The notes beneath the pieces are model-generated. The model worked only from the letters and a program-made list of their open reading frames with translations, had not been told where the DNA came from and did no database searches. From a virus, in the IMG/VR virus record IMGVR_UViG_3300036846_001009, positions 1 to 42,293 of that record: 42,293 nt of DNA; one strand, written 5' to 3'. The position numbers and the translations under genes were made by a program. Shown here piece after piece: positions 1 to 42,293 of this stretch (positions are counted from its first letter, which is position 1; each line of letters begins with the position of its first letter).

Positions 1-127
1 AAATTTTAGATAAATCTCTTTTACCAATATTTACTTTGATAGTTACGAAGTTATCGTAATTTGTTGTAGAGTATCCATAAGATGTTCCAGTGGAATCAAA
101 AGAAATATTTAGCTTTAGTTCTTTTTC
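1..127. repeat. Terminal direct repeat, left copy (circular overlap)
   Basis: These 127 bases are identical to 42167-42293. An exact end overlap of this length is what an assembler leaves on a circular contig, so the unique genome is 42,166 bp. It is not likely to be a biological terminal redundancy, because it falls inside a gene that reads cleanly through the joined ends. Confidence 0.93.
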
Positions 128-535
128 GCTACTACCTATTAGTTTATGATACTTCTTCTGTAATTTACTTTTTACTTCATTATGGACTAAACTTCCTTGA
201 TGAAAATATTTACACCGAATAGCATATAGTATTGTTCCATCTATTTGGTTTATATTTTGAAATATATTGTCGTCATAATTTTTATTTAGCGGAGGATTTT
301 CATATTTAAAAACATGCTCATCATACCATCGTATATATCTTTTACCTACAACATTTTTATTTGTATACTCCCTTAATTCAGGATAACAAAATTGTCCCAT
401 AATATCAGGGATTGACAAACTACAGAAAAATGCAGCATCTATCGCTTCTTTATCCAGTGCATCTTTTATTATATTCACAATTCTATTTAAAGATTGTAAT
501 ATTTCTTTATCTTCACTTTTTAATTCGTTATTCAT
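1..535 (-). CDS. HEPN-like partner of AbiF-type protein, N-terminal 178 residues (gene continues at 42166-42102)
   Basis: The gene starts at the ATG 535-533, runs leftward off base 1 and continues at 42166, ending with TAA at 42104-42102. Joined, it encodes 199 aa. Its start overlaps the stop of the AbiF-like gene (ATGA, 4 nt), so the two are translationally coupled. Residues 107-112 read R-C-K-Y-F-H followed by Q-G, an R-x4-H motif like the catalytic motif of HEPN ribonucleases. The segment before it is helical and charged; the last 60 residues look beta-rich. I recognise no named family. The motif and the coupling suggest a partner or second effector of the AbiF-like protein. The reading frame is certain; the HEPN assignment is an inference from one motif. 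Confidence 0.8.
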   Translation of the reverse strand, partial: MNNELKSEDKEILQSLNRIVNIIKDALDKEAIDAAFFCSLSIPDIMGQFCYPELREYTNKNVVGKRYIRWYDEHVFKYENPPLNKNYDDNIFQNINQIDGTILYAIRCKYFHQGSLVHNEVKSKLQKKYHKLIGSSEKELKLNISFDSTGTSYGYSTTNYDNFVTIKVNIGKRDLSKI

Positions 536-1497
536 TTGATGAATCCTTTTTTGTGGGGACGGTTAGTTATTTTTGGACTTTTTGGAAATAATTCACTAAG
601 GCAATTATGACCTTTGAAACCTAAAGTTTTTGCAATATTGTTATCTCTAGATATGATTGTAGAAACAGGAGAATATATTTTATTGAAATTATAGTTAGGA
701 TTAACTTTTAACATCATTCTATTTATTATACATAAAATAACCGCGATTCTATCTGTGTATTTTCCGTCAGAAAACTGAAACAATAGAGGTCGCCACTCCT
801 CAATAATTGTAGGTGTTGTGTTTAGCTTTATATCAATAATATTAGCATTGTGAGCACAAATATTCCGGACAAACTTTAAGCACTTTATCCAAGAAATAAA
901 TTCTTTTGGAGTACAATCATAACAGTCAGCAATTCGCTTAAGATTATTATTAGACATTAACTCAAGTAAATGAAGGATATCTCCGAAAGTAAGAATATCA
1001 GTAGCTAACCATACTGTTGGAAGATTTTTCTCGTTTAAATTTCTTTTGTCTCTGATATCACGAGAATTAGATGTTCTCATTTTGGCTTTTAAACGATAGA
1101 TAAAGTTTTTTTGTTGATCATTTAAATAGTGCTTACAATACTCTTCTCTATTGCACCAAGAAGAGAAGTCTAAATAAGTGAATGGTCCATGAAAACCTAA
1201 TGTGTTAGAGAACTTTGTTTTTATAGAAACTTCAATTTCTTCAATTGAATGGAGTAAGTATACTCGTAAGTTTTTATCTTGTAGATATCTTGTGATGACA
1301 TCTCGGAATCTAATTCCATCATAAATTAATTCTTTGTTAACAACCTTTGCAAGAGGATAAGCAGCTTCTTTAATTCTATAGTATCCTATCTGCTGAATCA
1401 TCGATTCTGCAAATTCCCAATTATCGAATGTCATTCCTCTACTTTGCAATTTTTCTAATTGTTTCATGTAGGATAAAGGTTCAGGCGTACTTTCCAA
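532..1497 (-). CDS. Abi_2 family (AbiF/AbiD-like) HEPN abortive-infection protein
   Basis: A 321-aa protein with the layout of the Abi_2 (AbiD/AbiF) family: an N-terminal I-G-Y-Y-R block (37-41), an I-L-T-F-G-D block (168-173), and the HEPN ribonuclease motif R-N-I-C-A-H at 211-216. Members are phage-resistance proteins or toxins thought to act by cleaving RNA. The start is TTG 1497-1495, placed 8 nt after a strong AAGGAGG. A short hairpin RNA with its own promoter and U-tract lies immediately upstream, as described for abiF loci, and a second gene follows with a 4-nt overlap. In the prophage this operon lies between the lysis genes and attR, where conversion genes usually sit. The family call is firm; activity against phages and control by the RNA are inferred. 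Confidence 0.85.
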   Translation of the reverse strand: MESTPEPLSYMKQLEKLQSRGMTFDNWEFAESMIQQIGYYRIKEAAYPLAKVVNKELIYDGIRFRDVITRYLQDKNLRVYLLHSIEEIEVSIKTKFSNTLGFHGPFTYLDFSSWCNREEYCKHYLNDQQKNFIYRLKAKMRTSNSRDIRDKRNLNEKNLPTVWLATDILTFGDILHLLELMSNNNLKRIADCYDCTPKEFISWIKCLKFVRNICAHNANIIDIKLNTTPTIIEEWRPLLFQFSDGKYTDRIAVILCIINRMMLKVNPNYNFNKIYSPVSTIISRDNNIAKTLGFKGHNCLSELFPKSPKITNRPHKKGFIK

Positions 1498-1517
1498 AAT
1501 AGCAACCTCCTTAAAAT

Positions 1518-1577
1518 AAAAAAAGCCCTCACCTCAGAACGTATCTGCCTTAAAGGAGTGAGAGCGTTGGCATATTT
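1518..1577 (-). ncRNA. Candidate abiF-type small RNA upstream of the HEPN gene
   Basis: A leftward transcript from the promoter at 1584-1611 would start near 1577. Bases 1558-1565 (GCTCTCAC as RNA) pair with 1525-1532 (GTGAGGGC) in an 8-bp stem. Inside is a small hairpin, CAGA/TCTG with loop ACGTA at 1535-1547, and the stem is followed by seven U (1524-1518), so the RNA would terminate about 20 nt before the Abi start codon. The size, stem over a U-tract and position resemble the structured abiF RNA motif known upstream of abiF genes. Whether it inhibits or guides the HEPN protein is inferred. Confidence 0.65.
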
Positions 1578-1583
1578 ATTTTT

Positions 1584-1611
1584 AATATACCATTATTTTA
1601 TTGGATGTCAA
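1584..1611 (-). promoter_or_regulatory. Promoter of the Abi small RNA/operon
   Basis: On the minus strand a perfect -35 TTGACA (1611-1606) and a -10 TATATT (1589-1584) are separated by 16 bp. The start would lie a few bases before the hairpin RNA. Read-through of the RNA's terminator would be needed to express the Abi gene from here, which gives a simple way to keep its expression low. Confidence 0.7.
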
Positions 1612-1699
1612 TCGTTTTGATAAATATTTCAGATATTGCCATTACAAATTAAAATTGTTTAATGGCCCACCTTCAAATTAATAAAATTGTATCAATCAT

Positions 1700-1732
1700 A
1701 AAAATAGCACAGCATATTCTCATATGTCGTGC
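1700..1732 (-). terminator. Terminator of the SOS-box cassette
   Basis: Minus strand: GCAC-GA-CATAT, loop GAGA, ATATG-CT-GTGC, followed by TATTTTTA. It lies about 70 nt after the stop of the third cassette gene and separates that operon from the Abi promoter. The two central mismatches weaken the stem. Confidence 0.55.
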
Positions 1733-1802
1733 AAGTGGAACTATGTTCCGTCATCATAATAATTATGATATAGTAATTCACTCAAAAGGCAAAGTAAAAC
1801 AC

Positions 1803-2060
1803 TTATAGAATATTTATCTTTTCAAATTCAATCATAATCTTCGTCTTGCCAACCACCGAATACTTCTTTACAACAAACTGTTTGCGATCGTTATACTCAC
1901 CAGCAACCACAATTTGCATTCCTTCATCCACATCGGCTAGGAAGTTTAAACTATGCGCTGCAATTAAACAGTTCACTCCATCAAGCGAGAACCGCACCAA
2001 AGGGGTCTTGCTCATCTTCAACACTCGTATCTTCGAAACTACACCTTTCAATGATTTCAC
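1803..2060 (-). CDS. Small protein of SOS-box cassette, OB-fold-like (third gene)
   Basis: I choose the GTG at 2060, eight bases after GGAGG, giving 85 aa; an in-frame ATG at 2087 lies further upstream without a better site. The sequence alternates short beta-like blocks: a start G-V-V-S-K-I-R, then L-V-R-F-S-L-D-G, I-V-V-A-G-E-Y-N and F-V-V-K-K-Y-S-V. This pattern is typical of small OB-fold nucleic-acid-binding proteins, but no family is recognised. It overlaps the preceding gene by 80 nt in another frame. It is last in a three-gene leftward unit under a promoter with a LexA box, so expression after DNA damage is expected. Confidence 0.65.
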   Translation of the reverse strand: MKSLKGVVSKIRVLKMSKTPLVRFSLDGVNCLIAAHSLNFLADVDEGMQIVVAGEYNDRKQFVVKKYSVVGKTKIMIEFEKINIL

Positions 2061-2247
2061 ATTGATCGCCTCCGTATTTTTGCACATAATAATGACAATC
2101 AGTTTTGACTAATGTGACGGCAACATAAAACTCTACACAGCGAGTTCCAAATAAGTACTCCTGGGATTCAGAAATCGAGTTCGGAAATTCATTTATAAAC
2201 TCAGAAAGAGATAGGTAGCCTTGCTCATATTGAGTAATAAGATTCAT
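1981..2247 (-). CDS. Small acidic protein of SOS-box cassette (second gene)
   Basis: An 88-aa acidic protein whose ATG (2247) comes one base after the stop of the first gene, with a purine-rich GGGCGGGAA site just before it. The N-terminus looks helical (Y-L-S-L-S-E-F-I-N-E-F) and the tail is rich in D and E. No family is recognised. The last 80 nt are shared with the next gene in a different frame, so either the overlap is real or one of the two ends or starts differently. Order and spacing make it co-transcribed with its neighbours from the LexA-box promoter. Confidence 0.6.
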   Translation of the reverse strand: MNLITQYEQGYLSLSEFINEFPNSISESQEYLFGTRCVEFYVAVTLVKTDCHYYVQKYGGDQCEIIERCSFEDTSVEDEQDPFGAVLA

Positions 2248-2248
2248 T

Positions 2249-2539
2249 TCAGTTCCCGCCCGGTTTGTATTTTATGTTAGGATCGTATTTTCGGAGAATC
2301 TCGTCTTGTGTTCTTACGTGATCGAACAGATAATTGTCTCCTTCTTTCTTAAATACATAAGCTAATTCTTTTGGGTAACCACTATAGCTTGATGGCACGG
2401 TAAAGTAGGGTTTGCCGAAGTTCTCTATGGTTCTAACAAATTGATCGTACAATAAGTGAGCTGGACCCATGCGTTCGACGAATTCATAATAGTAACGCTC
2501 AAAGGCATACGTCCGCTGGTGCGCAAGTGGTATTTGCAT
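2249..2539 (-). CDS. Small protein, first gene of the SOS-box cassette
   Basis: The ATG at 2539 follows AAGGAGTG by 6 nt and gives 96 aa; a TTG six codons upstream would place the ribosome site inside the gene, so I reject it. The N-terminal half is aromatic and helical (Y-A-F-E-R-Y-Y-Y-E-F-V-E-R-M), the rest is mixed. No family is recognised. It is the gene closest to a near-consensus promoter with a LexA box in its spacer. SOS control of a small operon beside attP could mean a role in prophage induction or damage tolerance; the sequence does not say which. Confidence 0.7.
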   Translation of the reverse strand: MQIPLAHQRTYAFERYYYEFVERMGPAHLLYDQFVRTIENFGKPYFTVPSSYSGYPKELAYVFKKEGDNYLFDHVRTQDEILRKYDPNIKYKPGGN

Positions 2540-2559
2540 ATCAATCACTCCTTGCAAGA

Positions 2560-2588
2560 ATTATAAGAACAAACGTTCGTTTTGTAAA
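2560..2588 (-). promoter_or_regulatory. Promoter with embedded LexA (SOS) box
   Basis: Minus strand: -35 TTTACA (2588-2583), 17-bp spacer, -10 TATAAT (2565-2560). The spacer contains CGAACGTTTGTTCT (2579-2566), which keeps both GAAC/GTTC half-sites of the Gram-positive LexA operator (CGAAC-N4-GTTCG). LexA bound here would cover the space between the two promoter elements, so the downstream genes should be off until DNA damage. Confidence 0.8.
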
Positions 2589-2671
2589 GCGAACAGAAAA
2601 AATTATTAAAGTAAAAAAGCCTAACACAGGCTTTGAAAACTATGTATGTTGTTTCGTTTCATGCTGGCGGA

Positions 2672-2933
2672 TTGACTACCCCTTGACTACCCCGAAAAGA
2701 AATCAAGAGAAATTATAGAGTATATGACAATACTAAAAAAACTGAATTTAAACTAATTGAGAAATACTAGACCTTATTAATAAATTCAAAGATATGAAAT
2801 ACGGTCTCAAAGACAACAACGCTGCAGAATAAGACAAACATTGTCCAAGGGCTGTTTTATCAGCTTTCTAGAGGTTTTCCTATTTATAGGGAAACCTCTT
2901 TTTTTTACATTTGACTACCCCATTGACTACCCC
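2672..2933. other. Probable attP region with paired integrase arm sites
   Basis: Next to the 3' end of int, the 11-mer TTGACTACCCC occurs four times in the same orientation: 2672-2682, 2683-2693, 2911-2921 and 2923-2933. The two tandem pairs flank about 217 bp and look like arm-type binding sites for a tyrosine integrase; the right pair lies inside the int C-terminal codons. The core should be between them. Bases 2761-2832 read on the + strand as 23 sense codons ending in TAA, and a + strand terminator follows at 2871-2906, with no phage gene leading into it. This looks like the 3' end of a host target gene carried in attP. The exact core cannot be fixed without attB or attL/attR. Confidence 0.65.
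2871..2906 (+). terminator. Terminator in attP, reading rightward
   Basis: GAGGTTTTCC (2871-2880) pairs with GGGAAACCTC (2889-2898), one G-U pair, loop TATTTATA, then eight T. It works only on the + strand, yet no rightward phage gene precedes it. It may be the terminator of the bacterial gene into which the phage integrates; it would also shield int from rightward transcription. Confidence 0.75.
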
Positions 2934-4104
2934 TAGTATTTTTATCTGGATCTGGGCTGCCGTTTGCCATGAAGTTTGCAAAGTCATGAGCAGTTTTTTC
3001 TTTTCTTTGTTCAGTTACGTGAGCATATATGTTCATAGTAGTTTTAATATCAGTATGGCCCATTCGTTCCTGCACGTCTTTTATTGAAACACCTGCTTCA
3101 AATAGTAAACTACAATGAGTATGTCTAAATCCGTGGACAGTCATTTTAGGCAAATTATTTTCTTTCAGGATTTTCGAAAGATTATGGTTCAGGTAATCTA
3201 GATAAAGCGGTTTGTTTTCAGTAGAAGGGAAGAGCAATTGCTCTTGAGATAATGAGTTTATGCCAAACTGAAAAAGAAATTTTTGTTGGTGTAATTTCCA
3301 TTTTTTTATCAGACCCAGCGTCTCATCATCCAAAGAGATAGTACGAATACTTTTTCTTGTCTTCGGCGGCTGAAAAACTAACTCCCAATTCTGAATAGTT
3401 GCTAGAGTTTGTTTGACGGTAAGAGTTTTCTTATCGAAATCAATATCTTTCCAACGTAACGCATGCAATTCTCCTTTGCGAAGACCCGTATACCCAAGAA
3501 TTCGAAACATCACAAATAATTGTTCTGAATAATTTTCTTTTACCACCGACAAAAAAGTAAGCAACTGTTCACGATCATAGAAAGGAGCGATGTAGTCCTC
3601 TTCATCTACTTTTTGCTGTTTTTTTGGTCGAATTACACCATCCATTGGATTATTATTGAGTAACCGGATATTGATAGCATAATTGAATACTGATGTCGTG
3701 ATACCGATTAAGTTGGAGTATTTTTTGTAGTAACTAAACCAATGATTTACTTGTTTTTGACAAAATTGAATAGTAATCTTACTCATTCGGATATGACCAA
3801 ATAAAGGGAGAATGTGTTTGTTTATCGCAACTTTTTGAATAGTGTAAGTACTAGCTTTGACTGTGTTTCTGTATTGTTCTAACCACATATTGCATACTTC
3901 TTCAAATGTTTTTGTTGTTTCAGTGATGAAATCAGGTTCTTTTGATTCTAGTTGTAAACGAGCAAGTGCAAGCTTTGCCTCTTGCTGTGTTTTAAACCCT
4001 CGTTTCGTTGTTCGTTTCTTTTTACCAGAAATAGGGTCAACGCCTAAGTATATCTGAAACATATAGGCGGTAGATCCATCTTTCTTCTTATACTTTTTTA
4101 TCAT
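2905..4104 (-). CDS. int: Tyrosine-type site-specific integrase
   Basis: A 399-aa phage integrase that recombines attP with the host attB. The N-terminus has the short arm-binding domain common in Gram-positive phages (about 1-55), followed by the helical core-binding domain (about 65-165) and the catalytic domain (about 175-375). The catalytic residues are visible: R209 in T-G-L-R-K-G-E, H324 and R327 in H-G-F-R-H-T-H, H350 in G-H-T-D, and the nucleophile Y360 in M-N-I-Y-A-H. The ATG at 4104 follows AAAGGACG. The last codons overlap one pair of arm-type repeats. The gene lies last in the leftward lysogeny block, but 140 nt away from the lipoprotein gene, so it may have its own promoter. Confidence 0.96.
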   Translation of the reverse strand: MIKKYKKKDGSTAYMFQIYLGVDPISGKKKRTTKRGFKTQQEAKLALARLQLESKEPDFITETTKTFEEVCNMWLEQYRNTVKASTYTIQKVAINKHILPLFGHIRMSKITIQFCQKQVNHWFSYYKKYSNLIGITTSVFNYAINIRLLNNNPMDGVIRPKKQQKVDEEDYIAPFYDREQLLTFLSVVKENYSEQLFVMFRILGYTGLRKGELHALRWKDIDFDKKTLTVKQTLATIQNWELVFQPPKTRKSIRTISLDDETLGLIKKWKLHQQKFLFQFGINSLSQEQLLFPSTENKPLYLDYLNHNLSKILKENNLPKMTVHGFRHTHCSLLFEAGVSIKDVQERMGHTDIKTTMNIYAHVTEQRKEKTAHDFANFMANGSPDPDKNTRGSQWGSQM

Positions 4105-4121
4105 TATTTATCGTCCTTTCT

Positions 4122-4140
4122 TGCCCGCCAGCATGTAGAA
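4122..4140 (+). repeat. 19-bp repeat, copy 1
   Basis: TGCCCGCCAGCATGTAGAA, identical to 6563-6581, lies in the leader of int. Its central 11 bases (CCGCCAGCATG) occur again in inverse orientation at 2660-2670, right beside the left arm sites. A repeat this long is not expected by chance; see the finding on its possible role. Confidence 0.8.
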
Positions 4141-4208
4141 CGAGGTGGCATCACTCCTTTCAATTTGGTATAATTATGTACAACAAATAAACATCAGTTT
4201 TTTGTTAG

Positions 4209-4247
4209 CACGCTCCTTGACTGCCAAGAAAGAGGGGCGTGTTTTTA
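4209..4247 (+). terminator. Rightward terminator-like hairpin after the lipoprotein gene
   Basis: CACGCTCC (4209-4216) pairs with GGGGCGTG (4234-4241) and is followed by TTTTTA on the + strand; no U-tract follows on the minus strand. It overlaps the end of the leftward lipoprotein gene and would stop transcription entering the lysogeny block from the int side. It has no obvious rightward gene to serve. Confidence 0.5.
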
Positions 4248-4901
4248 TTTTTCAATCGGAACATTAAATTCAATTGAAGATCCGTACATCTCAGATGAGA
4301 ATGTGAGTTTCAAAGTTTCACTGGGATTAGCTAGCAAAACCGTAGATGTGGCCATTTCTGCTTCACCATCATTTATTTCATATATATCTGGATTGGTATT
4401 ACCGTTTTGATCTAAATCATAAAAACCAAATTCTACAAGTGATCCACCTTGATCTTTCCACCCCCCAACACTGTTTATTCCGAGTTCGTCAATAATTTTT
4501 TGATTATCCAAATAAGGCATACCCAAAGATTCTCCGCTTGAATTTTTCATAAGTAATGTTATACTTACCGCTTGATTCGCTTTACCATTAGAATAGAAAT
4601 CTAGATTATTCTCATTATTAGTTTGCTCATTTTTAGCTTTTTCGGTGACATCTTTAACCTCAGTAATCTCTATTGTGTACATAATTTTATCATTATACTT
4701 AATTTCGCCAGGAGTGTTTATTTTTGTGATTACATTTTCCTCCGGTTGATTTGATAAAGATGTATTCTCTGATATTACTGTTTCAGATGTTGTTGAAGTG
4801 CTAACGCTTTTATCAGAAGAATAACTAGTCGTATCTTTATTATTACTACATCCAGAAAGTAAGAAGATACTAAACAAAATCCCAAAAACAACTTTTTTCA
4901 T
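4245..4901 (-). CDS. Surface lipoprotein, candidate superinfection-exclusion protein
   Basis: A 218-aa lipoprotein: a charged start M-K-K, a hydrophobic stretch, and the lipobox L-L-S-G-C with the lipidated cysteine at 18. A low-complexity Ser/Thr linker (about 19-55) leads to a beta-rich domain of about 150 residues resembling the Ig-like DUF4352/DUF5067 lipoproteins. It would be anchored outside the membrane. RBS GAGGAAAG precedes the ATG. It follows the repressor and ImmA-like genes by 31 nt, so a lysogen should express it. A lipoprotein at this place in prophages (as Ltp of phage TP-J34) blocks DNA entry of related phages; that role is inferred here. Confidence 0.8.
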   Translation of the reverse strand: MKKVVFGILFSIFLLSGCSNNKDTTSYSSDKSVSTSTTSETVISENTSLSNQPEENVITKINTPGEIKYNDKIMYTIEITEVKDVTEKAKNEQTNNENNLDFYSNGKANQAVSITLLMKNSSGESLGMPYLDNQKIIDELGINSVGGWKDQGGSLVEFGFYDLDQNGNTNPDIYEINDGEAEMATSTVLLANPSETLKLTFSSEMYGSSIEFNVPIEK

Positions 4902-4932
4902 TTTCTTTCCTCATTTCATTCTATAGGCTTTT

Positions 4933-5409
4933 TTATCCATAGATATTTAATGGTTCTACAAAAATAGATTCGGTATCGAATCTGAACTTATAGTTTCGAT
5001 AATAATGATTAGTACCGTATTTATTGAAATAATGGATTAATGCATCCTCTAGAAATTCCACAGTAACATTGAGAAATTCACTACACTCAAATTTGGTATT
5101 ACATCCATTTAATGCGCAGTTCAAAAGATCATCTAAAGTAATGATCATCTCAATCCCATATCTTCGTGCCTTCCATTCTTCCTTCCAAGCACCTGGGGCT
5201 GTGTAATCAAGAATATTCCCAACAGTTCTTTTGTAATGACCGTATTCTTCAGCCAAAACCACTTTCTTTTTTCTATTAGTATTATTTTTTTCCAGATATA
5301 TTCTCCCATTTCTATATAGAGAGATAAAGCCAGTTTCACTTTCAATGGGGCCTTCGATAACTGGTAATTCGTTAGCAACATCTGCGATAAGATTTTCGAA
5401 ATCATCCAT
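4933..5409 (-). CDS. ImmA/IrrE-like (DUF955) putative metallopeptidase
   Basis: A 158-aa protein of the ImmA/IrrE family, cytoplasmic peptidases that in ICEBs1-type elements cleave the immunity repressor. I start at ATG 5409, seven bases after AGTAGG. The zinc motif region reads E-E-Y-G-H (54-58) where HExxH is expected, so the first histidine is replaced; this variant is common among phage members and may still fold around metal or act without it. Downstream, G-N-I-L-D-Y and W-K-E-E-W-K-A-R-R fit the family. It lies 8 nt after the repressor gene, which lacks its own peptidase domain, so the two probably form an induction pair. Confidence 0.85.
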   Translation of the reverse strand: MDDFENLIADVANELPVIEGPIESETGFISLYRNGRIYLEKNNTNRKKKVVLAEEYGHYKRTVGNILDYTAPGAWKEEWKARRYGIEMIITLDDLLNCALNGCNTKFECSEFLNVTVEFLEDALIHYFNKYGTNHYYRNYKFRFDTESIFVEPLNIYG

Positions 5410-5417
5410 AAACAAAC

Positions 5418-5873
5418 CTACTTTTTATCAAATTTTCGATCTAATTCATCGAGGAAGGAATTAATTTTTTTGAATTCTTCTTTTGATACTTTTTTGTTAG
5501 GATCATCAGAATGGGCAGCGATAGTAAATATCTCCTCATTTCTTTGCTGTTCGTAAAGTTTAAAGGTAGCAAAATCTAGAACTTCTTTTTTACGTTTAAT
5601 ATCAAGCTTATTAAAAATTGAAATAATAGACTCCGAGTCCTTTGAAAAAGTTACTACATTGGAATGATCTGTAACATAATCAAATAATTGCTGAGGGGAT
5701 ACTCCGAGTGCTGATGCATATGTGGCAATATCCTTTTCCGTGATAGCCCTATTCTGATTTTCGTGATTAGAAATTGTATTCTGGCTAAATCCAGTTAGTT
5801 TACTCAAATCTGATTGAGTCATACCCTTTTCTTTTCTAAAAGATTTAATAGCAGGTCCAAGTAGGTTTTTCAA
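5418..5873 (-). CDS. CI-like phage repressor (HTH_XRE)
   Basis: A 151-aa protein with an N-terminal XRE-type HTH (about 8-62; M-T-Q-S-D-L-S-K-L-T-G-F-S-Q-N-T-I-S is the helix-turn-helix core) and a short helical C-terminus without an S24 peptidase. The start is TTG 5873, six bases after GGAGGG. It should hold the prophage silent by binding the TATCTC-N5-GAGATA operators between it and the Cro-like gene. Lacking self-cleavage, it likely depends on the adjacent ImmA-like protein, or on an antirepressor, for induction. Confidence 0.92.
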   Translation of the reverse strand: MKNLLGPAIKSFRKEKGMTQSDLSKLTGFSQNTISNHENQNRAITEKDIATYASALGVSPQQLFDYVTDHSNVVTFSKDSESIISIFNKLDIKRKKEVLDFATFKLYEQQRNEEIFTIAAHSDDPNKKVSKEEFKKINSFLDELDRKFDKK

Positions 5874-5898
5874 AGTTTACCCTCCGTTCTATGATAAA

Positions 5899-5927
5899 AA
5901 TATATCACATTGCGATAAATGTGTAAA
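5899..5927 (-). promoter_or_regulatory. Leftward lysogeny promoter PL with weak operator
   Basis: Minus strand: -35 TTTACA (5927-5922), 17-bp spacer, -10 TATATT (5904-5899), upstream of the repressor gene. The spacer contains TATCACATTGCGATA (5903-5917), a degenerate version of the operators to its right, which would allow autoregulation or Cro binding. Confidence 0.75.
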
Positions 5928-5931
5928 TAAA

Positions 5932-5948
5932 TATCTCGTAAGGAGATA
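5932..5948. promoter_or_regulatory. Operator, copy 2
   Basis: TATCTC-GTAAG-GAGATA, a perfect 6+6 bp inverted repeat between PL and PR. It shares both half-sites with the operators at 5965 and 6250. Confidence 0.85.
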
Positions 5949-5956
5949 AATATTCC

Positions 5957-5985
5957 TTGACGAGTATCTCGTTATGAGATATAGT
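5957..5985 (+). promoter_or_regulatory. Rightward early promoter PR with operator in its spacer
   Basis: -35 TTGACG (5957-5962), 17-bp spacer, -10 TATAGT (5980-5985). The operator TATCTC-GTTAT-GAGATA (5965-5981) fills the spacer, so repressor bound there must block RNA polymerase. The Cro-like gene starts 24 nt downstream. Confidence 0.88.
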
Positions 5986-6008
5986 TTTGTTGAAAGGAGG
6001 AATGAACA

Positions 6009-6242
6009 ATGTCTTCAAAAGTCGATAAAAAGCACCTTAAAATAGAGTTCCTTGTACCAAAGGAGAAGTTACGAGCTGCGCGAAGGGCAAAAGAACTAAA
6101 GACAAGTGAAGTAGCTGAGATCATTGGGATTTCGAGAGAACAGTATGAAAAGAAAGAAGCTGGGAAATATCCTTTTCAAGATTACGAGATGATGGTGATT
6201 TCAAATTACTTTGAACAACCAGTTACAAGTTTATTTTTTTAA
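6009..6242 (+). CDS. Cro-like regulator (HTH_XRE)
   Basis: A 77-aa protein with one XRE-type HTH covering about 18-65 (R-A-A-R-R-A-K-E-L-K-T-S-E-V-A-E-I-I-G-I-S begins it). The ATG follows AAGGAGG; an ATG six bases earlier is too close to the site. As the first gene of the PR transcript it is placed like Cro, which would repress PL and favour lytic growth. An extra operator copy directly follows its stop codon. Confidence 0.88.
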   Translation: MSSKVDKKHLKIEFLVPKEKLRAARRAKELKTSEVAEIIGISREQYEKKEAGKYPFQDYEMMVISNYFEQPVTSLFF

Positions 6243-6249
6243 AATGAAA

Positions 6250-6266
6250 TATCTCGTTATGAGATA
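6250..6266. promoter_or_regulatory. Operator copy downstream of the Cro-like gene
   Basis: TATCTC-GTTAT-GAGATA, identical over all 17 bases to the PR operator, lies between the Cro-like gene and the next gene, 18 nt before the latter's ATG. Repressor here could act as a roadblock inside the early operon or join a loop with the upstream operators. Confidence 0.85.
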
Positions 6267-6283
6267 ATATAGAGGTGATTAAT

Positions 6284-6562
6284 ATGGCAATCATTTCAGC
6301 ACCAATAGAAATACCAGAATCATTTGGGGAAGAATTAGCAGCAGTTATTGCTGCTAAGGTTCTTCAAAAGGTAGGAGAATCGATCAAAGCTGAAGACCTT
6401 CCACCATATCCAACGAAGAAGCAGGTGAAACAAATTCTCCGGATTGGTGAAGAACGGATTAACGAATGGATCATCGAGGGATTACCACAAATACCTTTTG
6501 GTAAGGAAACCAGATTTGACCGTGAGGACATAAAAAGATTCCTAAACAATAAAAAAATCTAA
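6284..6562 (+). CDS. Excisionase-like small HTH protein
   Basis: A 92-aa protein; the ATG at 6284 follows GAGGTG, and the GTG three codons earlier is part of that site. The C-terminal half (about 42-90) is a MerR/Xis-type winged helix: K-K-Q-V-K-Q-I-L-R-I-G-E-E-R-I-N-E-W, then R-F-D-R-E-D-I-K-R-F-L. The N-terminus is a helical segment rich in E and A. It may be the excisionase or an early regulator. An operator copy just upstream and a 19-bp repeat shared with the int leader just downstream both point to the lysis-lysogeny switch. Confidence 0.7.
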   Translation: MAIISAPIEIPESFGEELAAVIAAKVLQKVGESIKAEDLPPYPTKKQVKQILRIGEERINEWIIEGLPQIPFGKETRFDREDIKRFLNNKKI

Positions 6563-6581
6563 TGCCCGCCAGCATGTAGAA
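6563..6581 (+). repeat. 19-bp repeat, copy 2
   Basis: TGCCCGCCAGCATGTAGAA, starting one base after the stop of the excisionase-like gene and ending just before the AGGAGG of the next. It is identical to 4122-4140. Confidence 0.8.
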
Positions 6582-6595
6582 ATAGGAGGAATCAA

Positions 6596-6811
6596 ATGAA
6601 ATACACATTATCCCAAGAACTACTGATACATGATCTTATTAAAGAAAAAATTAGAAGTTTACACGATCAACTTAATGATCGCAAAAGACCGTTAACCGAG
6701 TCACAACGAGATTTATCGATTCGGGAACTCCGAAGTTATCAAGAGTTCATTTATCAGAATCGGTTAAATAGAACAATTAGAAATATCCCTCGCAAAAAGG
6801 AGGGATATTGA
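6596..6811 (+). CDS. Small early protein, helical and basic
   Basis: A 71-aa protein with ATG after AGGAGGAATCAA. It is predicted to be almost entirely helical and rich in K, R, L and E; no domain is recognised. Its TGA overlaps the next ATG by one base (TGATG), so it is coupled to the small membrane protein that follows. Position suggests an early accessory role only. Confidence 0.7.
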   Translation: MKYTLSQELLIHDLIKEKIRSLHDQLNDRKRPLTESQRDLSIRELRSYQEFIYQNRLNRTIRNIPRKKEGY

Positions 6812-6951
6812 TGGAGATACTTAAAAGTATCGCTTTACTGTACGGATTAATAGTTTGGTTTTACTTGACTCAGTTTATTTCAAAATCAATTTCTAAACTT
6901 CTTTATGAATTCTTCAGGAACTATAAAAGTAAAAATTCCAATAAAAGATAG
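6811..6951 (+). CDS. Small single-pass membrane protein
   Basis: A 46-aa protein starting at the ATG that overlaps the previous stop. Residues 7-26 (A-L-L-Y-G-L-I-V-W-F-Y-L-T) form a membrane segment followed by a basic tail. Its last 66 nt are also the end of a convergent leftward gene (6886-7314), so the two transcripts are antisense here. No family is recognised. Confidence 0.6.
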   Translation: MEILKSIALLYGLIVWFYLTQFISKSISKLLYEFFRNYKSKNSNKR

Positions 6952-7314
6952 AGTTGTAATTAAAATATCAAATTGCTCGGCAGTAAGAGTTACAAGCATT
7001 GTTATTACGAGAGAAGATGCGTAGCTAAATTTTGAAGAAAAAATGAAGAATGACTCAATTGTTTTCTCCTTAAAGTTAAACCATCTGAGAAGTAATTCAA
7101 TTGAAGAAGTAGCAACAATCAAAAAAGATGATGTTAAAGCCAAAGTTATGAAAAAGGAGTAAAAATCAATCGATGCTAGTTTAGAAATCACACTATTGTT
7201 ATTCGTTAATTTTTGACTTATTGCATGAACAACAATGAACAAAAAAGACAACAAAAAAAATGATATAGCTAAATTTAACAAAAGACTCAATAAATTCTTT
7301 TTGAAAGAATTCAA
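6886..7314 (-). CDS. Four-helix membrane protein, leftward gene inside the early operon
   Basis: A 142-aa protein with four hydrophobic segments (about 8-32, 52-75, 90-110 and 115-133). The start is a TTG at 7314 after GGTGGTG. It is the only leftward gene between PR and 11418, which is the pattern of an inserted moron gene with its own expression. Candidate roles are superinfection exclusion or another envelope change in the lysogen; no family supports one choice. It overlaps the convergent small membrane gene by 66 nt. Confidence 0.65.
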   Translation of the reverse strand: MNSFKKNLLSLLLNLAISFFLLSFLFIVVHAISQKLTNNNSVISKLASIDFYSFFITLALTSSFLIVATSSIELLLRWFNFKEKTIESFFIFSSKFSYASSLVITMLVTLTAEQFDILITTLSFIGIFTFIVPEEFIKKFRN

Positions 7315-7363
7315 TTAATCACCACCCGTTTTAAACAATTATACAACAGAAAGGGGCGAGTGT

Positions 7364-7501
7364 ATGAATAAAAAATGGTTAGCAACACTCCACAACGATC
7401 CTTTGTACAAAGCACGCCAATTACAAGGGATTGCTTATGCCAGCTTATTGTTAAACGGTATTTTGTTAGCTATTTGTTTCCTATTAATGATTGGAGGGTA
7501 A
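7364..7501 (+). CDS. Small single-pass membrane protein
   Basis: A 45-aa protein with ATG after AAGGGGCGAG. The first 20 residues are polar (H-N-D-P-L-Y-K-A-R-Q), and about 22-44 form one membrane span ending in G-G. It lies 4 nt before the next gene and belongs to the early operon. Function unknown. Confidence 0.6.
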   Translation: MNKKWLATLHNDPLYKARQLQGIAYASLLLNGILLAICFLLMIGG

Positions 7502-7505
7502 CTAG

Positions 7506-7760
7506 ATGTTTAAAGAAAGAGAAATTATTTTCACTACTAATCGAATGTATGTTAAGCCATACACTCAAAAAATTAAGTCGATTATCTGGAATAAGTTTGA
7601 ATCGACATGTGAAGTAGAGGATCGTTCATTTGATAGCGATGAGACACCAACGATTGCTTTATATTTCGTTGTTTCAGATGACCAGTTTCAAAAGTTAAAA
7701 ATGGCCATCCCAAATTTGTTACCGGATCTGGTTAAAAAGGGCGGAATCCAGTATGAGTGA
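7506..7760 (+). CDS. Small early protein, unknown
   Basis: An 84-aa soluble protein, ATG after GGAGGG. Mixed alpha/beta character with an acidic middle (V-E-D-R-S-F-D-S-D-E-T-P). No family is recognised. It is part of the string of small genes before the Rep gene. Confidence 0.6.
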   Translation: MFKEREIIFTTNRMYVKPYTQKIKSIIWNKFESTCEVEDRSFDSDETPTIALYFVVSDDQFQKLKMAIPNLLPDLVKKGGIQYE

Positions 7761-7778
7761 AAGCTGCAGGTGATGTAA

Positions 7779-8000
7779 ATGTTATCGAAGGCGATCGAGT
7801 ATTTGGAAAAGATGCCTGCAATTGTGATGCAGGTGCGTATGAGAAAACGTGGCGAGAATTATGTATACAGTATTGAAGCGAAAACTGAACGAGGTAGAGT
7901 AGAAACATTTCAGTTGCGTGGAAGGACTCTTTATCACCATATTTTTCATCTTGGAAAACAAACCGAAGAAAAGGTTCTTTTCCAGTTTTCAGAACAATAA
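7779..8000 (+). CDS. Small early protein, unknown
   Basis: A 73-aa basic protein, ATG at 7779 with a weak site (CAGGTG). It reads like a small beta-rich protein (V-M-Q-V-R-M-R-K-R-G-E-N-Y-V-Y-S-I-E-A-K-T). No family is recognised. It ends directly before the hairpin cluster upstream of rep. Confidence 0.55.
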   Translation: MLSKAIEYLEKMPAIVMQVRMRKRGENYVYSIEAKTERGRVETFQLRGRTLYHHIFHLGKQTEEKVLFQFSEQ

Positions 8001-8007
8001 AAAAAGC

Positions 8008-8110
8008 CGCCAAATTTGGCGACTTCTGAGAATGGTATTTCTTATCTCCGACAAGATAAGTATACCATCCTCAGACTATTTTTGCAAAAAAACGCTGCTA
8101 TTTCGGCGTT
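8008..8110 (+). other. Triple-hairpin region upstream of rep, candidate replication origin
   Basis: Three adjacent inverted repeats fill most of the gap before rep: the palindrome CGCCAAATTTGGCG (8008-8021); a long two-tier hairpin at 8026-8074 (CTGAG/CTCAG, ATGGTAT/ATACCAT, CTTATCT/AGATAAG, loop CCGACA); and AACGCTG/CGGCGTT (8091-8110). HUH initiators nick at hairpins, and the arm T-T-C-T-T-A-T-C-T resembles the nick region of pC194-type plasmids. The layout fits a double-strand origin recognised by the Rep encoded 60 nt downstream. Part of it could instead be a terminator: A7 before the first palindrome gives a U-tract on the minus strand. Confidence 0.5.
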
Positions 8111-8169
8111 TTATCGTCCTTGTATTAGATACTAACTTAACGGACGTAGAAAATTCTGGGGTGTTTGTC

Positions 8170-8994
8170 ATGAAGAAATCATTTGTTAGAGAACGCAGAG
8201 TGGAAGCAGGACCATATAAAGAAATCCGACTTTACAGTAGGACGATCGAGCAAGAACGAAAATGCAGAGAACCCAGAGGTAGGAGAAAGAAAGTAACTGG
8301 CTTATCTCAAGCAAGATGGAATCAAGCCCAAAGTAAACGAAAGGCCGCATTGTTCCTATATGCAAACTTTGGAGAGAAAGATTACTATGCCACGTTCACT
8401 TATTCCGATCAGTTTCTACCTGAAAAGCCTGCTGATGCAAAGCGTGATCAAGAAAACACTTTGAAAAAACTAAAAAGGCTCTATGAGAAAGAAGGGTTCG
8501 AACTCAAGTACATGTGGTTTACCTCTTATCAATATGATGAGGAAGTAGGCTATATCACTCGAATCCATCACCATATCGTTTTAAACAATGGACCATCACG
8601 GGATGCAATCGAGAGTGTTTGGTCTAAAGGACGAGGAAAGAAGAAGCAGCCTCTTGGTCGAAGGCAAGTGCAAAACATTCAATACGATTCAGATGGGATG
8701 CAAGGCTTGGTCAATTATTTAACTGGTCAAGAGAAATGGGAGAATCGCCAGTGGAAGAAAGGTCAAAAGCGATGGTCCAAGAGTCGAAACCTTAAAGAAC
8801 CACACGAAACAACGAATGATGATTATTGGTCATTTAGAAAACTAAATAAATTAGGTATGTCCAACGATGATGGAGCAGAGGAAATTCTTAAGAGGTTTCC
8901 TCAATATCGGATTTTAGGAGATATATTGAAAATCTACGATGAGGATCGTGGGTGGTATTTCAAAATCGAACTGTTCAGAAATGATGATGGATAG
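8170..8994 (+). CDS. HUH-type replication initiator (Rep)
   Basis: A 274-aa protein; the ATG at 8170 follows GGGGTG, and the longer open frame upstream covers the hairpin region and is not used. It has the three motifs of rolling-circle initiators: F-T-Y near 76-78, the metal-binding H-H-H at 133-135 in I-H-H-H-I-V-L, and Y183 in V-N-Y-L-T-G-Q-E-K as probable nucleophile with K189. It would nick the origin and stay covalently bound to the 5' end. No helicase loader, DnaD-like organiser, SSB or recombinase is found in the window, so Rep probably recruits host machinery. The family call is good; the replication mode is inferred. Confidence 0.82.
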   Translation: MKKSFVRERRVEAGPYKEIRLYSRTIEQERKCREPRGRRKKVTGLSQARWNQAQSKRKAALFLYANFGEKDYYATFTYSDQFLPEKPADAKRDQENTLKKLKRLYEKEGFELKYMWFTSYQYDEEVGYITRIHHHIVLNNGPSRDAIESVWSKGRGKKKQPLGRRQVQNIQYDSDGMQGLVNYLTGQEKWENRQWKKGQKRWSKSRNLKEPHETTNDDYWSFRKLNKLGMSNDDGAEEILKRFPQYRILGDILKIYDEDRGWYFKIELFRNDDG

Positions 8995-9008
8995 AGAAAG
9001 AGGTAGAA

Positions 9009-9416
9009 ATGGAAAGTAAACAAACGTATCTGGTCGCCTGCTTTGATAAATCAGATTGTATCGACATGATGCAGGAAGTCTTTTTGATGTTAAACATTGA
9101 TGATCAAAACAAAGGGAAATTTTCTCCATGTATTAAAACATTGGAAATCAAATCAGAAGAAAAGGAAATCCGGTTTCTTCAAAATCAGCAAATTTGCGAT
9201 GCTGCATCAAACAAGTTAAATGATCATTCAGCATACGCAGGAATAGTTAAGAGTGATCGGTATTCACAATTCGTTTGCTTTGAAGACAAAGCAAACTATG
9301 AGCGCATTTATCGTAGAACACTAGATACATTTGGTCAAAATGACAAAGAAGGATTTATTACTAAACTAATGCAGAAAGTAGGTAGAAACGATGTCTTCAA
9401 GAAATTACCAAAATAG
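9009..9416 (+). CDS. Early protein of unknown function
   Basis: A 135-aa soluble protein beginning 14 nt after rep, with an AGAGGT site. Alpha/beta composition with several Cys (C-F-D-K-S-D-C). No family is recognised. The next gene (RecU-like) starts inside its last 26 nt, so the two are translationally linked. Confidence 0.65.
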   Translation: MESKQTYLVACFDKSDCIDMMQEVFLMLNIDDQNKGKFSPCIKTLEIKSEEKEIRFLQNQQICDAASNKLNDHSAYAGIVKSDRYSQFVCFEDKANYERIYRRTLDTFGQNDKEGFITKLMQKVGRNDVFKKLPK

Positions 9417-9891
9417 AGTAAACAATGATTTGGGCGATATCTTTGAAAAAATGATTGATCAAGGTTGTTGGTATTACAGAACAAAAGAAATTGCTTTAAT
9501 TGAAAAAACACCTGAACCTTTTCGTGTGAAGCAGATACTCGGCGATGGCAGAATGATCGTTTATCCGATCGGGAAAGCTCAACCAGATTATAAAGGCACT
9601 CTCTGGGATGGACGTGCCATTGTTTTTGAAGCAAAGATGACTACAACGGATCGATTGAAAAAATCAGTGATCACACAAAATCAGGCGGCCTTGTTGGATC
9701 TCCATCAAAAATTAGGAGCGATGGCAGGTGTTTGCTGCATGATCAAAAAGACCGTTGGGTTTATCCCATGGAGTGATTGGCAGAACATGAAAGAAAAATA
9801 TGGCCGTCAGTACATTCTTGAAGAAGAGTTGGAAGATTATCAGGTTGCTACGCCGGGCTACATCGATTTTCTGAATAAAACGAATTGGTGA
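9391..9891 (+). CDS. recU: RecU-like Holliday junction resolvase
   Basis: A 166-aa protein of the RecU/PD-(D/E)xK superfamily. Catalytic residues are visible as P-D-Y at 65-67 (D66) and F-E-A-K at 79-82 (E80, K82), followed by the family's Q-N-Q-A-A-L-L-D-L-H helix and the W-S-D-W region. Phage RecU proteins cut branched DNA before packaging. Overlap with the preceding gene and only 4 nt to the next place it in the replication part of the early operon. Confidence 0.9.
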   Translation: MSSRNYQNRVNNDLGDIFEKMIDQGCWYYRTKEIALIEKTPEPFRVKQILGDGRMIVYPIGKAQPDYKGTLWDGRAIVFEAKMTTTDRLKKSVITQNQAALLDLHQKLGAMAGVCCMIKKTVGFIPWSDWQNMKEKYGRQYILEEELEDYQVATPGYIDFLNKTNW

Positions 9892-9895
9892 TCCT

Positions 9896-10198
9896 ATGGA
9901 TGAAAGAATAACCAGTTTTAAAGTAGCACGTGTCGAATTCACCATGTTTTGCGAGATTCGAGGATGGACGGTTGAGTATTTTTCTAACAATCCCAAGAAT
10001 TACCGTCAATACTATGCAAGATGTTACGTACCGGAGAAGGCAGATACCTATCATTTTATTATTACACTTGCAGGGAAGTACTATCGCCTTCTCGGAAATA
10101 AGCAGTGGGAGCCTTATGAATATGTGTTTAAGCCAGCAGATGCAGGAGGTGATCAATATGAAACAGAACCAACAGGCGATGAAGCAGAAAGAACATGA
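9896..10198 (+). CDS. Early protein of unknown function
   Basis: A 100-aa protein, ATG 4 nt after recU. Rich in aromatic residues (Y-F-S-N-N-P-K-N-Y-R-Q-Y-Y), with an acidic tail. No family is recognised. Its last 41 nt overlap the start of the next gene. Confidence 0.6.
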   Translation: MDERITSFKVARVEFTMFCEIRGWTVEYFSNNPKNYRQYYARCYVPEKADTYHFIITLAGKYYRLLGNKQWEPYEYVFKPADAGGDQYETEPTGDEAERT

Positions 10199-10538
10199 AA
10201 AAAAGAAGCGTCACAGAGAACGTGCTTTAAAACTACAACGATTACTTTATCTATCTAACCTTGATGATCGAGAGATTGATCCAATAAGCGAGGAAGAGCT
10301 GGAAACATTGCGTATTGAACTCTGGAGAGGGGAGCAATCCCATTTGCGAATTGTAGAGGTTCTTTACAAAGGCGAAGTGATTTTCACAGGTACTCGGAAA
10401 GATGTATGTCGGAAGTGCAAAAAAGCAAATCGAACGATGAGCGATTTATTACGTTATGGTCATGAAGATAAACAAGGAAGGACTTACCGCTATAAGGATT
10501 GGAGTGGAACCATTGACGATGGGGTTGATTACGATTAA
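10158..10538 (+). CDS. Early protein with a C-x2-C motif
   Basis: A 126-aa protein; the ATG at 10158 follows GGAGGTGATCA, so I prefer it to the longer frame that begins at 9930. The N-terminus is very basic (K-K-K-R-H-R-E-R). The second half has a beta hairpin (V-L-Y-K-G-E-V-I-F-T-G-T), then C-R-K-C followed by a helical K-K-A-N-R-T-M-S-D-L-L. This resembles small phage proteins that sense or bind nucleic acid, but I cannot name it. Confidence 0.65.
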   Translation: MKQNQQAMKQKEHEKKKRHRERALKLQRLLYLSNLDDREIDPISEEELETLRIELWRGEQSHLRIVEVLYKGEVIFTGTRKDVCRKCKKANRTMSDLLRYGHEDKQGRTYRYKDWSGTIDDGVDYD

Positions 10539-10561
10539 TCAAAATAATTGGAGGGAAATTC

Positions 10562-10864
10562 ATGAATGAGTTAGTTGAATTAGTAGAACTATGGTCAAAA
10601 GAAAAAGGATTGGATAAAGCAGATTCTAGCAAACAAATGTTGAAAGTTGTCGAAGAAACTGGTGAAGTTGCAGCTGCATTAGCAAGAAACGATCGAGATG
10701 CACTAAGAGATGGTATTGGCGATGTAGTAGTAACCTTGATCATCTTGGCAATGCAAAATGATATGGACTTGTACGAATGTTTGAATTTTGCTTATGACGA
10801 AATCAAAGGACGGACTGGAAAGATGGTTAATGGTGTTTTCGTTAAATCCAGTGACCTGAAATAA
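10562..10864 (+). CDS. MazG-like nucleotide pyrophosphohydrolase
   Basis: A 100-aa all-alpha NTP-PPase of the MazG-like family. The metal-binding residues are E31-E32-x-x-E35 (E-E-T-G-E) and D50 with D54 (R-D-G-I-G-D-V). Such enzymes hydrolyse NTPs to NMP and PPi; in phages they may adjust nucleotide pools or lower (p)ppGpp signalling. RBS GGAGGG. Member of the early operon. Confidence 0.88.
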   Translation: MNELVELVELWSKEKGLDKADSSKQMLKVVEETGEVAAALARNDRDALRDGIGDVVVTLIILAMQNDMDLYECLNFAYDEIKGRTGKMVNGVFVKSSDLK

Positions 10865-10905
10865 TTCCAGAATCGGAAGAAATAGTGGAATGGGAGGAAT
10901 GAGAA

Positions 10906-11154
10906 ATGAATTTAGATGAAGATGTGACGTCAGCTTTAAGTGAAGAGGAATCAAAAATATTCATGAGAATTATTGCTTCGATTGAAATGCAAATAGAGCA
11001 AGAGGAAACTCCTAGAGATGCTACCTATCTTACATTATCATCATTTCTTTTACGTCAGGTAGATTTAGATAAGCCATTTAACGATAAAGACTTATTTAAA
11101 GTGATAGAGGTAGTTATTGCTGATGTAAATGATAGATTTGGGGTTTTCCAGTAA
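10906..11154 (+). CDS. Small acidic helical protein, unknown
   Basis: An 82-aa acidic protein, ATG after GGGAGGAATGAGA. Predicted to be mainly helical (S-E-E-E-S-K-I-F-M-R-I-I-A-S-I-E-M-Q). No family is recognised. It follows the MazG-like gene in the early operon. Confidence 0.6.
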   Translation: MNLDEDVTSALSEEESKIFMRIIASIEMQIEQEETPRDATYLTLSSFLLRQVDLDKPFNDKDLFKVIEVVIADVNDRFGVFQ

Positions 11155-11184
11155 AGACAGAGATAACGGAATGAGGTGAGATTT

Positions 11185-11418
11185 ATGAAACATGTTTGGA
11201 TTTTGATTTCCACACCAACAGGAGACGATCCAAGTCCCGCCATTTTTTCTAGCAGAAAAAAAGCTGAAAAGGCTTTTTGGGATCAAGTTAAATATGACCA
11301 AAGAGCAGGACTCAAAACAGAGACCACGGCAGATAATCAGAATTTGTCATGTGTATCTACAATCGAAAAAACAGGGGATCAAATGGTTCATGATGTTAAA
11401 AGGGTCAAAGTTTATTAG
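11185..11418 (+). CDS. Small protein, last gene of the early operon
   Basis: A 77-aa protein; ATG 11185 is placed well behind GAGGTGAG, and the GTG at 11176 lies within that site. It begins W-I-L-I-S-T-P and has a short alpha/beta pattern seen in small phage proteins of unknown role. The leftward accessory island starts 100 nt beyond. Confidence 0.6.
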   Translation: MKHVWILISTPTGDDPSPAIFSSRKKAEKAFWDQVKYDQRAGLKTETTADNQNLSCVSTIEKTGDQMVHDVKRVKVY

Positions 11419-11480
11419 CGACAGAGATAAAGGAATTCAAGAGGAAATTAGTACATCTTTAAAAAAAATGCCCGCATTAT

Positions 11481-11503
11481 AAAAAAGCCACTTTGTAAGT
11501 GAC
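11481..11503 (-). terminator. Terminator of the NTF2-like gene
   Basis: Minus strand: GTCACTT, loop ACA, AAGTGGC, then six T. It lies 15 nt after the stop of the leftward gene at 11518. Confidence 0.8.
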
Positions 11504-11517
11504 TATATATTTAAAAT

Positions 11518-11928
11518 TTATTCAACTAAATTTGTTCCGTAAGAGTTATCAATAGCACAGAGCCATTGATTGTTCACAAGTCTAAACACATATGTTGCTC
11601 GACGTTCCATCGAAAACTCAGACTGTTCTTTCGCTTTTTCACTTGCTTCTAAAAAAGTCTGCGCAAGAATTAATGCGGTATCTCCAGAAATCAAATAAAT
11701 CATTTTACCTTCGATAGGCTTAATAGAGTTATCAAAATATTTCGCAATCTTTATAAATGCATTTTTAATTTCTTCACGTCCATAAACAACAGTATCTGGC
11801 TTTACAACAAGAATAGCATTATCAGTATAATAATTAACTAGCTCATCAAAACGTTCTTCGTGAATTAACTGGTCGCACGTATTGATTATTGAATAGATTT
11901 CATTTTCAATAGCTTTGTTTTTATTCAT
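11518..11928 (-). CDS. NTF2-like (SnoaL/DUF4440-type) protein
   Basis: A 136-aa protein with the NTF2-like fold pattern: helical start (I-Y-S-I-I-N-T-C-D-Q-L-I), Y-Y-T-D-N-A-I-L-V, the G-R-E-E-I-K-N-A-F helix, and a beta-rich end finishing in W-L-C-A-I-D-N-S-Y-G. Members are small enzymes or binding proteins and the exact role cannot be read. It is leftward, against the early operon, has its own consensus promoter and terminator, and nothing phage-like about it. This is the mark of a moron gene expressed in the lysogen. Confidence 0.82.
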   Translation of the reverse strand: MNKNKAIENEIYSIINTCDQLIHEERFDELVNYYTDNAILVVKPDTVVYGREEIKNAFIKIAKYFDNSIKPIEGKMIYLISGDTALILAQTFLEASEKAKEQSEFSMERRATYVFRLVNNQWLCAIDNSYGTNLVE

Positions 11929-11962
11929 AAGTATTTTCTACCTCCATTGAGTATTTAGTTGA

Positions 11963-11990
11963 ATTATAAAGATTTAAAATAAAATGTCAA
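11963..11990 (-). promoter_or_regulatory. Strong promoter of the NTF2-like gene
   Basis: Minus strand: consensus -35 TTGACA (11990-11985) and consensus -10 TATAAT (11968-11963) with a 16-bp spacer. It is the closest match to consensus in the window and has no nearby operator, so constitutive expression from the prophage is expected. Confidence 0.85.
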
Positions 11991-12025
11991 TCAATGATAG
12001 ATATTATGAAAAGGTAAAGGAGATA

Positions 12026-12168
12026 ATGACAGTTGCAAAACTGATTGAAGATCCAAAAACTACCCGCTTGATTCAAAAGTCACAGCAACAGTCGGTGGGG
12101 AAGTATGTGAAGTACCTTGGTTGGAATATAACGAAGAATATAACATTGTCGATATAGTTACTACTTGA
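12026..12168 (+). pseudogene. Frameshifted remnant of a small gene
   Basis: An ATG after AAAGGAGATA opens a frame (M-T-V-A-K-L-I-E-D-P-K) that soon gives poor-looking sequence and stops at 12157. The neighbouring frame continues with protein-like sequence (D-S-K-V-T-A-T-V-G-G-E-V-C-E-V-P-W-L-E-Y) and stops at 12168. One indel near 12060-12070 would join the two. The original gene is not recognised. It is rightward, so it may be a leftover of the early operon cut off by the insertion of the leftward genes. Confidence 0.4.
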
Positions 12169-12200
12169 TTAAGTCAGCAATCCACCAAAATTGTGGAATT

Positions 12201-12225
12201 AAAAAAAACTACCCTAAAAGAGTAG
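12201..12225 (-). terminator. Terminator after the small membrane peptide gene
   Basis: Minus strand: CTACTC, loop TTTTA, GGGTAG, then eight T, nine bases after the stop of the 37-aa leftward gene. Confidence 0.7.
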
Positions 12226-12233
12226 CAACAGAA

Positions 12234-12347
12234 TCATAAATTATTTTTTTTGGAATCTGATATTCCGTGTTTAACTGCCAATCTGATGATTCCATAAAGC
12301 ATAAATCCTATAAAAATATACCAAATAAAAGCTAAAAAAGTTCCCAA
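12234..12347 (-). CDS. 37-aa hydrophobic peptide, possible type I toxin or small membrane protein
   Basis: TTG start at 12347 behind a strong AGGAGG, terminator directly after. The peptide has one membrane span (about 3-25: F-L-A-F-I-W-Y-I-F-I-G-F-M-L-Y-G) and a charged tail (K-H-G-I-S-D-S-K-K-N). This is the form of Fst/TxpA-like toxins and of many harmless small membrane proteins. I see no clear antisense RNA promoter overlapping it, so a toxin role is only a possibility. Confidence 0.55.
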   Translation of the reverse strand: MGTFLAFIWYIFIGFMLYGIIRLAVKHGISDSKKNNL

Positions 12348-12420
12348 AGCAATACCTCCTTTTATGTATTGTAACATATTTTATATTTTACCAAGTCAGT
12401 TATCCGACGAAATAGCAAAC

Positions 12421-12448
12421 AAAAAAACAACCCCATAACAATGGGGCT
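12421..12448 (-). terminator. Terminator of the 67-aa leftward gene
   Basis: Minus strand: AGCCCCAT, loop TGTT, ATGGGGTT, then G and seven T. It lies 90 nt after the stop at 12538. Confidence 0.75.
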
Positions 12449-12537
12449 AAGTAATCGAAAAATTAAAAGTAACTGTAATCAATGAAAACTATTGTTTGAT
12501 ATAAAAAACGTTGACTGTTATACAAGGATACTAGAAA

Positions 12538-12741
12538 TTATTCTTCGTATTCAGTCAAAAAGAACTCATACAAAAAGTCGTAAGATTTTTTGTATTTAAT
12601 AACATAACTATCTATATTAGAAAAGCGACCATCAGTTTCATCAGTTTCATAAGAAAGTAAAAGGTTTTCCCTATGTTCGGGTATTCCTGATCCAAGAAAA
12701 GCAAGTGCTAAGTCATGAGCGCGTTGTTCACTGTCAATCAT
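12538..12741 (-). CDS. Small acidic protein of the accessory island
   Basis: A 67-aa acidic protein (D-E-T-D-G-R-F-S-N-I-D), ATG after CGGAG. An extended -10 (TGGTATAAT) lies about 50 nt upstream on the same strand and a terminator downstream, so it forms its own unit. No family is recognised. Confidence 0.6.
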   Translation of the reverse strand: MIDSEQRAHDLALAFLGSGIPEHRENLLLSYETDETDGRFSNIDSYVIKYKKSYDFLYEFFLTEYEE

Positions 12742-12961
12742 AGAATCATCTCCGCATTAACTATTTCAGCATCTAAATACTGATGAATGAATTATACCAA
12801 AGAAAAAACAGTTCTGACTAACTTGAGGATCCTGAACCTATTATTACTGAGATGCTTAAAAATAGTTGACGATTGTAAGCGTCAATTAGTGAACAAGTAA
12901 TCAGTGAGTATAGGGACTATTACAGCTATTCGATGATACAAAATAGACCAATATTATCCTA

Positions 12962-13234
12962 TTAAGATTTTTTTAGTTCTTTCAGTTTTTCCAGACCAGC
13001 ATCAGTCAATTCTAATAAACTTATAGATTTACTGTCACTCATATCGTATTTGAAGGGCGCATTGCTAGTAATATGTTTGGCTAGTTTTTCATTTTCGATA
13101 ATTTCAATAACTGACTGATTTAATGATGTCTTGGAGGATGTATTCAGATTTTGTGGATCTTGAAAACTTAGATAACCATTCTTATGAATACTTAGTAAAG
13201 CTGAATGCAGAAGATTTTCTTTGTTGATTTCCAT
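12962..13234 (-). CDS. Small protein with winged-helix-like C-terminus
   Basis: A 90-aa protein; I use ATG 13234, six bases after AAGGAGTG. The first part is helical (E-N-L-L-H-S-A-L-L-S-I-H-K-N-G), and the end L-L-E-L-T-D-A-G-L-E-K-L-K-E-L resembles the last strand and helix of winged-helix proteins such as YjcQ. The assignment is weak. Leftward and monocistronic in the accessory island. Confidence 0.6.
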   Translation of the reverse strand: MEINKENLLHSALLSIHKNGYLSFQDPQNLNTSSKTSLNQSVIEIIENEKLAKHITSNAPFKYDMSDSKSISLLELTDAGLEKLKELKKS

Positions 13235-13404
13235 AATAAACACTCCTTTCATTTAAAGTATTATCTCATATGAAAAAATGTATGTCATTTAATACTTAAT
13301 ATGTAATAAAGAATCATAATAGCTTATCTTCAGCGATAACTAAAAAAATACCTAAGCATATAATTTTTTCGGAAAGTAACTAAGAAAAATCAAGCAGCTG
13401 GAAT

Positions 13405-13497
13405 CTAAATGAACTTTGATCCTATTCCTAGTACAAAAACAGCTCCAGCTAAACCAAGACAAGTTTTATCTACATCATTATAATTATGAAATTTCAT
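13405..13497 (-). CDS. 30-aa hydrophobic peptide
   Basis: ATG 13497 after AGAGGTAAACTA. The peptide has a polar start (K-F-H-N-Y-N-D-V-D-K-T) and a short hydrophobic Gly-rich end (L-G-L-A-G-A-V-F-V-L-G-I-G). It could be a small membrane peptide or bacteriocin-like leader; no cognate genes are seen. Length makes the call uncertain. Confidence 0.4.
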   Translation of the reverse strand: MKFHNYNDVDKTCLGLAGAVFVLGIGSKFI

Positions 13498-13582
13498 TAG
13501 TTTACCTCTTATAGTTTTATATCAAATAAGTAAGAGAAAATGATCAGATGAATGAATACAATTTCAACAATCTCAATTGATA

Positions 13583-13768
13583 CTATAAATGAAGTTTATA
13601 ATCATTTTCAAAAATATCACATATCTTTATATTTTTGTAAGGAAAAATTATTTCATACCATAAAATATACATTTCTCGATCATATATACCTTGAAGCAAT
13701 ATGTCATTTATATCTGCGTTGTTTGAATCAAATAAATCACATATATCAATTCTCTTATAGTTATCCAT
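13583..13768 (-). CDS. Small acidic protein of the accessory island
   Basis: A 61-aa acidic protein, ATG after GAAGGTGC. It is rich in D, I and aromatic residues (D-I-C-D-L-F-D-S-N-N-A-D-I-N-D-I-L-L). No family is recognised. The opposite strand also has an open frame (13552-13770) but without a ribosome site and with a less protein-like composition; strand and neighbours favour the leftward gene. Confidence 0.5.
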   Translation of the reverse strand: MDNYKRIDICDLFDSNNADINDILLQGIYDREMYILWYEIIFPYKNIKICDIFENDYKLHL

Positions 13769-13833
13769 AAAAGCACCTTCGAAGTAAAGGATAACAGAAC
13801 AAAGTGTGTAAGTAAAAAAATTATATATATGCG

Positions 13834-13925
13834 AAAAAAACCAGTGCCTTGGAGCATTCGGGTACTGGAAAGACTAAGTTTAAAATGAATCGGGCCTCAA
13901 TTGCATTTGGTTAGGAGTTGCCTTT
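13834..13925 (-). ncRNA. Candidate small RNA unit 3 (leftward)
   Basis: Promoter -35 TTGCTC (13959-13954), 17 bp, -10 TAATAT (13936-13931), on the minus strand. About 90 nt on, CCAGTACC/GGCACTGG (13868-13841) followed by seven T ends the transcript. Only an eight-codon frame lies inside. It would be an RNA of roughly 90 nt. Confidence 0.4.
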
Positions 13926-13961
13926 TTTAAATATTACTTTAATCAGTCTTTTTGAGCAAAT

Positions 13962-14040
13962 AAAAAAAGCTAACAACTATAAAGTTGCTGGCAATGCCTA
14001 AAAACTTGAAAGGGTTAGTTAAAAGAATATAAAGGCATTA
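13962..14040 (-). ncRNA. Candidate small RNA unit 2 (leftward)
   Basis: Promoter -35 TTGACG (14075-14070), 18 bp, -10 TAGAAT (14051-14046). The transcript of about 80 nt has AATGCC/GGCATT (14039-14034 with 13998-13993) closing one domain, directly followed by AGCAAC/GTTGTT and a U-tract (13968-13962). No reading frame of note. Confidence 0.45.
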
Positions 14041-14079
14041 CAAACATTCTAAAGTGAAAAATGAGCATCCGTCAAGTAC

Positions 14080-14144
14080 AAAAAAGAGATGGCAAATTAC
14101 ATACCATCTCAAACAGTGAACTGCCAGTTTTCCGCCTGACAGTT
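14080..14144 (-). ncRNA. Candidate small RNA unit 1 (leftward)
   Basis: A 9-bp hairpin AACTGTCAG, loop GCGGAAAA, CTGGCAGTT (14144-14119) is followed by GAGATGG/CCATCTC (14110-14086) and six T. A -10 like TACAAT with an extended TG lies at 14152-14147, but it would start transcription inside the hairpin, so the promoter is unclear. This is the weakest unit on the promoter side and the strongest on structure. Confidence 0.35.
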
Positions 14145-14194
14145 ATATTGTATCAAACCAATGTATGAAAACACTAATAGTAAGGAAGGATGAA

Positions 14195-14392
14195 ATGCTT
14201 CATATGAAGAATAAGTATTTTATTGTATTAATACTATCTGCAATAATCTCTGCAAGTTGGCTATCCTATACAATAATTGACCAGCAAAAGCAGATCGTGA
14301 AGTTAGAACAGCAACTGCAGTATGAGCAGATAAAGTACAAGATTATTATTAACGATCCGTTAGTCAGGGATGCGATGGAAGCAGGGGGATAA
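14195..14392 (+). CDS. Small membrane protein with coiled coil
   Basis: A 65-aa protein; the ATG at 14195 follows AAGGAAGGA, whereas the ATG at 14165 has no site. One membrane span (about 8-25) is followed by a coiled coil (Q-Q-K-Q-I-V-K-L-E-Q-Q-L-Q-Y-E-Q). It is the first rightward gene after the accessory island, just before the late regulator. Function unknown. Confidence 0.6.
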   Translation: MLHMKNKYFIVLILSAIISASWLSYTIIDQQKQIVKLEQQLQYEQIKYKIIINDPLVRDAMEAGG

Positions 14393-14533
14393 ATGATGGA
14401 CTTTGCAGTGATAGTAGCCGTGGTACTTTTTGCCACAGTATTCGCAAGTGTGATTTTCGGTAAAGAATTAGATGAAAAGGAGAAGCAAGCCATTGCCAAA
14501 GAAAAAATCGAAAGTAAAAAAGAAGAAGCGTAA
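14393..14533 (+). CDS. Small membrane protein with charged tail
   Basis: A 46-aa protein whose ATG directly abuts the previous TAA, after GGGGGATAA. One N-terminal span (about 4-24) is followed by a highly charged tail (K-E-L-D-E-K-E-K-Q-A-I-A-K-E-K). Coupled to its neighbours; function unknown. Confidence 0.55.
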   Translation: MMDFAVIVAVVLFATVFASVIFGKELDEKEKQAIAKEKIESKKEEA

Positions 14534-14648
14534 GTTACTAGAAAAAGCCAAGGCGAACGGAACCATAAATAAAAAAGTTCTTGGTAAGACATTGAAGAGT
14601 TTGATCATTGATGAAGAACATCAACATGGCTCACATTTTGATAAATAA
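14493..14648 (+). CDS. Small basic protein
   Basis: A 51-aa protein read in another frame across the end of the previous gene. It starts with TTG 14493 behind AAGGAG and begins M-P-K-K-K-S-K-V-K-K-K-K-R-K, then a helical part and a His-rich end (H-Q-H-G-S-H). The basic N-terminus suggests nucleic-acid binding. The overlap and the TTG start keep confidence moderate. Confidence 0.45.
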   Translation: MPKKKSKVKKKKRKLLEKAKANGTINKKVLGKTLKSLIIDEEHQHGSHFDK

Positions 14649-14677
14649 AAAAAGCCACTACCTTTTGGGTAAGTGAC
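14647..14677 (-). terminator. Hairpin with A-tract before the late regulator gene
   Basis: On the minus strand GTCACTTACC, loop CAAAA, GGTAGTGGC, then seven T. The only U-tract is leftward, although no leftward gene precedes it. It may protect the accessory island from leftward transcription, or mark a boundary where a segment was exchanged. Confidence 0.45.
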
Positions 14678-14715
14678 CTGTGACAAGACTATTTTACCAT
14701 AAAGGGGTGGCGTTT

Positions 14716-15186
14716 GTGAGATTTCAATGGCTTAAAAACTACCAAGACTTAGAAGAACAAATACTCTTCATGAAATGGAATCTTAACAAGAGTAGGTTGG
14801 AATTAGATCGATGGGTCAACGGTGATTTATCAAACGTGCGCCTTGAAAAGAATTCAAGATCATCATCGTTGGAAGAAAACATCAGGATTATAGAGAATGA
14901 ACTAGAGCTGCTTGAAAAAGAAAAAGTTGAACTGATGGAATTGATTGATTCGTTCAGCGGTGCAGACAATCAAATTGTTAAATTAAAGTATATTGATGAC
15001 ATGGATGTTTATGATATAGCAGATGAGACAGGTTACAGCGTATCCTATATCAGAAAGCGGCATACAGAGATTCGCAAGACATTATCATTCGTGGATGAGT
15101 ATGAGGCACGGCGAGAGGAACGCTTGAAGAAGCAAGAAGAAATGGACTACTATTCAGCAGACCAAGATCAATTAAGTTTGTTTTGA
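14716..15186 (+). CDS. ArpU/RinA-like late transcription regulator
   Basis: A 156-aa protein; the GTG at 14716 follows AAAGGGGTG, and a longer frame from 14680 has no site. The N-terminal two thirds are coiled-coil (E-E-Q-I-L-F-M-K-W, I-E-N-E-L-E-L-L-E-K-E-K). The C-terminal part (about 93-125) is a sigma-region-4-like HTH: I-V-K-L-K-Y-I-D-D-M-D-V-Y-D-I-A-D-E-T-G-Y. This is the ArpU/DUF1492 type that switches on the late genes, and it lies just before the packaging module as usual. Confidence 0.88.
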   Translation: MRFQWLKNYQDLEEQILFMKWNLNKSRLELDRWVNGDLSNVRLEKNSRSSSLEENIRIIENELELLEKEKVELMELIDSFSGADNQIVKLKYIDDMDVYDIADETGYSVSYIRKRHTEIRKTLSFVDEYEARREERLKKQEEMDYYSADQDQLSLF

Positions 15187-15271
15187 CATTGCCACAAAAT
15201 GCGACCTCAAAGCCTGTGTATATTTCTTGATTTAAACGAGTTATAGTAATAGCGTAGAAGAAACGGAGAGT

Positions 15272-15419
15272 CGGTTGTTGGACTACTCACACTAATCCAA
15301 ATACCGAAAGGGGGCTAATCCCTCATCGCTTTACTTCTTTGATGGATACGAAAGACAGCACAATTTTTTTGAAAGAGGTGAAACTCCTCATTTCGAAATT
15401 CGCTAGTGCTGTCTTTTTG
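15272..15419 (+). other. Structured noncoding region before the 15491 gene
   Basis: The 300-nt gap 15187-15490 holds two structures. CGGTTGTTGGA (15272-15282) pairs with TCCAAATACCG (15296-15306) with two mismatches. AAAGACAGCAC (15351-15361) pairs with GTGCTGTCTTT (15406-15416), enclosing the hairpin GAAAGAGG/CCTC-A-TTTC, and is followed by T's to 15418. The second looks like a large rightward terminator or a structured RNA. A 22-codon hydrophobic frame from GTG 15379 runs through it without a proper site; I do not call it a gene. The region lies at the expected place for a late promoter or packaging signal. Confidence 0.45.
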
Positions 15420-15490
15420 TTATTGCTTTCGTTGTTGTCTTTGTAATATATTGATAGTGTACAAAATTATATTAGAGAAGAGGACGAATA

Positions 15491-16072
15491 ATGGATCCAC
15501 ATTTAATTGATTTAAGCACACGTCTTGCAGAGGTAGCAGTAAGAAGCACGGCAACTTCAATCGGAGCAAAGATTAAAGCTGTAAAAAGTAGTAGGGATGA
15601 TAAAAAGATAATTGCTGAAATGAATGACTTGATTTATGAGCTTTTAGAGGACAAGCAAGAACTAGAATCGATTGCAAAAGCATATCAAGAGGAGTTCGTC
15701 GCACAGAAACTTAGTGATGAAGATTTAGAATTCATCTCTAATACTGTTTTACCTATGCTTAAGCAATTCTTACAGGAAATAGCACGTACTCAAGATGATG
15801 AAAATGAAAAACAAAAAACAATAAAGCTTATAGAATCTTTAGATGCTTTCAAATCTCTGCTTTCTATTCAAACATTAAATGTACTTCAGCTCATAGGGTT
15901 TAATTTCAAGCAAGGAATTGGAGAACCATTGACGGATTTATTGAAGAACATTATAAATGGATCGAATAAGAATAGACTGCAAAAATACAATGAACTAGCA
16001 CTAGAGAGAGAACTTGAAATTCTTAAAATCGTTCAAGATGAAGAAGCGTTTGATAGGTTTAGGAATATGTAA
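15491..16072 (+). CDS. Helical protein of unknown function in the packaging module (apparent moron)
   Basis: A 193-aa protein, ATG after AGAGGACG. It is predicted to be all helical, with a long charged region (E-M-N-D-L-I-Y-E-L-L-E-D-K-Q-E-L-E) and an amphipathic C-terminus ending D-E-E-A-F-D-R-F. Similar proteins occur in Firmicutes with unknown role. A structured terminator lies before it and a strong one 20 nt after, so it is an isolated unit wedged between the late regulator and the packaging genes. I can offer no function. Confidence 0.7.
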   Translation: MDPHLIDLSTRLAEVAVRSTATSIGAKIKAVKSSRDDKKIIAEMNDLIYELLEDKQELESIAKAYQEEFVAQKLSDEDLEFISNTVLPMLKQFLQEIARTQDDENEKQKTIKLIESLDAFKSLLSIQTLNVLQLIGFNFKQGIGEPLTDLLKNIINGSNKNRLQKYNELALERELEILKIVQDEEAFDRFRNM

Positions 16073-16091
16073 AATTGAAGACAAAAACATT

Positions 16092-16117
16092 AGACCACTC
16101 ATAGAGTGGTCTTTTAT
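16092..16117 (+). terminator. Terminator of the 15491 gene
   Basis: AGACCACTC, loop ATA, GAGTGGTCT followed by TTTATT. A perfect 9-bp stem between the apparent moron and the first packaging gene. Confidence 0.85.
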
Positions 16118-16138
16118 TATGTCTAAGGAGTGATAAAA

Positions 16139-16468
16139 ATGAAGAAACCACAGGACTACAAAAAGAAATCTGTTCAAGAAAAACAAGACGACTTCATCAA
16201 GATGCTAAGTCAGTTAAGAGAAGAGAAGGACATGGATGCTATTGCTGATCTGTTCTGGAAAGTTATTACGGCATACGGACTGAAGGTAGATGAACTTGCA
16301 GCACTGAATTACTACACGATGAAGCGATCGCTTGAGGCTCCTGTTAATGCAACGCTTCTGAAAGAGCGAATGAAGTTGGATGTTACACAGCTAGGAGTAG
16401 ATGGAATCTTACAAGTGCAGCGTGCATTGATCACTATCTACACAGAGCAATTAACCAAAGAACAATGA
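16139..16468 (+). CDS. Conserved-looking phage protein upstream of HNH
   Basis: A 109-aa basic helical protein; ATG 16139 follows AAGGAGTGATAAAA. No named family is recognised, but a protein of this size commonly precedes the HNH-terminase genes in siphophages. Its TGA overlaps the HNH start by 4 nt (ATGA), so the two are coupled. Confidence 0.65.
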   Translation: MKKPQDYKKKSVQEKQDDFIKMLSQLREEKDMDAIADLFWKVITAYGLKVDELAALNYYTMKRSLEAPVNATLLKERMKLDVTQLGVDGILQVQRALITIYTEQLTKEQ

Positions 16469-16806
16469 TACCTGTTGTCAAAACCAAAGCAGATCGTGCT
16501 AGGTTTTATGGATCGACAGCGTGGAAAGAATTGAGACAGTCAATACTTAAAAGAGATAACTTTGAATGCCAGTGGTGTAAAGAAGAAGGGCTAGTTGTTA
16601 TCGATGGTGGCTTTGACAAGAATGGCAATCCAGTTGTACTTGAAGTTGATCACATCAAAGAGTTAGAAACAAATCCAGAGCTGGCATATGATTCGGACAA
16701 TCTAAGGACATTATGCAAGGACTGCCACAACAAGCGGCACAAGCGAATGAACTATCGTGGTAATAAACGAAAAAGAAAGTGGGATGATGAATTTGACATC
16801 TTATAA
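16465..16806 (+). CDS. HNH endonuclease of the packaging module
   Basis: A 113-aa HNH nuclease: C35-x2-C38, V-D-H at 61-63, N79 and C84-x2-C87-H88 with H92, which together form the beta-beta-alpha-metal site and its zinc knuckle. Such nucleases next to TerS/TerL assist cutting of concatemers in HK97-like cos phages. Here an extra gene (16784) lies between it and TerS. Confidence 0.92.
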   Translation: MIPVVKTKADRARFYGSTAWKELRQSILKRDNFECQWCKEEGLVVIDGGFDKNGNPVVLEVDHIKELETNPELAYDSDNLRTLCKDCHNKRHKRMNYRGNKRKRKWDDEFDIL

Positions 16807-17434
16807 TACACTAAAGGAATACGTTGAAGACAGAAGGTACACTATTATAGTCGGTCCAAGAAATAAATCTTTGATGACTAGAATTAAGGAACTATATCCT
16901 GCGGCAGTAGTAACGACCTCTGATGCTGATGGTATCGGTGGTAAGAAACTCCTGGTTGATAAATGGGCGGCTGATGGTTTAGGTCTCAAAGCGGCATTAC
17001 TAAAGTACAGAGATGAAGATATAGTGTACGAAAACTTTACTAAACAATTTGTTGAAAGTGGCAATGTGACTGTTAACTTTTCTTCAAAGGGATACGAAGA
17101 ATGGGAGCAGGCATTTAATCAAGTCGTTAATGCGAATGAAGAACTTCAAGAAAAATTCTGTCGAGCATTGGATGATGCACTGCTTAATGGCAAGTCAAAA
17201 CAACAACCGATTGGAATGTTAAATGAACCAAGACATAAATCCAGCGCTTGGATTCAAGATACAATTGATAAGTTGAATTCATTTAAGCAGCGAGTTGATG
17301 CTGGTCATGTGATCATAATTGGTGGGGACTACAATGAAACTCATCCAGCACCAGACAGAGAACAGGTAACGTACGATTACATCTCATTGTCGATTGATTT
17401 TGTGGAAACCAAATCCCAAAACAGGACCGAATAA
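16784..17434 (+). CDS. Protein of unknown function between HNH and TerS
   Basis: A 216-aa protein starting at ATG 16784 (or 16787) after AAAGTGGG, within the last 23 nt of the HNH gene. The N-terminus is alpha/beta (T-I-I-V-G-P-R-N-K-S-L), followed by G-I-G-G-K-K-L-L-V, a helical middle, and V-I-I-I-G-G-D-Y-N-E-T near the end. No family is recognised. In most related genomes HNH is followed directly by the packaging site and TerS, so this looks like an insertion or a specialised packaging or DNA-processing protein. Confidence 0.7.
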   Translation: MMNLTSYNTLKEYVEDRRYTIIVGPRNKSLMTRIKELYPAAVVTTSDADGIGGKKLLVDKWAADGLGLKAALLKYRDEDIVYENFTKQFVESGNVTVNFSSKGYEEWEQAFNQVVNANEELQEKFCRALDDALLNGKSKQQPIGMLNEPRHKSSAWIQDTIDKLNSFKQRVDAGHVIIIGGDYNETHPAPDREQVTYDYISLSIDFVETKSQNRTE

Positions 17435-17454
17435 CAAAAGAAAGTGGGGACTAA

Positions 17455-17520
17455 CACACCCCCGGTCGAATTATTTTGGGGTCAAATCCCAATCTAGGGA
17501 ACCGGTGGGAGGGGGCAACT
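17455..17520 (+). other. Candidate cos/packaging region
   Basis: The 130-nt gap before TerS contrasts with the A+T-rich genome: C and G tracts at 17457-17463, 17478-17481 and 17505-17515. CCCCCGGT (17459-17466) and ACCGGTGGG (17501-17509) form an imperfect inverted pair around a central TTGGGGTCAAATCCCAA. HK97-like phages with an HNH gene usually have cos at this place. The exact cut site cannot be seen. Confidence 0.4.
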
Positions 17521-17565
17521 GTCCAAATTTATGACTAAAATTTTTTGCTAGGGGGGTGAGAGCCT

Positions 17566-17883
17566 TTGAAGATGTCAGATTTAAAGAAACAGTTGCTGAG
17601 ACAGATTGACGTAAACGATCAGATGGAACTTGAAAAAGTTGAGAGATACCTTGATTTAGTTAGGCTTTATCGAAAAATGGATAAAGCTGTTAAGCAATAC
17701 GGACCAATTGTCGAAGGCTTTAACGGCACTCAAACGTATCTTAAAACTAACCCAGCAATCGCTCAAAAAGTTACGATTTCTCGTGCAATTATTGCTCTTG
17801 GTAAAGACCTTAACCTTGATGATTTGAACGGTAAAGTAGTCACTGATAATCAAGATGATTACGATGAGAGTGATCTAACATGA
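17566..17883 (+). CDS. terS: Terminase small subunit (P27 family)
   Basis: A 105-aa protein with the P27-type small terminase pattern: helical N-terminus with Y-L-D-L-V-R-L-Y, then the family's N-G-T-Q-T-Y-L-K-T-N-P-A-I. It recognises the packaging site and loads TerL. The TTG at 17566 is well spaced from GGGGGTGA; the ATG two codons later is a possible alternative. Overlaps terL by 4 nt. Confidence 0.87.
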   Translation: MKMSDLKKQLLRQIDVNDQMELEKVERYLDLVRLYRKMDKAVKQYGPIVEGFNGTQTYLKTNPAIAQKVTISRAIIALGKDLNLDDLNGKVVTDNQDDYDESDLT

Positions 17884-19562
17884 TTCATCAAAAACACGTT
17901 GATTACTATATCGAACAATTCAAATCGGGGAAAATAAAGTTTAACAAAGAGCGAGCAGATTTAATTGAGTATTTAGAACGTGATGTTCTTAGTCGGGATG
18001 ATGTTTACTTCGATGATGTGATGATTGATAAGTGCATTGCTTATGGTGAGAAATGGTATTTCCCAATGCAGCCATTCCAGAAGTTCTTAATTGCATTTAT
18101 CTTTTTTTATTTCAAAAAGAATGACCGGAATGTCTACCGAAAGTTCCTTTGGATGTTTGGTCGTGGCGGTGGTAAAAACGGATTGTTATCAGTCGTGCTG
18201 AATTTCCTTCAGACTGAAATGCACGGTATCATGGACTACAACGTTTCGATCGTTGCCAATAGTGAGGATCAAGCCAAAACTTCATTCGAAGAGATATACA
18301 ATACAATCAAACGGAATAAGACATTACAAAAAGCTTTCGAATATGGGAAGTCAGTGATCACCAGCAAAAAGACTGGAAGCAAAATAAAATTCCGTACTAG
18401 TAATGGCGATACAAAAGATGGATTGCGTGATGGAGCAGTAGCTTTTGATGAAATCCATCGATACGAATCGAACAAAGATGTAAAAGTCCATATTAGTGGG
18501 CTTGGTAAACGCCCGAACCCGAGGGAGTTTTATGTGGGTACTGACGGTTATGTTCGCGAGGGATTCTTGGACAACATGAAAGAAAAAGCGAAAAGAGTGT
18601 TGAGCGGTTCAGTCCGTTTCAATGCTCTTTTTCCTTTCATTTGCAAACTGGATTCAGAGGAGCAGGTCAATGATCCTGACAACTGGGAATTAGCCAATCC
18701 TATGTTTCATCAGCCACTATCTGAGTATGCGGACAATCTTTACGAAACGGTTATGGAAGAATACGAAGATTTGGAAGATGACCCAAGCAACCGGGAAGAG
18801 TTCATGACTAAACGTATGAATTTACCTGTCACAGACTTAGAACGATCGGTGGCTAGTCGTGAAGAGATTCTGGCAACAAACAGACCATTCCCAACAAACC
18901 TAATCGGCAAACAAGCCATTGGGGGGGTAGACTACGCCAGTCTGCGTGATTTCGCCGCTTGTGGGCTTTTGTTTCGTGATGGGGATGATTATGTATTCAA
19001 GACCCATTCGTTCGTTAGAAAGCAATTTGTGGACATTTACTACGGGTATTCTCGTAAAGCTTCTGAAACTACAAAAGAAAAATTTGCACCAATAAGGGAA
19101 TGGGAAGAGAAAGGTTTGCTGACGGTCATAGATGGACCAACAATCGATCCTAAAACAGTTGTCGGATGGTTTGTTGAGCAACGTGAAAAATACGGCATAA
19201 CGAAAATAGTAGCCGATAATTTCCGGATGGATTTATTGCGACCATTGTTTTTGGAGGAAGGATTTGAAATCGAAGTGATTAGAAATCCAACAGCAGCAGA
19301 TAATCTGTTAGCACCTAGAATTGAAGATGCTTTCGCCAATAATCACATTATCTTTGGTGATAATCCATTGATGCGCTGGTACACGAATAATGTACTAGTA
19401 AAAACGAATGGCGACGGCAACAAATCATACAAGAAGAAAGAAGAGATTCGGCGCAAGACAGACGGGTTCAAAGCTTTTGAATACTGTCTATGGCGTGCTG
19501 ATGAAATCATTGATTACGACTACGATGACGCCTTTGATATGTTGGATGAAATCGAATTTTAG
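17880..19562 (+). CDS. terL: Terminase large subunit (Terminase_1 family)
   Basis: A 560-aa packaging ATPase/nuclease. Walker A is G-R-G-G-G-K-N at 94-100, Walker B is A-V-A-F-D-E at 186-191 with the catalytic E191, and the nuclease domain begins with G-V-D-Y around D351, followed by a conserved D near 430 (I-V-A-D-N-F). It pumps DNA into proheads and cuts the concatemer. The type fits cos-packaging HK97-like phages. Full length, no sign of damage. Confidence 0.96.
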   Translation: MIHQKHVDYYIEQFKSGKIKFNKERADLIEYLERDVLSRDDVYFDDVMIDKCIAYGEKWYFPMQPFQKFLIAFIFFYFKKNDRNVYRKFLWMFGRGGGKNGLLSVVLNFLQTEMHGIMDYNVSIVANSEDQAKTSFEEIYNTIKRNKTLQKAFEYGKSVITSKKTGSKIKFRTSNGDTKDGLRDGAVAFDEIHRYESNKDVKVHISGLGKRPNPREFYVGTDGYVREGFLDNMKEKAKRVLSGSVRFNALFPFICKLDSEEQVNDPDNWELANPMFHQPLSEYADNLYETVMEEYEDLEDDPSNREEFMTKRMNLPVTDLERSVASREEILATNRPFPTNLIGKQAIGGVDYASLRDFAACGLLFRDGDDYVFKTHSFVRKQFVDIYYGYSRKASETTKEKFAPIREWEEKGLLTVIDGPTIDPKTVVGWFVEQREKYGITKIVADNFRMDLLRPLFLEEGFEIEVIRNPTAADNLLAPRIEDAFANNHIIFGDNPLMRWYTNNVLVKTNGDGNKSYKKKEEIRRKTDGFKAFEYCLWRADEIIDYDYDDAFDMLDEIEF

Positions 19563-19565
19563 AAC

Positions 19566-19597
19566 AAAAAAAGAACGCATTAGCGCTCGATTTTTTT
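19566..19597. terminator. Bidirectional terminator between terL and the inverted gene
   Basis: A7, GAACGC, loop ATTA, GCGCTC, then GA and T7. The tracts on both sides allow termination from both directions, which suits the convergent ends of terL and the leftward gene at 19614. If efficient rightward, late transcription would need antitermination or a new promoter for portal and beyond. Confidence 0.75.
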
Positions 19598-19613
19598 ACT
19601 AATTATTACAAAT

Positions 19614-20156
19614 TTATTTATTATCCAGTTGTTGTTGCTGAATGTCTAACTCTTTTTCTTTTAAGTCAAGTTCGCGTTCCTTTAGGAAATTTTCAACTTC
19701 ATCTTGTGCTTTTTGCATTTCTAATTCTTCATATTTTAAATCGTTAGCACGAATATCAGCTAACAAACTAAAAGTTGGTAAAATAACTGTAGCAGCAACT
19801 GCTATCAAAGTGCTATAAACAGTTTTGTTTGTTTTTGAAGGCTCACTATTTCGACCATTTGAAGGTGCGCTACCTTGAGGAACAAATAGTTTCAATAAAT
19901 ATAAATGCTCTAAAATGAATTCCTTATCTGAATTTGACAATTGAGTATTATTTTTTATGAGTAAATTTATATCTGAAGATTGAAAGCTCCAATTCAGTTT
20001 GACTAAATCTTTAACTATTTCCATGTAACTGTTGTTTTTTTGTGAATAATAAAATGCAGAGACTTCTCCAAATATTCTTGCTAACTCTTCCAATGTATAA
20101 TTGTTTAACAATTCAGATTCAGTAAGTATTTTAGAGCTGATTAGCGTAGTCGTCAT
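19614..20156 (-). CDS. Membrane protein with C-terminal coiled coil, inserted in the head module
   Basis: A 180-aa protein; ATG 20156 follows GAAAGGGTG. The first 90 residues are helical and soluble, a low-complexity segment (A-P-S-N-G-R-N-S-E-P-S-K) leads to one membrane span (about 112-134), and the last 45 residues are a strongly charged coiled coil (E-V-E-N-F-L-K-E-R-E-L-D-L-K-E-K-E). It is leftward, between terL and portal, where late operons are normally unbroken, so it is a moron gene. An envelope role such as exclusion or abortive infection is possible; no family supports it. Confidence 0.75.
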   Translation of the reverse strand: MTTTLISSKILTESELLNNYTLEELARIFGEVSAFYYSQKNNSYMEIVKDLVKLNWSFQSSDINLLIKNNTQLSNSDKEFILEHLYLLKLFVPQGSAPSNGRNSEPSKTNKTVYSTLIAVAATVILPTFSLLADIRANDLKYEELEMQKAQDEVENFLKERELDLKEKELDIQQQQLDNK

Positions 20157-20218
20157 CAAAAACACCCTTTCTTTTAATTAGATTATATCAAAAAATAATT
20201 TTAAAGTGAGTGAATATT

Positions 20219-20353
20219 ATGTATAAACCGCAATATCTAAACGTTGAGCGAAAAACAAAAAACGAAATGGCTGGTAACTCCGTTTATTTCACTAAAGTAA
20301 CTACAACGCCTTTGGGTTACAAGAAGAAACCACCTGAACAGTTCCAAAAATAA
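20219..20353 (+). CDS. Small late protein between terL and portal
   Basis: A 44-aa basic protein (P-L-G-Y-K-K-K-P-P-E-Q-F near the end), ATG 20219 with a weak site (AAGTGAGTGA). Siphophages often carry a short gene here between terL and portal, which supports it; the inserted leftward gene now separates it from terL. Uncertain because of its length and weak site. Confidence 0.45.
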   Translation: MYKPQYLNVERKTKNEMAGNSVYFTKVTTTPLGYKKKPPEQFQK

Positions 20354-20656
20354 ATCAGGTAGGCGATTTGCCGGAAAGTGAAGGTAAATTAAGCTACAAA
20401 AATAAAATAAACCTTTGGTACACCCGAATGCCACACCTCCTTTTAAAGTATCGTATAGACCTGAGCAAATCAGTGTTTTTACTACCTCTTTAAAATTTTG
20501 CATAGCATTCCCCCCTTTAATGGTTATGAAGTAAGTTACGAACAACATAGTTATTATAGGAAGTGCGACATACAAAGGATTACCCGGGATGCTTTGCAGA
20601 GCCCACCAAAAGTTTATTTTTTTTAGTATATCACATTTGAAAGGTGGTGAAAATAT
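20354..20656. other. Gap before portal with leftward promoter and doubtful leftward frame
   Basis: No secure gene. On the minus strand, -35 TTTTCA (20653-20648), 17 bp and -10 TATACT (20630-20625) form a plausible promoter aimed at the inverted gene 19614-20156. An ATG at 20503 behind AAAGGGGGG opens an 88-codon hydrophobic frame to 20237, but its second half is antisense to the small late gene and looks non-coding. The region may thus be the leader of the inserted leftward gene, possibly with a short membrane peptide. Confidence 0.35.
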
Positions 20657-21829
20657 GTGAGTTTATTTGATGTTTTTAAGCAGTCCATTCGAAATGAAGA
20701 ACCTTCGGACTGGATCCCTGATCTCGTCTATGGTGATGATGAGTCCGCTCGAGCATATCTGAAAATTATGGCTAAGAATACAGTGCTAGATTTTGTCGCA
20801 AGAACAATGTCCACGTTGGAAGTAAAGTTCAAAAACAAAGATGGGACTGCTGATTGGGAATACATTTTGAATGTTCGACCTAACAATGATATGTCGGCTG
20901 CAACGTTCTGGGAAAAGTTTTTCTACCGACTTATGGACGACAACGAAGTGCTGGTCATTTTTACTGAAGATAACCAATTGCTGATAGCTGATGATTTTTC
21001 TCGTACGGAATATGCCGTTTATGATGATGTGTTCACTGGCGTGACTGTAAAGAACTATGTGTTTCAAAAAAGCTTCAATATGTCAGATGTAATCTACATT
21101 GAATACAACAATGATAAACTTGATTGTTTTACAAAGGGCTTGTTCGAGGACTATTCGGAGTTATTTGGGCGAATCATTGAAATTGCAATGCGAAACAATC
21201 AAATTCGCGGATCAGTCTCTATCGATTCAACCGGAAGTATTAACGAAGAAAAAGGAAAAGACGGCAAGACACGAAGCCAAAGGTTACAAGAGTATATCGA
21301 CAAGGTCTATAATGCATTCAAAACAAAATCTGTAGCAATTGTAGCAAAGATCAAAGGATTCGAGTACGAAGAATACACCAACAAACAAGGGGTTTCCAAT
21401 CAATCACTGGATGAACTGAACAAAATGAAAACATCGTTGATCGATGATGTAGCAAACGCCATAGGAGTTCCTACGGCGCTTATTTATGGTGAAAAAGCTG
21501 ACCTTGATTCAAATCTAGATGCTTTTCGTAAACTTTGTATCGCTCCGCTGATGAAGAAGCTTCAGGATGAGTTGATGGCCAAAATCATTACCAAAAAAGA
21601 ATACCAAAAAGGTGAGCGCATCAAAGTTTCTAAAGTATTGCCAGTCAGCATAATAGAGAAAGCTACGCAACTAGATAAAGTTGCTTCTTCAGGAGCGTTC
21701 TATGTGGATGAAGTCCGTGACGTATTTGACTACGATGAATTACCAAATGGTGAAGGCAAGAAAATTAATATGACCAAGAACTATGAAGAAACATCGAAAG
21801 GGGGTGAGAACGAAAATGCCGAAAGTTAA
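20657..21829 (+). CDS. HK97-type portal protein
   Basis: A 390-aa portal. The GTG start at 20657 lies behind AAAGGTGGTGA. The family's features are the N-terminal wing (F-V-A-R-T-M-S-T-L-E), L-N-V-R-P-N-N-D-M-S-A-A-T-F-W near 75-90, and the crown region I-G-V-P-T-A-L-I-Y-G-E near 270-285. It forms the DNA gate at one vertex and docks terminase. The protease gene starts within its last 14 nt. Confidence 0.93.
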   Translation: MSLFDVFKQSIRNEEPSDWIPDLVYGDDESARAYLKIMAKNTVLDFVARTMSTLEVKFKNKDGTADWEYILNVRPNNDMSAATFWEKFFYRLMDDNEVLVIFTEDNQLLIADDFSRTEYAVYDDVFTGVTVKNYVFQKSFNMSDVIYIEYNNDKLDCFTKGLFEDYSELFGRIIEIAMRNNQIRGSVSIDSTGSINEEKGKDGKTRSQRLQEYIDKVYNAFKTKSVAIVAKIKGFEYEEYTNKQGVSNQSLDELNKMKTSLIDDVANAIGVPTALIYGEKADLDSNLDAFRKLCIAPLMKKLQDELMAKIITKKEYQKGERIKVSKVLPVSIIEKATQLDKVASSGAFYVDEVRDVFDYDELPNGEGKKINMTKNYEETSKGGENENAES

Positions 21830-22520
21830 AAAAGTACCGTTTCAATTTACCAACGAAATCCAAAATGGTAAGCACATTCTCACCTTGAGTGGCAATGTCC
21901 AAAAGAAATATTGGCGTGATGATGATGTCATTAATGCGAAAGATATCCGAGAAACACTGGATAAAGTCACAGATGATATCGTGATCAAACTGAATAGTCC
22001 TGGTGGCGATGTGTTTGAAGGGATTGAAATTTACAACTACCTAAAAGATCACCCATCAAATGTCACTGTCGAAGTAACTGGTTTGGCAGCCAGTGCCGCA
22101 ACTTTCATCATTGCTGGCGCTGACGAAGTGATCATGAATGTTGGCACTTCATTGATGATTCACGAAGCTTCTACCTTTGCTTGGGGTAATAAACAGGATA
22201 TCCAAAAAACGCTGAACGCTTTAGAAACTATTGATGATTCAATTTTAGCAATTTATTCAGACAAGACCGGTCAATCAGCTGATCAGTTGCGTGAATGGAT
22301 GAATGAAGAAAAATGGTTCACGGCAGACGAAGCAGTCGAATTCGGATTTGCTAATTCTGTGAAACGTGCCGAACCGGAAGAAGAACCACAAGATATTGCA
22401 TCTATGATTCAAAATGCTGTCGCTGTTGCGATGGCTAATATAAGCCAACCTGTTACAAATCAAGTGGAACAAGAACTAAAACCAAAATCATTAATCGCAC
22501 GATTGCGAAAAGGAGAATAA
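21816..22520 (+). CDS. ClpP-like head maturation protease
   Basis: A 234-aa S14-type protease; ATG 21816 after GGGGGTGAG. The catalytic Ser is S93 in G-L-A-A-S-A-A-T, with H116 in M-I-H-E-A-S and probably D140 or D141 in T-I-D-D-S-I. The N-terminal N-S-P-G-G motif (60-64) is intact. It processes capsid and scaffold segments during assembly. Order portal-protease-capsid is the HK97 arrangement. Confidence 0.94.
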   Translation: MPKVKKVPFQFTNEIQNGKHILTLSGNVQKKYWRDDDVINAKDIRETLDKVTDDIVIKLNSPGGDVFEGIEIYNYLKDHPSNVTVEVTGLAASAATFIIAGADEVIMNVGTSLMIHEASTFAWGNKQDIQKTLNALETIDDSILAIYSDKTGQSADQLREWMNEEKWFTADEAVEFGFANSVKRAEPEEEPQDIASMIQNAVAVAMANISQPVTNQVEQELKPKSLIARLRKGE

Positions 22521-22523
22521 ATT

Positions 22524-23708
22524 ATGTTAAAAATTACAGACAAAACTGCAGATGCGAAGAAAATCTTTAACGCTATTTCTGCAAAAGAAGATGCAACACC
22601 TGAACAAGTAAACAATGCTTTAGAAGCTTACGTCACAGCCATTGCAGAAGATGCAGGTGCACAAGTACGTGCTGAGTACGAAGAATTAAAGAATGTAACT
22701 GACAACCGTGTTTTAGAAGCTCGGGGGATTCCAACCTTAACTGCTGAAGAAACGAAATTTTATAATGAAGTCTCAAAAGCTGGCGGATTTGACAAAGATT
22801 TAGTATGGCCAGAAACAATCTTTGAAAAAGTATTCGAAGACTTGGAAAAAGATCATCCTTTGTTGCGCTTAATCAATTTCCAATCAACCGTTGGTAAAGT
22901 TAAGGTCATTCGTTCTCGTCGTAAAGGTGTGGCGGTGTTTGGACCATTACACAAAGACTTAGAAGGGCAACTTGACGCGGAATTCGACTCGACAGAATAC
23001 ACGCAACTTGCATTGACTGCATTCATGCTAATTTCTAATGATACATTAGACTTAGGTCCTCGTTGGATCAATCGGTATGTACAGTTATCTTTACGTGAAG
23101 CTGTTTCTGACATTTGGGAAGTGAAAATTGTTACTGGTACAGGTAATAACGAGCCGATTGGTCTTTTGAAAGATTTGGATGGAGCTGTTACTGGAGGTGT
23201 ATATCCTGATAAAGCATCGGCTGGTACTTTGACTTTCAAGGATTCTGCTACTATGGTAAAAGAATTTGCTAAGGTACTGAAAACTGCTTCAAAATACACA
23301 CATCGTATTGGTGACAACGATACTGACGGCGAGACTAAATATCGTAAGGTTTCAGGCAAAGTGTACTTGATTGTAAACCCTGTTAATTATTACGATATTG
23401 TGGCTCGAGTTACAACCCAAAATGCTAACGGCGTTTTTGTTTCGAACTTGCCATTCATTTCGCAAGATCATATCATCGAATCTTTAGATGTTCCTGAAAA
23501 TAAATTGATTGCATTTATTGACGGTGAATATGATGCCACTCAATCTCGTCCTGAAAAAATTGCAGTTTACAAAGAAACCTTTGCAATGAAACGTGCAACT
23601 TTGTATGCGATTGATATGTTGGGTAACGGACAACCAACAAACAACGATGCAGCTCAAGTATATGATATTGCTATCCCTGCAGATGTTGATGGTGGCTCGG
23701 GGGAGTAG
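22524..23708 (+). CDS. Major capsid protein (HK97 fold)
   Basis: A 394-aa protein of the HK97 capsid family. Residues 1 to about 75 are a charged helical delta/scaffold domain rich in E and A, probably removed by the protease; the mature part starts around the I-P-T-L-T-A-E-E region. It includes the N-arm, the E-loop (G-V-A-V-F-G-P-L) and T-G-T-G-N-N-E-P-I-G-L-L, a typical capsid segment. RBS AGGAGA three bases after the previous stop. Confidence 0.93.
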   Translation: MLKITDKTADAKKIFNAISAKEDATPEQVNNALEAYVTAIAEDAGAQVRAEYEELKNVTDNRVLEARGIPTLTAEETKFYNEVSKAGGFDKDLVWPETIFEKVFEDLEKDHPLLRLINFQSTVGKVKVIRSRRKGVAVFGPLHKDLEGQLDAEFDSTEYTQLALTAFMLISNDTLDLGPRWINRYVQLSLREAVSDIWEVKIVTGTGNNEPIGLLKDLDGAVTGGVYPDKASAGTLTFKDSATMVKEFAKVLKTASKYTHRIGDNDTDGETKYRKVSGKVYLIVNPVNYYDIVARVTTQNANGVFVSNLPFISQDHIIESLDVPENKLIAFIDGEYDATQSRPEKIAVYKETFAMKRATLYAIDMLGNGQPTNNDAAQVYDIAIPADVDGGSGE

Positions 23709-23725
23709 CAACGCCTAACGCTCGT

Positions 23726-23848
23726 ATGGCGACTGTAGACTATTCTAGCCTTACGGTTTTAGAACTAAAAGCGTTGTTAGACGAGCGTGCAATTGAATAT
23801 GCAAGCAACGCTAAGAAGCAAGATTTAATTGATCTATTGGAGGGATGA
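23726..23848 (+). CDS. HeH/LEM-domain small protein
   Basis: A 40-aa protein with one HeH/LEM-type motif: S-S-L-T-V-L-E-L-K-A-L-L-D-E-R, then A-K-K-Q-D-L-I-D-L-L-E. Such tiny helix-extended-helix proteins or tails often follow the capsid gene. The ATG at 23726 has only a distant GGGGGAG (20 nt), so the true start may be non-standard or depend on coupling with the capsid stop. Confidence 0.65.
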   Translation: MATVDYSSLTVLELKALLDERAIEYASNAKKQDLIDLLEG

Positions 23849-23851
23849 TGA

Positions 23852-24130
23852 ATGAACGATCAAGTGTTTATTGATGAATTCAAGGAACGTTTTCGTATTT
23901 TTCATTCGTCCGAAGATGAAAGTATTGGCAAGCAACTGGAAAGTGGGCTTGCCGATATTAAATCGATCATTGGAGAGTTCGATCCTACAAAGTATGAAAA
24001 GGGCAAAGAGTTGGTCTATGAGCGTACTCGTTATTTAAGAAACGAGGCACTCGAATACTTTTATGACAATTTCCAAGTGATGATCATGGATGCTTCAATT
24101 GACTTGGTAGGTGATCAAGTTGCCGATTAA
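23852..24130 (+). CDS. Head-tail connector (gp6-like)
   Basis: A 92-aa helical protein of the HK97 gp6/DnaPack adaptor type (F-K-E-R-F-R-I-F, then I-I-G-E-F and Y-E-R-T-R-Y-L-R-N-E-A). It forms the ring below the portal. Position directly after capsid is typical, and the next gene starts inside its end. Confidence 0.85.
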   Translation: MNDQVFIDEFKERFRIFHSSEDESIGKQLESGLADIKSIIGEFDPTKYEKGKELVYERTRYLRNEALEYFYDNFQVMIMDASIDLVGDQVAD

Positions 24131-24491
24131 AACAAAATATGAAAGACCTGAAATTGTAGCCGGTGATCTAAATACGCCGGTTACTTTTTTTGAAGTAAAA
24201 CCAAACGATGGACCTGAACCGGGTGAACAAGACAACAAGAAATTGTATTACTGCACTTGCTTAGTTTACAATCCTTCTTCTAAGGATAGAGATATCCTTA
24301 GCGGAAAAGGAACAAAGAAAGCTGTCACTATCAAGATTCGAGATCCATTTACTGACTACTTACCAAACAATGCTCATAAAGTGGTCTTGGATGATTTTCG
24401 TTACAAAGATGATGTGTGGGATATTTTAGATTTTGCGCCAGATGTTGAAAATAACGATTTTCTTAAAATCATCTTGGGGGTGACTTCATGA
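24120..24491 (+). CDS. Head closure/adaptor protein
   Basis: A 123-aa beta-rich protein in the position of the second connector (head closure). I start at the TTG 24120, close behind AGGTGATC; a GTG at 24111 is the alternative. It has the V-K-P-N-D-G-P-E-P-G region and a V-L-D-D-F-R-Y-K-D-D-V-W-D-I strand pattern seen in head closure proteins. Stop overlaps the next start by 4 nt. Confidence 0.8.
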   Translation: MPIKTKYERPEIVAGDLNTPVTFFEVKPNDGPEPGEQDNKKLYYCTCLVYNPSSKDRDILSGKGTKKAVTIKIRDPFTDYLPNNAHKVVLDDFRYKDDVWDILDFAPDVENNDFLKIILGVTS

Positions 24492-24886
24492 GCGTTTCAG
24501 TTAAAGGCGTGGATGAGATTCTAAAGAATCTCGAAGCCAAGCTTGGTCCGTCAAGAACCAACCGAATCGTAAATAAGTCGCTTAAGAACTATGGGCAAAA
24601 ACTGCAACAAGATGTGCAAGAGGCGGTATCCAGTTACATGGATACAGGTGAAACGCATGACACAGTAATTGTTTCCGGAGTAAAAAAAGGACCGCCTAAA
24701 ACGATCGAAGTTGGTTGGGGGCAAGGTTCGAGATGGCGCTTAGTGCATTTGAATGAATTTGGCTATACTCGGTTTGGTAAGTACATTAGCCCTAGAGGGA
24801 TGGGAAAATTACAAGGGGTTGTTGACAAAACAGAAGGATCTGCATTTGAAGAGATGCGGTCAGAATTGGAGGAGTTAGCACGATGA
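24488..24886 (+). CDS. HK97 gp10-family neck/tail protein
   Basis: A 132-aa protein of the HK97 gp10 family, with its N-terminal helix pair (V-D-E-I-L-K-N-L-E-A-K-L) and the typical V-H-L-N-E-F-G-Y motif, here followed by T-R-F-G. It takes part in head-tail joining. ATGA overlaps link it to both neighbours. Confidence 0.88.
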   Translation: MSVSVKGVDEILKNLEAKLGPSRTNRIVNKSLKNYGQKLQQDVQEAVSSYMDTGETHDTVIVSGVKKGPPKTIEVGWGQGSRWRLVHLNEFGYTRFGKYISPRGMGKLQGVVDKTEGSAFEEMRSELEELAR

Positions 24887-25278
24887 AAGATATGATGATG
24901 GAAGTCTACAATGTTTTATCTGCTGATCCTACGATTGCAAAAGAGGTGACTACAAAGAACATCAAATTCTATGAAGTACCTGAAAGCTTCGATTCGACCA
25001 AACCTTTTATTATCATCGATACACCACTTGGACCGCCAACTAGTGCTTACTATGCTGCCAACAAAGAGATGTCGCAAACGTTCAGTTATCAAATTAACGT
25101 TGAAACTCAATCAAGGATTTTGACGAAAGAAATTGCTAAAGCAGTGAAAGCTGCGATGTGGGATTTTGGATACGCTCAGCTAAACGGTGGGCTTGACGAA
25201 TATTTCCCTGAAACAAAACGCTTTGTTGATGCAAGGCGGTATCGAAAACACACACAAATTCATGACACTGATTATTAA
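24883..25278 (+). CDS. Tail completion/terminator protein (DUF806-like)
   Basis: A 131-aa protein with the pattern of the tail terminator in Gram-positive siphophages: N-terminal helix, F-I-I-I-D-T-P-L-G, a beta region F-S-Y-Q-I-N-V-E-T-Q-S, and an end R-R-Y-R-K-H-T. It caps the tail tube. Overlaps the previous gene by 4 nt. Confidence 0.8.
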   Translation: MKDMMMEVYNVLSADPTIAKEVTTKNIKFYEVPESFDSTKPFIIIDTPLGPPTSAYYAANKEMSQTFSYQINVETQSRILTKEIAKAVKAAMWDFGYAQLNGGLDEYFPETKRFVDARRYRKHTQIHDTDY

Positions 25279-25311
25279 TCGGTGTCTATTTTTATTAGGA
25301 GGAATTTATAA

Positions 25312-25920
25312 ATGGAAACTTATGGCTTTGATAAATTATCGGTTCGAAAACTTACCACAGCATTGGAACCAGATACAACAGCGAAAATTCACATTTTAGA
25401 AGGTAAACAAAAAGAAGGTGGACCTACTGCCTTCGACTTAACTGGATTATCCAAAGAAGCGGTGAAAGTATTCGCTGGTAACGTTGAATATTACTTGGCT
25501 AGAAAAGGAACTGGGTCAGTAGCCGCAAATTTCGGTCTGCTAGATGTACCTGTAGAAGTTGAGCAAGAAATCTTAGGATTGATCAAAATGGCTGAAGGTA
25601 TCGACGGTTTTGGTGACGAAACAGAGCCTCCATATATGGCTGCTGTAGCCGAAGCGGAGGATTTATATGGCGAACCAGTAGCTTTTGCTATGGTAGCCGG
25701 TTCGTTTAATCGTGATGGTTTTTCACTGGCCACTAAAAACGATGAAGATTTTACACCAGAAGCTGGCGAGTATGTTTACAACGCAATCTCTCGAAAAGTC
25801 AAAATCGACACGAATGAAAAGACAGTGAAAGTTTTGCGTGCCTTCGGAACAGAAGCAGTTACGAAAATGAAAACAGCCGTTCTTGGTAATGATACGCCTC
25901 CAAGTGGCGGTGGTGAATAA
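25312..25920 (+). CDS. Major tail protein (tube)
   Basis: A 202-aa tube protein of the phi13-like major tail family: starts Y-G-F-D-K-L-S-V, then a beta-rich body with F-G-L-L-D-V-P and A-F-A-M-V-A-G-S-F, and a Gly-rich tail. AGGAGG precedes the ATG. It is followed by a UUCG-loop terminator, which suits a gene needed in large amounts. Confidence 0.9.
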   Translation: METYGFDKLSVRKLTTALEPDTTAKIHILEGKQKEGGPTAFDLTGLSKEAVKVFAGNVEYYLARKGTGSVAANFGLLDVPVEVEQEILGLIKMAEGIDGFGDETEPPYMAAVAEAEDLYGEPVAFAMVAGSFNRDGFSLATKNDEDFTPEAGEYVYNAISRKVKIDTNEKTVKVLRAFGTEAVTKMKTAVLGNDTPPSGGGE

Positions 25921-25929
25921 TGATGAGAA

Positions 25930-25960
25930 AGGTTAGTCTTCGGACTAGCCTTTTTATTTT
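25930..25960 (+). terminator. Partial terminator after the major tail gene
   Basis: AGGTTAGTC, loop TTCG, GACTAGCCT, then TTTT-A-TTTTT. A stable UUCG hairpin with one G-U pair, 10 nt after the tail tube gene. It would reduce, not stop, expression of the chaperones and later genes. Confidence 0.85.
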
Positions 25961-25982
25961 TGATTAATAGGAGGAATTATAC

Positions 25983-26360
25983 ATGTCAGAAATTGGAAAA
26001 GAAATCAGATTAGATTTAATGATCAATGGAACAAGAAAGACCTTCACGCAAAGTCACGTGCCTTATTCAAAAGCTTTGGATTACACGGATGGCGAAGCAA
26101 AACTTTTTAAGAAAGATGACGATGGCAATGAGATTGCTCCTTCAGCCAGAGTGCTTACTGAATTCCGTGCTGAGTTTGTAGCCGGCTTGTTTGATGATAA
26201 AGACTTAACCGGAACTGTCCTTTTAGATGGTATCGATGCATGGGACAGAGATCTGATCATGGAAATCATTATGTATCGTGTCTTAGGTTACGAGAAAGAC
26301 GTGGAAGAATCAGCTCCAACAGATAAGAAAGACCCAAAAGGAAAAAAGGACGGAAAATAA
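25983..26360 (+). CDS. Tail assembly chaperone gpG
   Basis: A 125-aa protein in the position of gpG of lambda-like tails, ATG after AGGAGG. The N-terminus is beta-rich (E-I-R-L-D-L-M-I-N-G), and the tail is lysine-rich (K-K-D-P-K-G-K-K-D-G-K) because it covers the slippery site. It binds the tape measure during tail assembly together with gpGT. Confidence 0.88.
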   Translation: MSEIGKEIRLDLMINGTRKTFTQSHVPYSKALDYTDGEAKLFKKDDDGNEIAPSARVLTEFRAEFVAGLFDDKDLTGTVLLDGIDAWDRDLIMEIIMYRVLGYEKDVEESAPTDKKDPKGKKDGK

Positions 26361-26563
26361 ATTCGTCCGATCATCATGAGTTACAGCTAGATGTTGTGAG
26401 ATCTATATTGAATATTTATCCCAATTGGACGATCAATGACGTTCTGAATACAGATACGCTGTACCTTTATGAAATTATGTTTAAACAAACACCAAAAGGA
26501 AAGAAGAATAGGAAACAAAAAGAAATTAAGCCATTGGCTGATTTAGTGAAAGGGGGCGGATGA
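25983..26563 (+). CDS. Tail assembly chaperone gpGT, made by -1 frameshift
   Basis: At 26342-26348 the frame reads G-G-A A-A-A A-A-G, giving the slippery heptamer A-AAA-AAG in the correct phase. A -1 slip continues through an open frame of 70 more codons (I-Y-P-N-W-T-I-N-D-V-L, then Y-L-Y-E-I-M-F-K-Q) to TGA at 26563, one base before the tape measure start. This second part has no start codon of its own and the T-domain's typical composition. The fusion is about 193 aa. Confidence 0.88.
26342..26348 (+). promoter_or_regulatory. Slippery heptamer for -1 frameshift
   Basis: A-AAA-AAG in phase with gpG, the same heptamer as in E. coli dnaX. The sequence just upstream is purine-rich (AAAAGG), which may act as an internal Shine-Dalgarno stimulator. 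Confidence 0.85.
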
Positions 26564-26564
26564 T

Positions 26565-29500
26565 TTGGCTGGTGTAACTCCATTAGGAAATATGGTCATA
26601 AAGTTAGGGTTGGATGATGCTGATTTTGGGAAAGGTGTTGCTAATTCTAAAAAACAAGTACAATACCTAGCGAAAGAAATGCAAGCAAATATGAAAGTTG
26701 CTGATTTGGCAGGAAACAAACTTGGCAAATTAGGTACTCGATACGATAGTTTAACACAGATTATCAAAGCACAAGAAAACCAAGTGTCCGCCCTCAAGAA
26801 AGCTTATGATGGTTCATTTGTTGACGGTAAAGCTACAGACTCCACTAAGCGGCTAGCTAATCAGTTACAAGATGCTAACGGTAAACTGGCAAACTATAAA
26901 CTACAGTTACAAAATACCGCAGGTCAACTCGCTAGGATGCAAGTGGAAACACAAGGAGTAACCGGTTGGCTAAATAAGCAGGGCGATACACTTATCAAAC
27001 AAGGAGAAAGAATACAAAAATTTGGTAGTGGTGTATCAAAAGTAGGAAACGCATTAACAATTGGTGTGACGGCTCCCTTAGTTGCTGGTGCAACAGCAGT
27101 TACTAAAGCAGCGATAGATTGGGAATCAGCATTCGCTGGTGTAAAGAAAACCTCAGACGAAGTTGTGGATAGCAATGGTAACGTTGTTTATTCATATGAT
27201 GATCTTGAAGCAAGTTTGAGGAATCTGGCGAAAGAACTACCATCAACGCATAGTGAGATCGCAGCGGTCGCTGAAGCTGCAGGGCAGTTGGGAATTCAAA
27301 CGGAAAATGTTTCTGCATTTACCAAAGTAATGATTGATTTGGGTGAATCAACAAACATGAGCGCTGAAACAGCTGCTACTGAATTGGCTCGTTTTGCTAA
27401 TATTACTCAAATGTCACAAGACAAATTTAGTAACCTTGGCTCTGCGTTGGTAGATCTAGGTAATAACTTTGCAACAACTGAATCTGAAATATCAGCGATG
27501 GCATTACGGTTAGCTGGTGCCGGTGCTCAAATTGGTATGTCCGAAGGGGATATCTTAGGTTTTGCGGCCGCTTTAAGTTCTGTTGGTGTAGAAGCAGAAG
27601 CAGGTGGATCAGCATTTTCTAAAGTCATGATCAACATGCAGTTAGCTGTCGAGAAGGGTACAGGCGCTTTTGAAGAACTGAAATCTCATGCGGACGATCA
27701 AGGTGTATCGTGGGAGCGCCTTGTTTCTGCAGTTCGAAATGGTGGAAAAGAATTAACTGGCGTATCAAAGGAAATGGGCTTTACATCTGCTGAACTCAAA
27801 AAGATGTACAAAGAAGCTGATAATTCAAAAACAAGCTTAGAACAGTTTGCCGATGTTGCTGGGATGACGAGTGATAAATTCTCAGATATGTTCAAATCGA
27901 ATCCTTCTGAAGCAATCATGAAGTTTGTCGAAGGCCTTGGAAAAGCCGAAGAACAGGGATCGTCTGCAATTAGCGTTTTAGATAGCATGGGTATTACAGA
28001 AGTTCGACTGAGAGATAGTTTGCTTCGTGCAGCCAACGCCAGTGGAGTTTTCGCCGGTGCCGTAGAAATGGGGAACGAAGCGTTCGGAGAAAACACCGCT
28101 CTTACTGAAGAAGCTGGCAAGCGTTACGAAACAACGGAATCTAAGCTAAAAATGCTGAAAAACGAAGTAGTAGATGCTGCGATAGAATTTGGTGGCCCCT
28201 TAGTAGATGCGTTGAGAGATGGGCTCGAAGCTTCGAAACCTTTTATTGCGAGCTTAGGGGATTTGGCCAAGTCATTTAGTTCTTTAGATAAAGAACAACA
28301 GCAAAATATCATCAAGTGGGGATTGATGGCTGCAGCAGCTGGACCAGTATTCAAATTACTTGGTAGTGGTATTTCTATTGTTGGAAGTACCACCAAAGGT
28401 ATTGGAAAACTTTCGAAAGGAATCGTTGAACTAGTAGCAGCTTCTGCTGAGAAGAAAGCAATTGCTGGTTTGGCAACTTCAATTACAGGTGTAGGTACTG
28501 CGGCATCAACTGCTGTAGGCACAGGAACAGCTGGGGCAGCGGCTGGTGGAATAGCTGGTATGGGTACAGCAATAGCTGGGCTTGCCGGTCCAATCGCTAT
28601 AGGGGTTGTTGCTTTGGGTACAGTAGCAGCTGCTGTGTACGCCGGTAAAAAAGCATACGATGAGCATCAACTTGCTGGAGCTAAGTGGGGAACTGCTGTA
28701 ACTGAAGAACAAGACAAGGTCATTTCCAAGTCTTATGAGTTGAGAGAAAAAGCTGTCGGATACGTTAACGAGTATGCCGATGGTGTGCGTGGTTCAGCTG
28801 ACAAGGCTATAGAAGCTAATCAAGAAATTGTGGACTCAATTCAGGCTGCGATGGATAAAGAAGTTGAACGAAAGAAAGCTGCTGCTGAGACTTTGGAAGA
28901 TCCAGAATCAAAAGCGAAAGCAGAAAAAGCAATCGCTTATGAAGGGCAAGTAAATAAAGCATCGATTGAACAGGCGCAAAAACGGGTAGATCGAATCAAC
29001 GAAATACTTAGTAATGCTAGCAAAAACAATCGTGACTTATCGGATCAAGAAAGAGCTTATATTGAAGCTAACTACAAACAATTGTCGGACAAACAGTTAG
29101 AACAAGCTGGATTCGATAAAAATCAGAGGATAGCAATAGAATCGGCATATCAGGATAACTTGTCAAAATTGACAGCTAAGCAGCTTGAAGATAGAGCGAA
29201 CAATGTCGGCAAGGCATTAAATGCTGAGACTGAATCCTACGAAAAGCAAAAGAAGGCTATAGCTGATGTGTGGGGCGAGAATACTCAAGCTTATAAAGTC
29301 GAAATGGATAAGCTTGACAAGACTCATAGGCAAACCCAAGAATCAATGATTTTAGGTTTAGCAAAACTACGCTTAGAGCAAGGGTATAGTTTAGAGCAAA
29401 TGTCTGCTGTCTGGGAACAGTATGGTTGGACAGTCGATGAAGTAGCCGAATTAGTGAATTCAAGTGTAGATGATACTACCAAAAACCTTGATATGTTGGC

Positions 29501-30716
29501 AAAGGGAACTGAAGAAGCTGATGTGCAGTGGAATCAGATGGCGCTTGATCCCAAAACTGGCGAAGTCAGAACTAACATGGCTGATGTATTGAAAGACATG
29601 GCTTCGACAGATGAAGGGTGGCAACAGCTAAAATTTATAGCCAAAAATGCTGGTATTTCTACAAATGCAAAAGAAGAAATTGCCATTGCAATGGGTGAAT
29701 CAGGTAAATGGAATGAACTTTATCTAACAGAAAAACTATTATTAGTTGATGGAGATCAAGCTCAAGTTGATTTATATGATACGATCGAAGAATTAGGCAT
29801 ATGGAATCAATACAACGCAGATAGGAAATTACTTGGAGTAACTAATGCAGATGCAGTATACAAGCTGATGGAATCCAACGGTCAACTTGAAGAATGGAAT
29901 GGACTTTCCCCACAATTAAAAACACTAATTGCGGATAATCCAGCAAAACTAACAGTTGATCAAACGAAAGCAGCACTTGAAGAATATAATAAACTTCCTC
30001 CTGCATTAAAAACATTGTTAGGTAACAACACAAATGCCGTAAATAATTTTGATAGAGCTAGAGGGAAATTGAATCTTTATAATGAGACAAAGGTTGGTGC
30101 TAAGCATCTTCATGCAACAGCAGACTATTCACAGGTTACACAAGCAAAGAACGAAATTGCTCAAGTATATAGCAAAAATGTTGTTATCGATGTTGAATAT
30201 CGTGGGAGAAGAACCGGACAGACGGCGATTCCAAATGCTAAGGGTACAAATTATCATCCGGGCGGAGATATGATCGTAAATGATCAATCTGGACCATTAT
30301 ACAAAGAGTTGGTTCAGTTCCCTGGGCAGGCTCCATTTATACCTCAAGGTCGAAATGTGTATATTCCCAATGCTCCTGCAGGAACGAAAGTTGCTCGAGC
30401 TAGTCTCACTAAATCGATCATGCGGCGCTTGGGCATTCCGAAGTATGCTGACGGCGTGGGTATTCCGGAAGATTCTTCTCTAGTTAGAAATCTAAGGAAC
30501 CTAACTCCTTCAACCGAATCAAGTTCAATTAATTTCCGTACACAAGATTACTCGAAGCAATTTGAGATGCTGATAGATATCATGTCAAACTTCGGTGAAG
30601 ATTTGAGAAATATGCAGCTAATTCTCGATGGACGAAACGTAATGAAATCAATTGAAACTAGACAAACAAATCAACAAAAACTAAATGATATCAAAGCAGG
30701 AAGGAGAACGATATGA
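26565..30716 (+). CDS. Tape measure protein
   Basis: A 1383-aa protein, TTG start at 26565 behind GGGGGCGGATGA. The N-terminal coiled-coil region (about 1-190) leads to the TP901-type core (about 190-560, with W-E-S-A-F-A-G-V-K and A-A-A-L-S-S-V-G-V-E-A-E). A Gly/Ala-rich hydrophobic region with likely membrane segments lies at about 640-700, followed by long helices with several short tandem-like units between 990 and 1180 (N-Q-Y-N-A-D-R-K-L-L and similar). It sets tail length and is ejected into the cell. I see no lysozyme or peptidase domain. Confidence 0.95.
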   Translation: MAGVTPLGNMVIKLGLDDADFGKGVANSKKQVQYLAKEMQANMKVADLAGNKLGKLGTRYDSLTQIIKAQENQVSALKKAYDGSFVDGKATDSTKRLANQLQDANGKLANYKLQLQNTAGQLARMQVETQGVTGWLNKQGDTLIKQGERIQKFGSGVSKVGNALTIGVTAPLVAGATAVTKAAIDWESAFAGVKKTSDEVVDSNGNVVYSYDDLEASLRNLAKELPSTHSEIAAVAEAAGQLGIQTENVSAFTKVMIDLGESTNMSAETAATELARFANITQMSQDKFSNLGSALVDLGNNFATTESEISAMALRLAGAGAQIGMSEGDILGFAAALSSVGVEAEAGGSAFSKVMINMQLAVEKGTGAFEELKSHADDQGVSWERLVSAVRNGGKELTGVSKEMGFTSAELKKMYKEADNSKTSLEQFADVAGMTSDKFSDMFKSNPSEAIMKFVEGLGKAEEQGSSAISVLDSMGITEVRLRDSLLRAANASGVFAGAVEMGNEAFGENTALTEEAGKRYETTESKLKMLKNEVVDAAIEFGGPLVDALRDGLEASKPFIASLGDLAKSFSSLDKEQQQNIIKWGLMAAAAGPVFKLLGSGISIVGSTTKGIGKLSKGIVELVAASAEKKAIAGLATSITGVGTAASTAVGTGTAGAAAGGIAGMGTAIAGLAGPIAIGVVALGTVAAAVYAGKKAYDEHQLAGAKWGTAVTEEQDKVISKSYELREKAVGYVNEYADGVRGSADKAIEANQEIVDSIQAAMDKEVERKKAAAETLEDPESKAKAEKAIAYEGQVNKASIEQAQKRVDRINEILSNASKNNRDLSDQERAYIEANYKQLSDKQLEQAGFDKNQRIAIESAYQDNLSKLTAKQLEDRANNVGKALNAETESYEKQKKAIADVWGENTQAYKVEMDKLDKTHRQTQESMILGLAKLRLEQGYSLEQMSAVWEQYGWTVDEVAELVNSSVDDTTKNLDMLAKGTEEADVQWNQMALDPKTGEVRTNMADVLKDMASTDEGWQQLKFIAKNAGISTNAKEEIAIAMGESGKWNELYLTEKLLLVDGDQAQVDLYDTIEELGIWNQYNADRKLLGVTNADAVYKLMESNGQLEEWNGLSPQLKTLIADNPAKLTVDQTKAALEEYNKLPPALKTLLGNNTNAVNNFDRARGKLNLYNETKVGAKHLHATADYSQVTQAKNEIAQVYSKNVVIDVEYRGRRTGQTAIPNAKGTNYHPGGDMIVNDQSGPLYKELVQFPGQAPFIPQGRNVYIPNAPAGTKVARASLTKSIMRRLGIPKYADGVGIPEDSSLVRNLRNLTPSTESSSINFRTQDYSKQFEMLIDIMSNFGEDLRNMQLILDGRNVMKSIETRQTNQQKLNDIKAGRRTI

Positions 30717-32227
30717 TTAGCGATTTAGAGATTAAATTAAATGATGTCAGTTTGTCAGATTACTTTGATTTAACCGATGAGCCAGATCGTGGTCTCTTTC
30801 CTGAAGTGCAACATGATCTGGTTCAGATGGCACAAGCAAATGGATCTCGTGCAACCAACAAAAGATTTGCACATAGAATAATCACTTTGCCATTGTACGC
30901 CTTGAGTGGAAACTTTAGACAGACAAAGGATGATTTGGCAAATGTGTTATTCGCTGAAGAACGGCAGCGACTTTGGTTCTCAGATGAACCGGATAGATAC
31001 TGGTTAGTTGAATTAACAGGAGAATCAAGCTGGAAACGATCACTTGATAGCAAAGGAGAGGCTTTCGGAGAGTTGAAGTTTTTATGTGAAGATGGATTAG
31101 CGCATGCTATGGTACCCAAACCATTTCAGATAATATCAACAAGTGAAGGTGTGCTAGCAGAAGTAAACAATACAGGAACATATAAAACGCCGATAGATAT
31201 CAATGTTACTTTTACAAGTGATGCAAATTCTATCGGTTTTGTTTCGTCCGATAGAATCGTACAGTTAGGAACATCATTTTCCGAGGATGAAGACAATGCT
31301 GTGGCTTCTGATAAGATTATGAATGATAATATGGGGTCGCCTTCTAGAAGCTTGTGGTCTTCAAATGTAGGTCGTATTCGACATAACTATGACAACGGAG
31401 ATAACACGTCAAAAATTCTTGGCGCTTGGCAATGGAATTCTGAAGATGTCACTCCATCAAGTTATGGATCAATTGATGAAACTAAACCGGGATACTGGCA
31501 TGGGCCAACATTAACGAGGTTACTTACCGAGTCGATGACCGATTTTGAAGTGTACCATCGGTTTGAGTTTAAACCAACTGGAACATCGGCACAGCGTCCA
31601 ACATGTCAAGGACTGCTTGAAATTAATTACTCTGATGCGGATAACAATTTTGTGATAGGTTTTGAGATGAAAGATACCGAAAGTAAACAGGATAGAGTTA
31701 GTTATTCATTTTTTGTAGGGGATTATCGTGCTTTTCAAGGGTATCTACCTGCTAGTGTCTTAACGACAAGCGGCGGGTTCTTTGGAGCGATAATTATGAA
31801 AAAGGTTGCTAATCAATTTACATTTCGTCTTGTTAGGTTGAATACAACTACATGGAAAGAGTCTTGGAGTTCTCCAACAAAAAACTGGTATAACAATGCC
31901 GTAGCAATGCTGCCGGTTAGTTTGATAAATATGTTTGCAGCTAAGTGGAAAAGCGATCGAGAGATGAGTATTAAACTTACTCATACAAGGATTACGCAAT
32001 ATAATACTGAAACAGAATCACTAATACCTAAAACTTTCTACAGTGGAGACAACCTTTTCGTTGAAGGTGAAACTAACCGAGTGTATATCAATGGTATTCG
32101 AGATGATAGTTACCGTGTGATCGGCAGCAGTCAGGTGTTGACTGCACCAAAAGGAAATACAGAAATAGTTGCAGTTTCAGATGGCACATTTACTGGGAAT
32201 CTTGAAATAAGGGAGCGTTACTTATGA
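30713..32227 (+). CDS. Distal tail protein (Dit), extended form
   Basis: A 504-aa Dit; the ATG overlaps the tape measure stop. Residues 1 to about 135 are the standard N-terminal ring domain (S-L-S-D-Y-F-D-L, then R-Q-T-K-D-D-L-A-N). Classical Dits have 250-300 aa; here a beta-rich insert of about 200 residues (about 220-430, with W-H-G-P-T-L-T-R, F-E-V-Y-H-R-F-E-F and similar) looks like a carbohydrate-binding jelly roll, as in evolved Dits. It may bind the cell wall before the receptor-binding protein does. Confidence 0.88.
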   Translation: MISDLEIKLNDVSLSDYFDLTDEPDRGLFPEVQHDLVQMAQANGSRATNKRFAHRIITLPLYALSGNFRQTKDDLANVLFAEERQRLWFSDEPDRYWLVELTGESSWKRSLDSKGEAFGELKFLCEDGLAHAMVPKPFQIISTSEGVLAEVNNTGTYKTPIDINVTFTSDANSIGFVSSDRIVQLGTSFSEDEDNAVASDKIMNDNMGSPSRSLWSSNVGRIRHNYDNGDNTSKILGAWQWNSEDVTPSSYGSIDETKPGYWHGPTLTRLLTESMTDFEVYHRFEFKPTGTSAQRPTCQGLLEINYSDADNNFVIGFEMKDTESKQDRVSYSFFVGDYRAFQGYLPASVLTTSGGFFGAIIMKKVANQFTFRLVRLNTTTWKESWSSPTKNWYNNAVAMLPVSLINMFAAKWKSDREMSIKLTHTRITQYNTETESLIPKTFYSGDNLFVEGETNRVYINGIRDDSYRVIGSSQVLTAPKGNTEIVAVSDGTFTGNLEIRERYL

Positions 32228-34815
32228 TTTATCACTTTTTAGATAAACAATTTAATCCTTTGACTTTGATAGATACTGAAGCTTCAGACGGCATTGTGGT
32301 TGAAGATGACATCCATACTGTAGAACTGACTAACGGTACGCTATTGAACACGTTGACTATGGATATACTCAAACAAACTGGACCAAGGATAAATGACTAT
32401 GATCCCAATGTACCCTTTGAAACATCTTTGATAAAAGAAGGTGTTAATGTTGTTTTTCAAAATGATCAAGGGGAAGATATTTGCTTGTTCGTCAGGGCGC
32501 TTGAAACAGAGGATGAAACTACTCGACCTCTATCTTGTGTAGATATTGGTACCGAACTAAGAAATGGATCAGCGACTGTTTTTGATAGTAACAATGAGCA
32601 ATATATCGAATACTATGTTGAGAGAGAGTTATACGATACTGGATGGGAAATCGGTGTGAACGAAATTAGCAGAGATATTAAGCGATTAGTTGATACTAGT
32701 AGTGATGAAACACCACTAGCAAGGCTGCAAAGGGTCTGCGAAGCTTTCGGATGTGAAATGAAATTCACAGTAGATTTTCAAAATACAAAAGTAAAACGTA
32801 AACTCGTAAACATCTATTATAAAATAGGGGCTGATAAATCGGACAAAGTTTTATATTCTGGTGTTGATGTTATATCACTGCAAAAATCTGTAGATATTGA
32901 CAACGTGATCACCGCCTTGGAGGATACGAACCATGGATTTGATGATATATCGATCGGTGATGGTCGTTTCTTTACTATGGTTGGTCAATCCATTGTCTAT
33001 GATCGTGAATCAAATGCTCTCTACGGTCGTGGAAATACTTTTAATGAACGGTTTAGTGGTTATATCACCGGCAAGTTTGCAAGTTCTAGCACTGCTCAAA
33101 TAGATAACTACAACGAAGCTGTCTCTATTTTAGAAGAACGGTGCCAACCAACGTTCGCAGCTGAAGTCGATATGCTGTTCAATGACGGTGATTTTGAGAT
33201 AGGTGACTGGTTAACATTTGTAGACGAGGATTACAACCCGGCGCTACGTCTAAAAGCCAGAGTTCTTTCAAAAGAAATTCATCGAAGTAATCCATCTGAG
33301 AACAAAGCGGTTGTCGGAAACTATCAACTTCTAGAAAGCTTGATCAGCAGTGATTTGCTAGCTAGGCAGCAACAAATGAATAAGCCGGATAGCATGTACT
33401 TAGTCAAATTGACCTCTGACAATGGTGTTAGCTTTGTTGATGGTGAAGAAAAAACAACGAATATCACTGCAACGATATATAAAGACGGTGTCGATATCAC
33501 TTCTAGTGTTTCAGTCGAGGATATCCTGTGGTTTAAGGTGGATAAAGATGGCAATCACGATACAGCATGGGAAACATTATATAAAAATGCGGGCCCAACT
33601 GTGCAAGTATCAGGGACTGAATTCACAGAAGTTTCAAGCATAAAATGCACGCTCACTGTATTTGATAACCATTTTGTTCAGGCTATTTATTTTCTGAACG
33701 GTCTAAGAGATGCAGCTAGAAAAGTACTTCGTTTGCAAACGAAAGATACCATAACTAGTATTCATATCTCTGACACTCATTATGCAACGGATTCTATTGG
33801 ACGTGATGATTTAGAAAATTATGGTCGCAGCAATAGTCATATCAAGAATGTTGCTGAACTAACAAATTTTGTAGATGTCGATTATGTGGTACTAAACGGT
33901 GATACTCACGATGGATCAACAGCGAATAAGAATATCGCTATGGCGAACTTCCGTGAAGCTGTAGGTACATTAGGTTTATCAAATGCACCGTACTTCGTTA
34001 CTTGGGGAAACCACTGTAATAATTCATGGGGAGATAGTCGAACGAATTCAATCACTAAAGTAGTGAAAAATTACGAACCCAAAGCGCCTCTTGAATATTT
34101 GCACGGGAAAGGGCGCCAAATGCTTTCCAATACAGAGATGTACGAAATTGCCACAAGACCAAGTACGATCTTTGATATTGTCGAAAATCCAATTGATAAA
34201 ATGGGCTATTACTACTACGATGTTCCGGACAAAAAGCATAGAGTAATCATATTAAACCCACAGGATATACCAGATGGTTTAGATACGGATGGCTACTTAA
34301 AATATGTCGGTATAAACGTTGCTGGTTATCGACAAGAACAGATTAGTTGGTTTTACCAAACCTTGAAGAATACACCAGACGACATGACGGTATCCATCTA
34401 TCAGCACTATCCCTTTGGAAAAAGATATTCTACATCGTTGAATTATTACCCTTACAACTACGAAATGGTTGAGGGAATTATCAATGGCTTTGTCACCGGT
34501 GGGACGTTTAGCCGAAGCTATAGTGCAAATACAGATTTTAAAGCAAGTATTTCTTGTGACTTTCAAGGTCGCAAAGGAACGCTTGCTTTTTTAGCGCATG
34601 GCCATACGCATACCGATCGTATAACGAAAGGTGACAATGGGATCGTGAATTATTCTATCGGCTGCTCTGTTAGTCGTCCTAAGAAAGACCAAGCAGATAG
34701 ACCTCTTGGAGTTTTGGAAGAAGATTTGTGGGATGTAATTGTACTAAATCCTAAGGAGCGCAAATTTAACTTAATTCGATTTGGCAAAGGATCAGATAAG
34801 GTTATCACATATTAG
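32224..34815 (+). CDS. Tail-associated protein (Tal) with C-terminal calcineurin-like phosphoesterase domain
   Basis: An 863-aa tail-tip protein. Residues 1 to about 385 are a prophage endopeptidase-type Tal baseplate domain; about 390-495 is an Ig-like linker. The C-terminus (about 508-860) has the full set of metallophosphoesterase motifs: D517-x-H519, G559-D560 (followed by T-H), G-N596-H597, H728 (Q-H-Y) and G-H794-x-H796. All five are intact, so it should be an active dinuclear metal enzyme. At the tail tip the likely substrate is a wall polymer with phosphodiester bonds such as teichoic acid, in place of the usual peptidase or lysozyme; this is inferred. Confidence 0.9.
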   Translation: MIYHFLDKQFNPLTLIDTEASDGIVVEDDIHTVELTNGTLLNTLTMDILKQTGPRINDYDPNVPFETSLIKEGVNVVFQNDQGEDICLFVRALETEDETTRPLSCVDIGTELRNGSATVFDSNNEQYIEYYVERELYDTGWEIGVNEISRDIKRLVDTSSDETPLARLQRVCEAFGCEMKFTVDFQNTKVKRKLVNIYYKIGADKSDKVLYSGVDVISLQKSVDIDNVITALEDTNHGFDDISIGDGRFFTMVGQSIVYDRESNALYGRGNTFNERFSGYITGKFASSSTAQIDNYNEAVSILEERCQPTFAAEVDMLFNDGDFEIGDWLTFVDEDYNPALRLKARVLSKEIHRSNPSENKAVVGNYQLLESLISSDLLARQQQMNKPDSMYLVKLTSDNGVSFVDGEEKTTNITATIYKDGVDITSSVSVEDILWFKVDKDGNHDTAWETLYKNAGPTVQVSGTEFTEVSSIKCTLTVFDNHFVQAIYFLNGLRDAARKVLRLQTKDTITSIHISDTHYATDSIGRDDLENYGRSNSHIKNVAELTNFVDVDYVVLNGDTHDGSTANKNIAMANFREAVGTLGLSNAPYFVTWGNHCNNSWGDSRTNSITKVVKNYEPKAPLEYLHGKGRQMLSNTEMYEIATRPSTIFDIVENPIDKMGYYYYDVPDKKHRVIILNPQDIPDGLDTDGYLKYVGINVAGYRQEQISWFYQTLKNTPDDMTVSIYQHYPFGKRYSTSLNYYPYNYEMVEGIINGFVTGGTFSRSYSANTDFKASISCDFQGRKGTLAFLAHGHTHTDRITKGDNGIVNYSIGCSVSRPKKDQADRPLGVLEEDLWDVIVLNPKERKFNLIRFGKGSDKVITY

Positions 34816-34826
34816 GAGGTGGGAAA

Positions 34827-37800
34827 ATGCCTGTCGTAAAAGATGAAATTAGTTTAGTTAAAGTTGCAAACGGTGACGATGGTCGAGGGATACTTGGCAC
34901 ACCGGTTGCAACGTATGCACAATCAACGAGTGGAACTATCCCACCAACTACATGGTCAGCAACTAGACCTAATGTACCTGCTAGTCAGTATCTTTGGACA
35001 AGGGTTGTCACAACGTATACCGATAACACAACATCCGAAACACAAACTCCAACTCTGATGGGGGCTGAAGGTGAATCTGGATTAGGCATCAAAGATAAAT
35101 CGATCAGCTATGCGGTAGGAACAAGCGGAAACACGCCGCCTACAAGTGGGTGGCAAGAAACGATTCCGACCGTATCAGCAAATCAGTATCTTTGGACTAA
35201 AACGACACTGGTTTATACAGATGAATCGAAGACTGAAGCTTATTCTGTAGGAAAGATGGGAGCGAACGGAGCGGATGCAAAACTGCTTTATCTAACTGCT
35301 TCAGCTGAAAACATGGCTTTTAATGCCGATGACACGCCTAAGACGACACAGACGATAAATATATCGGCAAAGCTTCAAAACGTCACAGGAACTGCAACGT
35401 TCACTGCTATTCCTTATATTGGTAACACTGCTCAAACCGCAATCACTCTCGGTGGAACTGGTAACACCAGAACTTTAACAAGTGCCCAGTGGAACAATAA
35501 AGATTGGACACTGATCGCCATTACCGCAACTTTGGACAATCTGAGCGATACAGTGAGTATTGTTAAGGTGAAAGATGGTGCTACAGGTGACAAAGGAGAT
35601 CAAGGGAATCAAGGAATCCCTGGGACACCGGGTGTCGATGGAAAAACTCCTTATACACACTGGGCTTATGCTTGGAGTGCTGACGGTACGGATAGATTTA
35701 CAACGCAATATCCGGGAGAAAACTTGCTTAGAAATTCGCACCCCGTTACATTGACCATGTACCAAGGTGCCACGTCCACTCGGACGCCTAACCAGACAGT
35801 CGAGGAATGGGGTGTAACAGATGCCGTGAAATATGAGTTTCCAGTGAATGTTGGAACCAACGACACGATTGTCGCTACTCACGCCGCCGGTCGATTGGTG
35901 TCTGCTGGTGTGTATTACGTTCACAGCGTCTATATAAAGAACACCGGTACTACCCGATTACGCATATCTAATAACCTAGGTATTACATTGCCTATAGAAG
36001 CCGGAGAAACTAAGCGTGTGATTTTTGGTAGTCGAAAAAGTGACGCTGGGACTGCTTCAATGCAATTCGTATACTATCGAGATAATATCAACAGTGCATT
36101 AGAGTTTACGATATGGGGGAGTAAAATTGAGGAATCAGTTGCCGAAGGGCTCCCTACAATATGGACACCACGACCCGTCGACGACTTTACCAACGCCTAT
36201 CCTACGTATGCCGGAACATACACTGATTATGAACCTACGGACAGCGAAGATCCCAGCAAATATACTTGGCAAAGAATTTTAGGTGAGTCAGGTCAAGATG
36301 GTAAGGATGGAGAAGACGGAGCAAACGGCCAAGATGCAAAAGAAGTCATCAGTGGGTATCTTTCAAATGATTCCATTATAGTACCTGCTAATGCATCTGG
36401 CACAGTAACTGACTTCACGAAAGCTCTTGGAGATTTTATTATCTACGAGGGACAAACTAAAGTTTCATCTGGTGTGACGTATTCGAAGGTTTCTGAAACT
36501 GGGATGACTAGCGCGATCAATTCAGCAGGCCGTTATACAGTTACTGCTTTGTCAGCCGATGTTGGAACGGCAACATACCAAGCGGTGTACAAAGCTGTGA
36601 CAATTCAAAAGATAATGATTGTCGTGAAGAACAAGCAAGGAGCCACAGGGCCAGCCGGATCAAACGGAACTGATGGAAAAGGAATCGTGTCTAGCGCTAC
36701 TACCTATCAAGCTGGTACTTCTGGTACAACACCGCCTACAGGAACATGGAGTACTTCAATACCTAGTGTTTCTGAGAACCAGTACCTTTGGACAAAAATT
36801 GTTCTTACTTACTCTGACAATACAAATTCAACTGCATATTCTGTGGGGAAGATGGGAGCAAAGGGGGAAACGGGTTCTACTGGATCGACAGGAGCAACGG
36901 GAGCAACAGGTAATGGGATTAAAAGTACAACTATCAATTTTGCTAGTTCTACTAGTGGGACAACAGCGCCTAGTAGTGGGTGGACCACATCAATTCCCAC
37001 AGTAGCTGCGGGAAGCTTCTTATGGACAAGGACAGTATTAACTTTCACAGATAATACAACAAACACTTCATACACTGTAGCAAAACAAGGTGAAAAGGGC
37101 GATCCGACTGGAATAATCAGTCAATCGACAGTACCAACTAATCCCTATGTTGGTATGCTTTGGCAAAATACAGGAGCAAGTGGATATATTATCGGGGCTA
37201 CCTATCAATGGAATGGCAGCAAATTTAATCTATATATATTTACAGCAGATAATATAGTAGCTACTACATTGTCTGCAATCACTGCTAATTTGGGGAATAT
37301 TACAGCTGGAAATATATCTGGTGTAACTATTAGTGGTTCTAAATTTATCAATTCGGGAACAACTACAATTGATGGTAATGAGATGGATTATACAACTACC
37401 CTTGAAGGAAGCTACGAATCCGAATGGAAGCTGAAGGCGAGTAATTTGAATGGCCGATTGATAATTAATCCGACTATTCTCGCATCTTCGGCATGGAATG
37501 ACATTCCTAAAAATGAACCTGCATGGGCATGGAGCGTAAGCAACGCCGGAATATATACTGCGAGGGCTGGCACAAGGTCAAATACTTCTCTATCAAATAA
37601 TGCATCATATGGTCCAGATGGAATTACCATGGCTAGTGAATTATACGCATCCACGTATGGTAATGTCTTCTTAAGTTATTTGGATCTATTAACAATAAAT
37701 CCAACGTTATTAAATCCTGCAGCAAATTTTGAAACGTATTCGAATGCTTGGATTCCTACTGCTAAAAGAACAGTCGGAAGAGTTATTACACTCAGCGGAG

Positions 37801-38039
37801 CTTTTAAAAATAATGTAATTTTACCATCCGCAGATGAAACAGTTATGGGGTATGTTCCAGAGTGGGCTTATCCCACGCAAGATATTAACTTCAGGGTGAA
37901 CGGCTCTGGTATTAATACGTTCTTGCTTAAAATAAAATCAAATGGACAAATTACCATCAGTCGATATGGAACAACATCCATGATCAATGTTCCAATAGGT
38001 GCATGGCTGAATCTATCGTGCGTATATTCGGCTTCATAA
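34827..38039 (+). CDS. Receptor-binding/tail fibre protein with repeated modules
   Basis: A 1070-aa fibre. A module of about 60 residues (T-S-G-T-x-P-P-x-x-x-W, then Q-Y-L-W-T-K and D-N-T-x-S-x-x-Y-S-V-G-K-M-G) occurs four times, beginning near 27, 92, 625 and 702. Three collagen-like G-x-y segments lie near 249-273, 486-505 and 679-697. Between the pairs (about 295-450) is a jelly-roll like a CBM. The C-terminal 250 residues form the likely receptor-binding head. AGGAGGTG precedes the ATG. Confidence 0.85.
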   Translation: MPVVKDEISLVKVANGDDGRGILGTPVATYAQSTSGTIPPTTWSATRPNVPASQYLWTRVVTTYTDNTTSETQTPTLMGAEGESGLGIKDKSISYAVGTSGNTPPTSGWQETIPTVSANQYLWTKTTLVYTDESKTEAYSVGKMGANGADAKLLYLTASAENMAFNADDTPKTTQTINISAKLQNVTGTATFTAIPYIGNTAQTAITLGGTGNTRTLTSAQWNNKDWTLIAITATLDNLSDTVSIVKVKDGATGDKGDQGNQGIPGTPGVDGKTPYTHWAYAWSADGTDRFTTQYPGENLLRNSHPVTLTMYQGATSTRTPNQTVEEWGVTDAVKYEFPVNVGTNDTIVATHAAGRLVSAGVYYVHSVYIKNTGTTRLRISNNLGITLPIEAGETKRVIFGSRKSDAGTASMQFVYYRDNINSALEFTIWGSKIEESVAEGLPTIWTPRPVDDFTNAYPTYAGTYTDYEPTDSEDPSKYTWQRILGESGQDGKDGEDGANGQDAKEVISGYLSNDSIIVPANASGTVTDFTKALGDFIIYEGQTKVSSGVTYSKVSETGMTSAINSAGRYTVTALSADVGTATYQAVYKAVTIQKIMIVVKNKQGATGPAGSNGTDGKGIVSSATTYQAGTSGTTPPTGTWSTSIPSVSENQYLWTKIVLTYSDNTNSTAYSVGKMGAKGETGSTGSTGATGATGNGIKSTTINFASSTSGTTAPSSGWTTSIPTVAAGSFLWTRTVLTFTDNTTNTSYTVAKQGEKGDPTGIISQSTVPTNPYVGMLWQNTGASGYIIGATYQWNGSKFNLYIFTADNIVATTLSAITANLGNITAGNISGVTISGSKFINSGTTTIDGNEMDYTTTLEGSYESEWKLKASNLNGRLIINPTILASSAWNDIPKNEPAWAWSVSNAGIYTARAGTRSNTSLSNNASYGPDGITMASELYASTYGNVFLSYLDLLTINPTLLNPAANFETYSNAWIPTAKRTVGRVITLSGAFKNNVILPSADETVMGYVPEWAYPTQDINFRVNGSGINTFLLKIKSNGQITISRYGTTSMINVPIGAWLNLSCVYSAS

Positions 38040-38050
38040 GGAGGGATAGC

Positions 38051-38329
38051 GTGTTAGATGAGTTTAAAGAAAGATATATTGAAGAATGTATAATCAATGG
38101 ACGAATGTCAAAGGATCTGAGTTCTTTATTTGAAGTCATAGCCCACGAAGAATTTGGGGATGATCCGCTAAAAATGGATGCATTCATTCAATCAATTGTT
38201 GATGAAAATACCGAGATTGAACCGTCTGAGTTTGATTTATTGAAACTAGAAAATGAAGAATTGAAGCAACGTCAGGAAATGGCAGAGGAAGCTTTGCTAA
38301 CTTTGTCTGATATGTTACTAAGCAGATAA
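38051..38329 (+). CDS. Small late protein, helical
   Basis: A 92-aa protein; the GTG at 38051 follows AAGGAGGGATAGC, so the longer frame from 38003 is not used. Acidic, all helical, with a coiled-coil end (L-L-K-L-E-N-E-E-L-K-Q-R-Q-E). Comparable genes follow the fibre gene in many siphophages; function unknown. Confidence 0.7.
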   Translation: MLDEFKERYIEECIINGRMSKDLSSLFEVIAHEEFGDDPLKMDAFIQSIVDENTEIEPSEFDLLKLENEELKQRQEMAEEALLTLSDMLLSR

Positions 38330-38339
38330 GGAGGAAAAA

Positions 38340-38483
38340 ATGATGAGCTATTCAGCGCTAGAAATGTTATATGCGACTCACATCATTGAAGGCAAACGAA
38401 CAATTGAGAGCGTGCCTTCATCAATTCGTGAAGATGTTGCAGAAATTGTCACCAACGCAAAAAAGCAAGAAGAAACAAAGTAG
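38340..38483 (+). CDS. XkdX/CD1375-like small protein
   Basis: A 47-aa protein, ATG behind AAGGAGGAAAAA (a second ATG follows directly). It has the XkdX-type pattern Y-A-T-H-I-I-E-G-K-R-T-I-E-S-V-P. Such proteins lie between tail fibre and holin in Firmicutes phages. Its TAG overlaps a GTG that may start the next small gene. Confidence 0.75.
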   Translation: MMSYSALEMLYATHIIEGKRTIESVPSSIREDVAEIVTNAKKQEETK

Positions 38484-38590
38484 TGGGATATGTAGTGGCA
38501 GGAGCAATCGGCTTAACAGTCGGTTGCTTTTTGTTTCAGAAAGTAGGTGGCATATGTTCAGTTGGGGGAAATCAGAATGAAAGAATTAAT
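38483..38590 (+). CDS. Possible 35-aa membrane peptide
   Basis: The GTG overlaps the preceding stop (TAGTG). The peptide has one hydrophobic Gly-rich segment (V-V-A-G-A-I-G-L-T-V-G-C-F-L-F). It contains a terminator-like hairpin in its coding sequence and overlaps the next start, so it may be coupled to both neighbours or may not be a gene at all. Confidence 0.4.
38504..38532 (+). terminator. Terminator-like hairpin before the lysis genes
   Basis: GCAATCGGC, loop TTAACA, GTCGGTTGC, then five T. The nine pairs (two G-U) make it a credible attenuator between tail and lysis genes. Confidence 0.65.
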
Positions 38591-39041
38591 AGAAATTAAT
38601 AGTTTCTGGGCAGCACTATTTGGTAGTGGATTATTGGCTACCCTTTGGCGAGTTGGTACATGGGTCACTAAACTAGTTAAAGCCAAAAGGGCCGAGAACG
38701 ATCTTAGGGAACAAACAATCACCGCCTTAGAAACGGCAAATACGGAACAAGATAAACGCCTTAAAAATGTAGAGGATTATCAGGCGATGGCTGAGGTCAG
38801 AAGCCAGAAAATCGTCAAAGCTGAGAAGGCTTCACTCCATAATCAAATATGGAATAAAGCGGATGAGTATATCAAGCGTGGGTATATCACTGTTGGTGAG
38901 TTGAACAACTTTGATTATCTATTTGAAGCCTATAAGAATCTAGGCGGAAATGGAACTGGCGACACATTGCGTGCTAAGGTATCTAATTTGAATGTACGTG
39001 ATGAAGGTATTTTGCAACAAAAAGAAATAGATGAACATTAG
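38577..39041 (+). CDS. Membrane-anchored lysis-module protein
   Basis: A 154-aa protein; ATG 38577 behind GGGGGAAATCAG. One span (about 8-30), then a coiled coil, then the conserved Y-I-K-R-G-Y-I-T-V-G-E-L-N-N-F-D-Y-L-F region ending G-G-N-G-T-G. This type precedes holins in many Gram-positive phages; it may regulate holin timing or anchor to the envelope. Confidence 0.75.
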   Translation: MKELIEINSFWAALFGSGLLATLWRVGTWVTKLVKAKRAENDLREQTITALETANTEQDKRLKNVEDYQAMAEVRSQKIVKAEKASLHNQIWNKADEYIKRGYITVGELNNFDYLFEAYKNLGGNGTGDTLRAKVSNLNVRDEGILQQKEIDEH

Positions 39042-39052
39042 GAGGAACTATC

Positions 39053-39298
39053 ATGAAATTAACTAATAAACAGTATGATTTAGCTAAAAAAGTTTTAACC
39101 GTTGGCGTGCCAGGTGTCACGGCATTTATCGTAACTTTAGGAGGTTTATATGGATTCTCAACAGAAATCATTGTTGGAACGATCACGGCTGCTGCAACTT
39201 TAGCTGGTGTGTTCTTGAATATCGCTAGCAGTCAGTATCAAGATGAACAAAAACCAGATTATGGTGATGGACAGGAGTTTACCGACAAGAAGGAGTAG
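39053..39298 (+). CDS. Phage holin
   Basis: An 81-aa protein with two hydrophobic segments (about 17-36 and 40-58) and a charged C-terminal tail (D-E-Q-K-P-D-Y-G-D-G-Q-E), fitting small Gram-positive phage holins of the phi-LC3/LLH type. AGGAGG precedes the ATG, and a terminator overlaps its end. It would form the lesion that releases the endolysin. Confidence 0.88.
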   Translation: MKLTNKQYDLAKKVLTVGVPGVTAFIVTLGGLYGFSTEIIVGTITAAATLAGVFLNIASSQYQDEQKPDYGDGQEFTDKKE

Positions 39299-39316
39299 CT
39301 GTTAGCTACTCTTTTT
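39293..39316 (+). terminator. Terminator overlapping the holin stop
   Basis: GAGTAGC, loop TGTTA, GCTACTC, then five T. The stem includes the holin's last codons; it would lower endolysin expression relative to holin. Confidence 0.85.
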
Positions 39317-39336
39317 AATTTGAAAGGATGATCAAA

Positions 39337-40119
39337 ATGAATATTGAACAAATGATTAAATGGATGACTGATCGTGAAGGTAAAGTAACCTACTCAATGA
39401 CAAGTCGCTTAGGACCTAAAAGCTATGACTGTTCTTCTGCAGTGTTCTTTTCCATGATAGCTGGCGGGTTCTTACCTAGCGAATCGATGGGAAACACAGA
39501 AACATTATTTGCAATGTCAGGTACTAAACTGAAAAAAATCAGCCGATCAGAAGTGAAACGAGGAGATATCTTCGTTGCTGGTACTCCTGGTCAGTCTAAT
39601 GGGTCAGGTGGGCATACAGGTATTTTCCTAAGCAATAAGAGTTTCATTCATTGTTCGTTTTATTGGAACGGAATCCATACAGATAGCCATGATTCATACA
39701 TGAGTACCCGGTTAACGCATCATTTTTATCGAATTGTTGCATCTGGTGATGTTAAACCTACCGAAAACAACCCTCAGATGATTCATTTAGCAATCGATGG
39801 ACAATTCGGCAATGCTACGGCGAGACGCTTGCAAGAATACTTTGATACTGCGGGTAAAGATGGCATTATAAGCCACCAATACAAGCAAAAGTTTAATCAG
39901 AACGTTTATGCTGCTCAATTCGATAGTTCTTTGATTGGATCAAATGTTGTTGTGGCATTGCAAAAGTATTTGGGTGTAACACAAGATGGTCTAATGGGCC
40001 AAGCGACTATCAAAGCATTCCAAAAACGATTGGGTACTATGCCAGACGGTATTATTAGTCCTGTTTCGAGCATGGTTTCTGCACTACAGAAAGCATTGAA
40101 CAACAACAAATTACCTTAA
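39337..40119 (+). CDS. Endolysin 1: PF05382-type peptidoglycan hydrolase with PG-binding repeats
   Basis: A 260-aa endolysin; ATG 39337 follows AAAGGATGATCAAA. The catalytic domain (about 1-140) is the Amidase_5/PF05382 type: C32 in Y-D-C-S-S-A-V and H93 in G-G-H-T-G form the active site. The C-terminus has two peptidoglycan-binding-1-like repeats (I-D-G-Q-F-G-N-A-T-A-R-R-L-Q and Q-D-G-L-M-G-Q-A-T-I-K-A-F-Q). It lies directly after the holin. Confidence 0.92.
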   Translation: MNIEQMIKWMTDREGKVTYSMTSRLGPKSYDCSSAVFFSMIAGGFLPSESMGNTETLFAMSGTKLKKISRSEVKRGDIFVAGTPGQSNGSGGHTGIFLSNKSFIHCSFYWNGIHTDSHDSYMSTRLTHHFYRIVASGDVKPTENNPQMIHLAIDGQFGNATARRLQEYFDTAGKDGIISHQYKQKFNQNVYAAQFDSSLIGSNVVVALQKYLGVTQDGLMGQATIKAFQKRLGTMPDGIISPVSSMVSALQKALNNNKLP

Positions 40120-40164
40120 AACAATTTCGTAAATAATTGCAAACCATTGATAGGAGTTGTTAGC

Positions 40165-40545
40165 ATGACTAATGAAACTAGGGCACACATTCGCAGTATA
40201 TTATGGCAATATAAAAAAATTGAAAAAACGTTTAGAGAGTTCTCGGATATTATTGCAACTGATAGAAATCCTTATATGGAGTACCCATTAGGTGAAGAAA
40301 ATCCAAGTTGGACAATGAATCAAATTTTGTTTTACAAATCATTTTTAAGAGTGGTCAATGGTGTTCTAGAAGATTCAACACTTGATGTTAGAGATATATT
40401 TTATGTGAAGTATTACAACGGACATTCTAAGAAATGTATAGCGGTTGTAGCTTCGGAAACTTTTCTAAGCGAATCTACTATAAAGAGAAGAGATGCAGAA
40501 TTTATTAATGAAATCGCAAAAAGATTAGGCTGGTTATCGGTTTGA
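40165..40545 (+). CDS. ArpU/DUF722-like transcriptional regulator between the endolysins
   Basis: A 126-aa protein; ATG 40165 follows TAGGAG. Helical N-terminus with Y-K-K-I-E-K-T-F-R-E-F, and a sigma-4-like HTH near the end (C-I-A-V-V-A-S-E-T-F-L-S-E-S-T-I-K-R-R). This is the general make-up of late regulators of the ArpU/RinA/DUF722 group. A second such regulator, inside the lysis module and far from the one at 14716, is unusual. Confidence 0.75.
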   Translation: MTNETRAHIRSILWQYKKIEKTFREFSDIIATDRNPYMEYPLGEENPSWTMNQILFYKSFLRVVNGVLEDSTLDVRDIFYVKYYNGHSKKCIAVVASETFLSESTIKRRDAEFINEIAKRLGWLSV

Positions 40546-40633
40546 CCTCTTTCTATACCCGTTATGGTTTATCCTTTAATTAAGGACGTACGTTCACCAT
40601 GGACGCATGGTTAAAAGAGAGGGGAAATTAAAA

Positions 40634-41521
40634 ATGGCTAGTATCGAAAATATGATCAAATGGTTTAAGGATCGAGAAGGTAAAGTAACTTATTCAATGA
40701 ACTCACGTTTAGGACCAAACAGTTATGACTGTAGTTCGGCTGTGTATTTCTCATTGATTGCGGGAGGTTTCTTACCTTCGGGTACAGGGATTGGAAATAC
40801 AGACTCACTATTTGCGTTAGAAGGTAAATTGCTTACTTCGATTACTCGTTCTGAAGTGAAACGGGGGGACATTTTTGTTGCAGGGTACAAGGGAAACTCT
40901 GGCGGTTCGGATGGACACACTGGGGTTTTTGTTGATAGTACAAATATTATTCATTGTACCTTAGGAGGCGGAAAAAATGGAATCGTAACGACACCAGCTA
41001 CAAATTGGATGGGAGATTATAGTGGATTGCCAGTATACTTTTACCGATTAAAGGGCGCTAATCCTCCATTTAAGTACAAAGTGGATGACGTTGTTTATAT
41101 CAAAAACAATGCCACTCATTACTTTAATGGTGACTTAATTAGTGATAACGATAAGAAACTTGCTGGAAAAGTAACGGGTGTTAAGTATGACGACACCGGT
41201 CGAAATGGTGAGCATAATTTAGTATTTGTAAAACAAGTTCAAACACCTACAATTATTAATCACTGGACCTTAGAACGTGATCTGGAGAAGTGGTCTCCAA
41301 CAACTACCTATATTTCTAATGGTGAAATTGTTAAATTTAAAGCAGCAGCACAGAGAACAGTAGAGGGAACGCTATTGACATCTGCTCAGAAATCAAAAAG
41401 TGTAAAAAAAGTCGATACAATCGATATTGCACCAGTGAATGTTGGTACAGGTACTAGTTATCGTAAGTATAAGCTTGAGGGTATTTCTGGATGGATCTAT
41501 GAAACTGATGTTCAAAAATGA
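40634..41521 (+). CDS. Endolysin 2: same catalytic domain, different C-terminus
   Basis: A 295-aa endolysin; ATG 40634 after GAGAGGGGAAA. The N-terminal 140 residues closely match endolysin 1 (shared D-R-E-G-K-V-T-Y-S-M, S-R-L-G-P, Y-D-C-S-S-A-V and R-S-E-V-K-R-G-D-I-F-V-A-G), with C33 and H95 as active-site residues. The C-terminus is unrelated: two SH3-like units (K-V-D-D-V-V-Y-I-K-N-N-A and T-T-Y-I-S-N-G-E-I-V-K). The pair arose by duplication or by recombination at the catalytic domain. Confidence 0.92.
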   Translation: MASIENMIKWFKDREGKVTYSMNSRLGPNSYDCSSAVYFSLIAGGFLPSGTGIGNTDSLFALEGKLLTSITRSEVKRGDIFVAGYKGNSGGSDGHTGVFVDSTNIIHCTLGGGKNGIVTTPATNWMGDYSGLPVYFYRLKGANPPFKYKVDDVVYIKNNATHYFNGDLISDNDKKLAGKVTGVKYDDTGRNGEHNLVFVKQVQTPTIINHWTLERDLEKWSPTTTYISNGEIVKFKAAAQRTVEGTLLTSAQKSKSVKKVDTIDIAPVNVGTGTSYRKYKLEGISGWIYETDVQK

Positions 41522-41556
41522 CGTTTCAAGTTAATCGTTTAGTATATCCAAATCAC

Positions 41557-41592
41557 AAAAATACCACTCCGCAATGGGAGTGGTATTTTTTT
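41557..41592. terminator. Bidirectional terminator of the late operon
   Basis: AATACCACTCC, loop GCAATG, GGAGTGGTATT with A and T tracts on both sides. A perfect 11-bp stem 36 nt after endolysin 2; it ends the late transcript and also leftward transcription. Confidence 0.93.
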
Positions 41593-41602
41593 ATAAATAA
41601 AT

Positions 41603-41620
41603 AGCCCGCTTTGGCGGGCT
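41603..41620 (+). terminator. Second hairpin after the late operon
   Basis: AGCCCGC, loop TTTG, GCGGGCT. A perfect 7-bp GC-rich stem without a true U-tract, just behind the main terminator; probably back-up. Confidence 0.5.
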
Positions 41621-41639
41621 TGTACATAAAAATGTTCAT

Positions 41640-41744
41640 TTTACTTGCAGTAATTTAGTTTATACTATAGATTAATAGATGCGTGCAATACTTTACGAAG
41701 AGTATTTGGCGGTAATACTTGGGGAAGTGTGCCAATACTCTTCG
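41640..41744 (+). ncRNA. Candidate structured RNA in the post-lysis gap
   Basis: TTTACT (41640-41645), 17 bp, TACTAT (41663-41668) could start a rightward RNA. It would contain CGAAGAGTATTTGGC (41696-41710) pairing with GCCAATACTCTTCG (41731-41744) with a single bulged T, loop of 20 nt. Within it, AATACT recurs three times at spacings near 25. There is no reading frame. Promoter support is modest; the inverted repeat itself is clear. Confidence 0.4.
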
Positions 41745-41894
41745 ATTCTTATATTTTAACATGATTACTATTTATTAGATATTATTGATTAGAAAACCGT
41801 CATAAATTTGTTGAATTTAATTAATAAAAGGTGTAATCTGGTTTCATACCCACAAAGTTTATTTTTTCATTTACACTTCTTTGCTAAATTCACT

Positions 41895-42101
41895 CTAGGC
41901 AGAATAGGGTGGATTTTTTGTTGAAATAAAAACTATGTTCTTGTAGAATGGAATCATAGCCTTAACCGGGGCTACTTTCATTTTATATCTTATTTCAGGC
42001 TCACTCTCTCCGAGGGTGGGTTGTTTTGTACCTTCAGCTAAGTTGATTAGATCGGATGGCACGAAATCGTTCGGTAGTAGGTTCGACGCAGTAAATCCCT
42101 C
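41895..42101 (-). pseudogene. Remnant of a VanY-like D,D-carboxypeptidase (M15)
   Basis: Leftward, in the same frame as and directly after the stop of the HEPN-partner gene, 68 codons stay open until TAG at 41897-41895. There is no start codon before residue 42. The text N-L-L-P-N-D-F-V-P-S-D-L-I-N-L resembles the segment before the catalytic domain of VanY-type carboxypeptidases, and Y-K-M-K-V-A-P-V-K-A-M is like their following helix; the zinc site is missing. It looks like the decayed leftover of a host-envelope gene once carried here. Confidence 0.4.
42000..42026 (+). terminator. Terminator-like hairpin
   Basis: CTCACTCTC, loop TCC, GAGGGTGGG, then TTGTTTTG. Nine pairs with two G-U. It faces rightward, against the Abi operon, and overlaps the VanY-like remnant. 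Confidence 0.45.
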
Positions 42102-42293
42102 TTACTCAGAATCAAGTAGGAGGGATTCTTTGTTAACTTTAAGAAGTTGCATTCCGTGTAGCATTAAAATTTTAGATAAATCTCTTTTACCAATATTTAC
42201 TTTGATAGTTACGAAGTTATCGTAATTTGTTGTAGAGTATCCATAAGATGTTCCAGTGGAATCAAAAGAAATATTTAGCTTTAGTTCTTTTTC
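42102..42293 (-). CDS. HEPN-like partner protein, C-terminal part (start at 535 across the junction)
   Basis: Bases 42166-42102 encode the last 21 residues of the gene that starts at 535 and end with TAA; 42167-42293 merely repeat bases 1-127. The end of the gene is marked by an inverted repeat AATCCCTC (42094-42101) and GAGGGATT (42119-42126) without a U-tract. See the entry at 1-535 for the full protein. Confidence 0.8.
   Translation of the reverse strand, partial: EKELKLNISFDSTGTSYGYSTTNYDNFVTIKVNIGKRDLSKILMLHGMQLLKVNKESLLLDSE
42167..42293. repeat. Terminal direct repeat, right copy (circular overlap)
   Basis: Identical to 1-127. Removing one copy gives the 42,166-bp circle. Confidence 0.93.

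Follow-up and report, generated by a model that had tools for sequence, protein, structure and literature searches.

A LexA-box cassette just inside one att site of an enterococcal phage, probably a polymerase-less accessory module of a translesion-synthesis operon

The stretch of DNA analysed here, called the window below, is a complete virus record of 42.3 kb and belongs, going by its relatives, to a temperate enterococcal phage. Beside attP, on the minus strand, lies a cassette of three small genes (A, B and C) headed by a strong promoter that matches 11 of the 12 consensus positions (2588-2560) and holds a LexA (SOS) box in its spacer (Table 1). A terminator-like stem upstream of this promoter separates it from transcription of the integrase gene (int), and an ImmA-like protease gene that was missing from the preliminary description of this DNA comes right after the phage repressor gene.

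Table 1. Positions of the cassette and of neighbouring features in the window
Feature	Position	Strand	Basis or remark
-35 element TTTACA	2583-2588	-	Sequence; kept in relatives
Promoter spacer AAACGAACGTTTGTTCT, 17 nt	2582-2566	-	Between TTTACA and TATAAT
LexA (SOS) box CGAACGTTTGTTCT in promoter spacer	2566-2579	-	Sequence, conservation in relatives
-10 element TATAAT	2560-2565	-	Sequence
Terminator-like stem-loop, 8-bp stem and T-run, upstream of cassette promoter	2616-2634	-	Pattern match only
Gene A, DUF5960 protein, 96 aa	2249-2539	-	ATG start, Shine-Dalgarno AAGGAG at 2553-2548
Gene B, 88-aa protein	1981-2247	-	No family by profile search
Gene C, OB-fold protein of SSB/PriB shape (predicted), about 85 aa	1803-2060	-	GTG start, Shine-Dalgarno GGAGG; ORF open to ATG 2087
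attP core region, 3' end of rpmE2 (...KYGLKDNNAAE)	about 2797-2840		Sequence identity; prophage in genome G049
Tyrosine integrase, other side of attP	2905-4104	-	Profile matches
ImmA/IrrE-like M78 metallopeptidase	4933-5415	-	Pfam M78 31.6 bits, phrog_87 109 bits
HTH repressor without peptidase S24 domain	5418-5873	-	Profile search

The preliminary description had placed both LexA half-sites in a 17-bp spacer between near-consensus -35 and -10 elements, and this holds for the window and for all relatives compared. The core of the box, GAACGTTTGTTC (2567-2578), is the sole match to GAACNNNNGTTC in the 42 kb. Since chance alone would give 0.57 such sites across the whole window, the match by itself is weak evidence; strong evidence comes from its conservation, as the box lies in the same promoter spacer in 20 of the 20 IMG/VR relatives of gene A whose upstream sequence reaches 130 bp or more. 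The half-sites GAAC and GTTC are invariant in these relatives and the inner four bases vary (AAAC, GAAC, GTTC, AAGC, GTTA). A related E. casseliflavus genome (L002, G001) contains seven sites that fit the extended pattern GAACNNNNGTTYGTATA, against one for the reversed control. One of them precedes a gene that, from its sequence, we take to be lexA, and others lie at a UvrX-type Y-family polymerase with the same promoter layout as the window cassette, a chromosomal DUF5960 gene, a YolD-like-B-C unit, an integrase and the window cassette. From these neighbours the motif can be read as the host's own LexA operator, which in the window overlaps the cassette promoter. The bacterial DNA-damage response thus probably switches on the three genes, and LexA control, as proposed earlier, is well supported by the conservation of the box and by gene context.

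Gene A matches Pfam PF19385 (DUF5960) with 33.4 bits, the gathering cut-off being 24.1. Its conserved start with a Shine-Dalgarno sequence is ATG 2539; the start proposed in the list of open reading frames, TTG 2557, falls ahead of the point where transcription is expected to begin and was rejected. The AlphaFold model of DUF5960 (pLDDT 64, below 50 over the N-terminal 25 residues) was too poor for use, and its best Foldseek match (E 0.45) was set aside. In relatives, gene B is found between a DUF5960 or YolD-like gene and gene C. Gene C belongs to phrog_15227 and has no Pfam family; as its likeliest start is GTG 2060, a protein of about 85 aa is more likely than the full ORF of 94 aa. For gene C, AlphaFold predicts a small beta barrel with confidence (mean pLDDT 84). 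Its alignment with SSB and PriB extends over about 70-80 residues (Z about 11-12), but identity is 8-21% and the protein has no obvious acidic C-terminal tip. This model and its SSB/PriB matches support the earlier suggestion that the third gene encodes an OB fold, and of the structural searches then suggested, the one for C was informative and the one for A was not. Profile-based sequence searches of the PDB gave no matches for C and chance-like matches only for A, and domain profile searches detected no YolD or UmuD (S24) domain in A, B or C.

The attP core region coincides with the 3' end of a gene following rho, which we take from their sequences to be that of ribosomal protein L31 type B. 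In genome G049 a related prophage is bounded by this core sequence; int marks one of its ends, and the cassette lies immediately inside the opposite end. It follows that attP is intact in the window and that the cassette belongs to the genes at the prophage edge, in agreement with the earlier placement beside attP. Prophage edges are a usual place for lysogenic-conversion genes. Repeats of TTGACTACCCC (2671-2694 and 2909-2935) flank the attP core and are perhaps integrase arm sites; one pair of units falls within the 3' end of int. Beyond the cassette, at 532-1497, the window encodes an Abi_2-family abortive infection protein (133 bits), with a hairpin-like leader, seen by eye, near 1520-1566. 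A lipoprotein encoded beside the immunity genes (4245-4901) weakly resembles a superinfection-exclusion PHROG (E 0.0016). Elsewhere, a tail-region protein (32224-34815) has an apparent calcineurin-like phosphoesterase domain, judged by eye only (HISDTHYATD..., GNHCN, HGHTH), and two similar endolysin-like genes (39328-40119 and 40607-41521) lie around a short ORF of 132 aa.

The families of genes A and C occur in 50 and 84 of 105 Enterococcaceae genomes, respectively. In 41 of 80 enterococcal loci DUF5960 is preceded by a LexA box at 450 bp or less, against a background in enterococcal loci of 7 boxes in 388,828 bp or about 0.008 per 450 bp, and another 9 loci belong to UvrX operons; these counts refer to loci and not to independent evolutionary events. 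The remaining 30 are mostly a divergent branch, in which about 22 copies have neither a box nor a polymerase neighbour, so DUF5960 is not exclusively an SOS family. Gene C has a box in the 900 bp ahead of it at 56 of 66 distinct genomic loci, and 26 of the boxed loci have no A, B, YolD-like or UvrX gene in front. Megaplasmids of E. raffinosus and E. gilvus contain a DUF5960-C pair amid universal-stress genes and no prophage gene annotated near it. A search of plasmids with the DUF5960 protein of the window gave no match; divergent members of the family do occur in plasmids. The literature searched contained no mention of DUF5960 by name, and the papers listed by the searches included no enterococcal SOS transcriptome that names the cassette genes.

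Several variants of the arrangement were seen. In five viral loci (L011:2331-2700, L014, L021, L022, L023) a gene of about 106 aa (MKYNDFKNLLENRLSGYEVF...), without a Pfam family, lies between the box and DUF5960, and a protein resembling it precedes YolD-like-C near a box in L167. Small genes beginning MEEFIRKNISDEYADFYEKSS... (L087, L091) or, similarly, MEEFIRNNFGNELADSYRDS... (L175) come first after the LexA box, ahead of DUF5960 or C. Another DUF5960 subtype (L214-L293), with 131 relatives, is frequent among IMG/VR contigs and often lies near a contig end; a LexA box precedes 43 of the 63 for which enough upstream sequence exists, and the boxless ones share a different upstream sequence. 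Prophages of E. faecalis type (L297-L323) contain gene C without A or B, several of them with a promoter whose box, CGAACATGCATTCGGTATAAT, has one mismatch. In L031 and L033 gene C follows int.

Relatives of all three cassette genes are found in operons with UvrX. Nine enterococcal loci read box-UvrX-YolD-DUF5960, one of which (L068, Enterococcus) continues with B and C, and a further locus (L343) reads box-UvrX-YolD-B-C. The association extends beyond enterococci, since DUF5960 lies behind UvrX on the same strand, usually with a YolD-like gene between them, in 29 of the 30 best-scoring further loci from a wider Lactobacillales draw, for which lineage was taken at order level. On the Listeria plasmid pLIS28, the polymerase gene is followed by two more genes, of which one is a match to the YolD-like profile, and by DUF5960, and an S. 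suis plasmid has a polymerase, a weakly YolD-like gene and DUF5960. The polymerases beside DUF5960 extend through a C-terminal tail that is absent from DinB, and DinB was dismissed on this ground as their identity at the 30 additional loci; two enterococcal polymerases that were scanned scored best with NCBIfam PRK03103, under its cut-off. Phage EG-TP1 reads box-YolD-B-C where the window reads box-DUF5960-B-C, and the YolD-like gene in the place of A is sub-threshold (18.6 of 27.5 bits). Pfam YolD had no match in Enterococcaceae at E 0.001 or better and the YolD-like genes score under its cut-off; the label is based on their position beside UvrX, the DRxxxKW motif, weak Pfam matches and similarity to a Listeria plasmid protein that adjoins a Y-family polymerase. 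Timinskas and Venclovas argue that YolD is the Gram-positive counterpart of UmuD and expect it to bind the C-terminal tail of the polymerase (PMC6511836). The window itself has no Y-family polymerase gene detectable with UvrX and DinB profiles.

Based on the UvrX-YolD operon contexts, the layout of EG-TP1 and the missing polymerase in the window, we propose that the cassette is a polymerase-less derivative of a translesion-synthesis operon, that is, a LexA-repressed accessory module of the Gram-positive UvrX (Pol V-like) operon placed just inside one att site (probability roughly 0.68). The phage would then most likely supply helper parts for damage tolerance rather than the trigger of its own induction, and the damage-tolerance set, which the preliminary description had offered as an alternative, is well supported by conservation and gene context. 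From the promoter layout we infer that in a lysogen LexA sits between the -35 and -10 elements and keeps the unit silent. Cleavage of LexA after DNA damage would allow production of DUF5960, B and the SSB-like OB protein. As subunits or partners, these products most likely act with the UvrX of the host, itself controlled by the same box; since the phage has no polymerase, the function of the cassette depends on this putative partnership. The OB protein might bind or bridge to single-stranded DNA at stalled forks, and DUF5960 could join the polymerase as a partner, either together with the YolD-like subunit or as its replacement. The expected effect would be damage tolerance for both host and phage DNA.

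Small LexA-controlled proteins are often modulators, and a set without a polymerase could be dominant in its action. The cassette proteins might accordingly weaken RecA/LexA signalling or block the polymerase of the host, in the manner of DinI, PsiB or GIL01 gp7, and so protect the lysogen or delay induction; gp7 indeed acts on host LexA (PMC4551915). We consider such a brake unlikely, as the same genes share operons with the polymerase in many relatives, an arrangement more in keeping with a working subunit than with an inhibitor, and profile searches revealed no similarity of A, B or C to known modulators. Slightly less probable still is a polymerase-independent role, in which C would be a second SSB or a PriB-like restart factor with A and B as its partners, protecting single-stranded DNA or aiding phage replication or recombination. 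The predicted fold of C and the 26 loci with a boxed C on its own point in this direction, but the association of all three genes with UvrX-YolD does not, and the cassette is driven by an SOS promoter of its own, apart from the replication module.

The leading suggestion of the preliminary description was an antirepressor that links DNA damage to prophage induction. One cassette protein would inactivate the phage repressor or activate the ImmA-like protease, making induction LexA-dependent. Tum of phage 186 is such a LexA-controlled antirepressor, and those of Gifsy prophages are comparable. The position of the cassette near att and the single LexA box in the phage are compatible with this idea, the repressor indeed has no self-cleaving domain (profile searches found only the HTH), and LexA-controlled antirepressors are documented (PMC3121763). 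Like the Tum and Gifsy systems, the cassette consists of small LexA-controlled prophage genes, but the genes are not specific to the phage, as they recur behind the chromosomal UvrX polymerase and in chromosomal loci without prophage genes nearby. They are not matched to its repressor either, because phages that share DUF5960 or B-C carry dissimilar ones (29% identity over the HTH part, or no significant similarity). Moreover, the phage already has an ImmA-like M78 metallopeptidase adjoining the repressor, a candidate for the link between damage and derepression; a protease of this type has that function in ICEBs1 and it was proposed for TnSmu1 (PMC10233336). The antirepressor was therefore rejected as leading explanation on gene context, and we regard it as the least probable of the readings weighed here.

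If the cassette is an accessory module for the host polymerase, there may be more partners in the Gram-positive equivalent of Pol V than the polymerase and YolD, a question that PMC6511836 leaves open, and temperate phages may spread its accessory parts. DUF5960 and the phrog_15227 OB family, both uncharacterised, would gain a testable role. A broader proposal, which we hold tentatively and at somewhat less than even odds, is that Gram-positive SOS mutagenesis uses an undescribed UvrX-YolD-DUF5960-B-OB complex and that enterococcal prophages repeatedly carry LexA-controlled, polymerase-less subsets of it at their att ends, steering the error-prone polymerase of the host.

Among the closest known systems are the UvrX-YolD and YqjW-YqjX operons of Gram-positives, such as those of B. 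subtilis SPbeta and the POL modules of Listeria plasmids, which have the LexA box and belong to the same operon family; in relatives DUF5960, B and C follow UvrX-YolD, whereas the window has neither UvrX nor YolD. Membership of DUF5960, B and C in these operons is not described in the available text of PMC6511836 and PMC8508797. For a phage that contributes only the accessory, the parallel is HumD of phage P1, a ready-processed UmuD' that serves the host polymerase (PMC7092418). Both would be phage-borne accessories that come without their polymerase and serve an SOS translesion polymerase of the host, a role that for the cassette is proposed here and that for HumD was tested in E. coli (work cited in the same paper). 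They differ in their parts, as HumD is a UmuD' homologue and the window encodes DUF5960, B and an OB protein but no UmuD or YolD.
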